Source: Pseudomonadales bacterium (GTDB lineage: Bacteria; Pseudomonadota; Gammaproteobacteria; Pseudomonadales; Azotimanducaceae). Taken from it: a DNA stretch of 57,533 bases. The notes below the pieces were generated by a model. The model did no database searches and was not told the origin of the DNA. It saw only the letters and a list, made by a program, of their open reading frames with translations. How positions within the stretch are numbered: the first letter of the stretch is position 1; the number at the start of each line of letters is the position of its first letter. The stretch covers positions 1 through 57,533 of the forward strand of contig JANQKS010000057.1 of assembly GCA_028281005.1 (NCBI GenBank), read 5' to 3'. The position numbers were made by a program, and so were the translations under genes. Positions 1 through 57,533 of the stretch are shown here, in pieces.

Positions 1-7
1 GACAGGA

Positions 8-90
8 GTCCGAGGCAAAATCCGTAGGATTTTGGGAGGTTTGCAACGCAAACCGTCGGAGCAAAAAGGTCAGGACGACCTTTTTGGGAC
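8..90. repeat. Three-hairpin structured repeat
   Basis: Three perfect short-loop hairpins follow one another: 16-34 (8-bp stem, loop GTA), 38-54 (7-bp stem, loop AAC) and 63-85 (9-bp stem, 5-nt loop). The blocks before the first and third hairpins are near-copies (GTCCGAGGCAAAA at 8-20, GTCGGAGCAAAAA at 55-67), so this looks like a designed repeat unit and not a lone terminator. It sits just beyond the 3' end of the leftward toxin gene and may continue past the left edge. It could act as a 3' stabiliser or terminator, but its modular form suggests a dispersed palindromic element. Confidence 0.6.
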
Positions 91-109
91 AAAGACTAAT
101 AGTCGCGCG

Positions 110-538
110 TCAAGCGATTGGATTCACCCACCGTACCGTCGGGAAACGACCGAAATCCGCATCGTTGGAGTAAACCGTATAGCCATGCTCGACAGCAAGT
201 GCAGCGATGTGCGCGTCCGTCGTCATGTTTCCAGTTAGATTTGCGGAGTAGAAAAGGTCTTTAAGGATCGGCCAGTGGCGATCGGTTGGGGTGACGATTG
301 TGGTATTGGGCTGATCCAACCACCCATCGACGATGGAACCCGCTGCGTCGATGCTCAGTGGCCTATCGAAAACCCTGGCGTTCGTGGATAGTCTGATAAA
401 CCCCAGCATGGATGGATAACATAAACCAACCATTTCATTGGAAGACAACACGCCGTTCCACCAGTTGTTGCTCTTCTCATGTAGCGGGCTCGATTCATCG
501 ACGGCGTAGATCAGTAGATTGACGTCTGGGAGTATCAC
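110..538 (-). CDS. VapC-type PIN-domain toxin
   Basis: Predicted PIN-domain ribonuclease, the toxin of a type II toxin-antitoxin pair. The 142-residue length fits VapC. The N-terminus MILPDVNLLIYAVD carries the first conserved acidic residue (Asp5), and the C-terminal half has TTDAHIAALA and YSNDADFGRF, supplying the later acidic metal-binding residues. The GTG start overlaps the stop of the upstream antitoxin gene (GTGA), which implies translational coupling. PIN toxins of this kind cleave RNA, often tRNA or rRNA; the target cannot be read from sequence. All visible catalytic acids are present, so it looks intact. Confidence 0.85.
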   Translation of the reverse strand: MILPDVNLLIYAVDESSPLHEKSNNWWNGVLSSNEMVGLCYPSMLGFIRLSTNARVFDRPLSIDAAGSIVDGWLDQPNTTIVTPTDRHWPILKDLFYSANLTGNMTTDAHIAALAVEHGYTVYSNDADFGRFPTVRWVNPIA

Positions 539-789
539 GGTTCCTCGATGAACTCATCTACCTCCAGTTCATCCACGAGTGAATTGAGCCGGGTCAGGTC
601 GATTCCGGGTTTCAATCCGAGGTTCATGGTCGGTGTTTTGTAAAGTTTCGGCTTTGGCGGTGCCGACTTTGCCTGGAGGCCAATTCTCAGTACCTGATTG
701 AGCGCGGCCCTGTATGACAAACCTTCGCGTTTGCGCAGCTGTTCCAACTGTGCAGCCAGGTCGTCTTCGATGGTGACTGTCGTTCGCAT
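535..789 (-). CDS. VapB-type ribbon-helix-helix antitoxin
   Basis: An 84-residue antitoxin partner of the downstream PIN toxin. The N-terminal MRTTVTIEDDLAAQLEQL followed by a helix and LNQVLRIGL is a ribbon-helix-helix DNA-binding domain (roughly residues 1-42). The acidic, proline-containing C-terminal tail is the usual toxin-binding segment. The gene overlaps vapC by 4 nt and is preceded by a large palindrome at 794-829, five bases before the start codon, so it very probably represses its own operon. The family is inferred from fold pattern and context; the exact antitoxin subfamily is uncertain. Confidence 0.8.
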   Translation of the reverse strand: MRTTVTIEDDLAAQLEQLRKREGLSYRAALNQVLRIGLQAKSAPPKPKLYKTPTMNLGLKPGIDLTRLNSLVDELEVDEFIEEP

Positions 790-793
790 TTGT

Positions 794-829
794 GCATCAT
801 AGACATCAAAAAAGTGATGTCAATGATGC
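794..829. promoter_or_regulatory. Operator of the vapBC operon
   Basis: A 36-bp inverted repeat: GCATCAT-a-GACATCA, 6-nt spacer AAAAAG, TGATGTC-a-ATGATGC. Only the symmetric A/A positions fail to pair. It contains four TGATG/CATCA half-sites, two per arm spaced 9 bp, as expected for cooperative binding of ribbon-helix-helix dimers. It lies directly upstream of the antitoxin start, where an autorepressed TA promoter should be. Confidence 0.75.
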
Positions 830-847
830 GATATAGTTGCTGATTCC

Positions 848-1255
848 TCAACTCTGATGCTGCAGAAAGTTCTCCATGGCCCGCAGCACGTCGCGGCGAC
901 TGATCTGCCCGACCAGTTTGCCGTCAGCGTTGACCACCGGAAAGCGCCGGCGTTTTTTCTCGATGAACATCTCCGCCACTTTGTAGATATCCAGTTCCGT
1001 ACCTACAGTATCTACGGGTGAGCGCATATAGTCGTCCACGATGCCCATGGACTCATCGTAGTAGCTGTCTTGTACGATGATTCGCATGATGTCTACTTCC
1101 GACAGCAACCCCGTTAATTTGCCTTGGTCGTCAACCACGGGTACGCCGGAAATGCCGTTGTCCAGTAGCACCGCCATGGCTTCGACCACATTGGTCCCCT
1201 GTTTGATCGTGACCAGTTTTTTGGCCATGTAGTCTTTAACTTTGAGTGATTTCAT
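848..1255 (-). CDS. Tandem CBS-domain protein
   Basis: A 135-residue cytoplasmic protein made almost entirely of two CBS domains (about residues 5-60 and 73-130). The first contains KDYMAKKLVTIKQGTNVVEA and GISGVPVVDDQGKLTGLLS; the second has DYMRSPVDTV and RRRFPVVNADGKLVGQISRRD. Paired CBS domains bind adenine nucleotides or similar ligands and regulate partners; a free-standing pair gives no specific pathway. No partner enzyme is adjacent. The start is an ATG, and the gene lies upstream of vapB on the same strand but separated by the TA operator, so it is probably an independent unit. Confidence 0.85.
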   Translation of the reverse strand: MKSLKVKDYMAKKLVTIKQGTNVVEAMAVLLDNGISGVPVVDDQGKLTGLLSEVDIMRIIVQDSYYDESMGIVDDYMRSPVDTVGTELDIYKVAEMFIEKKRRRFPVVNADGKLVGQISRRDVLRAMENFLQHQS

Positions 1256-1525
1256 CCCGCTGATCCAAGAGTCCCCGTCTAGCTACCCTGCCGAACCCGG
1301 GCACGGGTGTAAATGAAAGGCGATAGAACCAAGAGCTATAAAAAACAGGTTGCTAAAAACCGATATCCATCCCGCAGTTCGAAGACGTGGCTCGAATGGC
1401 TAGTGGCGTTGCCGCGACGGCAATAGTAAGCTTTATGGGTTTAATTGCAGTGAATGCAACATTCACCGTTTAGACGATGACCAACTAGTTTCGACAATTC
1501 TAGCAACAGCTAAAAAGGGGGAATT

Positions 1526-1945
1526 TTGAGCGAGCAGCCTTTACCCGCCGCACCGTATTTAAAACTACCGGAAGACGGCGATCCCTATCTGGAGGGCTAC
1601 AAATGTGGGGCCTGCGGCGCCACCTTTTTGGGGGAGCGCAATGTCTGCTCCAAGTGTGGAGCCCGTGACCAAATGAGCGCCGTGACGTTACCCACCAGCG
1701 GCAAACTGTATTCTTATTCGATTGTGCACCGGTCTTTTCCGGGTATCGACGTACCCTACATCAGCGCCATTGTTGACCTTGACGATGGCACCGCCATCAA
1801 GGGAAACCTCATCGGTGTGGAACCGGACCCCGCCAGTATCGAATTTGATATGCCCGTGGAAGTTGTCTTCGACGATGCCCTGGGCCGCAAAGACCGTGAC
1901 GGCAACAGCTACATGGCTTACTTCTTTCAACCCAAGGCAAGTTAA
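1526..1945 (+). CDS. DUF35 Zn-ribbon/OB-fold protein, thiolase partner
   Basis: A 139-residue protein with an N-terminal rubredoxin-like zinc ribbon (YKCGACGATF and NVCSKCGA, about residues 26-47) followed by an OB fold (LYSYSIVHRSF, AIVDLDDGTAIKGNL). This DUF35 architecture accompanies SCP-x-type thiolases and acts as an accessory subunit that may channel CoA substrates. The start is TTG, chosen because a strong ribosome-binding site (AAGGGGG) precedes it. The thiolase begins 13 nt after the stop, so the two form an operon and probably a complex. Roles in fatty acid, sterol or polyketide-like CoA metabolism are possible; the substrate is not evident. Confidence 0.85.
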   Translation: MSEQPLPAAPYLKLPEDGDPYLEGYKCGACGATFLGERNVCSKCGARDQMSAVTLPTSGKLYSYSIVHRSFPGIDVPYISAIVDLDDGTAIKGNLIGVEPDPASIEFDMPVEVVFDDALGRKDRDGNSYMAYFFQPKAS

Positions 1946-1957
1946 CAGGAGAGCACA

Positions 1958-3100
1958 ATGACGGACGCATATATCGTCGGTGTAGACATGATTAAATTCG
2001 GGCGTTTTCCCGAAAAAACCGTACCCCAAATTGGCGCCCAAGCCGCATTGATGGCATTGGACGACTGCGGGCTCACCATCCAAGACATGCAGGCGTTGTA
2101 CTGCGGCAACTTAGGCCAGGCGTCAGGCATGGTCGGCCAACGTATCCTGCAAGAGATTGGCCAGACCGGTATCCCGGTGGTCAACGTCGCCAATGCTTGC
2201 GCCACCGGCGCCACGGCTTTCCGCGAAGCCTGGGCTTCGGTCAAAGCCGGCTTGTACGACTGCGTTTTGGCGGTAGGTGTGGAGCAGATGGGCAAAGGTC
2301 TGTTGGGCGGTGCCGGCGGCGCCACCGGCATTCCTAAAGAAGGCCTGTTCGGCTCAGGCACCATGCCTGCGGTATTTGCCGAAGCCGGCATGGAACACAG
2401 CCGCAAGTACGGCACCACCTTTGAGCAATTTGCCAAAGTGTCGGTAAAGAACCACCACCACTCCACACTGAATCCAAAAGCGATGTACCAAATTGAAACG
2501 CCGCTGGACACGGTCATGAACGCGGAAATGATCTCTTACCCGAACACCAAGCTGATGTGCTCGGTCAACGTTGACGGCTCTGCCGCCGCGGTGATTTGTT
2601 CGGAAGCCAAAGCCAAGGAGCTTGGTCTCATGAACCGCGCGGTGAAAGTACGCGCGTCCGTGATGGCCTCCGACCCCTGGCAGGAGCGCGACCTGGTCAT
2701 GCCGGACGTCAACTCTTGCACCCGCCGTGCCGCCAAGGATGCCTACGAAATGGCTGGCCTCGGCCCAGACGACATCGACCTGGTGGAATTGCATGACTGT
2801 TTTGCCACCGCGGAGATTTTGCACTACGAAAACCTGGGTCTGTGTGGCGACGGCGAAGCTGGACGCATGATCGACGACGGTGAAGTCGCGCTTGGCGGCC
2901 GCATCCCCGTTAACGTGTCCGGTGGCTTGCTGTCCAAAGGCCACCCGCTGGGCGCCACCGGTATCGCCAACATCTACGAAGTCAGCACGCATCTACGCGG
3001 TGAAGCTGGCGGTCGTCAGGTGGAAGGTGCGCGTATCGGTCTGACCCACGTGATTGGTCTGGGCTCGGCGTGTGGTATTCACATTCTTGAGAAAGCCTAG
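1958..3100 (+). CDS. SCP-x-type thiolase / acetyl-CoA acyltransferase
   Basis: A 380-residue thiolase-fold protein of the lipid-transfer (SCP-x) subgroup. The nucleophilic cysteine lies in VANACATGATAFREA (about residue 80), the GHPLGATG histidine loop is near residue 327, and the C-terminal GLGSACGIHILE loop carries the second cysteine. HDCFATAEI is typical of the subgroup. It is expected to cleave or condense acyl-CoA esters in beta-oxidation-type chemistry. A good ribosome-binding site (AGGAGAG) precedes the ATG. It is cotranscribed with the DUF35 protein and ends at a clear terminator. Non-catalytic or non-thiolytic members exist, so the exact reaction is inferred. Confidence 0.85.
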   Translation: MTDAYIVGVDMIKFGRFPEKTVPQIGAQAALMALDDCGLTIQDMQALYCGNLGQASGMVGQRILQEIGQTGIPVVNVANACATGATAFREAWASVKAGLYDCVLAVGVEQMGKGLLGGAGGATGIPKEGLFGSGTMPAVFAEAGMEHSRKYGTTFEQFAKVSVKNHHHSTLNPKAMYQIETPLDTVMNAEMISYPNTKLMCSVNVDGSAAAVICSEAKAKELGLMNRAVKVRASVMASDPWQERDLVMPDVNSCTRRAAKDAYEMAGLGPDDIDLVELHDCFATAEILHYENLGLCGDGEAGRMIDDGEVALGGRIPVNVSGGLLSKGHPLGATGIANIYEVSTHLRGEAGGRQVEGARIGLTHVIGLGSACGIHILEKA

Positions 3101-3126
3101 ATTCGATTGATTTAGGCTGTGAACGA

Positions 3127-3160
3127 ACGCCGGATGTTTTTTACATCCGGCGTTTTTGTT
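3127..3160 (+). terminator. Rho-independent terminator of the DUF35-thiolase operon
   Basis: A perfect 10-bp stem ACGCCGGATG / CATCCGGCGT (3127-3136 and 3144-3153) with a T-rich 7-nt loop, followed by a T-run (TTTTGTT). It lies 26 bases after the thiolase stop. Confidence 0.9.
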
Positions 3161-3198
3161 TCACAAATCGAGTCAGCAAAGATCTTGGAGCCCGCAAG

Positions 3199-3308
3199 GT
3201 CGGGTGCCGGTGAAGCCTTTCCGGGAGGCTCTGCGCCATGGATGGCGCAGCGCCAGCCCCCATGGATGGGTTCACGGCGGTCCCGGAAAGGCTTCACCGG
3301 CGCGCGAC
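3199..3308. repeat. Palindromic structured element (MITE/REP-like)
   Basis: A perfect 21-bp inverted repeat (3206-3226 and 3281-3301), extended imperfectly by GGTCG/CGACC, encloses two smaller hairpins: TGCGCCAT-GG-ATGGCGCA (3232-3249) and CCCAT-GG-ATGGG (3259-3270). The motif CCATGGATGG occurs in both inner hairpins. The folded form is a stem with two inner arms. It contains no convincing gene, and reading frames through it are probably chance. It resembles dispersed palindromic intergenic elements; copy number cannot be judged from one window. Confidence 0.65.
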
Positions 3309-3366
3309 CGGGAACGAACGGAACCAATTTCTATCGAATTTCGTGAGAACCGAATGAGAAGGGCAC

Positions 3367-3855
3367 ATGCGAATCGGCGTCGTTAGCGACACCCACAACA
3401 ATCTGAAGAACGTGGCCAAAATCGTTGAGTTGTTTAACGAGGCTGCGGTGGATACCGTGGTGCACACCGGCGACATCACCCAAGCGAAGACCATCGAGGT
3501 GTTTGCGCACCTGGATGCGCCGATGTACGGCGTGTTTGGAAACAACGACCAGGAGCGTGATTCGCTTGAAGCGGCCATTGAGCGTCACGGCTTTATATTC
3601 TGCGAGCCGCCTTTCACTGTGACCTGGGCCGAGCGCGAGCTGATTGTGGTGCATGATCCGCTGGAATTTAACGGCTTCATCAACCACGACCACGACTTGG
3701 CCCTACACGGGCATACGCATATGCATCGCCTGGAGGCATGGGGGGATAAAACCACGATCTTTAACCCTGGTGAATGCGCCGGCCATATGACGGGCTACAA
3801 CGCCATTGGTGTGGTTGATCTGATCAGCCTGCAGACGGAACTGCTGCGTTTTTAG
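3367..3855 (+). CDS. YfcE/MJ0936-type metallophosphoesterase
   Basis: A 162-residue calcineurin-fold phosphodiesterase. The metal-binding motifs are in order: GVVSDTHNN (D-x-H) at residues 5-12, HTGDI near 37, VFGNNDQ near 58, and LHGHTHMHR (GHTH) near 118. This subgroup hydrolyses phosphodiesters with a dinuclear metal site; the natural substrate is generally unknown. AGAAGGG precedes the ATG. The 3' end overlaps the convergent ABC exporter gene by about 30 bases, so there is no room for a terminator between them. Confidence 0.9.
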   Translation: MRIGVVSDTHNNLKNVAKIVELFNEAAVDTVVHTGDITQAKTIEVFAHLDAPMYGVFGNNDQERDSLEAAIERHGFIFCEPPFTVTWAERELIVVHDPLEFNGFINHDHDLALHGHTHMHRLEAWGDKTTIFNPGECAGHMTGYNAIGVVDLISLQTELLRF

Positions 3856-5977
3856 GCGGTAAAGCAACCCTATTGAGTTTACCTTCGCGCAGTTCAAACA
3901 TACGGTCCGCGGACGCGGCAAACTTCACGTCGTGGGTCACTGCGATGCGCGTGCATTTCATTGCGAGCACCAAACGCTGGATGGTATTAGCGCTGGCCAT
4001 ATCCAGATTGGCGGTGGCTTCGTCTAGAAAGAGGATCTGCGGCTGCTGGTAGATGGCGCGGGCTAACAACAGCCGCTGCATTTGACCGGTAGAAAGGCCA
4101 TGGCCGATGTCTCCCACTGGGGTGTGTAAACCCAATGGCAGTCCGGCGATGGTTTGCGCCATATCCACCTGCTCCAAACAGCTCTGTACACGGTCTAAAT
4201 CGGGTATTTCAAACAACGCGAGGTTTTCCGCAATCGAACCGCTAAAAAACGCGTCTTCCTGCAACACACAGGCGGAGCAGCGCCGCAAACCAATCGCGTC
4301 TTCGTCCATAAGCGCACGCCCACGCCACATCACCTGGCCTTGGGTAGGCGGCATTAATCCCATCAGCAGCTGCAACAAGGTGCTTTTGCCACAGCCGGAA
4401 GCGCCCACAATCGCCACAAACTCGCCTGCCGCAATTTGCAGATCAACGTTGTTGAGCACCCAGGGTTGCCGATCAAAGTGGCGAAAAAAGACCTGCTGTA
4501 AAGTCAGGCCCCCGAGGTGAGTGTAGGTGCTGAGTTGTTTTTCTTCAGGCGCGGGACGCGGCAGCGGCTCAGCCGTTTCGGTCCACAGTTCACCCACACG
4601 CTGCAGATGCACCTGCAGCGTACGCAGATTGACCAGTTGGTCCGTGAGGCCACGCAGACGCTCGGTGAAATGGCCGCGGTAGCTCAAAAAAGCAAACAGC
4701 ATGCCGAGGGTAAAGTCACCGGCAAGAACTTGGTGGGCCATCAGATAAATGAGCACAATGAGCTCCGCACCACCCACGAACAATCCCGCGGTACCCAGGC
4801 TTAAATGCTGGCGCTGCAAGTCGAGGCTGTGGGTCAACGTATGGCTGTGCAGCCTCTGCCATTGCGCCGTGCGCTCACTCTCCAGCGTGTAGACTTTAAT
4901 GTTTTGCATACTCTGCACGGATTGCAGCAGATGGGATTGCTCTGCTGCCTGAGCCATCACCAACGCCATACCCATGCGCTTCATGCGCGGTACAAAGCCC
5001 AGATACACCAACAAAAAGACAATGTGGATGGCAGCCACCAGCAGCGCCAAAGTTGGGCTATACACCAGCATCAACAGCAAGCTGAGGATGACCATGAAGC
5101 CGTCTACCAGTATCGCCGCTGCACCCTGGGTGAGCAGATCGCGTATCGGCTGCAGTGAGGTGAACCGCGACGCAATGTCACCCACATGACGCTGGCTAAA
5201 CCAGGTCACAGGTAACCTCAATAGATGCGCCAGCAAACGGCAGGCCAGCTGGAACGACAACAGATGCCCCAGATGTAGCACCATCAGACCGCGCAGCAGA
5301 TGAGTTAACGAGCGACAGATGAGCAACAGCCCAAAGCCTAAGCACAACACGCCAATAAGGTGCACATCCCCGCTCACCAGCGCCTCATCGACGGTCCATT
5401 GCACATGCCAAGGCGCCGCCAGCAACATACCTTGCAGGACCAGGGATAACGCCATCACCCAGGCCAATTGTCGGCGAACCCCAAAGGTGAAGCGCCACAA
5501 CGCGGCATACGACATTGTCGAGGTATCGCCGCCTGAAACCCATCGCACAGCGTCGGGCTCAGTCGTCTGTGACTCCGACGGCCACATTTCAAGCGCCACC
5601 CCAGTGAAGGCGCGGTCCAGCTCAGACCAAGGACACCAGCGTCGCCCTTGGGCCGGGTCATGCAGCAGGCAACCACGCTTAGTCACCCGCACCAGCACCA
5701 CAAAGTGATCCAGTTGCCAATGCAATATGGCCGGTAGCTGCAGCTGTTGCAGTTGGTCAGGCTCGGTGCGTACGCCACGGCCCACATACCCCATGCGTTC
5801 GGCCAGACCTACCAGATCCTTTAGGGAAAGGCCCTGATTAAAACCCGGGAAACGGCGCCGCAAGGTCGCCAAATCCGCATCGCCGCCGTGATAACCCAAC
5901 ACCATGGCAAGACAGGCGAGCCCACACTCACTGCGCAGGCTCTGTAGTTCCACCGGCACACGCTTTAGCCACCTCAT
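3824..5977 (-). CDS. C39-peptidase ABC exporter (bacteriocin/double-glycine peptide type)
   Basis: A 717-residue peptidase-containing ABC transporter that cuts double-glycine leaders and exports the mature peptide. Residues from about 10 to 130 are a C39 peptidase: SECGLACLAMVLGYHG has the catalytic Cys, HWQLDHFVVL the His and LHDPAQGRRW the Asp. A six-helix membrane domain follows, then the ATPase with Walker A GASGCGKST, signature LSTGQ (a variant of LSGGQ) and Walker B ILFLDEAT. The ATG at 5977 is chosen because it overlaps the stop of the adaptor gene (ATGA); an upstream in-frame start would extend the N-terminus by 15 residues. The active site looks complete. No substrate is adjacent, but a matching leader peptide lies at 16917-17162. 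Confidence 0.9.
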   Translation of the reverse strand: MRWLKRVPVELQSLRSECGLACLAMVLGYHGGDADLATLRRRFPGFNQGLSLKDLVGLAERMGYVGRGVRTEPDQLQQLQLPAILHWQLDHFVVLVRVTKRGCLLHDPAQGRRWCPWSELDRAFTGVALEMWPSESQTTEPDAVRWVSGGDTSTMSYAALWRFTFGVRRQLAWVMALSLVLQGMLLAAPWHVQWTVDEALVSGDVHLIGVLCLGFGLLLICRSLTHLLRGLMVLHLGHLLSFQLACRLLAHLLRLPVTWFSQRHVGDIASRFTSLQPIRDLLTQGAAAILVDGFMVILSLLLMLVYSPTLALLVAAIHIVFLLVYLGFVPRMKRMGMALVMAQAAEQSHLLQSVQSMQNIKVYTLESERTAQWQRLHSHTLTHSLDLQRQHLSLGTAGLFVGGAELIVLIYLMAHQVLAGDFTLGMLFAFLSYRGHFTERLRGLTDQLVNLRTLQVHLQRVGELWTETAEPLPRPAPEEKQLSTYTHLGGLTLQQVFFRHFDRQPWVLNNVDLQIAAGEFVAIVGASGCGKSTLLQLLMGLMPPTQGQVMWRGRALMDEDAIGLRRCSACVLQEDAFFSGSIAENLALFEIPDLDRVQSCLEQVDMAQTIAGLPLGLHTPVGDIGHGLSTGQMQRLLLARAIYQQPQILFLDEATANLDMASANTIQRLVLAMKCTRIAVTHDVKFAASADRMFELREGKLNRVALPPKNAAVPSAG

Positions 5978-7185
5978 AGACGGGAAAACGCGGATGCCAC
6001 AGGATCCCACAACCAACGCCACAGCGGCTGCGCTCGCAACACGATGTCAGCACTGACCACCATGCCAGCCGGCACCTTATCCATACTGGCAGGTAATTCA
6101 TCGACAAATATGCGGGCTCGATACTGTGCCGTGCGGCTGTTGGCTTGTTGCACCTCACTGACATAACCCACGCGACCTTGCACCGTGCCGTGTTCTTGAT
6201 GGGGGTAACCTGCATAGCGCAGATGTACCGGCATACCCGCGCGCACACTCGCTGCCGCACTAGACGGCAATAGCACATCTACAGGATGGCGAGCCGCGGC
6301 AGGCGGATTGATGGTTAACAAAGGTTCACCCCCGACAACGTGACGGCCGGGCTGAATCAGCAAGTCCGCCACTCGCCCCGCCAGCGGCGCCGGGACCAAG
6401 CTATGCTCCAACACCTGCATACGTTGGGCATCGTGCACCAGGCGATTCAGCAACGCCTCCAACTCGACTATCTGCTCAACGTCGCGGGCGTGCTGGATAC
6501 GCTGCCGGACCACCAATTCTTGTTGCAAGGCCTGTAGTGCCTGATGCTCGTTGACGATATTCAGCAAACTTTGCTGAGCAGTCACCAGGCCAATTTCGCG
6601 CTGCTGCACCTCCGCCGGACTGAGCCACTGCCGCGCCTGCAGCTGCAAAGCGCGCTCATGCTCAGCCCGAACCGCGGCAGTGCGCTGCTTGGCTAGCTTA
6701 ACTTGTTCAATTAACAGCTGGGCTTTGCGAGCGGCCGACTGCTGTTGTTGGGTAGCCAGGTGCTGTTGCTCCCGCTGTATATCGCGTAGTCGGGCAAGCC
6801 GTTGGCGCAGTGTGGCTTGTTCGTCCTGGTTTTGCGCCCACCGCAACTGGGCGTCACTTAAGCCGGTGGCGCCCAACTGGCGACGGTCAATGACCAGCAA
6901 AGCCTGTGCGGTTTGGACTGCGGCGCCTTCGCCAACATGAATAGATTTAACCGTACCGCGCACAGGGCTGTGGACCACCACGGGTGCGGCAACCGGCTGC
7001 ACCACCCCTTGGACGCTGACTTTGTCTGCGTAAGACAGCTGTACGACCCATAACAGCGAAAGCACCACCCACGACAACAGCAACCATGCCCAGCGACGCA
7101 ATTGCGGGACGTGCCATGGCACCACAGGACTGTACTCCGGCTGAGCACACAACACCTGCTGACGAAACAAAGACGGCAACGACAC
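5974..7185 (-). CDS. HlyD-family periplasmic adaptor (membrane fusion protein)
   Basis: A 403-residue inner-membrane-anchored adaptor. A short cytoplasmic N-terminus is followed by one membrane segment (about residues 32-51, WAWLLLSWVVLSLLWVVQL). Then come a lipoyl-like half (SPVRGTVKSIHVGEGAAV), a long Gln-rich coiled coil (about residues 120-250), the second lipoyl half (VPAPLAGRVADLLIQPGRHV) and a beta-barrel region. It links the C39 exporter to an outer-membrane channel, in the manner of CvaA with CvaB. No TolC-type gene is present in the window, so a channel encoded elsewhere is implied. It overlaps the exporter gene by 4 nt (translational coupling). Confidence 0.88.
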   Translation of the reverse strand: MSLPSLFRQQVLCAQPEYSPVVPWHVPQLRRWAWLLLSWVVLSLLWVVQLSYADKVSVQGVVQPVAAPVVVHSPVRGTVKSIHVGEGAAVQTAQALLVIDRRQLGATGLSDAQLRWAQNQDEQATLRQRLARLRDIQREQQHLATQQQQSAARKAQLLIEQVKLAKQRTAAVRAEHERALQLQARQWLSPAEVQQREIGLVTAQQSLLNIVNEHQALQALQQELVVRQRIQHARDVEQIVELEALLNRLVHDAQRMQVLEHSLVPAPLAGRVADLLIQPGRHVVGGEPLLTINPPAAARHPVDVLLPSSAAASVRAGMPVHLRYAGYPHQEHGTVQGRVGYVSEVQQANSRTAQYRARIFVDELPASMDKVPAGMVVSADIVLRAQPLWRWLWDPVASAFSRL

Positions 7186-7271
7186 AACACCCTAGTGGAG
7201 TAGTGGAAAGGATCCACAGGGTGCCGCGTTGCGTAAGATTTAGCTGTGCGCCGACCCACCCGGCGCCAGTG

Positions 7272-8021
7272 CTAGCTCGCCGTTAAGCCATTGAGGATTT
7301 CGCTGATGCGCTCAGCATTCTTGCCTAAATCAGATTGACCGACACGAGAAACGCTACGCACGTCGACCACGCTGCCGCTGCCTTCGGCGCGGATACGCAC
7401 CACCACGTCGTCTTTAAAGCCGAACCAAAAGGTCTCGTCGGTGGCTTCCACACGGCCAGCCGCAGGATTGCTGTCGACAACTTCTAGCCCCATGCCTTCC
7501 AATACTTGGACAACACGAGCTTGCATCTCGGCCGGGGCAACATCGGTAATCAGAGGCTTTATCTGGGGATAAGCCTCTTTTTGCTCTTGCGCCAAGGCAT
7601 CGCGGTCGTACGTATGCGGATTAGCACCCTCCGCTTCGCGGATGGCCACCAACCTATCAAACTGCGGCGGTGAATCCGTATCGGTGCTGATGTTATGTAT
7701 CGGCGGCACCGCAGTGGCGGCCATAAACTGCGTGCCCATCATGGCTAACATCACCACACTCAACACCACCCCAATGATGATCGCGCTCAGCTCCGGCTGC
7801 ATTTTCTTCGATATGCTGTAGACGCCGGCGATAATCCCGAGAAAGAAAACGACGGCGGCGAGTACCGTGCCAACCCCGAGCAGCATAAAGCCGCCTTCAA
7901 ACCCCCACACCCCAAACTTGGTGCCCAGCGCGCCCAGCAGCAGACACACCAGGCCCACCACCGCCCCGATCATTAACGCCGAAGCCCACCACTTGCGTGC
8001 GTCTTGTACTTGTTCGTTCAT
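7272..8021 (-). CDS. DUF1499 membrane protein
   Basis: About 249 residues. The N-terminal part has three likely membrane segments (about residues 12-32, 40-67 and 78-103), and the C-terminal part is a DUF1499 domain: VPPIHNISTDTDSPPQF, then ETFWFGFKDDVVVRI and GSVVDVRSVSRVGQSDLG. DUF1499 proteins are widespread in proteobacteria with no firm function. The ATG at 8021 is preferred over an upstream TTG because GGGGG precedes it; the TTG would add 10 residues. It lies about 85 bases upstream of the HlyD gene on the same strand and could be cotranscribed, but nothing else ties it to export. Confidence 0.8.
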   Translation of the reverse strand: MNEQVQDARKWWASALMIGAVVGLVCLLLGALGTKFGVWGFEGGFMLLGVGTVLAAVVFFLGIIAGVYSISKKMQPELSAIIIGVVLSVVMLAMMGTQFMAATAVPPIHNISTDTDSPPQFDRLVAIREAEGANPHTYDRDALAQEQKEAYPQIKPLITDVAPAEMQARVVQVLEGMGLEVVDSNPAAGRVEATDETFWFGFKDDVVVRIRAEGSGSVVDVRSVSRVGQSDLGKNAERISEILNGLTAS

Positions 8022-8085
8022 GTCTTTTTGCCCCCAATGAGACTTTTTCAAAATTTAATTGAAACTGTATTTCCTAGTTTTATAG

Positions 8086-8862
8086 TTAGGTAATGGTCGA
8101 CCCGCCATCTACCACAATATTTTGGCCGGTCGTAAATGAACCCGCCTTTGATGCCAAATAGACCGCCGCGCCGGCTATCTCTTGCGGCTCGCCAATACGG
8201 CGCAGCGGATCGCCCGCTGTGCGCTCGGCAAGAATGTCCGGATTCTCCCACAACGCGCGGGCAAAGTCGGTACGCACCAATCCAGGCGATATGGCGTTTA
8301 CGGTGATGTTATGCGGACCGTATTCCACCGCTAAATTGCGTACCAGTTGCACGTCGGCCGCCTTGGAGATGCAGTACGCACCCAAGGTTGGGCTGCCTTT
8401 CAAGCCACCAACACTGGAGACAATGATGATTGACCCTGCCTGGCCTTCCACCATCTCCGGCAACACCATGTGCGCCAGCCAGTGATTAGATTGGATGTTA
8501 ACCCCTAAGATTTTTTCGAAGGCATCATCCGGCAGGTCCGCCATCGACCCGTAAAAGGGATTCACCGCGGCATTACATACCAGCACATCAATTTTACCCA
8601 GTTGGCTTCGAGTTTCGTCCACCAGGCGCTGCAGCTCTTCCTTGTGCCCCACGTGAGCCGGTATCGACACCGCACTCCCGGATTGCCCTTCAAGCTCAGC
8701 GTTGATCGCGTCGCTAACTTCCTGACACACATCGGCCTTACGGCTGGAGATCACCACTTGCGCGCCATGGCGGGCCATCTCCTCCGCAATGGCTTTGCCA
8801 ATCCCTTTACTGGAACCGGTGATCAACGCCACCTTACCGGTGAGATCAAATAGATCTGACAT
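8086..8862 (-). CDS. SDR-family oxidoreductase
   Basis: A 258-residue classical short-chain dehydrogenase/reductase. The Rossmann motif TGSSKGIGKA is at residues 15-24, NAAVN near 95, the catalytic Ser in IIVSSVGG near 145, and YCISK (Tyr-x3-Lys) near 157-161. PGLVRTDF and a C-terminal VDGG are typical of the family. The R/K residues after the first beta-strand (SSRKAD) suggest an NADP(H) preference, which is inference. Substrate unknown. The ATG start gives a normal family length. It precedes the DUF1499 gene by about 65 bases on the same strand. Confidence 0.87.
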   Translation of the reverse strand: MSDLFDLTGKVALITGSSKGIGKAIAEEMARHGAQVVISSRKADVCQEVSDAINAELEGQSGSAVSIPAHVGHKEELQRLVDETRSQLGKIDVLVCNAAVNPFYGSMADLPDDAFEKILGVNIQSNHWLAHMVLPEMVEGQAGSIIIVSSVGGLKGSPTLGAYCISKAADVQLVRNLAVEYGPHNITVNAISPGLVRTDFARALWENPDILAERTAGDPLRRIGEPQEIAGAAVYLASKAGSFTTGQNIVVDGGSTIT

Positions 8863-9008
8863 AAAAATTACCCCCCGAACACACGCCTGGTGATTTCAAA
8901 TGTTTGTGAGTGCGCACCGTAAGGTAGGCAAAGCGGAAGGTAAATAGCGAGCGCCGCTAAATTGATCGCGGCCGCAATCGAGCGAGGTGCAGTCAGACGC
9001 TCGCAGGG

Positions 9009-9338
9009 CTAAATGTAGACTTTGTGCTTGGCCAGACGGCGCTCCGCTGGACGCATGCGCGGTCGGTCACTGGTGCGCAGTAACTCGAGACTGGGACCGT
9101 GTTCATCGTCTGATGCCAACGCCAACTGCCGGGTGCGTTGATGTTCGCGGGATTTTTGGAAGTGCGCCAACTCCGTCTTCTCAGTAACAAAACGTTGCAC
9201 TTCAGCTTGCACCTGCGCCTCGCTGGCAAACGGTCCTTGATCACCTTCGCGGGTGGCAAAATACCATGCCCCGTTGATCTTGAAGACGCGGTCCGGGCTG
9301 CGAAAGTAGCTTTTATGTTCGTGGTCGTCGTGGCGCAC
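9009..9338 (-). CDS. Conserved hypothetical protein
   Basis: A 109-residue small protein. The N-terminal half (SPDRVFKINGAWYFATREGDQGPF, broken here as SPDRVFKINGAWYF then ATREGDQGPF) resembles a short family of gammaproteobacterial hypothetical proteins with a W-Y-F...REG-x-x-GPF core; I believe this is DUF6316 but am not certain. The C-terminal half is charged and rich in Arg, probably disordered. The start is GTG with a weak AAAGAGAT ribosome-binding site. A perfect CRP-like palindrome lies 36 bases upstream. No function can be assigned. Confidence 0.6.
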   Translation of the reverse strand: MRHDDHEHKSYFRSPDRVFKINGAWYFATREGDQGPFASEAQVQAEVQRFVTEKTELAHFQKSREHQRTRQLALASDDEHGPSLELLRTSDRPRMRPAERRLAKHKVYI

Positions 9339-9373
9339 GCAAAATCTCTTTAAATATCAGGCAAATGCATTTT

Positions 9374-9389
9374 TGTGACGTAAGTCACA
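9374..9389. promoter_or_regulatory. CRP-like operator
   Basis: TGTGA-CGTAAG-TCACA is a perfect match to the TGTGA-N6-TCACA consensus for CRP-family regulators such as CRP/Vfr. It lies in the divergent region, 36 bases upstream of the small leftward gene and about 130 bases upstream of glyS, so the leftward gene is the likelier target. Binding is inference from motif alone. Confidence 0.55.
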
Positions 9390-9520
9390 TTGGACCAGAT
9401 GCCTTAATTGGGGGTTATGTGTGCCATGTGTTTTTATGTAAGCCGCCACCTACATAAGCCTCCGCGTCCCTCTACAAATTCAGGTATAGTTCGCGCGCCC
9501 AACAACTTGAGATCTTCGCT

Positions 9521-10882
9521 GTGACCGCTAAATCAATGGACGAACTGGTGGCGTTGGCCAAACGCCGTGGTTTCATCTTCCAATCCAGTGATATCTACGG
9601 CGGTTTACAAGGTATTTACGATTACGGACCGCTGGGCGTGGAGTTGAAAAACAATCTCAAGGCCGCCTGGTGGCGCGCCATGGTCTACGAGCGTGACGAC
9701 GTAGAGGGCTTGGACGCCGCTATTTTGACCAATCCTCTGGTGCTCAAATATTCAGGGCATGAAGCCACCTTCACCGACCCCATGGTCGATTGCCGCAGTT
9801 GCAAAAGCCGCTGGCGCGCCGACCATCTAGACAAGCCAGTGTGCCCCAACTGCGGGTCTGACGATTTAACTGAACCGCGCCCCTTCAACTTGATGTTCAA
9901 AACACAGGTGGGACCTGTCGACGACGGCAGCTCTTTTGCTTACCTGCGCCCAGAAACCGCTCAGGCCATATTTACCAACTTTAAAAACGTAGTGGATTCC
10001 ACCTCACCAAAGCTGCCGTTTGGGATTGCGCAGATTGGTAAAGCTTTTCGTAACGAAATCACCCCGCGTAATTTCATTTTCCGCGTACGCGAGTTTGAGC
10101 AAATGGAGCTGGAGTTTTTTGTCAAACCCGGCGAAGACGAACATTGGCATGACACCTGGGTGGCAGAGCGCCTCAAGTGGTGGGGTGAGCAGGGGGTCAA
10201 CGAGAATAACCTCGAACTGTACAACGTACCCGCCGACGAGCTGGCCCACTACAGCAAAGCCACGGTCGATGTGATGTATCGCTTCCCCCACGGCCTGGAG
10301 GAACTTGAAGGCATCGCCAACCGCACCGATTTTGACCTCGGCTCACACACCAAAAATCAGGGCGATTACAACATCCAATCCAAGGTTGATCCCAATACGG
10401 ATTCTAACGCCAAACTGGCCTTGCAGGATTTGCAGGACAAAACCTGGCAGGTGCCGTATGTGATAGAGCCATCCGCGGGTGTTGATCGCGGTGTGCTTGC
10501 CATCATGAACGAGGCGTATCAAGTGCAGACTTTGGAGAACGGTTCTGAGCGCACGGTAATGAGTTTTAAACCCCACCTCGCGCCCATCAAAGTTGCAGTC
10601 TTACCCCTCAAGCGTAATCACGAAGGCATTGTCGACAAAGCCAGAAGCATCAAGCGCGAGCTGCAAAAACTGGGACTCGGGCGCATCTTGTTTGAGGACA
10701 CCGGCAACATCGGTAAAGGTTATCGTCGTCATGACGAAGTTGGCACGCCGTTGTGTGTCACCGTCGATTTCCAGACCATTGAAGAAGACGACACCGTTAC
10801 CGTGCGCGACCGGGACACCATGGAACAACAGCGAGTACACGCCAACGAACTGGCCGACTTTGTTAAGGCGCAGATAACGTGA
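9521..10882 (+). CDS. glyS: Glycyl-tRNA synthetase, single-chain (alpha2) type
   Basis: A 453-residue class II synthetase that charges tRNA-Gly. It shows [23 protein letters not shown] at the N-terminus (a hallmark of the dimeric enzyme), a four-Cys zinc site (CRSCKSRW and CPNCGS, about residues 91-118), motif 2 [20 protein letters not shown] near 175, and motif 3 [13 protein letters not shown] near 325. A C-terminal anticodon-binding domain follows. The GTG start gives the expected N-terminus. Many gammaproteobacteria carry the tetrameric GlyQ/GlyS enzyme, so this alpha2 form is notable. It precedes gcvR by 30 bases. Confidence 0.93.
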
Positions 10883-10912
10883 TGTCATTGAATTTAGCAA
10901 TGGGAGGCCAAC

Positions 10913-11437
10913 ATGGCTAAAGCCGTGATCTCTACCATCGGCCACGACCGGCCAGGCTTGGTATCGGACATCACTGCCATTGCCACCGACCTGAGCTTAA
11001 ACATCGAAGACAGCCGCATGACGGTGCTCGGCGGAGAGTTTGCCGTGCTGATGGCGCTGCAGGGTACCGAGGCCGCGCTCACGGAGTTTAATGAAAAGCT
11101 CAACACCTTATGCAGCGGTAACGATCTGGCTTACATCTATCGCCCCACCCGGGAGCGCGCCGGCAACGCGCCGGTCAGGCCCTACACCGCGAGGGTGGTG
11201 GCGCTGGACCACCCCGGCATTGTGCACGCCATCGCCGCGTTCTTCTCGGCACGCGGCATCAACATCAGGGATTTACAAACGGATACCGCACCGGCGGCGC
11301 ATACCGGCACCCCCATTTTTAGTGTCACGCTGGTGGCGGAGTTACCGGCCGACATAAAGGTGCATGCCGTCAAAGAGGAATTTGAAAAGTTCTGCGCCGA
11401 ACAGGATCTGGACGGCCGCTTAGAAGCCGAGCGGTAG
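10913..11437 (+). CDS. gcvR: GcvR-like ACT-domain regulator
   Basis: A 174-residue cytoplasmic protein with two ACT domains (about residues 1-75 and 88-170). Both begin with the typical strand-turn-helix: ISTIGHDRPGLVSDITAIAT and VVALDHPGIVHAIAAFFSAR. In enteric bacteria GcvR binds glycine and antagonises GcvA at the glycine-cleavage operon. A good ribosome-binding site (GGGAGG) precedes the ATG. Its position directly behind glycyl-tRNA synthetase fits a glycine-responsive role, but no gcv genes or GcvA are in the window, so the precise target is inferred. Confidence 0.8.
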   Translation: MAKAVISTIGHDRPGLVSDITAIATDLSLNIEDSRMTVLGGEFAVLMALQGTEAALTEFNEKLNTLCSGNDLAYIYRPTRERAGNAPVRPYTARVVALDHPGIVHAIAAFFSARGINIRDLQTDTAPAAHTGTPIFSVTLVAELPADIKVHAVKEEFEKFCAEQDLDGRLEAER

Positions 11438-11449
11438 TCTCGCTGCACC

Positions 11450-12823
11450 TCACAACTGGCGCTCCACCGGCAGATAGGACAACAAACTGGTCAACCAGCG
11501 TTTGCGCCAGGGGGCGGCTGGTTCCTTTGTCACCCGTTCGACGTGCTGCCAGTACAACATTCCGTCCGCCTGTAACCCCAAGCGCCAGGCGTTTTCCGCC
11601 CTCATGCCTTCTTCGATGACGCCGGCCAACTGAGCCGCAAAGCCTGCGTCATGCACCACCAGGCCAATTTCGGTGTTGATGAACGCCGAGCGCGGGTCCA
11701 GATTATAGGAGCCAACAAAGCCGATACGCTGATCGATTGCCGCTGCCTTGCTGTGTAAACCCACGTCGGTAACAAGCAGATCGTTCAACTCAAAATCGGC
11801 GCCTAAAGCCGCATCGATACGGGTTTCAAACAGCTCTACCCCCGCCCGCAGCAAGCGCTGCCGATACCGTTTGTAGCCGGCATGGGAAAGCCCCGTGTCG
11901 TTTGAGGCCAGGGAATTGGTCAGCACTTTGATGCGTACACCGCGTTGGCGCTGCTGTAGCAAGCGGGCCAAACCCTCATCGCGCGGGATAAAGTAACCGT
12001 TTTCAATCAGCACTTCCTGTTCGGCCAGCGAATTGAGCTCAAACAAGCGCTGGCGTACCGGCGATACAAAACCTTCATGCCCGTGCATTTTTTGTGGCGC
12101 GTCGGCCAACACCTCTACCCGGCACCAAGCCAGATCCGCGGACCGTTCGAGCATAAAATCCTTGCGCGGCAGCACGTCAATACGCGCCAGGATATCGAGT
12201 TGCGCTTCATCCAAGCCCTCTAACAACGCATCAACCTGCAGCGGCTGAATACGACGTTTGTGCAGATCCTTCAGCGGCACCGCCCAATGACTGTGCCAGT
12301 ATTCATCGAAGCTGGCGCAGACCTGTTTAACCGCTGCCCCGGTAGCAAGGATGTCCATATCCCGAAAGTTAAATTGTGCGTCAGCGCCAAAATACTCGTT
12401 TGACAGGTTGCGCCCGCCGAGAATCGCCGCTTCGCCATCCACCGAAAACACCTTGTTATGCATGCGGTGATTGAGACTAGCGGCGCCGCTGATGATTTCC
12501 GCCACGCTGCGCAGCGGGGCATCTTTGAAACGGTAGCGGAACGGATTAAACGAGCGGATTTCAACGTTGTCGTAGGCGTCCAGCCCCAAAACGCGGCGGT
12601 CGTAGCCGATAAAATGAATGTCATCCACCAACAAGCGGATGTGCACACCCCGCTGAGCCGCCGACAACAACTCCTTGATCACGGCAATGCCAACCGCGTC
12701 ACCGCTCCAGATGTAATACTGGACGTCGATGGTAGAGCGGGCGTTGGCGGCCAGCGACAGGCGGGCCTGCAGCGCTGCGAGCTCTTCGGCCAACAACAAA
12801 ACTCCCGTCTCACCTGTGTTCAC
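11450..12823 (-). CDS. Phospholipase D/cardiolipin synthase-family protein
   Basis: A 457-residue enzyme with two HKD motifs: HNKVFSVDG near residue 120 and HSKAAAIDQR near 363, each followed by the usual GG/GS..N/LDPRS elements. This is the ClsC/YmdC-like branch of the phospholipase D superfamily, expected to transfer phosphatidyl groups at the membrane; some members are nucleases or hydrolases. There is no obvious signal peptide or N-terminal membrane helix. It starts 19 bases downstream of the polyphosphate:AMP phosphotransferase stop and is probably cotranscribed with it. The pairing has no obvious biochemical logic. Confidence 0.85.
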   Translation of the reverse strand: MNTGETGVLLLAEELAALQARLSLAANARSTIDVQYYIWSGDAVGIAVIKELLSAAQRGVHIRLLVDDIHFIGYDRRVLGLDAYDNVEIRSFNPFRYRFKDAPLRSVAEIISGAASLNHRMHNKVFSVDGEAAILGGRNLSNEYFGADAQFNFRDMDILATGAAVKQVCASFDEYWHSHWAVPLKDLHKRRIQPLQVDALLEGLDEAQLDILARIDVLPRKDFMLERSADLAWCRVEVLADAPQKMHGHEGFVSPVRQRLFELNSLAEQEVLIENGYFIPRDEGLARLLQQRQRGVRIKVLTNSLASNDTGLSHAGYKRYRQRLLRAGVELFETRIDAALGADFELNDLLVTDVGLHSKAAAIDQRIGFVGSYNLDPRSAFINTEIGLVVHDAGFAAQLAGVIEEGMRAENAWRLGLQADGMLYWQHVERVTKEPAAPWRKRWLTSLLSYLPVERQL

Positions 12824-12841
12824 CGCATGGTTCCGGGGCGG

Positions 12842-14341
12842 TTAACGGACCTCGCCAAGACGGTTTTGCAGAAGGTCAACCGCTGTCTGCAGCACTTGAA
12901 TACGTGCATGACGCTTGTTGTTGGCCGCCAACAGCGTCCATGGCGCATAGCTGGTGCTGGTGCGGGCCACCATATCGTGGGCGGCAATCTGGTAAGCCTG
13001 CCAGTTTTCACGATTCCGAAAATCATCTGGGGTCAGTTTGTACTTCTTGTAAGGTGTATCAGCGCGCGCTTCAAATCGTTTCAGCTGTTCATCTTCGCTG
13101 ATCTGCAACCAGAACTTGGCGAGAATGATGTCATTGTCCGCCAGGTTTGCTTCAAACTCGTTGATCTCTTCATAGGCGCGTTGCCAGGCAGCCGGGGCAA
13201 TGAGCCCCTCCACGCGCTCAATTAGCACGCGCCCGTACCAGCTGCGGTCAAACACCACGTTTTTGCCGGGCTTGGGGACCCGGGTCCAGAACCGCCACAG
13301 ATAATGCCGCGCGCGTTCGGCTTCGTTGGGCGCGCCGATGGGAATCACCCGAGTATGTTGGATCGGCAACGCTTTGACCAAGCGGCGAATGGCGCCACCC
13401 TTACCCGCCGCGTCGACCCCTTCAAACACAAACACACACGCAACACCCGCTTGGTTGGCGGCATGGGCCAGCTGATTCAACCGCGCTTGCAACATCACAA
13501 GCTGCGAATCATAAGTATCCGTATCTAGGCTGGCGGACAAATCCACCTGATCTAAAAGTGACTGGCCAATGATTTCACCTTCAAATGGCACGGCTTGTTG
13601 CTGCAACGGCGGTTGTGCCAAGCGTTGACCAATGGCTTTGGCGATGGCCCGACCGATTGTCAAATTGCGGTAGTGGAAATCCGTACTTTCAACTATGTGC
13701 CACGGCGCCTCAACCGAATTGGTGTGCAACACCATGCGCTCAATAAGATCAAATGCGCGACCGTCATGTTCAAACACCTCCCAATCATGTTGGGCAAAAT
13801 CCCAGTGCGTTTGAGGGTCGCGGCGGGCTTGTTCCATGCGCTCTTGCAACACCGCGCGGGGCAAGTGCAGCCAAAACTTCAGCACTACCGTATCGTCGTC
13901 TACTAAAGATTTTTCAAATTGTGCTACGTGGTGCAGTGCTACGTCGTAAGTGGCTAGGTCGTGGTCTTCTTCGAGCGCGGTACGCAAAGTTGAGCTGGGC
14001 CAACCGCCTAGAAACAAACCAATCCTGCCGTCCGGTGGTAACCGGCGCCAATATCGAGCCAACACCGGGCGTTCACTGTCTTCTGCATGATCTGAGCTGA
14101 AGGCGACATGATTCAGCAGATACCTCGCGTCCATCCAATCATGTAACGTGCGCAGCACATCCACCGCCCCCGGGCGGTCATCCCCCGCGATCAACAACAC
14201 CACGGAGAACTTTCGCTCGCGCAGATCGTATTGCTGGTTGAGTAGCTCAACCCTAAGTTCAGCTATTTGTTCTGCGTAGTCTTCCTTGTCAACACGATTG
14301 CCGACTTCTGCCGCAGCAAACAGCCCTGAAGATTCGTTCAC
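12842..14341 (-). CDS. pap: Polyphosphate:AMP phosphotransferase (fused PPK2 domains)
   Basis: A 499-residue two-domain PPK2 class II enzyme that makes ADP from AMP with polyphosphate as donor. The C-terminal domain (about residues 250-495) holds the complete active site: Walker A GVDAAGKGGAIRR, then FDRSWYGRVLIERVEG. The N-terminal domain (about 10-240) is a degenerate copy without a complete Walker A (LLIAGDDRPGAVDVL). This active-plus-inactive arrangement and length match known PAP enzymes. An unusual purine-rich leader lies just upstream of the start. The enzyme is cytosolic and probably helps nucleotide recovery under stress. Confidence 0.9.
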   Translation of the reverse strand: MNESSGLFAAAEVGNRVDKEDYAEQIAELRVELLNQQYDLRERKFSVVLLIAGDDRPGAVDVLRTLHDWMDARYLLNHVAFSSDHAEDSERPVLARYWRRLPPDGRIGLFLGGWPSSTLRTALEEDHDLATYDVALHHVAQFEKSLVDDDTVVLKFWLHLPRAVLQERMEQARRDPQTHWDFAQHDWEVFEHDGRAFDLIERMVLHTNSVEAPWHIVESTDFHYRNLTIGRAIAKAIGQRLAQPPLQQQAVPFEGEIIGQSLLDQVDLSASLDTDTYDSQLVMLQARLNQLAHAANQAGVACVFVFEGVDAAGKGGAIRRLVKALPIQHTRVIPIGAPNEAERARHYLWRFWTRVPKPGKNVVFDRSWYGRVLIERVEGLIAPAAWQRAYEEINEFEANLADNDIILAKFWLQISEDEQLKRFEARADTPYKKYKLTPDDFRNRENWQAYQIAAHDMVARTSTSYAPWTLLAANNKRHARIQVLQTAVDLLQNRLGEVR

Positions 14342-14456
14342 ACAAACACTCGCTTTGTCACCGTCCTCGAACTCTCTCTTTATTTCTTTGTCTTGTTATC
14401 TTGTTATCTCTAGCTCTAGCTTTCTCTAACTATTTATTAACTACTTCTAACTCTCG
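14342..14456 (-). promoter_or_regulatory. Purine-rich leader between octaheme gene and pap
   Basis: On the minus strand this 115-base stretch is almost all purine with short direct repeats (TAACAAGATAACAAGA and GCTAGAGCTAGAGATA). It separates the stop of the octaheme gene from the pap start. It has no coding potential. It may be an unstructured mRNA leader or a slippage-prone repeat; no defined promoter was recognised. Confidence 0.4.
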
Positions 14457-16670
14457 CTACCTCTGGCCGCGGCTTTGGTAGCGGCTTTCGTACTCCCGCA
14501 TTTTTTCCACCATAGCAGCGTCCCGCGCAATACTAAACGCAAGCTGCAGCAACGCCGGGTCGTCGTTTTCCGCAAGGGTTTGATCAACCACAGCAAGCGC
14601 GTCCTGCGCACGTCCGTTCGAGTTCAAGGCAACCACATACAGGTACGCTACTTGGGTGTCGGCGGGGACAATTTGCCAAGCGCGTGACAGCAGTTCGAGG
14701 GCTTGTTCGGCGCTGCCATTGCGCACCTGCCACAAGGCGTTTGCCACCAGTACTTGGGTATTCTCCGGCGTCAGCGCCAAGGCCCACTGTAACAGCGGCT
14801 GCGCTTGTAAATCACGGCCGCTGCCGCGCAACAAGTCCGCCAAATTGATCATGCCCGGCACCCAATCTGGATTAATAGCGAGGCTTTGCCGTAAAGCGGC
14901 TTCGGCTTTGGGAATGTCACGTAGATCGAGATGCACAGCGGCGATATTGGTCTGGCCTTCAGCTGTGTCTGCGGTCAGTTGCAGCGTTTCTAGATACTGC
15001 ACAAGATGCTTTCGCAACACGGCCTGAGCCTGCTCAGGTAGATCAGATAACGTGCCTAACAAGCCAGCAACCGCTTCTACTCGTACCGCTAACTTAGGGT
15101 CTTCCAGCAACACTCGCGTTAACCGCCAACGGCGCTCCGCCGGCCAACGCGTGGCACCACGCAATGCACCGATGCGCACCAGCGGGTGGGCGTCTTTCAG
15201 GCCTCGCTCTATAGCCGCGGAAGACAGACGCAAACGGTAGCCTGCCAATAACGACAGCGCGGTCGCGCGCACAATGGCGGGCTGCTGTGCATCGACAGCA
15301 ATCTGCACAAGTTGGCGCTCCGCGGTTGCTTGACCTTGCCGAGCGGCGTGGAATGCTGATGCAAAATGCTGATCTTCCTGTCTGCCAAACCACTGAGTTA
15401 TCGTGTTTGCCGCCCACTGGGAGCCTTCTTCGGTATGGCAATTGTTGCACGCATTCGGCACACCCAAAGAATGTGTTAGATCAGGCCGCGGCACTCGAAA
15501 GCTGTGGTCCGCGCGATCGTCGACCACCATGTAGGTGGTTTCCGGCATGTGGCAAGCACGACATTGCGCGCCTGGCGTGTTGGCTGGGTGATGGTGGTGG
15601 CTTGGGCTGTCGTAGTTCGCCAGTGGTAGGCTGGGGAAATCCGCGCGGCCGGCTGGGTTATGGCATTGCACACACAGCGCATTGTCGGGAAGGATCAACT
15701 CGCCGCTATGCGGATTGTGACAATCTGCACACGCCACGCCTGCGGCGTACATTTTGCTCTGCACAAACGAGCCATATACAAAAACCTCATCCAGTATCTG
15801 GCCGTCGCTGTGATAAAGATCGGCATCCAGCAATACCGGCTGATAGAAATCAAACAGATCCAGCGCCGGCGTAAAACCCTCCGCCAGCTGGCTACGCCGA
15901 CTGTGGCAGGGAGCGCAGGCGTTAACCTGTGCAGCTTGATCGGTGAGTGGAAGGATGGCGGGTTGCTCTTGGGGGTTTTGCGCCCACGCGATGTGTTGCG
16001 CACCTTGGCCATGGCACGCTTCACACCCTACTGAAATTTCCGCCCATGCGGTGGCATACGACTGCGTGGCCGTGTCGTAGTTTTTGGCGATCCCGGTGGA
16101 ATGACAGTCGGCACACATGTGGTTCCAGGTGGCGCTCGGTTTGGTCCAGTGGCGCACATCGCGGTGATCAACCTCGCCACCCGGGTGCAGATGAAACCAG
16201 CGTTGCTGAGGCACATCCCACGCCACCCCCAGGGCCTGCAGCCGGCCATTGCCACCCTCCAGCAGATATTGTTGTAGCGGCTCGGTGCCGAAGGTATAAC
16301 GCACGGCAAACTGCGCCAGCACGCCATCTGCGTTATCCGTCTCTACGATAAACTCCCCCGAGTTTTGTAGAAAGCTCGACGTTAGTTCGCCGTACGCAAA
16401 GCGCTCGCCTGCAAACGGTGCGTGCACGGTATCGCGTGACGCCTCCTGCATCGCGAGCTGGTGATGGGAACCTAACCAATCCGCGTAAGCATCTGCATGG
16501 CAATGCCGGCAAGCTTCCGAGCCTTGGTGGCTCTGCGTTACTGCGGGGGTGGTAGTAAGAGGAATGGACGGCGGTTCATCAGCGCAAGCGCCTAACAGCA
16601 CTGCACCGGACAAACCAAGCCAACATCTAGCCAGTGTTGCGGCGCATACGCTCCTGCATCTGCGAGCCAA
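14457..16670 (-). CDS. Octaheme c-type cytochrome lipoprotein with HEAT and TPR repeats
   Basis: A large exported multiheme protein. Eight CXXCH haem-binding motifs occur in the N-terminal half (CRHCH, CADCH, CEACH, CAPCH, CADCH, CVQCH, CRACH, CNNCH), then a HEAT-like region (LVRIGALRGA, VRVEAVAGLLG) and C-terminal TPRs (NIAAVHLDLRDIPKAEAALR and later copies). The lipobox GAVLLGAC implies a lipid-anchored protein. I choose a TTG start at 16670, which gives a clean 29-residue lipoprotein signal; the frame stays open to 16724, with an ATG at 16700. The gene start overlaps the small two-TM gene. Proteins of this layout are often called cytochrome c554-like or tetrahaem-TPR proteins. The electron donor and acceptor are unknown. 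Confidence 0.85.
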   Translation of the reverse strand: MARRCRSVCAATLARCWLGLSGAVLLGACADEPPSIPLTTTPAVTQSHQGSEACRHCHADAYADWLGSHHQLAMQEASRDTVHAPFAGERFAYGELTSSFLQNSGEFIVETDNADGVLAQFAVRYTFGTEPLQQYLLEGGNGRLQALGVAWDVPQQRWFHLHPGGEVDHRDVRHWTKPSATWNHMCADCHSTGIAKNYDTATQSYATAWAEISVGCEACHGQGAQHIAWAQNPQEQPAILPLTDQAAQVNACAPCHSRRSQLAEGFTPALDLFDFYQPVLLDADLYHSDGQILDEVFVYGSFVQSKMYAAGVACADCHNPHSGELILPDNALCVQCHNPAGRADFPSLPLANYDSPSHHHHPANTPGAQCRACHMPETTYMVVDDRADHSFRVPRPDLTHSLGVPNACNNCHTEEGSQWAANTITQWFGRQEDQHFASAFHAARQGQATAERQLVQIAVDAQQPAIVRATALSLLAGYRLRLSSAAIERGLKDAHPLVRIGALRGATRWPAERRWRLTRVLLEDPKLAVRVEAVAGLLGTLSDLPEQAQAVLRKHLVQYLETLQLTADTAEGQTNIAAVHLDLRDIPKAEAALRQSLAINPDWVPGMINLADLLRGSGRDLQAQPLLQWALALTPENTQVLVANALWQVRNGSAEQALELLSRAWQIVPADTQVAYLYVVALNSNGRAQDALAVVDQTLAENDDPALLQLAFSIARDAAMVEKMREYESRYQSRGQR

Positions 16671-16842
16671 ATACACCCGCCACGAACACAACAATAAACA
16701 CATAGGGCAGTTGCGCCCCTTCAATCCCGGACAATACCGCCAGTATCATGGTTGACACGCCGGCGGTAAACAGCGCTGCCAGCCCCCCGCGCGCCAGCGG
16801 GTGTTGGGTGAAGGTAACGGGAAGCGATTCTGAATTAGCCAT
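16627..16842 (-). CDS. Small two-TM protein, possible immunity protein
   Basis: A 71-residue protein with two membrane helices (about residues 19-40 and 45-61) and a short basic C-terminal tail (QMQERMRRNTG). The ATG is preceded by a good ribosome-binding site (GGAG). It lies 74 bases downstream of the double-glycine peptide gene, beyond that gene's terminator, and overlaps the start of the octaheme cytochrome. Size, topology and position fit a bacteriocin immunity protein; it could equally be an unrelated small membrane protein tied to the cytochrome. No family is recognised. Confidence 0.55.
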   Translation of the reverse strand: MANSESLPVTFTQHPLARGGLAALFTAGVSTMILAVLSGIEGAQLPYVFIVVFVAGVFGSQMQERMRRNTG

Positions 16843-16872
16843 TTGGAGCTCCTATACACACAGCGAGGGGAT

Positions 16873-16909
16873 CAAAAACAAAAAAGGCGAGGGGCTCTCA
16901 CCCCCCGCC
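16873..16909 (-). terminator. Terminator of the double-glycine peptide gene
   Basis: On the minus strand GGCGGGGGG-TGAGAG-CCCCTCGCC forms a 9-bp stem with one G-U pair and a 6-nt loop, followed by TTTTTTGTTTTTG. It begins 8 bases after the peptide stop codon. Partial read-through would let the downstream two-TM gene be expressed at a lower level. Confidence 0.88.
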
Positions 16910-16916
16910 AGGGCAC

Positions 16917-17162
16917 CTAGCCGTTTTGCCACTGTTCGATGGCGTAATAAATCCCGAACCCCGCGGAGACGATACCGCCGACGGCCAGAACACCAGCCAC
17001 TACCGGAGCCGCAACGGTCGCTGCACCTACGGTGAGGGCCGCGGCAGTGCCTGTTGCCACGCCCCATTCCGTGGAGGAACCGCCGTTCACCTCGTCAAGC
17101 TGGTCCAGGTCGAGATACAGCGGCTGTGACGCCGCCAAAGTTGCTTCATTTTGCATAGTCAT
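16917..17162 (-). CDS. Double-glycine-leader bacteriocin/microcin-like precursor
   Basis: An 81-residue precursor. The leader ends LDLDQLDEVNGG (about residues 17-28), the classic double-glycine leader with spaced hydrophobic residues cut by C39 peptidases. The predicted mature peptide of about 53 residues starts SSTEWG, is rich in Gly, Ala and Val, and has a hydrophobic zipper-like core (VAAPVVAGVLAVGG) ending in IYYAIEQWQNG. This resembles class II bacteriocins and pore-forming microcins. A strong ribosome-binding site (AAGGAAG) precedes the ATG, and a strong terminator follows. A signalling or membrane-structural peptide is an alternative. The only visible processing exporter is at 3824-7185. 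Confidence 0.75.
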   Translation of the reverse strand: MTMQNEATLAASQPLYLDLDQLDEVNGGSSTEWGVATGTAAALTVGAATVAAPVVAGVLAVGGIVSAGFGIYYAIEQWQNG

Positions 17163-17469
17163 GCTTCCTTTTGTTGAGAATCTTTAGTTGAAAAATTTGA
17201 AGAGAAATTTTGCTTCAACCGAAAACTGTTACGGTCGAGAGTGCGCCAATCAGGACAGGCATAGCAAGGCATGCGGGTGAACTTCCAACAGTCCTCCACA
17301 TTGCAATATCGGGCTGATATCAAAAACTGGCTAAAACGAACGCTTCGCCGTGCGTCGTCGGGGACAGCGCGTAGGATTTAGCCCACGATTTCGTGGACAT
17401 ATAGATACTAACGATAATTGTCTATGGAAGGTGAGAGGCGCAGATAGCCGCGCCCTCGCCGATACAACT
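17163..17469. other. Intergenic region upstream of the leader-peptide gene
   Basis: No supportable gene. The part near 17180-17230 is AT-rich, with a short inverted repeat TTGAAG/CTTCAA, and probably holds the leftward promoter of the leader-peptide gene. Near the other end an imperfect G+C-rich inverted repeat (about 17432-17458) lies just after the OmpA-lipoprotein stop and may be a weak terminator without a T-run. Confidence 0.4.
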
Positions 17470-18135
17470 TTAACCCGCCGTTAGGGGTTTGAGAATCAAC
17501 TCCACGCGCCGGTTGAGCTGACGCCCCGCCGATGTGCCATTGTCTGCCACCGGGTAGTGCGGACCGACACCCATCGTGTAAACCCGCATGTGATCAATGC
17601 CGGTACCCTTCAGATAGTTGGCCACGCTGGTGGCGCGTCGCTCGGACAGATCCATGTTGTATTCCACCGCACCGGTACTGTCCGTGTGGCCGGTAACATC
17701 CACCAATGTCTGATCGTATTCTTTCAGCACCAAGCTGACAGAATCCAACACCGGCAGGAACTGATTCTGTAAATCGGATCGATCCACGTCGAACGTGATG
17801 TTGCCGGGCATGTTTAACACTACATCGTCACCCATGCGTGTGACGCTGACACCGGTGCCTTGCAGCTGCTGCCGTAGGCGCGCTTCCTGGGCATCCATAT
17901 ACGAACCGATACCTGCGCCGCTCAACGCGCCCACGCCCGCACCGATCAGGGCACGTTTGCGGCGTTCATCGGCATCATCACCGGTCAGTGCGCCAATCAC
18001 AGCGCCAACCGCCGCACCAATGGCCGCACCTTTACCGGTGTTCGAAGCTTCGCGTTCGCCCGTGTAGGGGTTGGTGGTGCACGCCGCGAGTGAAAACATA
18101 AGAACCATCATTGATGGCCAACGTAGGTAGTGCAT
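17470..18135 (-). CDS. Glycine-zipper/OmpA-domain lipoprotein (YiaD-like)
   Basis: A 221-residue outer-membrane lipoprotein. The signal ends with lipobox FSLAAC (Cys19). Residues 33-75 carry two glycine-zipper segments (GKGAAIGAAVGAVIGALTG and GAGVGALSGAGIG). The C-terminal OmpA domain (about 110-218) has DVTGHTDSTG and the conserved LNRRVEL end, so it should bind peptidoglycan. This architecture matches YiaD/PAL-related proteins that tether the outer membrane. It is a single-gene unit with a good ribosome-binding site (AAGGAG) upstream of the ATG. Confidence 0.9.
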   Translation of the reverse strand: MHYLRWPSMMVLMFSLAACTTNPYTGEREASNTGKGAAIGAAVGAVIGALTGDDADERRKRALIGAGVGALSGAGIGSYMDAQEARLRQQLQGTGVSVTRMGDDVVLNMPGNITFDVDRSDLQNQFLPVLDSVSLVLKEYDQTLVDVTGHTDSTGAVEYNMDLSERRATSVANYLKGTGIDHMRVYTMGVGPHYPVADNGTSAGRQLNRRVELILKPLTAG

Positions 18136-18480
18136 TTACATTCTCCTTAAGCAGTAACCCGAGAGTTTGCCACAAATAGCTGAAGGGAAGCTGAATCGGC
18201 TCGCAATACTGTAAGGAATCTTCTTTTCGAAGGAACGCTCATAGTCGTTCACGGGTATATGGAGATGATGATGCCTTGCAAGCGACCCTAGAACTATTCT
18301 AGAGGCTGGGGCCGGAGGAAAGAAAATCTGCGGCTGGATTAAACCAAACAGCCACAATCAACTGTGCATGTTCGAAGCACCAGGGTAGAATCACCGACGC
18401 CCAGCAGATTCGTAAACCATCACTAGCTCAACATCTTCTCCAGTGCTGATTTCACCACACGGAAGCGGCTTAGCAATCTA
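18136..18480. other. Divergent intergenic region before the polysaccharide locus
   Basis: 345 bases between the leftward OmpA lipoprotein and rightward wecB. An open frame on the minus strand (18136-18357) has no ribosome-binding site or family resemblance and is probably chance. The region should hold both promoters. I saw no ops/JUMPstart-like element and no strong hairpin. Confidence 0.4.
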
Positions 18481-19626
18481 ATGTCGCAAATTAAGACCCT
18501 CTGCGTTTTCGGTACACGGCCGGAAGCCATCAAGATGGCGCCAGTCGTTCAAGCTCTGGAACAGGACGCGCGCTTTCAGGCGGAAGTTTGCGTTACTGGC
18601 CAACATCGGGAAATGCTGGATCAAGTGTTACGTTTGTTTGAAATCACGCCCCGATTTGACCTCAACATCATGAAACCCGGGCAGTCTCTCGGCGACATCA
18701 CCGCATCTGTGATGAATAAACTGACAAAGGTCTTAGTAGAGTATCGACCAAGTGTCGTCCTAGTTCATGGTGACACAACTACGACATTTGCAGCGACATT
18801 GGCTGCCTACTATCAGCAAATCCCTACAGCCCACGTAGAGGCTGGGCTTCGTACAGGCAATCTGTACTCGCCTTGGCCAGAAGAGGCCAATCGTAAACTG
18901 ACTGGCGCACTAGCTACGTTACATTTCGCTCCTACGTCGGGTGCACGCGCCAACCTTCTGCGCGAAGGTGTCAGCGAAAAATCCATCTTTGTAACTGGCA
19001 ACACGGTTATTGATGCGCTGTTAGCCGCGGACAGAATAATCCGAACACAAGCGTCTCTACAGACGGATTTCAGATCGAAGTTTGCCTTCCTCCGCAGTAA
19101 ATCCAGGCTGATACTAATTACAGGACATCGACGAGAGAGCTTTGGTGGTGGGTTCGAACGCATTTGTGAAGCCATCCGTCAAACTGCCAGGACTCATGCT
19201 GAAGTAGATTTCGTATATCCGGTGCACCTGAACCCTAACGTCCGGGAACCCGTAAATCGACTGCTGTCTGATTTATCTAACGTTCATTTAATTGAGCCAT
19301 TGGATTATCTTCCGTTTGTATACTTAATGGGGCTTGCATATATCGTTTTGACGGATTCCGGCGGTATCCAGGAGGAGGCCCCATCGCTAGGAAAACCAGT
19401 GCTTGTGATGCGTGAAACAACAGAGCGGCCCGAAGCAGTGGAAGCGGGCACAGTTAAGCTGGTGGGTACGAACGTAACTACAATAACGGACAACCTAGAA
19501 CGGCTACTTACCGACGAAAGTGCGTACAGCGAAATGAGTTTCGCGCACAACCCTTACGGAGACGGAAAAGCATGTTCACGGATCGTCGACCCACTTTACG
19601 ATTTCCTAAGCCACTCTAACACCTAG
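18481..19626 (+). CDS. wecB: UDP-N-acetylglucosamine 2-epimerase (non-hydrolysing)
   Basis: A 381-residue enzyme that converts UDP-GlcNAc to UDP-ManNAc, the first step toward UDP-ManNAcA. Family motifs: [14 protein letters not shown] at the N-terminus, [10 protein letters not shown] near 95, HVEAGLRTG near 119, TGHRRESFG near 218, and [20 protein letters not shown] near 296. The length is normal. It lies 9 bases upstream of wecC, so the two form an operon at the left edge of the polysaccharide locus. The start ATG has only a weak ribosome-binding site. Confidence 0.93.
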
Positions 19627-19635
19627 GTAATCTGC

Positions 19636-20889
19636 ATGAGCGAAAACAACGCTATAAAGCGCGTATCTGTCATTGGGTTAGGCTATATCGGGTTGCCGAC
19701 AGCTGCGGTCCTCGCATCCAGAAAGATCGAAGTGATCGGCATCGATGTCAACCAGGCAGTCGTAGATACCATCAACAATGGAGACGTCCACATAATCGAG
19801 CCTGACCTGGATATCGTTGTGCGAGCAGCGGTCAACCAGGGGTTCTTAAAAGCCAGCACAAAGCCGGAACCAGCTGACGCTTTTCTTATTGCGGTGCCCA
19901 CCCCATTTAAGGACGGACATTTACCTGATTTAAGGCACGTTGAATCCGCCACTCGCGCGATTGCAAAGGTACTAAAACCAGGAAATCTAATCATACTCGA
20001 GTCCACGTCACCAGTCGGAACCACTGAGCAACTCTGCAAATGGCTGGCTGAAGATCGCACGGATCTGAACTTCCCAGGTACGAATGGTCCGATCGATGTG
20101 CACGTTGCGCATTGCCCAGAACGCGTATTGCCTGGTCACGTTTTAAATGAACTGATAAACAATGACCGAGTAATTGGCGGTCTTACTGCAGCATGTTCCG
20201 AACGGGCGATGCAGCTTTATGAGACATTTGTAGAAGCGGATATGTTGGTGACTAACGCTCGGACCGCGGAGATGTGCAAGCTTGTCGAAAACAGCTTCAG
20301 GGACGTGAACATCGCGTTTGCAAATGAGCTTTCCATAGTGTGCGACAAAGCCGACATAAGCGTCTGGGAACTAATTAAGCTCGCAAACCATCATCCCAGA
20401 GTGAACATATTGCAACCTGGCGCTGGCGTTGGTGGCCACTGCATTGCTGTTGATCCGTGGTTCATCGTCAGTCAGGCAGGTGATGACGCACGTCTCATTC
20501 GCACCGCGCGCGAAGTCAACGACTACAAGCCAAATTTCGTCGCCGACAAGATCTGCGCTACCGCAAAACAAGCAAACACAAACAAAATTACTTGCCTGGG
20601 ACTTGCATTCAAACCGGATATCGACGATCTACGTGAGAGCCCGGCTCTTGAGGTGGTTCGAATTCTCGTCCAACGAGGAGTTGAACTCACAATTGTCGAA
20701 CCCAATATTGAAGAGCTACCCTACGATCTCAGGTCACTAGATTGCCGGTTCGCCAGCGTGCAGGACCTTACAGAAATAAGAAATGCGGTTTTTGCGATTC
20801 TGGTTGCACATAAGCAGTTTATTGGACTGCAAAGGCAGGTAGGCTGCGAGCTACTCGACTTCTGTGGAGCAACGTTTACAGCCACTTAG
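19636..20889 (+). CDS. wecC: UDP-N-acetyl-D-mannosamine dehydrogenase
   Basis: A 417-residue NAD-dependent UDP-sugar 6-dehydrogenase that oxidises UDP-ManNAc to UDP-ManNAcA. It has the N-terminal Rossmann motif GLGYIGLPTA, the middle ENSFRDVNIAFANE segment, the catalytic Cys in GVGGHCIAVDPWF (about residue 272) and the C-terminal LGLAFKPDIDDLRESPA. Together with wecB it supplies an acidic HexNAcA sugar to the locus. Other UDP-HexNAc dehydrogenases (e.g. WbpA-like) look similar, but pairing with WecB favours ManNAc as substrate. Confidence 0.9.
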   Translation: MSENNAIKRVSVIGLGYIGLPTAAVLASRKIEVIGIDVNQAVVDTINNGDVHIIEPDLDIVVRAAVNQGFLKASTKPEPADAFLIAVPTPFKDGHLPDLRHVESATRAIAKVLKPGNLIILESTSPVGTTEQLCKWLAEDRTDLNFPGTNGPIDVHVAHCPERVLPGHVLNELINNDRVIGGLTAACSERAMQLYETFVEADMLVTNARTAEMCKLVENSFRDVNIAFANELSIVCDKADISVWELIKLANHHPRVNILQPGAGVGGHCIAVDPWFIVSQAGDDARLIRTAREVNDYKPNFVADKICATAKQANTNKITCLGLAFKPDIDDLRESPALEVVRILVQRGVELTIVEPNIEELPYDLRSLDCRFASVQDLTEIRNAVFAILVAHKQFIGLQRQVGCELLDFCGATFTAT

Positions 20890-20891
20890 GC

Positions 20892-20927
20892 GTTTCACTA
20901 GAGATGATCCAAACCCTTCAGTGAAAC
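20892..20927. terminator. Possible bidirectional terminator between convergent genes
   Basis: GTTTCACT (20892-20899) and AGTGAAAC (20920-20927) form an 8-bp inverted repeat with a 20-nt loop between the wecC stop and the convergent lipoprotein stop, which it overlaps. There is no T-run on either side, so termination by this structure alone is doubtful. Confidence 0.35.
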
Positions 20928-22159
20928 GGCACATCGTACGCTTCTAACAATTCTATGAATGCAGACTTTACTGTCGGATCACGCGCGGATCCAACAGAGA
21001 ACACGCCTCGAGTTAGGAGCGCCATGTAAGCAGTTATTCCCTGTCCAAGACCTCGTTCTTTGAGCGCCGGCCCCCATTGATGGGGACCGCTGAACGCACC
21101 GGCCAAATCGCGGTTTGGATTGAAACATGTACAGAGCGCTTCTTCACAATCTACTAAGATCGGACAGCGGCTGGTTTCGATAAGCGATTCAGGAACTAGC
21201 CGTTCTACTTTGGACACATCGCTTTGTCGATAAACGTCACGATTAAGTTCCCCTGATCGAAATCGTGCAAGTAAAACTGCTAAAGGCACTAACTGGCCAT
21301 TTTCAACGAAGGAAACACCATACGTTGAATCAAGAATATAGAATCGCCAACGTGCTTGTTCCGTGGCTTCAGCCAATACCGTTATTACGTGGGTTAGTTC
21401 ACCAGGCAGCCCGAAATTTAGAGTAAAGGCTTGGTAATCAAAAAGGGCCATGACTTTACTCAGAAAAGTCGCATGACCGCCACAAAAATAGCCGCCTGCA
21501 TTTGGTTCTAAAACCTCGAAAAATATCTTCGAGGCGCTAATGTTAGCAATCTCGTTCGTGTTGCGATTAACGAGATCTACGTCGTAACCATCATCCGAAT
21601 GTAGTACTGTCCAATCGAGCAACTGAATGATCGCGTAGTGCGGATCACTTTCTATTGCCGTGTGTAGACCTGGTAGATCGCTGAAGATACGCCTGCGAAG
21701 GTCTTTATCGGTCACACAGGTGTCGCACACTTCAATTCGCACGTCTGTAAGCGCGTAATTGACCACACCATCAGAGTAGATCAATAGTTCAATTTCATTT
21801 GTACCATCTATCTGATATTCAACGGGCTGACCGCTCGGGGCATTAAGGTAGATTGCCGACCCATCAGCCTTCTTCAACCTGACAGTTACTGGCCTGTCCT
21901 GTAACTCCCTACCATCCAGTGTAAGTACATACGTCCTGCCTTCATCCAAAGAGCGACGCAGGAATAATCCTCCACTGGGTGATTTCGTCTGGATCAACAA
22001 CCCGGTTTCGTCCGTGGTTATCTTTACCTTGTTAAACGGGTCGCTATTCCAAAATTCTAAAAACGAATGGTCAGGAAGAACTGGCGCGTTCTGGCCACAC
22101 CCACACATTAGAACCGTTCCAACAGACAATACCAATAATCGTTTTACGATTTTCTCCAT
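20918..22159 (-). CDS. Transglutaminase-like lipoprotein with N-terminal beta-sandwich
   Basis: A 413-residue secreted lipoprotein (lipobox LMCGCG, about Cys20). Residues about 35-145 form a beta-rich module (LDEGRTYVLTLDGRELQDRP and NEIELLIYSDGVVNYALTDV). The C-terminal half contains GGYFCGGHATFLSKVMALF, then LTHVITVLAE and FYILDSTYGVSF, in the Cys-His-Asp order of the transglutaminase/protease fold. It may cross-link, cut or acylate something at the surface; the substrate is unknown. It is the last gene on the leftward strand of the polysaccharide locus, about 30 bases after asnB. Its beta module resembles inserts in the FkbM protein and the 893-residue dehydrogenase of this locus. Confidence 0.65.
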   Translation of the reverse strand: MEKIVKRLLVLSVGTVLMCGCGQNAPVLPDHSFLEFWNSDPFNKVKITTDETGLLIQTKSPSGGLFLRRSLDEGRTYVLTLDGRELQDRPVTVRLKKADGSAIYLNAPSGQPVEYQIDGTNEIELLIYSDGVVNYALTDVRIEVCDTCVTDKDLRRRIFSDLPGLHTAIESDPHYAIIQLLDWTVLHSDDGYDVDLVNRNTNEIANISASKIFFEVLEPNAGGYFCGGHATFLSKVMALFDYQAFTLNFGLPGELTHVITVLAEATEQARWRFYILDSTYGVSFVENGQLVPLAVLLARFRSGELNRDVYRQSDVSKVERLVPESLIETSRCPILVDCEEALCTCFNPNRDLAGAFSGPHQWGPALKERGLGQGITAYMALLTRGVFSVGSARDPTVKSAFIELLEAYDVPFH

Positions 22160-22191
22160 CGATTAGTTTTTGGGCGAACCTGAAAGGAGAA

Positions 22192-24189
22192 TCAAAAACT
22201 ATCTAACCCGTCGCCGATCCAATGTTCATGCCAGAGCACCGCGTTCAATATGTTCCAAAGGTGGAAGCCATAGTTGAGCTTACCACTAACCTGGCCCTTC
22301 AGGAGATCCTCGACGTAACTATTATTCAATAAGTTTCTCTTTTTGATTTCTGATCGCTTGTAAAGTGCTAGCGTGCGAGGTCCAAAATCCGACTCCGTGA
22401 ACCACTTATCCATGGGAGCACCGAAACCCTGTTTACGCCTGTAAAGCAGGTCCTCGCTCATATAAGGTTCCGCTGCTTTCTTCAGAACCCTTTTACCTAA
22501 ACCATCTTTCAGCTTGTAGTGAGGCGGACACCTCCGAGCAAACTCCACTACATCGTGATCAAGAAACGGAACGCGCGCCTCAATCGAGTGCGCCATGGTC
22601 ATTTTGTCTACGCGCATCAGCAGATGTTCAGGTAGACGCAGCTTCAACTCCATGTAGGGAATCTTTAACAGCGCTTCATCTTCACGATCAGACCAGTTCA
22701 TCCCATGCAGGTATTCCGCCACTACTCCATGGCTATCGGTGTTGAGGAACCCGGCCGGTATCAAGCCCGGAATTGGGCAGTGGGGCACAAAATCGAACTT
22801 CTCGGCAGCGGGAATCAGTTGGTCTTTCAAGGCACCCCACCAGCAGATGGCGCCACCCCAGAACAACTCTTTTCCCCGCCACGCCCGTTCAGCGATCTCG
22901 TGGTCTTCTGTCACGCCATGACTCTTGTCGATCAGCCCTCTCAAATTATCGTCAAGCTGGCCGCGTTTAATGGGCGCATAGATATTTTCAAACTTGTCGC
23001 GATAGTGATCGCACCACCAGTAACCCAGAAAATTCTCATCCGCACCTTCACCCACCTGGACAACCGTCGTTCCGCTCTCTTTTACCAGACGTGCGAGAAA
23101 GTAGAGAGGAATGCACACGTTATCCGCGATCGGTTCGTCCTGCATTTCCACCAGCTTTGGAAGAAAATCCAGAGCCTCCTGAGAATTTATCCGCGTTTCA
23201 TGATGGTCTGTGTTGTACTGGCGTGCGATTGTCTGAGCATGGTCATACTCATTGAACTGATCGTACCGTTCATACCCGACGGTAAACGTTGTTACAGGCC
23301 GGTCCATCAGCTCAGACATCAGGGCAACGTTGAGACTCGAATCTACTCCACCACTCAGGAGCACCCCAAATGGTACGTCACTGACCATCCGTCTTTCGAT
23401 AGACTTCTTGAGTAGTCGAGTCAACTCACTGACTGCATCTTCGTAGGGTAACTCCGCCTCCGTATAAAGATCGCCCGGAAATGGACGACAATCGTAGTAC
23501 TGTCGCGCGCTACTTGTTCCATCACTGTGAATGCTCGCACAGTACCCTGCCGGCAGTTTGAAAATACCCTTAAACATCGTCAGCGGCGCAGGCGCAACTA
23601 TAAAACTGAGATAATGGTTAAAAGCCAGCGAGTCCATATCCCGATGGACATGAGGATGCTTTAGAAGCGCTTTGATTTCCGAGGCAAATAGCCACTCCCC
23701 TTTATTCGTTCTTGAAAAGTATAAGGGCTTAATACCAATCCGGTCTCTGCACAGGTGTAATACTGGGTTATGCGGGTTGCGCATGTCGTAAACAGCAAAC
23801 GCAAACATACCGTACAACTTTTCCACGCAGTCTATCCCCCACTCTGCAAATGCATAGAGAAGTGTTTCAGTATCGGAATGGTCTGTTCTGAACCGGTACT
23901 TACCTAACGCTTCGATCTCGCGGCGTATCTGTTGATGATTGTAGATTTCACCGTTAAATACGATGACCAGTTTCCCGTCTGCGCTGAGCATGGGCTGATT
24001 CGCCGATTCAGACAGGTCGATAATAGATAGTCGCCTGTGTCCCAGTGCGCATTTACCATCTTCCGAACGCCAATACCCCGCGCCATCCGGACCGCGATGC
24101 TCCATAGCATCCCGCATCGATTCCATCACACCACGACCTACGCTCCCACCTGCCGAAAGCGGATGGTAGCTACCAACAATGCCACACAT
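22192..24189 (-). CDS. asnB: AsnB-like glutamine amidotransferase (copy 1)
   Basis: A 665-residue glutamine-hydrolysing asparagine-synthetase homologue. The mature N-terminal nucleophile is Cys2 (MCGIVGSYHP); HRGPDGAGYW, FNGEIYNH and the glutaminase domain follow. The synthetase domain has the PP-loop LSGGVDSS near residue 285 and EARVPFLDHDVVEF near 550. The usual GADELFGGY motif is altered to GADENFLGY. Homologues in polysaccharide loci amidate sugar carboxylates (uronamides), for example WbpS; this is the likeliest role here given WecC. True asparagine synthesis cannot be excluded. A second copy is at 37971-39953. Confidence 0.9.
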   Translation of the reverse strand: MCGIVGSYHPLSAGGSVGRGVMESMRDAMEHRGPDGAGYWRSEDGKCALGHRRLSIIDLSESANQPMLSADGKLVIVFNGEIYNHQQIRREIEALGKYRFRTDHSDTETLLYAFAEWGIDCVEKLYGMFAFAVYDMRNPHNPVLHLCRDRIGIKPLYFSRTNKGEWLFASEIKALLKHPHVHRDMDSLAFNHYLSFIVAPAPLTMFKGIFKLPAGYCASIHSDGTSSARQYYDCRPFPGDLYTEAELPYEDAVSELTRLLKKSIERRMVSDVPFGVLLSGGVDSSLNVALMSELMDRPVTTFTVGYERYDQFNEYDHAQTIARQYNTDHHETRINSQEALDFLPKLVEMQDEPIADNVCIPLYFLARLVKESGTTVVQVGEGADENFLGYWWCDHYRDKFENIYAPIKRGQLDDNLRGLIDKSHGVTEDHEIAERAWRGKELFWGGAICWWGALKDQLIPAAEKFDFVPHCPIPGLIPAGFLNTDSHGVVAEYLHGMNWSDREDEALLKIPYMELKLRLPEHLLMRVDKMTMAHSIEARVPFLDHDVVEFARRCPPHYKLKDGLGKRVLKKAAEPYMSEDLLYRRKQGFGAPMDKWFTESDFGPRTLALYKRSEIKKRNLLNNSYVEDLLKGQVSGKLNYGFHLWNILNAVLWHEHWIGDGLDSF

Positions 24190-24224
24190 TATTTAATTTG
24201 ATTTACCGTTTCTAATTGTTCTTT

Positions 24225-25808
24225 TTAAGAAGCTTGCTGGCGTTTCCTATTTTTCCTGGTCCCGGCTTCGATTTCATTCTGTTCCTGGTCGATCGGAAGA
24301 ACCGCATCGCCGGAACCGCTATCTTTTGCCCGGATGTCATCATCCATGTCACACGAAACACCAGATTCGTCCGCATCTTCGTTTGTCCCATCCACGCACG
24401 CCATCGTGCCCCGATGTGTAAACAGTGCCTTTTCGTCCAGACCGCCTAAGGCCATGACTTTTGCGATCAAACGTTGCGGACACGCGATGACATTCGACGC
24501 ATGTTCACCGCGCACGTCGATCAATCTAGGCTTGCCCTCCAGCATGTCCATCAGTACGTATTGTCGTTCTGCGAACCATACGTGAAATTGTTCAAGCACA
24601 TCGGCTTCTAACGAACTGTTGATCAATTCCACCATGAGTAAGGGTTGATAACGCGAGATCGTCTTTTCCGCACCTCTCAGCGCATCAAACTCTGCGCCTT
24701 CTATATCGATCTTGATAACATCGATGGATTCACGCTGGAAATCGGCAAAAAACTCATCAAGACTGATCATCTCCACCGGATACTGCTCTATCTGCCGATC
24801 ATCCACACTAGAACCTTTGATCTTCAATACGTATTCTTTTTTACCGTCCAACTCAGCACGCATCACAATGCCTGCCCCGTCAGAGCCAGAAATGACGATG
24901 CTATTCCCAACTTCCACTTTCGGCGAGTATACAGAACGAATATCAAAACCAGGGAAGCGCTCTCTTAGCTTATGGGATGTTTCGACCTGCCCTTCTTCAT
25001 CAATACCGTCCACAAACCAGGGACCTAACATCCCATCCGCCGGATCAATTTGCACTGAACCCAGCTCGTAGCTGAAATATTGATCAGAGTAGATCAATAC
25101 TTCGATACAGTTCGCTTTCCCAATCGGAATTTCTGTTACACCATCGGCAACACCGCTCCAAAAAAGGTGTACCCGGTCAGTGGTGAATCGAACGGTGGGT
25201 AATGTCGTCGACAAAGACAGCCCTTTGAGCGAGTTGTGCCCGTTGTACTCTGCATCAGCAATATAAAGTGTTTCAGTGCCGCTTTTCTCACCTATGGCAA
25301 ATGCGTGGAGGGCCACATTAGAAATACGGTTGATATCCATGTTGCGCAGCAGTGATCTCGATTCTCTGCGACTGGGTTCAAAGGCAATAACCTGGCCGCT
25401 GGCTCCGACCTGGCGTGCTGCAAAAAGACTGTAAACCCCGACATTGGCGCCTACGTCAACAAACGTCTGCCCTTTTTCCAGTATCTGTCCCAAAAACCAG
25501 AACTCGTTCGGGTCGAAAGATTGGTCAACAAATATCTGTCTGCCCAACTCACTTGGGCCTGCAAATTCAAGCGTGGTGTCGTTGTACCACTTCGTGCGTA
25601 TTGGAAACAAATGCTCCGAATAAAAACAACACACTTCCCATTGCTCAAGGCGACGTTTACCTTCCTCTGACAAACGGTCCCAATCCATCGCCCAGTTCGG
25701 CTCAGGGTCCGTTTTGATTGGCAACATTTCTTGTTCAACAAACTGTCGGAACTGGCGTAACAGCTTGCTGTGCATCCGTTGCTGCTTAATCTGATCATTT
25801 CCGCTCAT
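24225..25808 (-). CDS. FkbM-family methyltransferase with inserted beta module
   Basis: A 527-residue protein. The FkbM methyltransferase core is split: the SAM motif TFVDVGANVGVYSLFAARQVG lies near residue 110 (key part DVGANVG), and the C-terminal core motif DVIKIDIEGAEFDALRGAE is near 385. Between them lies an insert of about 200 residues, beta-rich, with IEVLIYSDQYFSYELGSVQI and KKEYVLKIKG, resembling the module in the neighbouring lipoprotein. The C-terminus ends in a disordered acidic-then-basic tail. FkbM enzymes methylate hydroxyls of sugars or polyketides; a polysaccharide role is inferred from position between wzt and asnB. Confidence 0.8.
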   Translation of the reverse strand: MSGNDQIKQQRMHSKLLRQFRQFVEQEMLPIKTDPEPNWAMDWDRLSEEGKRRLEQWEVCCFYSEHLFPIRTKWYNDTTLEFAGPSELGRQIFVDQSFDPNEFWFLGQILEKGQTFVDVGANVGVYSLFAARQVGASGQVIAFEPSRRESRSLLRNMDINRISNVALHAFAIGEKSGTETLYIADAEYNGHNSLKGLSLSTTLPTVRFTTDRVHLFWSGVADGVTEIPIGKANCIEVLIYSDQYFSYELGSVQIDPADGMLGPWFVDGIDEEGQVETSHKLRERFPGFDIRSVYSPKVEVGNSIVISGSDGAGIVMRAELDGKKEYVLKIKGSSVDDRQIEQYPVEMISLDEFFADFQRESIDVIKIDIEGAEFDALRGAEKTISRYQPLLMVELINSSLEADVLEQFHVWFAERQYVLMDMLEGKPRLIDVRGEHASNVIACPQRLIAKVMALGGLDEKALFTHRGTMACVDGTNEDADESGVSCDMDDDIRAKDSGSGDAVLPIDQEQNEIEAGTRKNRKRQQAS

Positions 25809-25811
25809 GAG

Positions 25812-27608
25812 CTATCCCTCATCGTGTCCTGCAGCTGTCTCTGGCAGCCTCAGGTGGAAATCTGCACGGCCAACTACACCCGTCCCTACTGACAGGAGAC
25901 TTGCGTTATCTTGCACCTCAAATTCTATTATGCCTGATTGGCAGTCATACACATCTGGATTTATTGAGAAGAACCTCCCATCTGTGTGTTCGTAATATCC
26001 TTCTTTCGCAATAAGCACTGTCAACGCGTAACTACCCACTCCCAGTGTTATCGGACTCAAGTCAACTTCAATAGCTCCAGAAGCGGCTTGTGCGAAGTCG
26101 AACAAAAGATCAACGCAGCGCAAGCGCATGACATCATCAATACCGTTGCGTTTGAATGCGAGCACCACCTGGCACCGCTCAGCCAAAGAGGGGTCATTGA
26201 TGCGATAGGGCAGCCGAATAACAGCATCCGCGCCGTGTTGAAAACAAAATGACTGCTTGCCATGTTCGTCAAGCATCACGCTGCCTGTCAAAATAAGCTT
26301 ACCTGAGCCCTGTCGTTCGTTCACACCCGATGTTTCGCGCACTTGGACTCTATCTGCAGACGTGACTTTGCTGCCGTCCCTCACTTTGGCTCTCAGAACC
26401 AGCCACTCGCCTGGTGCGCTCTCAAGCCTGGCCAAAATTCGCTCGCCTCCGTCGATAAACACAACGTCAGCATCAATCCTGTCGTTCGCGTAGCATCGCA
26501 AATGTAACTCACTCTCCTCAAGCCACTCACGTGCAGTCCGTGCAGCAGGGAAGAGTGCGATGCCTATCTTGTGATCCACTGTCCCGAAGTTGTTCCAGGA
26601 TCTGACCTCCTCCCCGTCAATTTTGCTGATGTCACCCCACGCTGTGTGCGGCAACCGCTCAGCCACGAACTGTGCCGTCTGCACCTGCTCGTGTAAGACA
26701 GGGAGCGACACAACACTGCCATCGGGGGCAATGAGCGCTATCTCAGAAAAATGCACCGGCGCGGCTGCTGGTTCATTGCCACGCGCTCGGATTTCAATAA
26801 AAAACGGTTGCTCAGCAATCTGCGACAACGTGTCGCGATATCGCATCGCCAACTTATGTTTCTGGCGTGAGTCCTCCTGCAATCGAATGGAGGTCTCATA
26901 GAGTTTTACGATATCCGCTGGCTCTCCGTCGGCATATATGTTGCCTTGATCAACCCAGATCATCCGGTCGCAGAGTTTCGCTGCTGAATAAACATCGTGA
27001 CTCACCAGTACCAGGGTTGTGCCTGCGTTGTCGCACATGTCACGTATGCGTTCAAATGACTTATTCTGAAAGTAGGCGTCTCCTACACCTAACACCTCGT
27101 CAACAACTAAGAGTTCGGGCTCTATCACCGTTGAAACACCGAACATTAGGCGTGCCGCCATTCCCGAGGAGTAAGTCTTCAGCGGCTGGTCCACGTATTC
27201 CTCGATTTCAGCAAAATCTACAGCTTCGTCGACCAGCTCGGTCGCCCGTTTTCCTACATATCCAAGATGAGCAATAAAAGAATGCGCATTCTCTCTACCT
27301 GTAAACTCAGGATGAAAACCAACGCCCAGTTGGAGCAAAGCGTGGGAACGGCCCTGCACTTCAACCGAGCCTTCGCTTGGATCAATTGCCCTGGTGATGA
27401 TTTTGAGTAGTGTTGACTTACCGGCACCATTGCGGCCAATCAAGCCAACCTTTTCACCTCGTCCAATGGTCAAGTTGATGTCGTTCAATGCTCGATTGCT
27501 GCGTTTCGCCCGGCTCCCCAGGACTAATGCCCAGAAGCGCTCATTGGCGGATGTATAGAGCGGATACTCTTTACCCACACCCTTGAGTTCGATCATCGGG
27601 CTATTCAT
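25812..27608 (-). CDS. wzt: Polysaccharide ABC exporter, ATP-binding subunit (Wzt-like)
   Basis: A 598-residue ATPase. The nucleotide-binding domain (residues 1-240) has Walker A GRNGAGKSTLLKI, signature KTYSSGMAARL and Walker B ELLVVDEVLGVGD. GQ-less signature (YSSGM) and the VGD end are typical of the polysaccharide/teichoic-acid export branch. The C-terminal 350 residues hold a middle beta-rich domain and a Wzt C-terminal carbohydrate-binding domain (from about 440). The extension is longer than in O9a-type Wzt proteins. Such C-terminal domains recognise the modified non-reducing end of the glycan. It overlaps wzm by 8 bases. Confidence 0.9.
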   Translation of the reverse strand: MNSPMIELKGVGKEYPLYTSANERFWALVLGSRAKRSNRALNDINLTIGRGEKVGLIGRNGAGKSTLLKIITRAIDPSEGSVEVQGRSHALLQLGVGFHPEFTGRENAHSFIAHLGYVGKRATELVDEAVDFAEIEEYVDQPLKTYSSGMAARLMFGVSTVIEPELLVVDEVLGVGDAYFQNKSFERIRDMCDNAGTTLVLVSHDVYSAAKLCDRMIWVDQGNIYADGEPADIVKLYETSIRLQEDSRQKHKLAMRYRDTLSQIAEQPFFIEIRARGNEPAAAPVHFSEIALIAPDGSVVSLPVLHEQVQTAQFVAERLPHTAWGDISKIDGEEVRSWNNFGTVDHKIGIALFPAARTAREWLEESELHLRCYANDRIDADVVFIDGGERILARLESAPGEWLVLRAKVRDGSKVTSADRVQVRETSGVNERQGSGKLILTGSVMLDEHGKQSFCFQHGADAVIRLPYRINDPSLAERCQVVLAFKRNGIDDVMRLRCVDLLFDFAQAASGAIEVDLSPITLGVGSYALTVLIAKEGYYEHTDGRFFSINPDVYDCQSGIIEFEVQDNASLLSVGTGVVGRADFHLRLPETAAGHDEG

Positions 27609-28389
27609 GGTCGATCACATACGCCTTGAAACGGCGAAAAAAGCCCATGCTCAATAGGCAGAATAACGTTGCCCCGCCGAAAAACGCAGCATTGGCAACC
27701 CAGTCAATCTGATCTGCTCCGACCACAAGCGGCCTGAATAATTCAATCAGGTGTGTCACCGGATTGAGCTGAAGTGCCACCATCGCTTCATCTGGCGCTG
27801 CGCTCAGTGGAAATGCAATGGGCGAAACAAAAAGAAGGAAAATTAAAACGATGTTGATCACAGAGGCCAGGTCGGGGAACAAGCCTCCCAAAGCGGACAT
27901 CGTGTAGGCGAGTCCAAGCAACAGCAAAAGCTGAACGAACACAGCAATCGGAAGAAATAGGGCATTGAAGGTCAGCGTATCGTTCAGATACGCCATGACG
28001 ATCAACAAGAAGATTCCCGGTACCTGCGCCACTACCGACATCAATGCAATTCTGGCCGGTATAAGTTCTATGGGAATCATTACATTTTTCACCAAATGTA
28101 TGTTCTGGCGTATCGAGCTGGTTGCACTCGATACACACTCCATCAGCGCAAGGTACGGTACAAGTCCGGAAAAAACGAGCACCACATAACCAAACTGCGA
28201 CAGATCGGGGAATCTCACCTTGAAGATGACCATGTACAAAAACATGTAGACACCGAGAAATAGAACAGGGTAAAGGAGCAACCACAGGGGTCCAAGAACG
28301 GTGCCTGCGTGTTTTTTTCTCAATTCCACCCAGGTGGTGGTAAGAAGAACGCGTCTGTGTGACCAGACAATTCTGAATGTTGTGAACAA
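27601..28389 (-). CDS. wzm: Polysaccharide ABC exporter, permease subunit (Wzm-like)
   Basis: A 262-residue ABC-2-type permease with six predicted membrane segments. The N-terminal ELRKKHAGTVLGPLWLLLYP and the internal VKNVMIPIELIPAR and LNPVTHLIELFRPLV motifs are typical of Wzm/KpsM/TagG permeases. It pairs with the overlapping wzt to export a complete lipid-linked glycan across the inner membrane. This indicates ABC-dependent assembly for at least one glycan of the locus. Confidence 0.92.
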   Translation of the reverse strand: MFTTFRIVWSHRRVLLTTTWVELRKKHAGTVLGPLWLLLYPVLFLGVYMFLYMVIFKVRFPDLSQFGYVVLVFSGLVPYLALMECVSSATSSIRQNIHLVKNVMIPIELIPARIALMSVVAQVPGIFLLIVMAYLNDTLTFNALFLPIAVFVQLLLLLGLAYTMSALGGLFPDLASVINIVLIFLLFVSPIAFPLSAAPDEAMVALQLNPVTHLIELFRPLVVGADQIDWVANAAFFGGATLFCLLSMGFFRRFKAYVIDHE

Positions 28390-28405
28390 TCTACGAACTC
28401 GCGGT

Positions 28406-30421
28406 TCAAGCTCGGAAAATCGAAAACGACCAGGTATGAGTATCTGGGTTGTCGAAATTTAGCCGGGTAATCAACCGTAGCTGACGGGATGGAATACGAC
28501 GCCCATAGCTTGGTGAGACAAATCCATCTAACACACTGCAGTTATCAAACACGCCATCCCAGTTCAGCTCCCAGTGGTTGCCCTTACAGGAAAGGGAAAT
28601 TTTCGCATCCTCTACCAGAGCCAAATTGACGGCAGGATCAAACATGAAGTTCCACTCAATTTCATGCTCCCCTTCCCCCGCAAATTCATCTTCAATCCTA
28701 AGCAAGCCCGATTGCGCGTCGTGTTCGAACAGCCGTTTGTGAGTCAGCCCTTGCTCCAGTTGGTCAACGTAACCTGTATGTCGGCCCACATATCGGACGG
28801 TCGCCCCATCGATGTCAAAGTCGCAATGGACAGGGTTGGCTTTCTCAAACATCCGAAACAGCCATTCGGGATTAAACTCATTTTGTTCAACCCCATCCAC
28901 CATTGCTGTGTTGTGATAGCGCGTGGACCGAAATAGATTTCGCCCATCGAAGTCGCCGGTGTACACAAAGGATCCCGGGTCGACGATCAGTGGAAACCCG
29001 AGATCGTGGTATTCGAAAGAGAGTTGTTCGTTGTGTTTGTGATTACCAAAACCCACTGTTCCGACAATTGAGTTGGACACCATCAAGTACTGGCCACCCA
29101 TTCGGCTAATCGCAATTCCCGCTTCGGGGTACAACTTCTGATTGGCAGGCAAAACAAAGCAAGGCGGGACCAGGGTTTGAGATCCTTGCCCCCACCACAG
29201 GGCTTCCCATCTCGCGTCGTCGGCACCCAGTTGCAACCAACGATCGCAATCCAGGCTCAAAGCAGCCGGCCAGAATAGATGCCTTAAATCCTGGCGATCC
29301 CAATCGTGGATATCGCCAGCGATGATGAAGCGACCATCGTCGCAATCGCCCAATACAGGCATGCGACCATCCGGTCTGAGCGTACCGGCCGCGTAGTCGA
29401 GCATGTCCATTAAACGCGAACGATAGTATTCGTCGAATGGTCGGCCCAAGTGTTGGCCCAGTCGGTAACTGGCCAGAAACAGCTCACAAACCAGGCGATG
29501 ATACGGAATTGCTGACTCAAAGTCCGCGCCATCGCTCAGAATCTGCACGTCGAGTTCGACTGGTATAGACTCTTCGCAGAAAGTCAGCCAACTTCGGCCC
29601 GCGTCAGTGTCTTGAAAAACCGCAGCCACAAAATGTAATCCAACGATATTGGACAGATAGTGGTTGGAGGTGACTTCGTAGTGGTTTTCCAGATTTGCGC
29701 GGATGAACTCACCATGCTCAAACAAACACGCATACGCAAATTCCATGTCTGCCAAGCCGCTCGATTTGATCAGATCAAGCGCCACTGCCCAGTTTGCCGC
29801 GCGGATGGAAACATCCATGGTGCAAGTCCAGTTGACGCCAAATTCGACCGGGTTTACCTCATCAAAATCCCGCATCTGATTGAGAATCTCACTGGCAAAG
29901 CGCTCTTCACCTGACACATGCCACGCCTGCGCAAGGGTAAGGAAGTGCTGACAGCGGGCCAACTCCCAGGGAAACTTCACGTCCGCATCGCCCGGTCTAT
30001 CGCGCATCAGATCCCAGTCTTTATAGTGAAACCCCCGGGGGAAGCGAAGCTTCCGCACCGGATCCAACGTCCAATCTATCGGTTGATAGCTACCACGCGC
30101 AGGCCGATCAGGGTCGTCCGGTCTAAATGGCCCGCTTCCGAGCAGATCGAATTCATGTGACATCAGACGTTCAGCCGCCGCCAGACACCTTGCTCTTTCC
30201 GGTTCCACTTCGTGCTGAGGCAGCAAGCCAGGTCCTGAACTCACGAAAGTGCGAGGCATTTCCGCCTGCTCGCGGAGCCACCCCACAAACGTACTCGTCC
30301 CTAACGCTTTGCGAAAGGGATGGTCATCGTCAACTGATTTGAACACCAGGTCGGATGTGGCAGATCCCTGAGGGCTGTGTTTTTTTACCCCCAGCCTTTG
30401 ACGAAGCCACCTGATCATCAA
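28406..30421 (-). CDS. Heparinase II/III-family protein (copy 1)
   Basis: A 671-residue protein with an N-terminal alpha/alpha barrel (about 100-380: FPWELARCQHFLTLAQAW, NWTCTMDVSIRAANWAVAL, NHYLSNIVGLHFVA) and a C-terminal beta-sheet heparinase II/III domain (about 420-671: GNHKHNEQLSFEYHDLGFP, IVDPGSFVYTGD, RSTRYHNTAMVDGVEQNEF). No signal peptide is visible, unlike secreted lyases, so it probably acts in the cytoplasm or during assembly, where relatives occur in polysaccharide operons. Lyase or C5-epimerase-type action on uronic acid residues is inferred. It overlaps the methyltransferase stop by 4 bases and is paralogous to 39907-41976. Confidence 0.8.
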   Translation of the reverse strand: MMIRWLRQRLGVKKHSPQGSATSDLVFKSVDDDHPFRKALGTSTFVGWLREQAEMPRTFVSSGPGLLPQHEVEPERARCLAAAERLMSHEFDLLGSGPFRPDDPDRPARGSYQPIDWTLDPVRKLRFPRGFHYKDWDLMRDRPGDADVKFPWELARCQHFLTLAQAWHVSGEERFASEILNQMRDFDEVNPVEFGVNWTCTMDVSIRAANWAVALDLIKSSGLADMEFAYACLFEHGEFIRANLENHYEVTSNHYLSNIVGLHFVAAVFQDTDAGRSWLTFCEESIPVELDVQILSDGADFESAIPYHRLVCELFLASYRLGQHLGRPFDEYYRSRLMDMLDYAAGTLRPDGRMPVLGDCDDGRFIIAGDIHDWDRQDLRHLFWPAALSLDCDRWLQLGADDARWEALWWGQGSQTLVPPCFVLPANQKLYPEAGIAISRMGGQYLMVSNSIVGTVGFGNHKHNEQLSFEYHDLGFPLIVDPGSFVYTGDFDGRNLFRSTRYHNTAMVDGVEQNEFNPEWLFRMFEKANPVHCDFDIDGATVRYVGRHTGYVDQLEQGLTHKRLFEHDAQSGLLRIEDEFAGEGEHEIEWNFMFDPAVNLALVEDAKISLSCKGNHWELNWDGVFDNCSVLDGFVSPSYGRRIPSRQLRLITRLNFDNPDTHTWSFSIFRA

Positions 30422-31290
30422 ACAGGCTTACTAGCCTTGATGATAAGATTCCAACCCATGAGGCGGCGCGCAAACGGGAGAGGAATCCAAGACAACCTAC
30501 TGGGCAACTCGCCCTCCACCATCTGATCCTGAACGATTGAGATAGAGCGAAAACCAGCATCCTTGAATAGTTGGCGTAGACGCGGTTTGGTGTATACCTT
30601 TACAAGGGGGCGTTGTCCGTGTTCACTGATCTCAACCGTGCCAGACATTACCCATCCCATAGAGTGATTTGCGAGATCCCCCTGCTGGATACCAATTCTG
30701 GTGACAAGCTGATACCAGTAGTGCCACGAGTTTTCCGCGTAGACCATTATTATGACTCGTCCACCGGGCTTCAGCACCCGAAACATATCAGCCACCACTT
30801 TGCTCGTATTCGGCGTGTGGTGGATAACGCCATTTGAATACACCAAGTCGAACGTGCCGTCATCAAAAGGCAGATTCTCCCCATCCCCGTGACGAAACTC
30901 GCCCTCCAACCCACGCAGTCGAAAGTTACGTTCTGCGTGCGCAAGATGCCCTGAGGAAAGGTCCAAGTCTGTTGTCAGTGCGCCGTGTTTTGCAAACTGA
31001 GCTAGATCTGTGCCCATACCCGCACCCACTTCAAGCACCTTCTTACCGGAAAAATTGGCAAACTCCATTACCTTGTGCATCCATGGCGCATAAGTCTCAT
31101 ACCGATAGCGTTCTGCTTCGAGGTACCACGCCAGAGTGCCTTCTTCAGCACCCTCCACATAGTGAGAACCGCAAGGGTCCTGATCCCATTGGTCCTGAAC
31201 TTCTTCTTTCAGCACATCGCCTGTATCCAACCTTCCCCTAACCGTGACAAGCGCGTCTGCATCCACTGTTACGTTTTTGTTGGTGTTCAC
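30418..31290 (-). CDS. Class I SAM-dependent methyltransferase
   Basis: A 290-residue methyltransferase. SAM-binding motif I is VLEVGAGMGTDLAQFA near residue 85, motif II LTTDLDLSSGHLAHA near 106 and a post-motif DLVYSNGVIHHTPN near 150. This is the UbiE/Coq5-like methyltransferase-11 type. The gene is translationally coupled on both sides (4-base overlaps with the heparinase-like gene and the GT gene). It probably modifies a sugar or the chain end of the glycan; some family members act on lipids or small molecules. Confidence 0.82.
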   Translation of the reverse strand: MNTNKNVTVDADALVTVRGRLDTGDVLKEEVQDQWDQDPCGSHYVEGAEEGTLAWYLEAERYRYETYAPWMHKVMEFANFSGKKVLEVGAGMGTDLAQFAKHGALTTDLDLSSGHLAHAERNFRLRGLEGEFRHGDGENLPFDDGTFDLVYSNGVIHHTPNTSKVVADMFRVLKPGGRVIIMVYAENSWHYWYQLVTRIGIQQGDLANHSMGWVMSGTVEISEHGQRPLVKVYTKPRLRQLFKDAGFRSISIVQDQMVEGELPSRLSWIPLPFARRLMGWNLIIKASKPV

Positions 31291-33002
31291 AGATTCTTCC
31301 TATCCAAGTGATATCCCTCCAACTCTTTGCCTTTTACAAACTGCAACAAGGTCTGCACGTGAGTATCCCAGCTATAAAACCTTTCTGCAGCATTTCGCGC
31401 ATTGGCGCCCAGTGTGCGGCGCAATTCCGGAGACTGGATCAACCACAGACTGGCGGAGACCAAGTCGTCCACTGAACCAGGTTCAATAAGCACGGAACGG
31501 GCGCCCTCTGCAGTCAGTTCGCGATCTTTCAGCGTCAATGCAGGCCGCATCACTTCGCCCAGCTGCACCAAGTCGGAGCACACAATACCTACACCGTAAG
31601 CCATGTACTCAAAAAGTTTAGTCGGTGATCCGAAAAACGGCTTGTCCCCCATATTTTTTGAGTGCGGTGAAAGTAACACGTCGCATACAGCGAGATACTT
31701 GGCAGCGGCTGTCTGCTCCACAAGGCCTAGATCTACAACTCTAGCCTGTAAGTTGTGTGCATCTATTTGGTCGAGTACGAGGTGCTTGAAGCCACCATCA
31801 CCAATCAGCAGAAATTTCACGTCGTCTGCAGCCGCACAAATCTGGGGAATCGCGTCAGCCAGCACTTCAATCCCGTGCCACCCACCAAACGTTCCACAAA
31901 AACCAAGCACAACTTCCTCATCAGCGAAGCCGAGTTGCTGTCTGAGAGCTAGGCGCTCGCTCAATGGCAGAGGACCATATGCCTCCAGGTCAACCCCGTT
32001 GGGATTGGTTAGCACCTTCTCCGAACTGATACCAAGCTCAAACACCATTTCTGAGACTGGATCTGAGACCGTACTCACAACATCCGCCTGCAAGAAGGAG
32101 TTTGTTTCAATAGCCTGCAGGTTCTCGGCATTTGCCATCTCCCTACCCCCAAAAATCCGGGACATCGTCAACTCAGATCCATTGAACTCCGCGATGTAAG
32201 GGATATTGAACTTTTTGCAGGCCTTAGCAGTAGCATCATTCCCTAAAACCAAACGCTCAAACACGAGTCTTGGACGATAAAACTCGATCAGACTTTCGAT
32301 GATCTGCTCATACGCAACACCGTTTTCAACCAGACTATATTCGTCTGCCATCTCAGTTCGCGATGGGATGACAATCTGATGAATATCCATCTCGCGGAGC
32401 AACTGGTACTCGGAGGCAAACACGCAGATCATTCCATCACTGCACACATTGTCCAGGGCTTTTACCTGGTAACAGGTGTGGCCGTAACTGCCCCCAGCGG
32501 TTAACTTGGCCCAGTAGTCCAGACGGATGTACATGCCTCGACCCTGGACTCGATAACCATCATCTACCTCATCGACAAAACCCCAGCTTGGATCCCCCGC
32601 CACTTCTGTAGCCTTCGCCACTTTGCGCGCCACTCGACGATTTCGAAGATTTGAAACTCGTTGATAGGTCTCATGAAATCGGACATGCCGCTTAAATGAC
32701 CGCAACCTTTCGTGAGTAATGACTTCAATGGCATCTTCTTCAGGCCAGTAAAAGTACACTGCCTTGCCTTGTCGTAGGTGCTTCTTTGCAGTGCTGATCT
32801 GTGCTCTCGTGGGCAGCCCGGCCTGCAGGTTGATGATCACATTGTGTGAGGAATGATCTCCACTGAACTCAAGCTCAGAGACCACCAGTGGAATGCTATT
32901 GACGTGATGTCTCTCGGTAAATCCGGTGAGTATCAGACCAGGGTCGACCTCGTATACTTTCTGGCGTTCAAAATCTAAACAGAGCGTTTCGCTCAAGTTC
33001 AC
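31287..33002 (-). CDS. Glycosyltransferase family 4 with N-terminal extension (copy 1)
   Basis: A 571-residue protein. Residues about 1-165 are an extension unlike standard GT4 enzymes. The GT-B core follows: IAEFNGSELTMSRIFGG near 275, FCGTFGGWHGIEVLADA near 365, and the C-terminal donor-site region KLFEYMAYGVGIVCSDLVQLGEV near 465. It transfers a sugar from an NDP donor to the growing glycan. The EFNGSEL motif and extension are shared with the GT at 41966-43534, supporting a duplicated module. Donor and linkage are not readable from sequence. Confidence 0.83.
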   Translation of the reverse strand: MNLSETLCLDFERQKVYEVDPGLILTGFTERHHVNSIPLVVSELEFSGDHSSHNVIINLQAGLPTRAQISTAKKHLRQGKAVYFYWPEEDAIEVITHERLRSFKRHVRFHETYQRVSNLRNRRVARKVAKATEVAGDPSWGFVDEVDDGYRVQGRGMYIRLDYWAKLTAGGSYGHTCYQVKALDNVCSDGMICVFASEYQLLREMDIHQIVIPSRTEMADEYSLVENGVAYEQIIESLIEFYRPRLVFERLVLGNDATAKACKKFNIPYIAEFNGSELTMSRIFGGREMANAENLQAIETNSFLQADVVSTVSDPVSEMVFELGISSEKVLTNPNGVDLEAYGPLPLSERLALRQQLGFADEEVVLGFCGTFGGWHGIEVLADAIPQICAAADDVKFLLIGDGGFKHLVLDQIDAHNLQARVVDLGLVEQTAAAKYLAVCDVLLSPHSKNMGDKPFFGSPTKLFEYMAYGVGIVCSDLVQLGEVMRPALTLKDRELTAEGARSVLIEPGSVDDLVSASLWLIQSPELRRTLGANARNAAERFYSWDTHVQTLLQFVKGKELEGYHLDRKNL

Positions 33003-33020
33003 CTCCAGGTTTGCGTTCTC

Positions 33021-35702
33021 TCAGTCGAGCAACGGACCAGACATTTCCTGACCATTTATCAGGTCTTCCACATACAGTGCGACGGCTGACGTCTCGAAGA
33101 TCCGCTCAACGCTCGGCAAACGCTGGACGTCACCCGTGCGCACCGCCTGCGCTAGAAGTTCAATCTCCCGGAAATGACCCTTGTCCGCGACGTCCCCTTC
33201 CCAAAGGACTTCTTCGCTCGGATAACTCACGCAGCTTACAAAGTCGTCGATCACTACGCACTCGCCGCCGCAGAATACTTCTATGCGCTCCTTAGGCAGC
33301 CCACCTTTTGGGCCAAGAGCAGTATAGGTAAGCTGACAAGCCGACCCATCCCGATATTTGGTAGTTGCAAAAAAGTTGTCGTTCTCCAAGTACTGGCTCT
33401 TTCCTGAGGTGATGCTCTGCACTTGCACGTTAGTCAGTTCCGCATCCGCAAGCTGCGCAAATAGATCATACATGTGGCATGCTTCACCGATATTGCGACC
33501 AGCGCCACGGCGATCCTGAATCCAGCTATCCTTGGGAATGTACCCTCCATTGATCCGGTAATTTACCATCAATGGCGACGAACGATTCGCGAAACGCTGT
33601 TTCACGACCTCAATCGCGGGCGCAAAACCACGATTGAAGCCGACCATGAGGATCTGGTCAGACGTTCGTGCATACGCCTGTTGCACCAGATCAAGTTCAT
33701 CCCACGTAGTCGCTAATGGTTTTTCTACAAAAACGTGCTTCCCAGCCTTCAGTGCTTCAGCAACCTGTTGCGCATGTTCCTGATGCTGCGTCGCTATGAC
33801 GACCAATTCAATAGATTCGTCAGCCAGCACATCTTCAAATCGACTGCTCAACTTGGCGACCCCTCGCTGACGAGCGAAATTACCGCCCCTGACAGGGTCC
33901 CGACTGCACACCGACTCCAACTGAAAAACATCGCTGAACTTATCGAGTTGAGGTACCAGCATTGATGTCCCGAAGGCACCGGCACCCACCAGTGCATAAC
34001 GCACCTGCTCACCACGTTGTGTGCGCGCACCACGAATGGATATGGTTGTCGAGTCATTCAGAATACGGTCCGCCCCATCCACTGCGTACTCGATAATCAC
34101 ACCCATGGGCGGAGTCTTGCTGTGAGCCAGACTTTCGTACGCCTCGGGCGCTGCTTCCAGCGGAACAACCAGATCAATCAACTCATCAACGTTCAACTGA
34201 TTTCGGGCTATCAGTTCAAGGAAGGCCCGCATGTTGCGGTTTTCGGTCCAACGTACGTAAGCGTATGGGTAATCGTGACCGGCAAGTTCGTAACTATTGT
34301 CATAGCGCCCTGGCCCATAGGATGTACTCATCAGCAAGTCGAGTTCCTTCCTGTAAAAGTCAGGTCGTTCTAGGTGTAGGCCTACATCACCGACTACAAC
34401 CACTCGCCCGCGTCTACGCGTGGTTTTCATGGCATTGTTGATAATCTCGTGATGGCCGCCAGGAGCGGCGGCGGTAACGACCGTGGCATCGGCGCCATAG
34501 CCCATTGAGGCATCCATACACATTCGAAAACATGACTCAAAAGAGGTCGTGGCCAGAGTTACACCGAGCTTCCTAACTCTTTCGATTCGGGTTGGGTCGA
34601 GATCCAACCCGATGACCGTACAACCGGCGGCACGAAGAATCTGAACGGTCATCATGCCTATAAGGCCAAGACCGACTACACAGACAACTTCTCCAAGCTC
34701 AGGCGATGTACGCCTCACACCCTGCATCGCGATTGCACCCACAGTTGCGGTCGCCGCTTGCTGCAGACTTACGCCGATCGGAACGGGCGCAACAAGGTTT
34801 TGTTTCACGCAAACGACCTCCGCGTGGTTGGCCTGACCGGCACCCGCGCACGCCACATAGTCACCAACCTTAAAGCCGCGCACCCCTTGCCCGATACCAA
34901 TGATTTCCCCGGCGACAGAGTAACCCAGCCCCCAACCGATGGCGTCAAGTTCACTCACAGGCAACCCGTCATCTTCCGTCGCGCTCAGCGAGATGGAGAG
35001 TTCCTCAAGTTCCATGCGTCCGCCACCTGTACCGCCGTTGGCGACCACAAGGTGAACAACGTCGGAATCAAGGCAGGCGAACTGCAGCACTTCATTGACC
35101 TTTCCAACGGACAGATTGGCCTGCGATATCCATGCGCTCTGATCTGCATTTAACAAACCCAGCGTGTAGGGCACATCGTTGATAACACCTCGTATCGACA
35201 CTTCAAGGATGTGGCGCAGCCCACCGTCTGCTTCAGGCGTTTCAAGTTCCGCCACTGCAATGGGCCGACTGATGATTTGATACCCTGCCGCGGAGCTATC
35301 GGAGGTTATGGTGAATCCTTGGGCGGTTGAGCTAAACTCGCCATCTCCCACCTTAGCCCAGCTCAGTGTGCTTAATGGCACGCTGACAATCGTGGCTGGC
35401 TTGCTGGCCATCTCAGACAGTTTTCGCAGGCGGGTTGCTGCGATGTCCCGTAGTCGTTTCGCGGCTTTAGCAGGGTCGTTGATCGCCTTGCCGAGGTAAT
35501 GTACTGCTCTGCTGGAAAGCTCTTCAGCTTTCTCCAGAGTGTTCTGGTCAGCAGAACGATAATGCTCTTTCAGTGAAGCAAGTTCGGTACCCGTGCTGAC
35601 AAGCGAATAGTGCACCTCCACCAGCACGCTACCCGCTTCGACGTGTACGCGCGGTACTCGAGTGACCATCGCTTTGTCACTCGACATAATCAGTTGCTTC
35701 AT
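33021..35702 (-). CDS. Zn-dehydrogenase/Gfo-Idh-MocA fusion with inserted module (copy 1)
   Basis: An 893-residue bi-domain oxidoreductase. The N-terminal part is a medium-chain dehydrogenase (GTELASLKEHY, VGDYVACAGAGQANHAEVV, VVGLGLIGMMTVQILRAAGC), and the C-terminal part from about 560 is a Gfo/Idh/MocA dehydrogenase (YALVGAGAFGTSMLVPQL, VFVEKPLATTWDELD, GRNIGEACHMYDL). Relative to the 710-residue paralogue at 35839-37971 it has an insert of about 180 residues within the GroES-like part (from about residue 105 to 270). The insert is beta-rich and resembles modules in FkbM and the lipoprotein. The role is probably sugar oxidation or epimerisation of a nucleotide sugar. Confidence 0.85.
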   Translation of the reverse strand: MKQLIMSSDKAMVTRVPRVHVEAGSVLVEVHYSLVSTGTELASLKEHYRSADQNTLEKAEELSSRAVHYLGKAINDPAKAAKRLRDIAATRLRKLSEMASKPATIVSVPLSTLSWAKVGDGEFSSTAQGFTITSDSSAAGYQIISRPIAVAELETPEADGGLRHILEVSIRGVINDVPYTLGLLNADQSAWISQANLSVGKVNEVLQFACLDSDVVHLVVANGGTGGGRMELEELSISLSATEDDGLPVSELDAIGWGLGYSVAGEIIGIGQGVRGFKVGDYVACAGAGQANHAEVVCVKQNLVAPVPIGVSLQQAATATVGAIAMQGVRRTSPELGEVVCVVGLGLIGMMTVQILRAAGCTVIGLDLDPTRIERVRKLGVTLATTSFESCFRMCMDASMGYGADATVVTAAAPGGHHEIINNAMKTTRRRGRVVVVGDVGLHLERPDFYRKELDLLMSTSYGPGRYDNSYELAGHDYPYAYVRWTENRNMRAFLELIARNQLNVDELIDLVVPLEAAPEAYESLAHSKTPPMGVIIEYAVDGADRILNDSTTISIRGARTQRGEQVRYALVGAGAFGTSMLVPQLDKFSDVFQLESVCSRDPVRGGNFARQRGVAKLSSRFEDVLADESIELVVIATQHQEHAQQVAEALKAGKHVFVEKPLATTWDELDLVQQAYARTSDQILMVGFNRGFAPAIEVVKQRFANRSSPLMVNYRINGGYIPKDSWIQDRRGAGRNIGEACHMYDLFAQLADAELTNVQVQSITSGKSQYLENDNFFATTKYRDGSACQLTYTALGPKGGLPKERIEVFCGGECVVIDDFVSCVSYPSEEVLWEGDVADKGHFREIELLAQAVRTGDVQRLPSVERIFETSAVALYVEDLINGQEMSGPLLD

Positions 35703-35838
35703 CTATCCGGATACCTGGGGGGTTCTAAACGCGGGCATTGTAATGACATCACGGAACTCTGTCTTCAATACCTGAGCTTTTTTTGGTTCCTCTAAGCATT
35801 TGCTGTAACACGGGCGTTCGATCTGCCAAAATCGCGCC
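35703..35838. promoter_or_regulatory. Divergent promoter region of the two polysaccharide operons
   Basis: A 136-base gap between the two divergent bi-domain oxidoreductase genes. All leftward genes down to about 20.9 kb and the rightward pair can be transcribed from here. AT-rich tracts (CTTTTTTTGG-like near 35777) are present but no certain -10/-35 pair was assigned. Confidence 0.4.
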
Positions 35839-37971
35839 ATGAAACAGGTTGTACTTCGTGACGGGCACGCAAACATTGTGGACGTCCCAAGCCCGGCGCT
35901 CAGTGTTGGACAGATTCTGGTCGAAACCGCTTTCTCTTGCATAAGTTCGGGCACAGAAGCCGCCACACTCCAAGCATCAGATACAAGCCTTGTCACAGAC
36001 GTCGCCAGTCGACCTCAACTCGTTGGTCGAGCATTGGAAATCGCGCGTACAGAGGGCTTGCAGAGCCTTCTGTCACTCTACCGGGAACGCAAGCAGCGAT
36101 GGGTGGAAACTGGATACTCACTATCGGGCACTGTCATGGCAGTCGGCATGGGGGTGACCGGTTTTCGAACTGGTGATCGAGTTGCATGCGCCGGTGCTGA
36201 ATGGGCACATCATGCAGAAGTCATTCGAGTCCCTGTAAACCTCGCGGTAAAGATCCCCGAATCTGTCTCCAACGAAGCCGCATGTACCACCACCATTGGG
36301 GCTATCGCCCTGCAGGGCGTGCGTAGGGCAAATCTACAAATCGGAGAGACCATTGCTGTTATCGGACTGGGTCTGGTAGGTCAACTCACGGTTCAGATCG
36401 CCAAAGCAGCGGGTGCGCGTGTAATCGCTCATGACCTCAATCCAGATCGAGCTAAGACCGCAAAGTCCGCCGGCGCGGATATTGCCCTGTCAGGTCCACT
36501 TATACCGAGCGACCGAGCGTTCAAAAAGTTCTCTCCCGCCGGTGTCGACGCAGTAGTTCTTACTGCGTCCACTCCGTCAAGCGACCTGGTCAACGATGCT
36601 TTCGAGATATGCAGAAAGAAAGGCCGCGTTGTAGTGGTTGGAGACGTCGGCATGGATCTGAATCGCAACGCATTTTATGCAAAAGAGATAGATTTCCTCA
36701 TCTCGTCTTCATACGGACCAGGTCGTTATGACCTGATTTACGAAAACGAAGGAATCGACTATCCAGCTGCGTTCGTCCGTTGGACGGCAAATCGCAATAT
36801 GAGCGCTTACCTGGATTTGCTCGCGCTGGATAAGATTGCCATTGAATTGTTTGAGAGTAAGAGTTTCTCCCTGGAAGATGCGCCCACCGCCTTTGCATCC
36901 CTGCAACAGGCAGATCCGCCTCTGCTGATAACTCTGGCTTATCCGGGCCATGGAACATCCAAGCAAGCTGACGCCACTGTCATACGGCAGTATGTCCATG
37001 AACCATCGAACCAGACGTCGATATACGCGTTAGTTGGGCCGGGACAATTTGCAATGCACACAACCCTGCCACATCTGGCAAAACGATCCGATCTTCTGCT
37101 CAAGTACGTCGTTGGTTCTAATGGCGCTCAAACGCAACGGTGTGCAGATCGATTTGGCAGTCAGATCGCGACGACAGACGCAGAGCGTATGTTCAGAGAT
37201 GAAGCGTGTCCCACGGTTGTCATAACAACCCGTCATGAAAATCATGGCTCGCTCGTATTGCAGGCTCTTCAGCACGATAAGAACGTATTCGTGGAGAAGC
37301 CTCTCTGTCTGACCCGCGAAGAACTGAACACCATTTCAAATCACTATGCGGAAACGGAAGCGACGGATGCACCTGTCTTATGCGTTGGTTTCAACCGTAG
37401 ATTTGCACCACTGATCAAACATCTGGCGCAATTTTTTTCCAACCGCCTGGCTCCGCTCCAGATTCACTACACCATGAGTGTGGGGCCGATACCCGAGGAT
37501 GACTGGACGATGAGCGCCGCAGGCGGGGGTAGAAACCTGGGTGAAGCCTGTCACATATACGACCTCTTCAATCACCTGACTCAGTCGGAGCATGCTGAAA
37601 TTAGAGCCCTTCCGCTTGCGCGGGGTGAAACCCAGTCATCGGACAGCAACTTTTTGGCCTACGTCCGGTACCGGGATGGTTCGGTGTGTACTTTGGAGTA
37701 TCACACCAGCGGAGAACTCTCCTTCCCAAAGGAGCGATTGGAGGTGCACTGCGACAGCTCAAGCGCCGTAATGGAAAACTACCGATCAATAACAACCTGG
37801 CGCCATGGTAAGCGCCAGCAAATGCAGTTGAAACAGGACAAGGGGCATCGCGAGCTACTCATGAGTTTCTTCGACACATTAAAGAAGGGGGGCGACTGGC
37901 CTATACCTTTAAATCAGCTTCTTGCTGCTACATCCGTTGCACTGGACGTTCAAGAACAGCTGACCGGCTGA
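35839..37971 (+). CDS. Zn-dehydrogenase/Gfo-Idh-MocA fusion (copy 2)
   Basis: A 710-residue bi-domain oxidoreductase of normal family length. The N-terminal medium-chain dehydrogenase has SSGTEAATLQASD, GDRVACAGAEWAHHAEVI and VIGLGLVGQLTVQIAKAAGA; the C-terminal Gfo/Idh/MocA part starts near 390 with YALVGPGQFAMHTTLPHL and has VFVEKPLCLTREEL and GRNLGEACHIYDLF. It is clearly paralogous to the divergent 893-residue protein but lacks that protein's insert. The stop overlaps the start of asnB copy 2 by one base. Such fusions accompany AsnB and heparinase-like genes in polysaccharide loci. Confidence 0.87.
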   Translation: MKQVVLRDGHANIVDVPSPALSVGQILVETAFSCISSGTEAATLQASDTSLVTDVASRPQLVGRALEIARTEGLQSLLSLYRERKQRWVETGYSLSGTVMAVGMGVTGFRTGDRVACAGAEWAHHAEVIRVPVNLAVKIPESVSNEAACTTTIGAIALQGVRRANLQIGETIAVIGLGLVGQLTVQIAKAAGARVIAHDLNPDRAKTAKSAGADIALSGPLIPSDRAFKKFSPAGVDAVVLTASTPSSDLVNDAFEICRKKGRVVVVGDVGMDLNRNAFYAKEIDFLISSSYGPGRYDLIYENEGIDYPAAFVRWTANRNMSAYLDLLALDKIAIELFESKSFSLEDAPTAFASLQQADPPLLITLAYPGHGTSKQADATVIRQYVHEPSNQTSIYALVGPGQFAMHTTLPHLAKRSDLLLKYVVGSNGAQTQRCADRFGSQIATTDAERMFRDEACPTVVITTRHENHGSLVLQALQHDKNVFVEKPLCLTREELNTISNHYAETEATDAPVLCVGFNRRFAPLIKHLAQFFSNRLAPLQIHYTMSVGPIPEDDWTMSAAGGGRNLGEACHIYDLFNHLTQSEHAEIRALPLARGETQSSDSNFLAYVRYRDGSVCTLEYHTSGELSFPKERLEVHCDSSSAVMENYRSITTWRHGKRQQMQLKQDKGHRELLMSFFDTLKKGGDWPIPLNQLLAATSVALDVQEQLTG

Positions 37972-39953
37972 TGTGTGGTATCAGTGGCATTGTCTGCCTG
38001 AAACCTGACACATTCGTTCAATCGAGCGAGCTGCAACGTATGAATGAGGTTTTGGACCACCGCGGCCCGGATGGCCAGGGCTTGTGGCTCTCACCCCATC
38101 ACCGCATCGGGTTTGGGCATAGTCGCCTGGCGATTGTCGATCTGAACCCGTTGGCCAACCAACCGATGAGCGATCAGTCCGAGGACGTCTGGTTGACATT
38201 CAACGGTGAAATCTACAACGCACCAACTCTGCGGGACGAACTGGAGCGTGCCGGTTGTGTTTTCCAGACCGATCATTCCGATACAGAAGTAATTCTCCAA
38301 GCTTACAAGTTGTGGGGTATTCATCAAACGTTGAATCGCCTCGACGGGATTTTCGCATTCGCTCTGCACGACATGCGTACGAATGCAACTTTCTTCGTCC
38401 GCGACAAACTTGGTGTAAAGCCACTGTATCTTTGTGTAGATAAAGGCAGGTTGTACTTTGCCTCTGAAATCAAAGCCATCCTCGCCTGCACATCGGCTGC
38501 GCCCCGAATGTCTCACGCCGGTTTCTACCACTACTTAACTTATCTATGCGCACCCGCGCCGCTAACTATGTTTGAAGGTGTGTATAAAATTCCAGCAGCA
38601 ACGATATTGGTTGCACAGGGAGAAAAGCTGTCGACAACGCAATACTGGTCCGCAGCCGACGCCCTCGGCGGACACTGTCGCCTGGATGAGGACGGATATA
38701 TACGCCGAACGCGCCAGCTGGTTTCGCGCGCCATCGACAAGCAGATGTGTGCAGATGTTGAGGTTGGCGCATTCCTCTCCGGTGGCGTTGATTCTTCAAG
38801 TATCGTGGCTCTAATGTCTCAGATGGGTAAAAAATCAGTTAACACATTCACCGTGAGCTATGAAGATCACACCCATCTCAATGAAGTTGAACATGCCGAA
38901 TTAGTGGCAAGAACATTTAAGTCCAATCATTTCAACGTAGTCGTTAACAAGAGCCGGATGCAGGACTATATTGGAAAACTCTCGTATCAGCAGGACGAGC
39001 CAATAGCAGACTGGGTTTGTATTCCGCTGCACTTTGTTGCTGAAGAAGCAAAATCCCAAAATACAAAAGTAGTGTTGGTCGGGGAAGGTGCAGACGAACT
39101 CTTTTGTGGTTACGAGGGCTACATCAGAGCTTTGCAGCGTCATGAGTCTCACTGGCGAAGGTTCCGTTCCCTGCCTGGTGTAGCCCAAAAACTGGTGGCT
39201 TCACTGGCTCAACTGCTCGCAGGCGGGAGTATTCGCAGTGCAGCCTATGCGGACTACGCTCACCGCGCCGCTTACGATCGTGAACAATTCTGGAGCGGCG
39301 CCACGTTGTTCACCGAAACAGCAAAAGCGTTGCTCGTAGATGTTAGCGCCTGCGAACCAGATATTCATCCTGAGACAATCCGCAACTCCGGTCTGCTTGA
39401 CCCGTTATTGGACGAGTTTGATAGCTACAACGTCATCCGCCAGCAAAACGGGCGCCTGGCCGAATACCAACCAGACGCAGACTTACTTGCACAAATGACT
39501 TACCGAGAGCTGCACGTGCGGTTGGCAGAGCTGTTGCTGATGCGAGTCGACAAGATCACGATGGCGAGTTCCATCGAGGCACGTGTACCCTTCCTGGATC
39601 AGGATCTCGTAAAATTCGCGTTCTCTATTCCGCAAAATCAGAAAATCCCGAACTGGCGCGCAAAACATCTGTTGAAGGAAGCCGCCGCAGAGTGGCTGCC
39701 CGAACAGATTATTCAACGCCCTAAGATGGGGTTCGGTGCACCGATGTCCGATTGGCTACGAGAAGACTTCGGTCTGCGCGTTCGGGACACCATTTTGGAT
39801 TCAACTTTGCTTGGCGATGGCCTGCTTCGTAAGGAGTTTGCCGAACGGATCATTAACAAACATCGCAAGCAACATGCAGACTACGGCGTGTTCATTTGGG
39901 CGCTCTTCAACTTGTGCCAATGGCAGATGGAGTGGCGCGTTCACCTAAATTGA
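37971..39953 (+). CDS. asnB: AsnB-like glutamine amidotransferase (copy 2)
   Basis: A 660-residue class II amidotransferase with Cys2 (MCGISGIVCL), HRGPDGQG, FNGEIYNA, the PP-loop LSGGVDSSS near 266, a normal GEGADELFCGYEGY near 362, and EARVPFLDQDLVKFA near 540. The active-site loops are intact. It is expected to transfer ammonia from glutamine to a carboxylate, probably a uronic acid sugar. It differs from copy 1 in the GADELF loop and is more canonical. Its 3' end overlaps the convergent heparinase-like gene by 47 bases. Confidence 0.9.
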   Translation: MCGISGIVCLKPDTFVQSSELQRMNEVLDHRGPDGQGLWLSPHHRIGFGHSRLAIVDLNPLANQPMSDQSEDVWLTFNGEIYNAPTLRDELERAGCVFQTDHSDTEVILQAYKLWGIHQTLNRLDGIFAFALHDMRTNATFFVRDKLGVKPLYLCVDKGRLYFASEIKAILACTSAAPRMSHAGFYHYLTYLCAPAPLTMFEGVYKIPAATILVAQGEKLSTTQYWSAADALGGHCRLDEDGYIRRTRQLVSRAIDKQMCADVEVGAFLSGGVDSSSIVALMSQMGKKSVNTFTVSYEDHTHLNEVEHAELVARTFKSNHFNVVVNKSRMQDYIGKLSYQQDEPIADWVCIPLHFVAEEAKSQNTKVVLVGEGADELFCGYEGYIRALQRHESHWRRFRSLPGVAQKLVASLAQLLAGGSIRSAAYADYAHRAAYDREQFWSGATLFTETAKALLVDVSACEPDIHPETIRNSGLLDPLLDEFDSYNVIRQQNGRLAEYQPDADLLAQMTYRELHVRLAELLLMRVDKITMASSIEARVPFLDQDLVKFAFSIPQNQKIPNWRAKHLLKEAAAEWLPEQIIQRPKMGFGAPMSDWLREDFGLRVRDTILDSTLLGDGLLRKEFAERIINKHRKQHADYGVFIWALFNLCQWQMEWRVHLN

Positions 39954-41976
39954 TTTCGGTAACCAGATTGCCGCTGGTTCGTACCCGAATTACACGCGTA
40001 GCCTGAACGACGCCATATCGCGGTGACCATTCAGTTGTCTCTATGTTTACCTCACTCGCACCGATAAAAAACCCAATCACCACAACGTCTTGCCGAACCA
40101 GCCAAAAGGTGCCGCCTTCCAGCTTCACGTCCACCGCTGGATGCAGAAAAAGTGAGGCTGTAGCGCATCCAGAGCTCCAGTCGTGAATGGCAAATCCGCG
40201 CTCCTCGCATCGAATTTGACGAGAATGATGCATCGACTGTCTTGCGACCCTGCCACCAAATCTCGCTGGTGAAACTTGCTCCACCTCCCAATTACCCGGG
40301 TCAGTGAGATTAAATAACCCCATGGCACCGGAGTGCCAACCGTTCTGTTCTACCCCAGATACAAATAGAGTGTTGTGGTATGCAGTACTCCTGTTGCGGT
40401 TACGCAGGGACTGGTCGCGCGTATAAGTTGCGGTTCCAGGATCGATGAAAAAAGCCAGGCCGTCAAATTCCGCGAGAACGCTGAGTTGATCGTTGTGCGC
40501 ATGACCACCGAACCCGTTTTGGCCCACATCTCCACATCGCACCCAAACTGAGTAGCCATTTCCGCAGAATCGATACAGCCCGAAGTCTGGGAAGCTGTGT
40601 TGCTTGCCGTTATGCAGCAACATTTGAACGCCCCTTGGCGCCCCCAACTGAGCGAGTAGCGTAGAAACGAATGAAGACTTCGTACGTTCCTGCAGATAGT
40701 TCTCGAATTCACGTGCCTGCGTTAGTGGGTCAAAGGGTGTAGTCCCTATTCGGACGAAACGACCCGAGTCGTTATCTCCAATAAGAAACGGTGTACCGTC
40801 GGCAAATGCGCTTGCGGCCATGAACTGCACCGCACCCATGAGTTTTTCGCCAAGCCATGCTGGCAACTCACCTTCAGGGGGCCACGTTTCCGTGTTTGCT
40901 CGGGTGCCTGGGTACCCGACCCACGCCTTCGCATCGGTCTTGCCGGCTCTGACCAGTCTCGCATGATCCGTTCCCCACAAGAGAGCGCATGTATAAACCG
41001 CCATCTCCAGAACCAATGCGTGGTATGCGGTAGAGCTCTCAAAATTTGAGCAGTCGGGATTGAACTGCAGGCTCAACTCACCTATAAGTTGCGACGTGCC
41101 AAACTTCAGCCAGCTGTTCGTCTTTTCGTTTTCTGGGAGATACAGAGCGGTGAAGAGCAGGCCGCAGATATTCGCAAAGTAATGATTGCCTCGCAGGTCT
41201 TTGTTCCATTCAAGATTGTCTGCAATAAACTGACCGTGGTCCCAAATAGAGTCCGTCAGCAATGCGTCGAACGTCTCGTCGATGCAACCCTGGGATTTGA
41301 AAAGATCCTGAGCGAGTAACCAGTTGGCAACCCTGATCCCAACATCCATCGTGCACGCCCATTGAACACCAAAGCCAGGCGGGTTGTTTGCATAAAAATC
41401 GGTCACCTCGTCACGAAATGCTCGCCAACACAAATCTCGCGTCTCATCAGTCGCAAGCGCCGCCAACTCCACCAGATGATGCCCTCGAGCAAATTCCCAG
41501 GGCAGTTTGATATCTACACCATAGCGATTGCCGTAGCGGATGGATGAATGCCAGCATCTGTTGTTCCAGAGATATCCTGATACGGGATCTCTCTGCCAAT
41601 CCACCCGGACGTAATCTGGCGAGAGGGTTTTCAGCGCTTCTTCAGAACGTTTACGATTCGCGAGGTTGACGTTCCGACCACGCGCTCGCAGCGCATAACT
41701 TATATTTTCATGTGTGAGCCACGGCGACAGATGATCACAGATCTCCCGTATTCGATGGCCAGGGTTTTCCGCCAGCGTCGCCGCAAAATCAGGCGGGCAA
41801 AAAATGCGCCTGGCAAGCACATCACCGCCGCCACGCACCGTGTAGGTCGGGACGAAACGGGCTTGCAACAACCTCAAGAACCTAGTGAACGCCCTAGCCA
41901 GCACTCCGACCGCTCGATTAAGCGCCTCCCCCAGAGGTAGCTGGAAAAAACGAACCAGATAGTGCTTAAGCGCCAC
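39907..41976 (-). CDS. Heparinase II/III-family protein (copy 2)
   Basis: A 689-residue paralogue of 28406-30421. Barrel segments: LPWEFARGHHLVELAALA, QWACTMDVGIRVANWLLAQ, NHYFANICGLLFTALYLPE. Sheet domain: GFGGHAHNDQLSVLAEFDG, FIDPGTATYTRDQ, STAYHNTLFVSGVEQNGW. No signal peptide is visible. The shared VGF/GFGGHAHNDQ loop carries the conserved His and Asn of the family. It overlaps the GT gene upstream by 11 bases. Function in glycan modification is inferred from context. Confidence 0.8.
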   Translation of the reverse strand: MALKHYLVRFFQLPLGEALNRAVGVLARAFTRFLRLLQARFVPTYTVRGGGDVLARRIFCPPDFAATLAENPGHRIREICDHLSPWLTHENISYALRARGRNVNLANRKRSEEALKTLSPDYVRVDWQRDPVSGYLWNNRCWHSSIRYGNRYGVDIKLPWEFARGHHLVELAALATDETRDLCWRAFRDEVTDFYANNPPGFGVQWACTMDVGIRVANWLLAQDLFKSQGCIDETFDALLTDSIWDHGQFIADNLEWNKDLRGNHYFANICGLLFTALYLPENEKTNSWLKFGTSQLIGELSLQFNPDCSNFESSTAYHALVLEMAVYTCALLWGTDHARLVRAGKTDAKAWVGYPGTRANTETWPPEGELPAWLGEKLMGAVQFMAASAFADGTPFLIGDNDSGRFVRIGTTPFDPLTQAREFENYLQERTKSSFVSTLLAQLGAPRGVQMLLHNGKQHSFPDFGLYRFCGNGYSVWVRCGDVGQNGFGGHAHNDQLSVLAEFDGLAFFIDPGTATYTRDQSLRNRNRSTAYHNTLFVSGVEQNGWHSGAMGLFNLTDPGNWEVEQVSPARFGGRVARQSMHHSRQIRCEERGFAIHDWSSGCATASLFLHPAVDVKLEGGTFWLVRQDVVVIGFFIGASEVNIETTEWSPRYGVVQATRVIRVRTSGNLVTEINLGERATPSAIGTS

Positions 41977-43534
41977 GTGATCTCTCGTCCAAGGATTTAA
42001 CGATCTTGTGTGTATGAGCCGACCAGCTGTAGCTCTGACTCAGGGTTTTCGCACCAGAAGCAATGCTGAGCCGTAGCGCCTGATCATCCAAAGCCTGCCG
42101 ACACGCCTCAGCCAGAGCTTCAGCGTTACCAGGCTCATACAATAACGCGGTCTTGCGATGTGTCAGGATCTCGCCTATCTGGCCGAGTTCAGCGGCAATT
42201 ATGGGTTTGCCCATGCCTAAATACTCGAATATCTTGATTGGAGAGCCAAAGAACTCTGTCCCATCGGGATTTGGTAGATGCGGCGCAACAAGCACATCGG
42301 CTGCAGCCAGGTATCCCGGCATGTCTTCTGGGTTGACGCTACCTGTAAACACGATTCGCGGGTGATTTTCAGATACACGCCGGGCTTCAGGGGCGGTGAT
42401 GCCATCACCCACGCAAACCAGCACTGCCTCCGGATGCCGGGCAGCAAAACCCAGAAAAGTCTCGACAAGAAACGGCACGCCGTGCCATACGCCAAAAGAG
42501 CCACTGAATAAAAACACAAACCTCTCATCAATAGCCAGAGCGCGACGTACCGAAATGCCATCTACTCCCGGGTTAAATCGCTTCTCATCAAAACCGTTCG
42601 GGTTCAGTAATATGCGCTGCTTTTCGACACCCATTTTCTTGAGCAGACACCGATCTGCTTCGCTGACACAGACCACAAGATCTGCGTTCATCAGTACCGT
42701 TTTTTCAGCACTCTCCGCCAGGCGTGGAAATCGTATGGGTGTACCCCAGTTCTCGCTAATCCATAGTTCTGAACCGTTAAACTCCACGACAAGCGGAACA
42801 CGGAGGTGGTGCTTCAACTCCACACCGCAGAACGCGTGAAGAGCGTGTCGCTGGTAAATGAAAGTTGGTGGCTCGGTCGAGAGTGCTTTGACCGCCTGGC
42901 TGATGTTCTTTGAGAGAAAAAACGGAGCTGACTCCACGATATCGTTACACCCGACGGCATAGCTCACCTCAAGATATCCTGCCCTGCGATCAACCAACGG
43001 TAGCAAACCGCGAGACACCAGATCTACCGCCCAACCCTGCTGCAGCAGGCTGTTGATTACTCCCGAGATGTGCGCGATGGAACCACCAAACAAATCCGCA
43101 CCGTTCCACGTATCGCAGCGCAGATATAGGACACGTCGCGTCTGAGATTTTAACCTGACACGTCGGTGTCGATTAGTTAATCGTTTCAGTTTGAGCCAGT
43201 GGTGTACCCGCAGAATGGCGAAGCGCAGGTGAGTAATCACAAAGCCCACGAACCGCCTGGTTATCCAGGACCAGGTAACGGTAACCTCACGCTCTTTATC
43301 ACGCATGATCACAGGTCCGCGACTGATCACCTTCAACAGTACCCCCAACTGGAACAGCCGTGATTGGTTGTCCAGATCGACCGCGAGGAAAGTGGCCGAC
43401 TGATATCTGTGGACAACTAAGTAGCTGAAGTTTACGCCTCGTTTAAACTCCTGCAGATCAATAGCCGATTCGGAAGCTTGCGGAATACCATTCTGATAAA
43501 CCACCAAATCATCAATTTCAGGCAACTTATTCAA
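41966..43534 (-). CDS. Glycosyltransferase family 4 with N-terminal extension (copy 2)
   Basis: A 522-residue GT4 paralogue of 31287-33002. The first 150 or so residues are an extension including hydrophobic and very basic stretches (FAILRVHHWLKLKRL, RHRRVRLKSQ), perhaps for membrane association. The GT-B core has VVEFNGSELWISENWG, LFSGSFGVWHGVPFLVE and the donor-site segment KIFEYLGMGKPIIAAELGQIGE. Translational coupling (4-base overlap) joins it to the upstream GT gene at 43531-44703. Acceptor and donor are unknown. Confidence 0.85.
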   Translation of the reverse strand: MNKLPEIDDLVVYQNGIPQASESAIDLQEFKRGVNFSYLVVHRYQSATFLAVDLDNQSRLFQLGVLLKVISRGPVIMRDKEREVTVTWSWITRRFVGFVITHLRFAILRVHHWLKLKRLTNRHRRVRLKSQTRRVLYLRCDTWNGADLFGGSIAHISGVINSLLQQGWAVDLVSRGLLPLVDRRAGYLEVSYAVGCNDIVESAPFFLSKNISQAVKALSTEPPTFIYQRHALHAFCGVELKHHLRVPLVVEFNGSELWISENWGTPIRFPRLAESAEKTVLMNADLVVCVSEADRCLLKKMGVEKQRILLNPNGFDEKRFNPGVDGISVRRALAIDERFVFLFSGSFGVWHGVPFLVETFLGFAARHPEAVLVCVGDGITAPEARRVSENHPRIVFTGSVNPEDMPGYLAAADVLVAPHLPNPDGTEFFGSPIKIFEYLGMGKPIIAAELGQIGEILTHRKTALLYEPGNAEALAEACRQALDDQALRLSIASGAKTLSQSYSWSAHTHKIVKSLDERSRGA

Positions 43535-44703
43535 GTTTTAAGCGAAGCACCATCTTCTGACAAACGAGCAAGCATTTGGGTGATTGGCGCTACTCTGGAA
43601 TCCCATGACCAAGACCTCAATTCATCATCACTCGCCGGTCGTTTCGGGTCCGTCAGGCTAGCTGTCAGGCATGCAGAGAAAGCATCCGGATTTTGTGCAG
43701 AGTGATGGACAAGATCTGACATCAGCTGTGACTGTGGCCATCGAGTGCACACAACCTGCAAATTGGCAGAAAGATATTCATAGATTTTGATCGCATCGAC
43801 GGACCAAATAAGGCGTGCATATCTATCGACATCGAAGGGTACGATCCCGACATTCGCATGCTGAAGGTATCCCGCCAGGTCAGCGTGCTGCCGAGGACCA
43901 ACAAACTGCACATTGGTTGGCATGTCTTTGCTCTCTGGATTGTCTACGGGGCCGACGAAGACAAACAACCAGTCTGGCAACCTGACAGCGCACTCCCTAA
44001 TCAATCTAAGATCTACCCATCGCGCAACAGCACCGACATAAACCGCTACAGGACCATTCCAGTCTGCATATACTGAAGGCAGCGGCGCGTTCGCCGCCAT
44101 CGCCAGCGGGTCGAACCCGTTGGGACACACAATCACATCTTGGGCGAACTGCTGCACAACCTCCTTCAACTGTTCACTCGGCACAACCACCAGATCCGCT
44201 TTTTCCATCGAGCGATACCAAGCGGCCTCGACTCCCTTGGAAAAGTGAGGCGAAAAACCACTCGGGTCGTCGGCAACTCGCAGAACCAAATGCCGGGGCT
44301 TGAGAACGTCGATCCAGAAGGACTGAAAGTTGGTGTCCAAAAACAACAGTTCCGGCTCCGTCATTCCCAGGTCTTTAATTTGTCGCACCAGCGAAGGGAA
44401 GGTCCACTTATGCCCATGCTGGCAGATAAAACGCGAGTTCAAAAACGGTCTGTCACTATCGCAGAGTAAGAACGATGGCCGAAACTGTCGCAGGCTGTCT
44501 TTATCGCAGTTTGTCCCGACAGGACGCCGAAACTGGCGACTCGGACCACGTAATGACGAAAGTAGCGTGTGTGGGTAGGGGACGTACACAGTGTTGTAAT
44601 GGTCCGCGATACGTTTGGCAATATGGTGTGAACCCACTTTTATAGGCGCGTCCAACGTATGAGTCGCCACATACACACAGCGATTGACGGGGTTACCTTT
44701 CAT
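43531..44703 (-). CDS. Glycosyltransferase (GT4/GT1-like)
   Basis: A 390-residue glycosyltransferase. The N-terminal MKGNPVNRCVYVATHTLDAP is followed by the KVGSHHIAKRIADHY loop. The C-terminal nucleotide-binding half contains VAVYVGAVARWVDLRLI, VQFVGPRQHADLAGYLQHANVGIVPF and KIYEYLSANLQVVCTRWP. The fold resembles GT-B enzymes that act early in polysaccharide assembly. It is the first gene of the leftward heparinase-GT-GT operon. Donor unknown. Confidence 0.82.
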   Translation of the reverse strand: MKGNPVNRCVYVATHTLDAPIKVGSHHIAKRIADHYNTVYVPYPHTLLSSLRGPSRQFRRPVGTNCDKDSLRQFRPSFLLCDSDRPFLNSRFICQHGHKWTFPSLVRQIKDLGMTEPELLFLDTNFQSFWIDVLKPRHLVLRVADDPSGFSPHFSKGVEAAWYRSMEKADLVVVPSEQLKEVVQQFAQDVIVCPNGFDPLAMAANAPLPSVYADWNGPVAVYVGAVARWVDLRLIRECAVRLPDWLFVFVGPVDNPESKDMPTNVQFVGPRQHADLAGYLQHANVGIVPFDVDRYARLIWSVDAIKIYEYLSANLQVVCTRWPQSQLMSDLVHHSAQNPDAFSACLTASLTDPKRPASDDELRSWSWDSRVAPITQMLARLSEDGASLKT

Positions 44704-44993
44704 AAGGTGCAGAGTCTAAAATTCGGCTACAATAAACCCTTATGCCGCATTCGTACACGGGCGACGGGCGTTCGCTATCTTGTTACAACTGTCAATGACT
44801 ATTGCCGCTGTCTGCTTTCGTTGATCGCGCTGGCAGCAAGATCCAGCGGCTACGACGTCTTTTAACATGTGCATTATGGAATCCTAGTCGCTTTCTTTAG
44901 AAAATCGATTAAGGTAGCAATCTGAGAAAGGATGACAAGGATGCGATCTACGGTCTATCCCCACGTTCTGACATCAGCTAAAGGGACGCTATT
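44704..44993. other. Divergent intergenic region between two GT genes
   Basis: About 290 bases without a supportable gene. A rightward open frame from 44659 overlaps the upstream gene and lacks a family resemblance. The region must carry promoters for both flanking operons; no strong palindrome was seen. Confidence 0.35.
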
Positions 44994-46154
44994 TTGAACG
45001 TCCTCCACGTCTATCGCACGTACTTTCCTGACACACAAGGTGGCTTAGAAGAAGTTATCCGCCAAATTGCGCTGAATACAAAGCAATTGGGTACAAACAG
45101 TCGTATTTTCACACTGTCGAACTCGCCGTCAGATGAGCCGCTGGAGAGAGATGAAGGTCAGGTATTCCAAGTCCCGCTGCACCTCGAACTATCGTCCTGT
45201 GGCATCTCGCTCACCGCCCAGAAGGAGTTCAACGAAATGGTTGAGTGGGCGGACATCGTCAACTACCACTTTCCCTGGCCTTTTGCCGACATCCTCCACC
45301 TGCGCTCGAAGTGTCAAAAACCCACTGTACTGACCTATCACAGCGATATCGTTCGGCAACGCGTCCTTTCGATACTATACCAACCCCTGATGCGACGATT
45401 CCTGGCTCAGATGCACAAAATAGTCTGCACCTCACCGAACTACTTCGCGACCAGTAACGTGCTCACCAAGTTTCAAGACAAGGTTGAAGTCATTCCTATT
45501 GGACTGGATACGGAACAATACATGCGCACCGACGAGCACGTAGCTGATCGGGCGGTGGATATCGGTGGAACGTATTTCTTTTTTATTGGTGTGCTGCGCT
45601 ACTACAAAGGTCTGCATATTCTTCTGGAAGCAATGCAGGACGCACCTTACCGTGTTGTTATCGCCGGTTCCGGGCCTACCGAAAACAGCTTGAAGCAACA
45701 GTCCGAGCGACTTGGGCTCAAGAACGTCATCTTTGCAGGTCGCGTATCAGACGCAGTGAAAGTGCAATTGCTTCTTAACGCTCGGGGAATCGTGTTTCCC
45801 TCCTATTTACGTGCCGAGGCATTTGGGGTAACACTTCTGGAAGGCGCTATGTTCGAAAAACCGCTAATATCAACAGAGGTAGGTTCGGGAACCAGTCACG
45901 TCAACATCCACAACAAAACCGGTATTGTGGTTGCTCCTGGATCCGCAAAGTCGCTGCGACGCGCCATGGACAAGCTCGCAACGAATGAAGCGCTGGCCAT
46001 AAGAATGGGAAAAGCTGCCCGAGAGCGATTCGATTCATTGTTCAGCGGGCGGTTGATGGGCGAGCGGTACTACAAGCTCTATCTTGAGATGTTAGGCATA
46101 ACAACTTCAGAGCCGAGCGTGCAGCTGAAGACATCAAGTGCGGATCGCTGTTAA
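44994..46154 (+). CDS. Glycosyltransferase family 4
   Basis: A 386-residue GT-B enzyme. It starts with LNVLHVYRTYFPDTQGGLEE (acceptor-side loop with GG) and has YFFFIGVLRYYKGLHILLEA near 195, AGRVSDAVKVQLLLNA, and the donor-site segment SYLRAEAFGVTLLEGAMFEKP with EVGSGTSHVN. The TTG start at 44994 is supported by an AAAGGGA ribosome-binding site. It is a typical GT4 transferase for mannose, fucose or GlcNAc-type donors; manC in this window makes GDP-mannose a plausible donor (inference). Its C-terminus resembles the remnant just downstream. Confidence 0.87.
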   Translation: MNVLHVYRTYFPDTQGGLEEVIRQIALNTKQLGTNSRIFTLSNSPSDEPLERDEGQVFQVPLHLELSSCGISLTAQKEFNEMVEWADIVNYHFPWPFADILHLRSKCQKPTVLTYHSDIVRQRVLSILYQPLMRRFLAQMHKIVCTSPNYFATSNVLTKFQDKVEVIPIGLDTEQYMRTDEHVADRAVDIGGTYFFFIGVLRYYKGLHILLEAMQDAPYRVVIAGSGPTENSLKQQSERLGLKNVIFAGRVSDAVKVQLLLNARGIVFPSYLRAEAFGVTLLEGAMFEKPLISTEVGSGTSHVNIHNKTGIVVAPGSAKSLRRAMDKLATNEALAIRMGKAARERFDSLFSGRLMGERYYKLYLEMLGITTSEPSVQLKTSSADRC

Positions 46155-46278
46155 TGAGTGCCTTCTTACCTATAGGTAACACTCGACATACCTCGAAACT
46201 CCTGGAGGAATCTTCGAATCTAGGTATCGCCTCCTCGCTACCTGACGCGCCCACACGATCGGTGCACCCAAGTCAGTC

Positions 46279-46504
46279 TTGAGGGCCAGCTTCAGCCAAG
46301 CCTCTGCGCAAAGCTATGGATCACCTCTATACAAATAGGCGCGAGGCGGAACTGATGGGAGCGCAGGCAAAACAAAGGTACGAACGATTATTTACAGGAG
46401 AGGTAATGGGTAAGCGTTATTTCGCTCTATACAAAGAACTGTTAGGCGAACCTGGCGTCAGCCAAGACGGAGCAAGACATCAACAAGCTGCACATCGCGG
46501 TTGA
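46279..46504 (+). pseudogene. Remnant of a GT4 gene (C-terminal fragment)
   Basis: A readable frame from about 46282 gives PASAKPLRKAMDHL, then AKQRYERLFTGEVMGKRYFALYKELLGE. This aligns with the C-terminus of the preceding GT (PGSAKSLRRAMDKL, RERFDSLFSGRLMGERYYKLYLEMLG). The frame is preceded by a stop and lacks the rest of the enzyme, so it is the tail of a lost GT gene. A local ATG at 46316 allows a 62-residue frame, but it is very unlikely to be functional. The fragment ends by overlapping the next GT gene, which marks the old gene junction. Confidence 0.75.
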
Positions 46505-47498
46505 CGCCCGACCACTTAAGCACCTTCACTCCGGTATTGGGCGCTACACAAAAGCACTCACATCCAGATTCGAACGCCTAGGTCACACGCTGCTCTACTG
46601 TGAAGCCGATGGACATCCACTTTACCAGACATGCAAATCCCAACTACGGTTTGCCGGTCAAGCAAGACACGCCAGAGCAGATTTGTTTTGGTCGCCAAGG
46701 CACCATTTACCGCTTGGACTTCGAGGTCTCCCCTCTGTAGTCACAATTCATGACCTAGTTTGGCTTAAAGCTCCAGATACCATGCCGTGGTCTCGAAGAT
46801 GGATTGATCGATTACTAATGAGCAACGCCATCGACGAAGCAGATCAGGTTATTGCAGTGTCTACCTCCACCCAAAACGATCTTGTCGCGTTCAAAGAGTA
46901 CATCGCAAACCGAATCACGATGATACCGGAAGCACCTGTTGTCACTCCGACGAGCTTAGATTCTTCCTGCCAGCTGTCGATCAAAAAACCTTACGTTTTA
47001 TGCGTGGGGACTCTCGAACCCAGGAAAAATGTCGTCCGATTGGCTAACGCATTTCTAAAAAGCAAACTTCATGAACATCAGTTGATCGTGGCCGGACAAG
47101 TCGGATGGGGAGATGTGAAGCTTCCACAATCCGAGCGAATCAGGTGGCTTCGGCCTGTTTCCGACGCTGAGCTTGCCTACTTATACCGCCATGCAGAATT
47201 TATCGCCGCACCATCATTGTACGAAGGCTTTGGTTTACAGATTGCCGAGGCTATGGCATTCGGTAAAGCCATACTCACCTCAAATTGTTCCTCCATGCCC
47301 GAGGTTGCCGGTGGGGCGGCTTTGTACGTAGACCCAAACAGCACTGAACAGCTAATCGGTGCTCTCAATTCCCTCGGCCTGGAAAGTGCGAAACGCGGCG
47401 AACTGGAAAAGATCGCGCTAAATCAAGCAAGCAAGTTGAATTGGGACGATACTTGCTATAGGACATTGGAGGTCTTCTTCAAGGCGCTAGAAGAGTGA
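46479..47498 (+). CDS. Glycosyltransferase family 4 with non-standard (ATC) start
   Basis: A GT4 enzyme whose full-length frame is about 339 residues. Codons from 46479 read (M/I)NKLHIAVDARPL, then SGIGRYTKAL, a normal GT4 N-terminus, and the frame is open throughout. But no ATG, GTG or TTG occurs until TTG 46683, which would remove about 68 residues including the glycine loop. An ATC codon at 46479-46481 sits 6 bases after GGAG, exactly where the ATG should be. Later motifs are intact: TIHDLVWLKAP, LCVGTLEPRKNVVRLANAF, APSLYEGFGLQIAEAMAFGK. It is either a start-codon mutant, translated from ATC, or a sequencing error. Confidence 0.75.
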   Translation: MNKLHIAVDARPLKHLHSGIGRYTKALTSRFERLGHTLLYCEADGHPLYQTCKSQLRFAGQARHARADLFWSPRHHLPLGLRGLPSVVTIHDLVWLKAPDTMPWSRRWIDRLLMSNAIDEADQVIAVSTSTQNDLVAFKEYIANRITMIPEAPVVTPTSLDSSCQLSIKKPYVLCVGTLEPRKNVVRLANAFLKSKLHEHQLIVAGQVGWGDVKLPQSERIRWLRPVSDAELAYLYRHAEFIAAPSLYEGFGLQIAEAMAFGKAILTSNCSSMPEVAGGAALYVDPNSTEQLIGALNSLGLESAKRGELEKIALNQASKLNWDDTCYRTLEVFFKALEE

Positions 47499-47507
47499 GC
47501 AGGTATT

Positions 47508-48689
47508 TTACCTTGGTACACTCCCTCCCCAACGCAACCCAAGAGAAATCCCAACTGGCAGCCAAACCAAAAACCAAGCCTCGCCAATCTTGTCCAAAAG
47601 TTCATGGCCGTCTAACAAGAAGGCCGACGAACCTAGCACAAGTACAGAGAGGGCCAGTTTCGCATCACGCGTTTCATACCGAAGCAAGACCGACCGCAAA
47701 GACAACACTAAAACTACTAGATACATTCCCAAGGCGACGACACCTCCTTGGTACCACAAGGCTAAGTAGAGACTATGAGGATGCGCGTGCACAACGTCGT
47801 CCGTGCGTATCTCATCTAAAGTGTTGATACCTAAACCCACCCACGGCGACTGCACAATTCGCTCGAGCGTATGAGACCAGATGCTTAAGCGAAAGCTATC
47901 ACCGCGAGGCAGTAACAATTCCCTGGTCGTGTCGTTCAACACTAGAGCCAGGAACAGAACTCCGCCGACGAATACCATAGAGACCACAGCGACCAAAAGT
48001 TGTCGTGGGTCTTTGATTTTCGTTGCTAAGAGATACGTACCCCCTCCGAGGATCGTACTCACCCACGCTGTGCGCGAATCCGATAACCCGATACAGACGA
48101 CCGCGAGCAGAATTGAGGCCGCAGCAAACAGCTTCCACATGAAGTGTTGCTCCTCATGCAGCAACTTGAGTGTGAAAACCAACACCACACCAAAAACCAG
48201 TGCCGCGATCACATGCGTGTCGAGTTGTCCTAATCCATTCAAGCGGCCGTCTGCGGGATCCGTCAGGGTAAAGTTGACCAATGCCCCGGCCATTGCCACG
48301 CCGCCCACCACCGCTAACGCCTTGCCCATCCATCGCTGCATCTGTCCCCGCAGTTGGCATTCCGCCACTGCCACAAGGAAGCAAAACACCAAAAGCCCTC
48401 TGCTCCAGACGGTAAGTACCTCACGCCATTCGAATGGCTCTGACCAAAAAGCACTCAAACACAACCAGATGAGCAAGGCAACTGTTAGCCGCATCATCGG
48501 TAACTTGAATACATCCATCCAATGCCGAATGGTTGCAATCATCACCAGGGCTAAAATGTAGGTTGGATAACTCGCAGCACTCTGGCTTTCTAATAAGAAC
48601 ACCGATACAAAACACAGGACAATGAGTACTGCCATCCATTGGATGCGGTCACCCGAGTACTTTTGCAGGAATGATTGCGCCTGAGGCAT
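47508..48689 (-). CDS. O-antigen ligase/polymerase (Wzy/WaaL-like) membrane protein
   Basis: About 393 residues with ten or more hydrophobic segments. A large periplasmic loop in the second half holds LLLPRGDSFRLSIWSHTLERI and WVGLGINTLDEI (the H/R-x-x-G-type Wzy_C region), then further helices. This family joins or polymerises lipid-linked glycans on the periplasmic face. ATG 48689 is preferred; an in-frame TTG at 48710 would add seven residues. It converges on the GT gene with only 9 bases between. Presence beside a Wzm/Wzt pair suggests ligase more than polymerase activity, which is inference. Confidence 0.82.
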   Translation of the reverse strand: MPQAQSFLQKYSGDRIQWMAVLIVLCFVSVFLLESQSAASYPTYILALVMIATIRHWMDVFKLPMMRLTVALLIWLCLSAFWSEPFEWREVLTVWSRGLLVFCFLVAVAECQLRGQMQRWMGKALAVVGGVAMAGALVNFTLTDPADGRLNGLGQLDTHVIAALVFGVVLVFTLKLLHEEQHFMWKLFAAASILLAVVCIGLSDSRTAWVSTILGGGTYLLATKIKDPRQLLVAVVSMVFVGGVLFLALVLNDTTRELLLPRGDSFRLSIWSHTLERIVQSPWVGLGINTLDEIRTDDVVHAHPHSLYLALWYQGGVVALGMYLVVLVLSLRSVLLRYETRDAKLALSVLVLGSSAFLLDGHELLDKIGEAWFLVWLPVGISLGLRWGGSVPR

Positions 48690-48715
48690 GCGGGCAGTGT
48701 AACTGAACAAAGCTC

Positions 48716-48877
48716 AAGCGCGAACGACATCGGAGCTCGCGCTTTGAGTTCGGTGGCGACCACGGAGCCACTAAACCTCGAGCAACTCCGATCTCAAACC
48801 ACAGAACAGGTTAGTCAATCTGACCGACGTTTTGCGCAAAGCGCAAAACTCGCTAAGGTCGCGCTCAAAGCGCGACC
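48716..48877. repeat. Cluster of G+C-rich hairpins downstream of the tRNA
   Basis: Three inverted repeats: GGTCGCGCT-CAA-AGCGCGACC (48857-48877, 9-bp stem), TTTTGCGC-AAA-GCGCAAAA (48830-48848, 8-bp stem), and a longer one around 48716-48760 (CTCAAGCGCGA / TCGCGCTTTGAG, one extra base). The first lies 4 bases downstream of the tRNA 3' end and the second has an A/T-rich base, so they may stop or process the tRNA transcript. The shared GCGC core suggests related copies. Confidence 0.5.
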
Positions 48878-48881
48878 GACA

Positions 48882-49238
48882 TGGTGGGCCCACCAGGACT
48901 CGAACCTGGGACCAATGGATTCACATACTCGCAACGTTTCCGCTGCGTGCGGACTATCTCACCTCCCTCGTCTTTACGTTAGGGAGCGGGACGCTCTTGC
49001 CTGTCATTAAGGACACTCGATCCAGTTTGGATCAGCCCTCAGGTAGTCTCTGCACCTTCCGGCAGTGTACTGCCGGCTTGGCTCAGGATTGCCGGTGTAC
49101 GTCATGGTTGACAACACTACGGTTTCCCTGAATTCATCCCGTTCATCCTGGTTCTTTCGAACTCAGGCGCACCTTTGCAAGTCTTTCAACTTTCACAATT
49201 GATGAGTCCACTGCTCTAACCAACTGAGCTATAGGCCC
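48882..49238 (-). tRNA. tRNA-Ile(CAU) split by a group I intron
   Basis: Exons are 49202-49238 (37 nt, 5') and 48882-48921 (40 nt, 3', CCA encoded). Joined, they make a 77-nt tRNA: acceptor GGGCCTA with TGGGCCC, D-arm AGCTCAGTTGGTTAGAGC, anticodon loop CTCATAA with anticodon CAT, and T-arm CCAGGTTCGAGTCCTGG. The C4-G69 and C5-G68 acceptor pairs and the CAU-AA loop agree with the known TilS recognition elements of tRNA-Ile2, so I call Ile rather than Met. The intron lies between positions 36 and 37, directly after the anticodon. The gene follows rpoD on the same strand, past its terminator. Confidence 0.92.
48922..49201 (-). ncRNA. Group I intron (IC3-like) in the tRNA-Ile(CAU) anticodon loop
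   Basis: A 280-nt self-splicing intron without an ORF. On the minus strand the conserved core is AATCCTGAGCCAAG (49077-49090, P4/P6 region), the P6 hairpin CCGGCAG-TACA-CTGCCGG (49059-49076), AAGGTGCAGAGACTA (49044-49058, 5' P7) and GATAGTCC (48951-48958, 3' P7). P1 is exon TCAT paired with intron GTGA, giving the U-G splice-site pair. P2 (49147-49167) and P9 (48930-48947) both end in GAAA tetraloops. The intron ends in the expected G at 48922. Position and P1 match the Azoarcus tRNA-Ile(CAU) intron (about 205 nt), but this one is longer. Confidence 0.93.
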
Positions 49239-49301
49239 GGCATTTCGAGGAGGCACTTCCCTCAAAATAGGCCGCGAATTCTACCACCTCGGCCACAAAC
49301 A

Positions 49302-49328
49302 AAAACCCCGGGAACTGCCCGGGGTTTT
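49302..49328 (-). terminator. Terminator after rpoD
   Basis: AAAACCCCGGG-AACTG-CCCGGGGTTTT forms an 11-bp stem and 5-nt loop with T-runs on either side, so it works in both directions. It lies 20 bases after the rpoD stop codon and before the tRNA gene. Confidence 0.92.
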
Positions 49329-49347
49329 GTCATCACTCTAGTGAGTT

Positions 49348-51195
<1,848 letters not shown>

Positions 51196-51499
51196 ATGAC
51201 CTCGATTGTGATGATTTAAGTCTGTCGCTGTACGAGTGCGTCACCGCTTTCGTTACCGACGGCTTTTCATCCCGATACGTCTATGTTTGACCCTTAGTTG
51301 GCCTCATACACGTAAGAACGCATGCGGGTGCTTGTAGTTATTAGATTTCGCCTCAGATTCTTTGTTCAATGCGTCTCGTCGCCGGCAGATTCAGCCGGGA
51401 GAACGCCAGTGCCCTTCTCTGGTGAGCTTCCCTACGAGGCAAACGCGCGATTATAGCGTTCTATTTGGTGATTTTTCCAGAGAAATCAACCGCTTTGCG
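51196..51499. other. Intergenic region between dnaG and rpoD
   Basis: 304 bases without a supportable gene. It probably contains internal rpoD promoters, as in related operons, but I could not assign -10/-35 boxes with confidence. Only short inverted repeats were seen (e.g. GCCGGCAGATTCAGCCGG-like near 51383). Confidence 0.4.
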
Positions 51500-53206
51500 C
51501 TAAGCCTCACTCTCTTTCGTCTGCATGAACTTGCGAAATTCAGCGTCATCCGGATTTTGTTTGAGCTCTGCCAGCGCGCGGCGGCGCTGATGGTTAAGCA
51601 AGTTTTTGTACAACCTGTCAAGGCCGTCGCGGAATTCTGCAGCCATTTCGTCAGGCCCAATCTCCAACGTCTTCTGTGCCCGCTTTAACAGCTCGGGGTA
51701 TCGCTCTTCATCTGACCAACGAACCAGCAGCTCTTCCGTATCTGCCTCGGGGTGGTGTTCCACATAGCTGATGAGCGCCCCCAAAAAGCCAAGTTGCTCA
51801 CTCTCCTGCAGCAAACCTTCGCGTGTCTCCGTGGCGGCAGCGTGCCACAGCCCAGGGCTTTTCAGAAGCAGTGTTAGTAAGCGTTCACTAAGCTTAGATA
51901 AGGCAGAGGGGCTTGCTTTTCGTTGCGAAGAAGGCTTCGAACGCACAGCGGTGGAGGCCCCTAATCCGGTGGCATCTTGCAGCTTCTGCAGCAGCAGGGT
52001 TCGCAGCACACCCGCCGGTACCTTTTCAATATACGGCGTCACCAAACCCGCTAATCGGGCGCGCCCATCGACGCTGTCCAGGTCTAATCCTTGGGACAAC
52101 CGCTGGAACAGAAACTCTAACCCAGGTACAGCATTGTCAATAAATTTGAGGAACCCATCTCTACCCTGTTGTCGTATGAGACTGTCTGGGTCTTCGCCAT
52201 CGGGCAGGAACACCAATTTGATTTGCCGGTGTTCATTTAAGGTGGGGAGTGCACCTTCAAGCGCACGCCAGGCGGCTTGGCGGCCCGCTTGATCACCGTC
52301 AAAACAACACACCACTTCATCTGCGTAGCGGTACATCTTGTGAAAATGCGCTTCGCCGGTTGCCGTGCCCAGGGTTGCGACAACGTTAGCGACGCCATGC
52401 TGCGCCAACGCCACTACATCCATGTAACCCTCCACCACAATCAACTTTTCAATGCGGCGCAGGGCACGTCGGGCTTCATACAGGCCGTATAACTCCGAGC
52501 CCTTCTGGAAGACTGGGGTTTCCGGCGAATTTAAGTACTTTGGCCCATCGTCCGCACTTAAGGTGCGCCCGCCAAAGCCGATGACCCGCCCACGGGTGTC
52601 GCGTATGGGGAACATAATGCGCTCGCGAAAGCGATCGTAGACGCGGCCTTTGTCGTTTTTGATGTGCAAACCAGCGTCGAGCAACAAACTGCTTTTAACG
52701 TCGCGCAGCTCATCGCTTAAGTTTTGCCAGCCCGGCGGGGCGTAACCGATGCCAAAGTCCCGCGCAACTTCTCCGGTTAAGCCCCGGTTTTTTAAATAGT
52801 CGATGGCCTCAGGAGCGTTGCGTAATGATTGTCGGTAGTAACGCTCGGCTGCTTCCAGCACGGCGTACAGGTCGGGGTCGGCCTTGGGCTGGGTACGGCT
52901 GCTCTGCTCACGCGGCACTTCCACGCCCACGTGCGCCGCCAACGTTTCAACCGCTTCGACAAACTCCAAGCGATCAAACTCCATGATGAACCCTAACGCG
53001 GTGCCGTGCGCCTGGCAGCCAAAGCAATGATAAAACTGCTTGTCCTGGCTGACGGTGAAGGAGGGGGTTTTTTCGTCGTGAAACGGGCATAAACCAGAGT
53101 AGTTTTTGCCCGCCTTTTTTAACGACATGCGCTGCTCGACCACATCGACAATATCGACGCGGGCCAGCAAATCGTTGATAAAAGACTGAGGTATGCGGCC
53201 GGCCAC
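51500..53206 (-). CDS. dnaG: DNA primase
   Basis: A 568-residue primase. The zinc-binding domain has CPFHDEKTPSF and FYHCFGCQAHG (CHC2 type, residues 40-65). The RNA polymerase core and Toprim domain follow: EGYMDVVALAQHG near 265 and CFDGDQAGRQAAWRALEGA near 312. The C-terminal domain interacts with DnaB helicase. It synthesises RNA primers for replication. The length is slightly short of some orthologues, but all domains are visible. It follows manC by 70 bases. Confidence 0.96.
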   Translation of the reverse strand: MAGRIPQSFINDLLARVDIVDVVEQRMSLKKAGKNYSGLCPFHDEKTPSFTVSQDKQFYHCFGCQAHGTALGFIMEFDRLEFVEAVETLAAHVGVEVPREQSSRTQPKADPDLYAVLEAAERYYRQSLRNAPEAIDYLKNRGLTGEVARDFGIGYAPPGWQNLSDELRDVKSSLLLDAGLHIKNDKGRVYDRFRERIMFPIRDTRGRVIGFGGRTLSADDGPKYLNSPETPVFQKGSELYGLYEARRALRRIEKLIVVEGYMDVVALAQHGVANVVATLGTATGEAHFHKMYRYADEVVCCFDGDQAGRQAAWRALEGALPTLNEHRQIKLVFLPDGEDPDSLIRQQGRDGFLKFIDNAVPGLEFLFQRLSQGLDLDSVDGRARLAGLVTPYIEKVPAGVLRTLLLQKLQDATGLGASTAVRSKPSSQRKASPSALSKLSERLLTLLLKSPGLWHAAATETREGLLQESEQLGFLGALISYVEHHPEADTEELLVRWSDEERYPELLKRAQKTLEIGPDEMAAEFRDGLDRLYKNLLNHQRRRALAELKQNPDDAEFRKFMQTKESEA

Positions 53207-53276
53207 GGATTCCGCTGGTATTCTCTAAGGTCGGCTCAGACTAACACACTTGCGCTAGCCCGGAGTGAGAAAAGGC

Positions 53277-54695
53277 TTAGCGCCCGTATACGTCGTCAAA
53301 CCTTTCAATGTCGTCTTCACCCAAATAGGGGCCGACTTGAACTTCGATCAGTTCTAAATCCAATTTACCCGGATTCTCCAGGCGGTGTTTGGCACCCCGG
53401 GGGATGTAAGTGCTTTCATTTTCCCCCAGCGTGAACACCTCGTCCTCGCGGGTCACTCGGGCCGTGCCGCGCACCACGATCCAGTGTTCTGAACGGTGGT
53501 GGTGCATCTGCAAGCTTAGCGCCGCGCCGGGAGAGACTTTAATACACTTCACCTGATAGCGGTCACCCTCGGCAATCCCTTCGTAGCTGCCCCAGGGTCG
53601 AAACACTTCGGAGTGAAACAGATGTTCGCTGCGCTCGGAATCCGCGAGCTTTTGCACAATGGCTTTAACATCCTGCACGTCATCGCGATTTGCCACCAGC
53701 ACGGCATCGGTGGTTTCCACCACCACTAGATTGTCTACCCCAATCGTGCCCACCAGGCGGCTGCCGGCCCGCACATAAGAATTGGTGGTATCCACAGACA
53801 CCACGTCACCTTCGAGGTGATTACCTTGCTGATCGCGCTCGGATTCGTCCCAAATGGCCGCCCACGAGCCGATGTCATTCCAGCCGAAATCCACTGGCAC
53901 CACCTGGGCACGGTCGGTTTTCTCCATCACCGCATAATCAATGCTGTCCGCGGGCGACTGTAAAAAAGCAGCGCCGGGGCGCAGGAAATCCAAATCACGC
54001 TCCGCCTCGGCCATGGCGGCCTGGGTAGTTTCAGCCATGCTCGGGCTATGCACGCCCAGCTCATCTAGATAGGCTTGCGCACCCAGCACAAACATGCCGC
54101 TGTTCCACAGGTAGTTTCCGGAAGCCAGGTACTGCGCGGCGGTGTCCGCATCCGGCTTCTCAACAAACGACTGCACACACTGTAACCCGGCGGCCGGATC
54201 CGCCACCTTAATGTAGCCGTAACCCGTTTCCGCACGGCTCGGGGTTACCCCGAAGGTGACTAGACCCCCATTGGCAGCGCCTTGGGCAGCCAGGCTTACC
54301 GCTTGGCCAAAAGCATCTTCATCGCCGATGAGATGATCCGAAGGCAACACCAGGAGGATGGCATCGGGGTCACGTCGCACCGCCTGCCATGCAGCCAACG
54401 CAATGGCCGGCGCGCTGTTGCGACCTTCGGGTTCGAGGATAAGTTGTTCCCAAGACTGTCCGATCTGGCGGCATTGCTCCGCCACCAAAAAGCGGTGTTC
54501 TTCATTGCACACCAGTATGGGGGCAGCAGGCGCAACCTTAGCGGCACGCTGAAGCGTGGCTTGTAAAAAAGACTGCTCACCAAGGAGCTTCTGAAACTGT
54601 TTGGGGAAGTAGGTGCGGGAGACGGGCCACAAACGGCTGCCTACACCGCCGGCTAAGATCACTGGTACGACATGCGCATCCGCTGCGTGGGACAT
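53277..54695 (-). CDS. manC: Mannose-1-phosphate guanylyltransferase/mannose-6-phosphate isomerase
   Basis: A 472-residue bifunctional type II enzyme that makes GDP-mannose. The N-terminal nucleotidyltransferase has PVILAGGVGSRLWPVSRTYFPK (key GGxGxRLWP) and FVEKPDADTA; the C-terminal cupin-type isomerase has RPWGSYEGIAEGDRYQVKCI, MHHHRSEHWIVVRGTA and ENESTYIPRGAKHRLENPG. Complete in both halves. Its place between yqeY and dnaG is not part of the usual macromolecular-synthesis operon. It probably feeds the nearby polysaccharide locus. Confidence 0.95.
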   Translation of the reverse strand: MSHAADAHVVPVILAGGVGSRLWPVSRTYFPKQFQKLLGEQSFLQATLQRAAKVAPAAPILVCNEEHRFLVAEQCRQIGQSWEQLILEPEGRNSAPAIALAAWQAVRRDPDAILLVLPSDHLIGDEDAFGQAVSLAAQGAANGGLVTFGVTPSRAETGYGYIKVADPAAGLQCVQSFVEKPDADTAAQYLASGNYLWNSGMFVLGAQAYLDELGVHSPSMAETTQAAMAEAERDLDFLRPGAAFLQSPADSIDYAVMEKTDRAQVVPVDFGWNDIGSWAAIWDESERDQQGNHLEGDVVSVDTTNSYVRAGSRLVGTIGVDNLVVVETTDAVLVANRDDVQDVKAIVQKLADSERSEHLFHSEVFRPWGSYEGIAEGDRYQVKCIKVSPGAALSLQMHHHRSEHWIVVRGTARVTREDEVFTLGENESTYIPRGAKHRLENPGKLDLELIEVQVGPYLGEDDIERFDDVYGR

Positions 54696-54725
54696 ATCCG
54701 CTCCCCGGTTCTTTGTGCTGAGTGG

Positions 54726-55172
54726 TTACCCTAGTTTGGCTTTGACCAAGGCGCTGGCGCGCCCCATGTCAGCCTGGCCTTCGGCGGCTGCTTTGAGCGC
54801 CCCCATGACCTTCCCCATATCCTGCATTCCGGTGGCACCGGTGTCTGTGATGACTTTGTCAATCAACGCGGCCAGCGCTGCATCATCCATCTGCTCAGGT
54901 AGGAAGACCTGGATCACTTCGATCTCGTAGGCTTCCTGCTGAGCGAGGTCGTCACGCCCTGCGTCAGTGAATTGTTGTAAAGCATCCTGACGCTGTTTGA
55001 CCATTTTGTTCAAGATCCCGAGCACATCCGCCTGCTCCAGCTCACGGCGCTCGTCCACTTCGACCCGCTTAATTTCCGCGTTTACCATGCGCAGCACAGC
55101 AACGCGCTCTTTGTCGCGTGCCTTCATGGCGGTTTTGGTGGCGTCTGCGATGACAGATTTGAGATCAGACAG
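54726..55172 (-). CDS. yqeY: GatB/YqeY-domain protein
   Basis: A 148-residue protein if it starts at CTG 55172: M/LSDLKSVIADATKTAMKARD, then KERVAVLRMVNAEIKRVEVD. The first annotated-type ATG (55127) would remove 15 residues of a helix that relatives have. GAGGTG lies 5 bases upstream of the CTG, whereas no ribosome-binding site precedes the ATG. No in-frame ATG, GTG or TTG exists further up before a stop. YqeY resembles the C-terminal domain of GatB and binds tRNA-related complexes; its function is not settled. The gene lies behind rpsU, as in many gammaproteobacteria. Confidence 0.82.
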   Translation of the reverse strand: MSDLKSVIADATKTAMKARDKERVAVLRMVNAEIKRVEVDERRELEQADVLGILNKMVKQRQDALQQFTDAGRDDLAQQEAYEIEVIQVFLPEQMDDAALAALIDKVITDTGATGMQDMGKVMGALKAAAEGQADMGRASALVKAKLG

Positions 55173-55232
55173 GATTACACCTCGTGGTTGGCGTAGACGT
55201 GGGCATCAGAACTGAAAGTGCGTGGTAGACCC

Positions 55233-55248
55233 TGCGGCTTAAGCCGCA
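55233..55248. repeat. 16-bp palindrome between rpsU and yqeY
   Basis: TGCGGCTTAAGCCGCA is a perfect palindrome (6-bp stem, TTAA loop). It lies 20 bases after rpsU. It has no T-run, so it could be an RNA processing or stability hairpin, in the spot where related operons carry an attenuator. Confidence 0.45.
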
Positions 55249-55267
55249 ATAAGGCTCGAGTAACGAC

Positions 55268-55483
55268 CTAGTAAGAACGCTCGTACTTGCGTGCCTCGCG
55301 CTGCAACTTCTTCATGTGGCGTTTCACCGCTGCAGCGGCTTTGCGCTTACGCACGGCAGTGGGCTTTTCGTAGAACTCACGACGACGAACTTCGGACAAT
55401 ACACCCGCTTTTTCACAGGAGCGTTTGAAACGGCGCAGCGCGACGTCAAACGGTTCGTTTTCTCGTACTTTTACGTGAGGCAT
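55268..55483 (-). CDS. rpsU: 30S ribosomal protein S21
   Basis: A 71-residue basic protein with the S21 sequence: [40 protein letters not shown], and the basic end [17 protein letters not shown]. It has a role in initiation on the 30S subunit. It is the first gene of the leftward operon, divergent from tsaD across about 110 bases. Confidence 0.97.
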
Positions 55484-55593
55484 TGGGGCCCTATGTTCAA
55501 AAGAAGGGCGCGAATTTTACACTTTGGAAATGGGGGCGTCCAGGGTGAAAACCGCCCCCCAACCCGCCACGAAAACCGGGTTACAATGCCGCG

Positions 55594-56634
55594 ATGTTGG
55601 TATTAGGAATCGAAACCTCCTGCGATGAAACCGGACTGGCACTGTATGACAGCCAGGCAGGTTTGTTGAGCGAAGCTCTGTATAGCCAGGTTGATTTACA
55701 TGCTCAATACGGCGGCGTGGTCCCCGAGCTGGCCTCTCGCGATCACATCCGCAAAATCACACCATTGACGCAAAGGGTATTGGAGGATGCAGGCAGAACC
55801 CTGTCTGACCTCGACGCAGTGGCGTACACCGCCGGGCCCGGCCTAATGGGTGCGCTGCTGGTTGGCGCCACATTCGGCCGCACCTTGGCCTGGGCGCTGG
55901 ATATACGCGCCATTGAGGTGCATCACATGGAAGCCCATTTATTGGCCCCCCTACTCAATGCAGACGTCAACGCAGACGCAGCGCCTGAGCTCCCTTTTTT
56001 GGCTCTGCTGGTGTCCGGTGGCCATACTCAGTTGGTCAAAGTGGCAGACCTTGGCAGCTATGAATTGTTGGGAGAGTCGGTGGATGACGCCGCCGGAGAA
56101 GCTTTTGACAAAGCCGCCAAAATGCTGGCGTTGGGTTATCCCGGCGGGCCACGTATTGCCGAAGCGGCGCGCCGTGGTAACGCAGCACGCTTTCGCTTTC
56201 CGCGGCCCATGACCGACCGTCCGGGTTTGGACTTTAGTTTCAGCGGTCTAAAGACCTACACGCTCAACACCGTGAACGAACATGCCCCTTTAACTGAGCA
56301 AGATATCGCCGACATCGCCTTGGCTTTTGAACAAGCCGTGGTGGATACCCTATTCATCAAGTGCCGCCGGGCGGTAGAGGCATCTGGATTAAGTGACTTG
56401 GTGTTGGCCGGTGGTGTCAGCGCCAACCAGTCGCTGCGTCAAAAACTAGAGCTGGACTTGGATGCGAACCTGCACTACGCACCGCTGGCGCTGTGTACTG
56501 ATAACGGGGCGATGATTGCCTACGCGGGTGCGTTGCGTTTACTCGCGGGCGAACAGGCGGAGCTTGCGGTCAACACGCGCCCGCGTTGGCCGATGTTCGA
56601 GTTGCCGCCCATTTCTCCGGCCACCGCAGCCTAG
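55594..56634 (+). CDS. tsaD: tRNA threonylcarbamoyladenosine synthase subunit TsaD
   Basis: A 346-residue ASKHA-fold enzyme that transfers the threonylcarbamoyl group to A37 of ANN-decoding tRNAs. Motifs: [16 protein letters not shown] at the N-terminus, [11 protein letters not shown] (metal-binding His residues near 110), [12 protein letters not shown] near 137, and [14 protein letters not shown] near 275. A target includes tRNA-Ile, so it would modify A37 next to this window's intron insertion point. The stop is 2 bases before folB. Confidence 0.96.
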
Positions 56635-56636
56635 GC

Positions 56637-57002
56637 ATGAGCGAAACAACAGATGTGATTTATGTGCGCAACTTGGTGTTTGACGCCATCATTGGCGTCT
56701 TGCCGCACGAGCGCACCACCCCTCAGCCAGTGCGCATCAACCTTGAGGTCAGCATTAATACACGCACCGCCGCAGCCTCCAGGGATCTAGCGGACACATT
56801 AGACTACGCGGCACTGGCGGCGCAGGTAAAGTCTCTCACCATTGCGTCGGAATGTTTGTTAGTAGAGACGCTCGCGGACAAGATTGCCGAGCTCACGCTG
56901 CAACAACATTTGGCCCAGGCGGTGACGGTGGATGTGGAAAAACCTCAGGCGCTCAAAGAGGCACAAGGTGTGGGTGTGCGGATCTATCGCCGTAAGGGGT
57001 AG
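56637..57002 (+). CDS. folB: Dihydroneopterin aldolase
   Basis: A 121-residue folate-pathway enzyme. ATG 56637 is chosen, as it begins MSETTDVIYVRNLVFDAIIG, the usual family start, and lies two bases after the tsaD stop; an upstream in-frame start inside tsaD would add 17 unrelated residues. It has GVLPHERTTPQPVRINLEV and the conserved DTLDYAAL and LVETLADKIAEL segments (Tyr and Glu of the active site). It forms 6-hydroxymethyl-dihydropterin. It is probably translated with tsaD. Confidence 0.93.
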   Translation: MSETTDVIYVRNLVFDAIIGVLPHERTTPQPVRINLEVSINTRTAAASRDLADTLDYAALAAQVKSLTIASECLLVETLADKIAELTLQQHLAQAVTVDVEKPQALKEAQGVGVRIYRRKG

Positions 57003-57023
57003 GCAGCCATTTGAAAAAGGCGC

Positions 57024-57533
57024 TTATCTTTCAACCAATTCCACACGTCGATTCTTATCCCGGCCGCTGTCGCTGACATTCGAAAAAACGGGCGACAGTG
57101 GGCCAACCCCGTGGGGCTCTAATCGATCCGATGTAATGCCATAGCCTTGTTGCAACGCATCCGCTACCGCACGCGCGCGATCCGCGGAGAGTTTTGTGTT
57201 GTACGCGAAGGTGCCTTTGGCGTCGGTATGGCCCACCACAAAAAACTGCTTATCCGGGTTGGACTTTAGGTACTGCGCAATTGCATCCAGCGCAGGTTTG
57301 GACTCAGGCTTCAGCGTGGCTTTGTCAAAATCGAAGACAATGCCATCCAACACAACTCGGCCGTATTCATCAATATCAGACCCCATCGCTTCCGCATCGA
57401 CGACAACGAGACCTGTTTCAGCCGCTTCCACCTCGACTATATCGACCAGTGTGCCGATGTAGTTTTTTGAATGCTGCTCGACGTAAACGACGACGTATAC
57501 CGTACCCGCTGCGCGCTCCTTGGTGGCCACCAT
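57024..57533 (-). CDS. OmpA-domain protein (partial or 5' end at window edge)
   Basis: At least 169 residues, read leftward from the right edge. The C-terminal OmpA domain has FDKATLKPESKPALDAIAQYL, VVGHTDAKGTFAYNTKLSADRA and a RNRRVELVE-type end, expected to bind peptidoglycan. The N-terminal part here (about 1-60) is a beta-rich segment without a signal peptide, so the true start is probably beyond the window and the gene is cut. It lies convergently behind folB. Confidence 0.85.
   Translation of the reverse strand: MVATKERAAGTVYVVVYVEQHSKNYIGTLVDIVEVEAAETGLVVVDAEAMGSDIDEYGRVVLDGIVFDFDKATLKPESKPALDAIAQYLKSNPDKQFFVVGHTDAKGTFAYNTKLSADRARAVADALQQGYGITSDRLEPHGVGPLSPVFSNVSDSGRDKNRRVELVER

Follow-up and report, generated by a model that had tools for sequence, protein, structure and literature searches.

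A group I intron with a P7.1 domain, most likely of phage type, in the anticodon loop of a gammaproteobacterial tRNA-Ile(CAU) gene

The window (the whole stretch of 57,533 nucleotides that was analysed) carries at 48882-49238 on the minus strand a tRNA-Ile(CAU) gene that consists of a 37-nt 5' exon, a 280-nt group I intron and a 40-nt 3' exon (Table 1). The Rfam covariance model Intron_gpI (RF00028) matches at 48930-49188 (-) over its entire length (model positions 1-253 of 253) with 78.9 bits and an E-value of 1.9e-18, the gathering cut-off being 50 bits. An initial annotation, made from the letters alone, had placed a group I intron in this anticodon loop and had proposed such a covariance search as a check; the search bears it out, and the coordinates given there for both exons and the intron are correct to the base. 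Empty sites place the junction between U36 and A37: an uninterrupted 77-nt tRNA-Ile(CAU) gene identical at 77 of 77 nt to the joined exons is present in 8 of the 97 genomes searched, 7 of them within the genus of the window as grouped by the search tool. The earlier reading had noted that a normal tRNA remains once 280 nt are removed. The joined 77-mer also folds more stably than its shuffles (z -3.04). The splitting of this tRNA-Ile(CAU) gene by a group I intron is thus confirmed. ARAGORN run with default settings on the window reports zero tRNAs; when introns are allowed, it reports a 357-nt gene with the junction one base off, under the name Gln(ctg).

Table 1. Features of the interrupted tRNA-Ile(CAU) gene and its upstream neighbourhood, in window coordinates
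Feature	Position	Strand	Basis and remarks
rpoD	49348..51195	(-)	NF004208, 867 bits (cut-off 555); directly upstream of the tRNA, on the same strand
Terminator-like hairpin behind rpoD	49302..49328	(-)	Consensus match only; 1 found, 0.6 expected in shuffles
5' exon of tRNA-Ile(CAU)	49238-49202	(-)	Ends in anticodon CAU (U36); equals positions 1-37 of uninterrupted tRNAs (8 of 97 genomes)
Group I intron, 280 nt	49201-48922	(-)	First base C, last base G; RF00028 match and empty sites
P1, 5' strand	49201..49204	(-)	C34 A35 U36 and intron nt 1
Expanded P1 loop, 27 nt	49174..49200	(-)	Length by comparison of introns
P1, 3' strand, internal guide GGUG	49170..49173	(-)	Intron positions 29-32; U36.G wobble; invariant in 33/33; fold agrees
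P2, GAAA tetraloop	49147..49167	(-)	8/8 pairs with double changes; 84.3% of cells paired
P3, 5' strand	49135..49141	(-)	33-intron alignment
P4-P5	49083..49131	(-)	P4 49131-49126/49088-49083; P5 49122-49120/49094-49092; P5 84.8% of cells paired
P6 and P6a	49054..49082	(-)	P6a with double changes in 7/7 pairs
P7, 5' strand GACUA (guanosine site)	49044..49048	(-)	RF00028 match and 33-intron alignment
P7.1 domain in J7/3, 44 nt	49000..49043	(-)	Between P7 and the P3 3' strand
P7.1 basal helix	49043-49040/49003-49000	(-)	Invariant across 33 aligned introns
P7.1a distal helix	49039-49035/49014-49010	(-)	100% of cells paired; 3/5 pairs with double changes
Bulge UAAUGA	49009-49004	(-)	Within the P7.1 domain
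P3, 3' strand	48987..48993	(-)	33-intron alignment
P8	48963..48986	(-)	33-intron alignment
P7, 3' strand UAGUC	48952..48956	(-)	RF00028 match and 33-intron alignment
P9, GAAA tetraloop	48930..48947	(-)	Double changes in 6/7 pairs
3' exon of tRNA-Ile(CAU)	48921-48882	(-)	A37 to the encoded CCA; equals positions 38-77 of uninterrupted tRNAs

The neighbours are those named in the initial annotation: rpoD lies upstream, and tsaD, given there as some 6 kb off, lies 6.4 kb away at 55594-56634 (TIGR03723, 417.4 bits). In the interval from the rpoD terminator to the tRNA (49301-49239 (-)), a TAGAAT with a G+C-rich stretch behind it may represent the -10 box of the tRNA gene; a consensus scan for promoters near the tRNA returned no complete one. 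Sub-threshold Rfam matches around the locus were taken as chance. A 111-aa open frame (48675-49010 (+)) runs antisense to the 3' exon and part of the intron and contains the stretch HQDSNLGP, presumably as in spurious antisense-tRNA proteins; on the intron's own strand, the list of open reading frames holds none of at least 100 aa within the 280 nt. The tRNA-Arg(CCU) gene of the same genome is uninterrupted.

In the set of 97 genomes searched for relatives, the window's own among them, group I matches occur in 33 genomes and exceed the cut-off in 30. Of the 29 relatives' loci that were examined, 25 are this tRNA, interrupted at the identical position, two (L043 and L046) are the same interrupted gene cut by a contig end, and the other two are a tRNA-Leu (L057) and a 23S rRNA gene (L059). 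Within the window's genus, 21 of the 39 other genomes carry the tRNA-Ile intron (18 complete, 2 contig-cut, 1 represented only by a 5' exon that continues into the intron), 9 have an uninterrupted gene (7 at 100% identity and one each at 96% and 90%), and 9 are uncalled. Wider draws, in which other host genes are included, gave group I matches in 56 of 369 genomes of the class (41 over the cut-off) and in 34 of 398 genomes of the phylum (16 over the cut-off). A pattern made of the 5' exon and the guide hits at least 120 stretches in genome contigs; among the matches listed, 116 are real (106 complete interrupted tRNA-Ile genes and 10 cut by contig ends) and 4 are due to chance. By record title, and again among the matches listed, the complete genes come from Gammaproteobacteria (84), Pseudomonadota without class (15) and Verrucomicrobiota (3), with one each from Planctomycetota, Actinomycetota, Halobacteria and an unplaced record; many of these records are metagenome bins, and single odd titles may be misbinned. 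The titles include Dyella, Lysobacter, Luteimonas, Rhodanobacter, Dokdonella, Woeseiaceae and Granulosicoccus. All matches in plasmids (8 records) cover the exons only, judging by the query parts covered. Given the frequency among relatives, the number of pattern stretches and the presence of the P7.1 signature described below in 23 of 369 genomes of the class (own genome included; 0 for a reversed-pattern control), the initial view that the intron is uncommon for a gammaproteobacterium has to be abandoned.

This recurrence also disposes of the idea that the split gene is an assembly artefact or a chance tRNA-like arrangement. Several relatives' contigs do end near the locus (within several hundred bases of the tRNA in L034, L037, L040, L043, L045, L046, L047 and L053), as the idea would have it, but the window's locus lies inside a 57.5-kb contig, and the 106 complete like cases among the 120 pattern loci listed refute it, leaving it a negligible chance. 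Separately, duplicated 3' exons in three genomes (G016, G023 and G011) were considered as the trace of an element integrated at the 3' end of the tRNA; this was rejected, and they are treated as assembly duplicates because each of them (L328, L329 and L330) lies at the end of a contig and includes the last bases of the intron as well.

Several other group I introns were seen in passing. In 13 genomes of the window's genus (L061-L072 and L074), tRNA-Arg(CCU) contains a group I intron that lacks P7.1, and 12 of the 13 also have the tRNA-Ile intron. Within the window's family, group I introns lie inside 23S rRNA genes (L059, L075 and L076). In one genome (G141; L290/L298), an intron without P7.1 interrupts tRNA-Ile(CAU), and its best P1, drawn by eye, points to the U33/C34 bond, a third arrangement in that tRNA. 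Another intron (L299, in G701) sits in an apparent protein gene with polymerase-like flanks, as judged by eye, perhaps within a prophage.

For structural comparison, 150 loci were parsed and 132 complete tRNA-Ile introns were kept; the 18 dropped are 12 contig-cut true introns (L043, L046, L118, L135, L158, L177, L179, L184, L194, L214, L219 and L224), four chance pattern matches (L142, L166, L186 and L202) and the two other genes, L057 and L059. From 125 distinct sequences, 123 of them without N, and with the divergent L120, L133, L197 and L223 omitted, 35 were picked by identity; omission of L044 and L218, which have long inserts, left 33 diverse introns, the window's included, over which a P1-P9 structure drawn on the window's intron was scored. 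The structure holds well: 96.7% of the cells are paired, 230 cells are changed on both sides, and the covariation score is 0.334, compared with 0.125 for shuffles (none of the 500 scored as high) and no more than 0.094 with slid partners. P2 and P5 are the weakest helices. The other 32 introns share 110 invariant columns, and the window's intron conforms to every one of them.

The CAU/GUG-type P1 and the GAAA-capped P2 and P9 noticed at the outset are all present. Two GUG triplets occur within the first 45 nt of the intron, at intron positions 6-8 and 30-32; use of the upstream one as the guide was rejected, as both the alignment and the fold pair the GGUG(C) of the second site with CAUC, and when the window's 5' region is folded, this CAUC/GGUG helix comes out best. 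GGUGC occurs within the first 45 nt of each of the 132 parsed introns; the motif was part of the search pattern for 106 of them and was not used for the 26, window included, that were found via Rfam. The U36.G pair at the 5' splice site is present in 33 of 33 introns, and the terminal G, likewise recognized in the initial annotation, in 132 of 132. The P1 loop of the window is among the longest, at 27 nt where the median is 5 (measured to the first GGUGC in 132 introns); it is exceeded in L120 (30 nt) and, by alignment, in L171 (28) and L198 (31). The extra hairpin predicted within this loop does not stand out from shuffles (z -0.07).

These data bear on a further alternative, namely that the locus is a pseudogene or holds a decayed intron, with AUA served by another gene. 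The window's genome (5.14 Mb, 98.67% complete) is a draft in 135 contigs, from which a second copy could be missing. Within this draft, however, no second or uninterrupted tRNA-Ile(CAU) was found; the best matches for the joined tRNA are the two halves described here, and RF00028 has a single match. Of the 33 tRNA matches in the genome, 30 were typed, and only two of these (L024 and L025) have the anticodon CAT; from their features, we take both to be initiator tRNA-Met genes. Moreover, both exons are identical to those of intact relatives, no invariant column of the intron is broken, and TilS, which tRNA-Ile(CAU) needs, is encoded in the genome (145.9 bits, cut-off 93.6). We consider decay very improbable. 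A second TilS_N match (L333, G000:C38:73-573) falls below the cut-off (61.8 bits) and possibly belongs to a different PP-loop enzyme.

The most distinctive part of the intron lies in J7/3. Instead of leading straight to P3, as in IC3 introns, which have neither P7.1 nor P7.2, P7 is followed by a domain that reads CCUG-AGGGC ... GUCCU-UAAUGA-CAGG and folds more stably than its shuffles (z -2.36). The module is present in all 132 complete tRNA-Ile introns, in 128 by pattern (125 in the CCUG form and 3 in the GCGG form) and in 4 by eye (L053, L058, L120 and L141, which have longer or divergent versions). The GCGG/CCGC form of the basal helix belongs to L133, L197 and L223, which are tRNA-Ile introns with long branches from records titled Verrucomicrobiota. 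A P7.1 between P7 and P3 is what IA2 phage introns have; in the window, 6 nt lie between it and the 3' strand of P3, and the P7.2 of such introns is missing.

The same type of intron is found at the 36/37 bond of other tRNAs, specifically tRNA-Thr(UGU) (L233, L235, L238 and L241) and tRNA-Lys(CUU) (L244), to which ARAGORN gives other names or junctions. By eye, the guide follows the anticodon, with U.G at the splice site in each case: CAU with GUG, UGU with GCA for Thr, and CUU with GAG for Lys.

In viral contigs, the P7.1 signature occurs in at least 120 stretches, compared with 1 for the reversed pattern. When 20 short viral loci with the signature were compared with Rfam, 15 had an RF00028 match over the cut-off that covers the signature, and the other five (L375, L380, L383, L418 and L420) had none over the cut-off; at least one viral signature match (L366) looks like chance. 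The conserved letters of P7.1 are present in the psbA intron of cyanophage S-PM2 and in an intron of Vibrio phage 11895-B1 (RF00028, 83.6 bits; located in the terminase gene according to the RefSeq record). A phage search with the whole gene yielded 266 records, among the best 20 of which 19 are matches to the exons; with the intron alone, 27 records were found (best E-value 4e-5). Phage group I introns have traditionally been assigned to IA2, a subgroup described as heterogeneous in the available text of PMC11878797.

The presence of the same module in phages can be weighed against a different scenario, in which the intron is an Azoarcus-type (IC3) tRNA-Ile(CAU) intron that shares descent with the betaproteobacterial one and has gained a hairpin in J7/3. 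One intron of our set, L311 from another genome of the class, interrupts tRNA-Ile(CAU) at the same bond and has no domain between P7 and P3; we take it to read like the Azoarcus tRNA-Ile(CAU) intron. Its site and guide triplet are the same as in the window, as the gained-hairpin scenario predicts. Core trees were built with the J7/3 domain cut out. In the tree that lacks phages, the 33 P7.1 introns of bacterial tRNAs fall on one side of a branch supported at 90/83, which is not starred, and the 23 gammaproteobacterial tRNA-Ile introns group together at 96/94. The trees with phages, for which 25 phage introns were chosen from among 73 of the 137 signature matches, those that fit an anchor pattern, rest on 166-167 columns. 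The first of these, with 75 rows, splits 56 against 19 at 100/100; the P7.1-type L223 (verrucomicrobial) falls on the other side, with L311, and L300, then unlabelled, falls on the P7.1 side. Holding all rows labelled P7.1 together in this tree gives an AU p of 0.089, and the gammaproteobacterial tRNA-Ile introns cease to be a single resolved group (3 changes; united as a clade in 23% of the bootstrap trees). In this tree, 10 of 60 rows had been skipped by the anchor pattern. They were restored in the final tree, to which S-PM2 was also added, and there a branch supported at 98/98 separates 60 P7.1 introns from 26 other introns, or 57 from 26 at 100/99 once the three verrucomicrobial rows are left out; the position of L223 shifted to the P7.1 side once its two sisters and the eight other skipped rows were added. 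L300 was relabelled P7.1 after its tree position was seen and its J7/3 re-read, and thus is not an independent test row.

The cores of the window's type and those of the IC3-like tRNA introns accordingly lie across this branch, L311 among the introns without P7.1. When the gammaproteobacterial tRNA-Ile introns are forced together with L311, a single, long-branched row, the cost is 26-41 log units with AU p of 0.043, 0.10 and 0.174; forcing all tRNA-Ile introns at 36/37 together gives an AU p of 0.056. The phylogenetic comparison with Azoarcus-like introns proposed in the initial annotation hence places L311 apart in the tree, and the AU tests reject a joint clade at most marginally, the two higher p values being compatible with the gained-hairpin scenario. 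Against that scenario stand the branch supported at 98-100 that sets the P7.1 introns, those of phages among them, apart from the other introns even with the hairpin removed, the position of L311 with the introns that lack P7.1, and the conserved letters that the module has in common with phage introns. We regard common descent with the Azoarcus intron as unlikely. What remains of the match to Azoarcus suggested at the outset is the 36/37 site and the guide triplet GUG; kinship is made unlikely by the extra P7.1 domain and by the grouping with the phage introns and the P7.1 introns of tRNA-Thr and tRNA-Lys.

The mode of inheritance was addressed with rpoD, which left 78 of the 132 loci for comparison. 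Over these, the intron and rpoD distances correlate (Pearson 0.52, Spearman 0.38; 0 of 2000 permutations as high), which indicates that the intron is for the most part inherited together with its locus; the nearest neighbour is the same in the intron and in rpoD for 25 of the 78. In an rpoD tree of 39 loci chosen for having rpoD in the flank (24 with the intron, 15 empty), the presence of the intron requires at least 5 changes, 2 of them forced by starred branches. The window's species is nearest to intronless relatives with large genomes, at weak support (81/26); it is possible that the intron was lost in these intronless sisters or regained locally in the window's species.

Taken together, we consider the locus to be a phage-type group I intron of the P7.1 lineage, most likely self-splicing, that occupies the U36/A37 bond of the only tRNA-Ile(CAU) gene detected in this genome and is not of the Azoarcus type, and we assign this reading a probability of about 0.83. 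The best reading of its history is that the intron has mostly been kept vertically, is of phage type by its P7.1 module and its side of the core trees, and sits at a site that another lineage uses too; the Azoarcus type probably reached that site separately. On a broader scale, we lean towards the view that two group I lineages have colonised the same bond of tRNA-Ile(CAU), namely the Azoarcus type in betaproteobacteria and a P7.1 lineage shared with phages that has spread through Gammaproteobacteria, with a variant form in records titled Verrucomicrobiota and Planctomycetota. The P7.1 lineage would move among tRNAs whose anticodons end in U by a change of guide, and would now be mostly vertical in an essential tRNA.

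The chemistry we propose is the established one of group I introns, applied to the anatomy seen here. Pairing of the anticodon CAU itself with the internal guide GGUG would give P1. A guanosine docked in P7 would attack after U36, and the freed U36 would then attack after the last G of the intron and join A37, so that the intron would leave with its terminal G. The joined loop CUCAUAA would be open to TilS, for lysidine at C34, and to the TsaD pathway, for t6A at A37. Given that the anticodon loop exists as a loop only once the exons are joined, splicing would be needed, and it is reasonable to infer that it precedes the formation of both lysidine and t6A. Since TilS has to recognise the very bases with which the guide pairs, it becomes testable whether splicing comes before or after modification. 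The P7.1 lineage is abundant in phages and recurs at this position of gammaproteobacterial tRNAs, with the guide altered to fit anticodons that end in U.

Since standard tRNA finding misses the gene, genomes with the intron can seem to be without a tRNA that reads AUA. The authors of tRNAscan-SE themselves state, in the accessible text of their paper, that the program was not designed for such introns (PMC8450103). The set of introns described here also offers a natural experiment on how a ribozyme is retargeted to different anticodons, and on whether introns are exchanged between tRNAs and phages.

Among known systems, the available text of a 2014 review gives group I introns of bacterial tRNAs only for cyanobacteria, alphaproteobacteria and betaproteobacteria (PMC4033280). 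In the gammaproteobacterial Beggiatoaceae, putative group I introns were reported in tRNA-Arg and tRNA-Leu, according to the portion of the paper available (PMC4853749). Introns of tRNA-Arg and tRNA-Leu(UAA) are, like that of the window, group I introns in the anticodon loop, but in the Arg and most of the Leu introns examined here P7 leads straight to P3, the tRNA-Leu intron L057, which has P7.1, being an exception. As for tRNA-Ile2, the accessible text of PMC8450103 describes group I introns in Acidovorax and Burkholderia that tRNAscan-SE does not detect; the interrupted tRNA is the same as in the window, and these hosts are betaproteobacteria. By title and abstract, the literature searched contains no P7.1-type introns in gammaproteobacterial tRNA-Ile, with the proviso that Supplementary File S5 of PMC8450103 may list such genomes; within this literature, the presence of the P7.1 phage-type lineage at the tRNA-Ile(CAU) site and its breadth in Gammaproteobacteria seem to be new.

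The Azoarcus pre-tRNA-Ile(CAU) intron, of subgroup IC3, agrees with that of the window in the tRNA, the 36/37 site and the guide GUG. It differs in J7/3: the Azoarcus type has no extension between P7 and P3, as seen here in L311 and, in the available text of PMC4498298, in the Azoarcus and Synechococcus ribozymes, whereas the window has P7.1. According to the same source, what sets the T4 td ribozyme apart from these two otherwise similar ribozymes is a P7.1/7.2 extension between P7 and P3 (PMC4498298, available text). With phage introns, the agreement extends to this very region. The module CCUGAG...CUUAAUAACAGG is common to the window's intron and to the introns of S-PM2 psbA and Vibrio phage 11895-B1, both of which also lie on the same side of the core trees. 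Room for a further, P7.2-like hairpin, which the window's intron lacks, exists in 9 of the 73 anchored viral matches. The two phage introns are hosted by phage protein genes with an adjacent endonuclease gene, whereas the host in the window is a tRNA gene.
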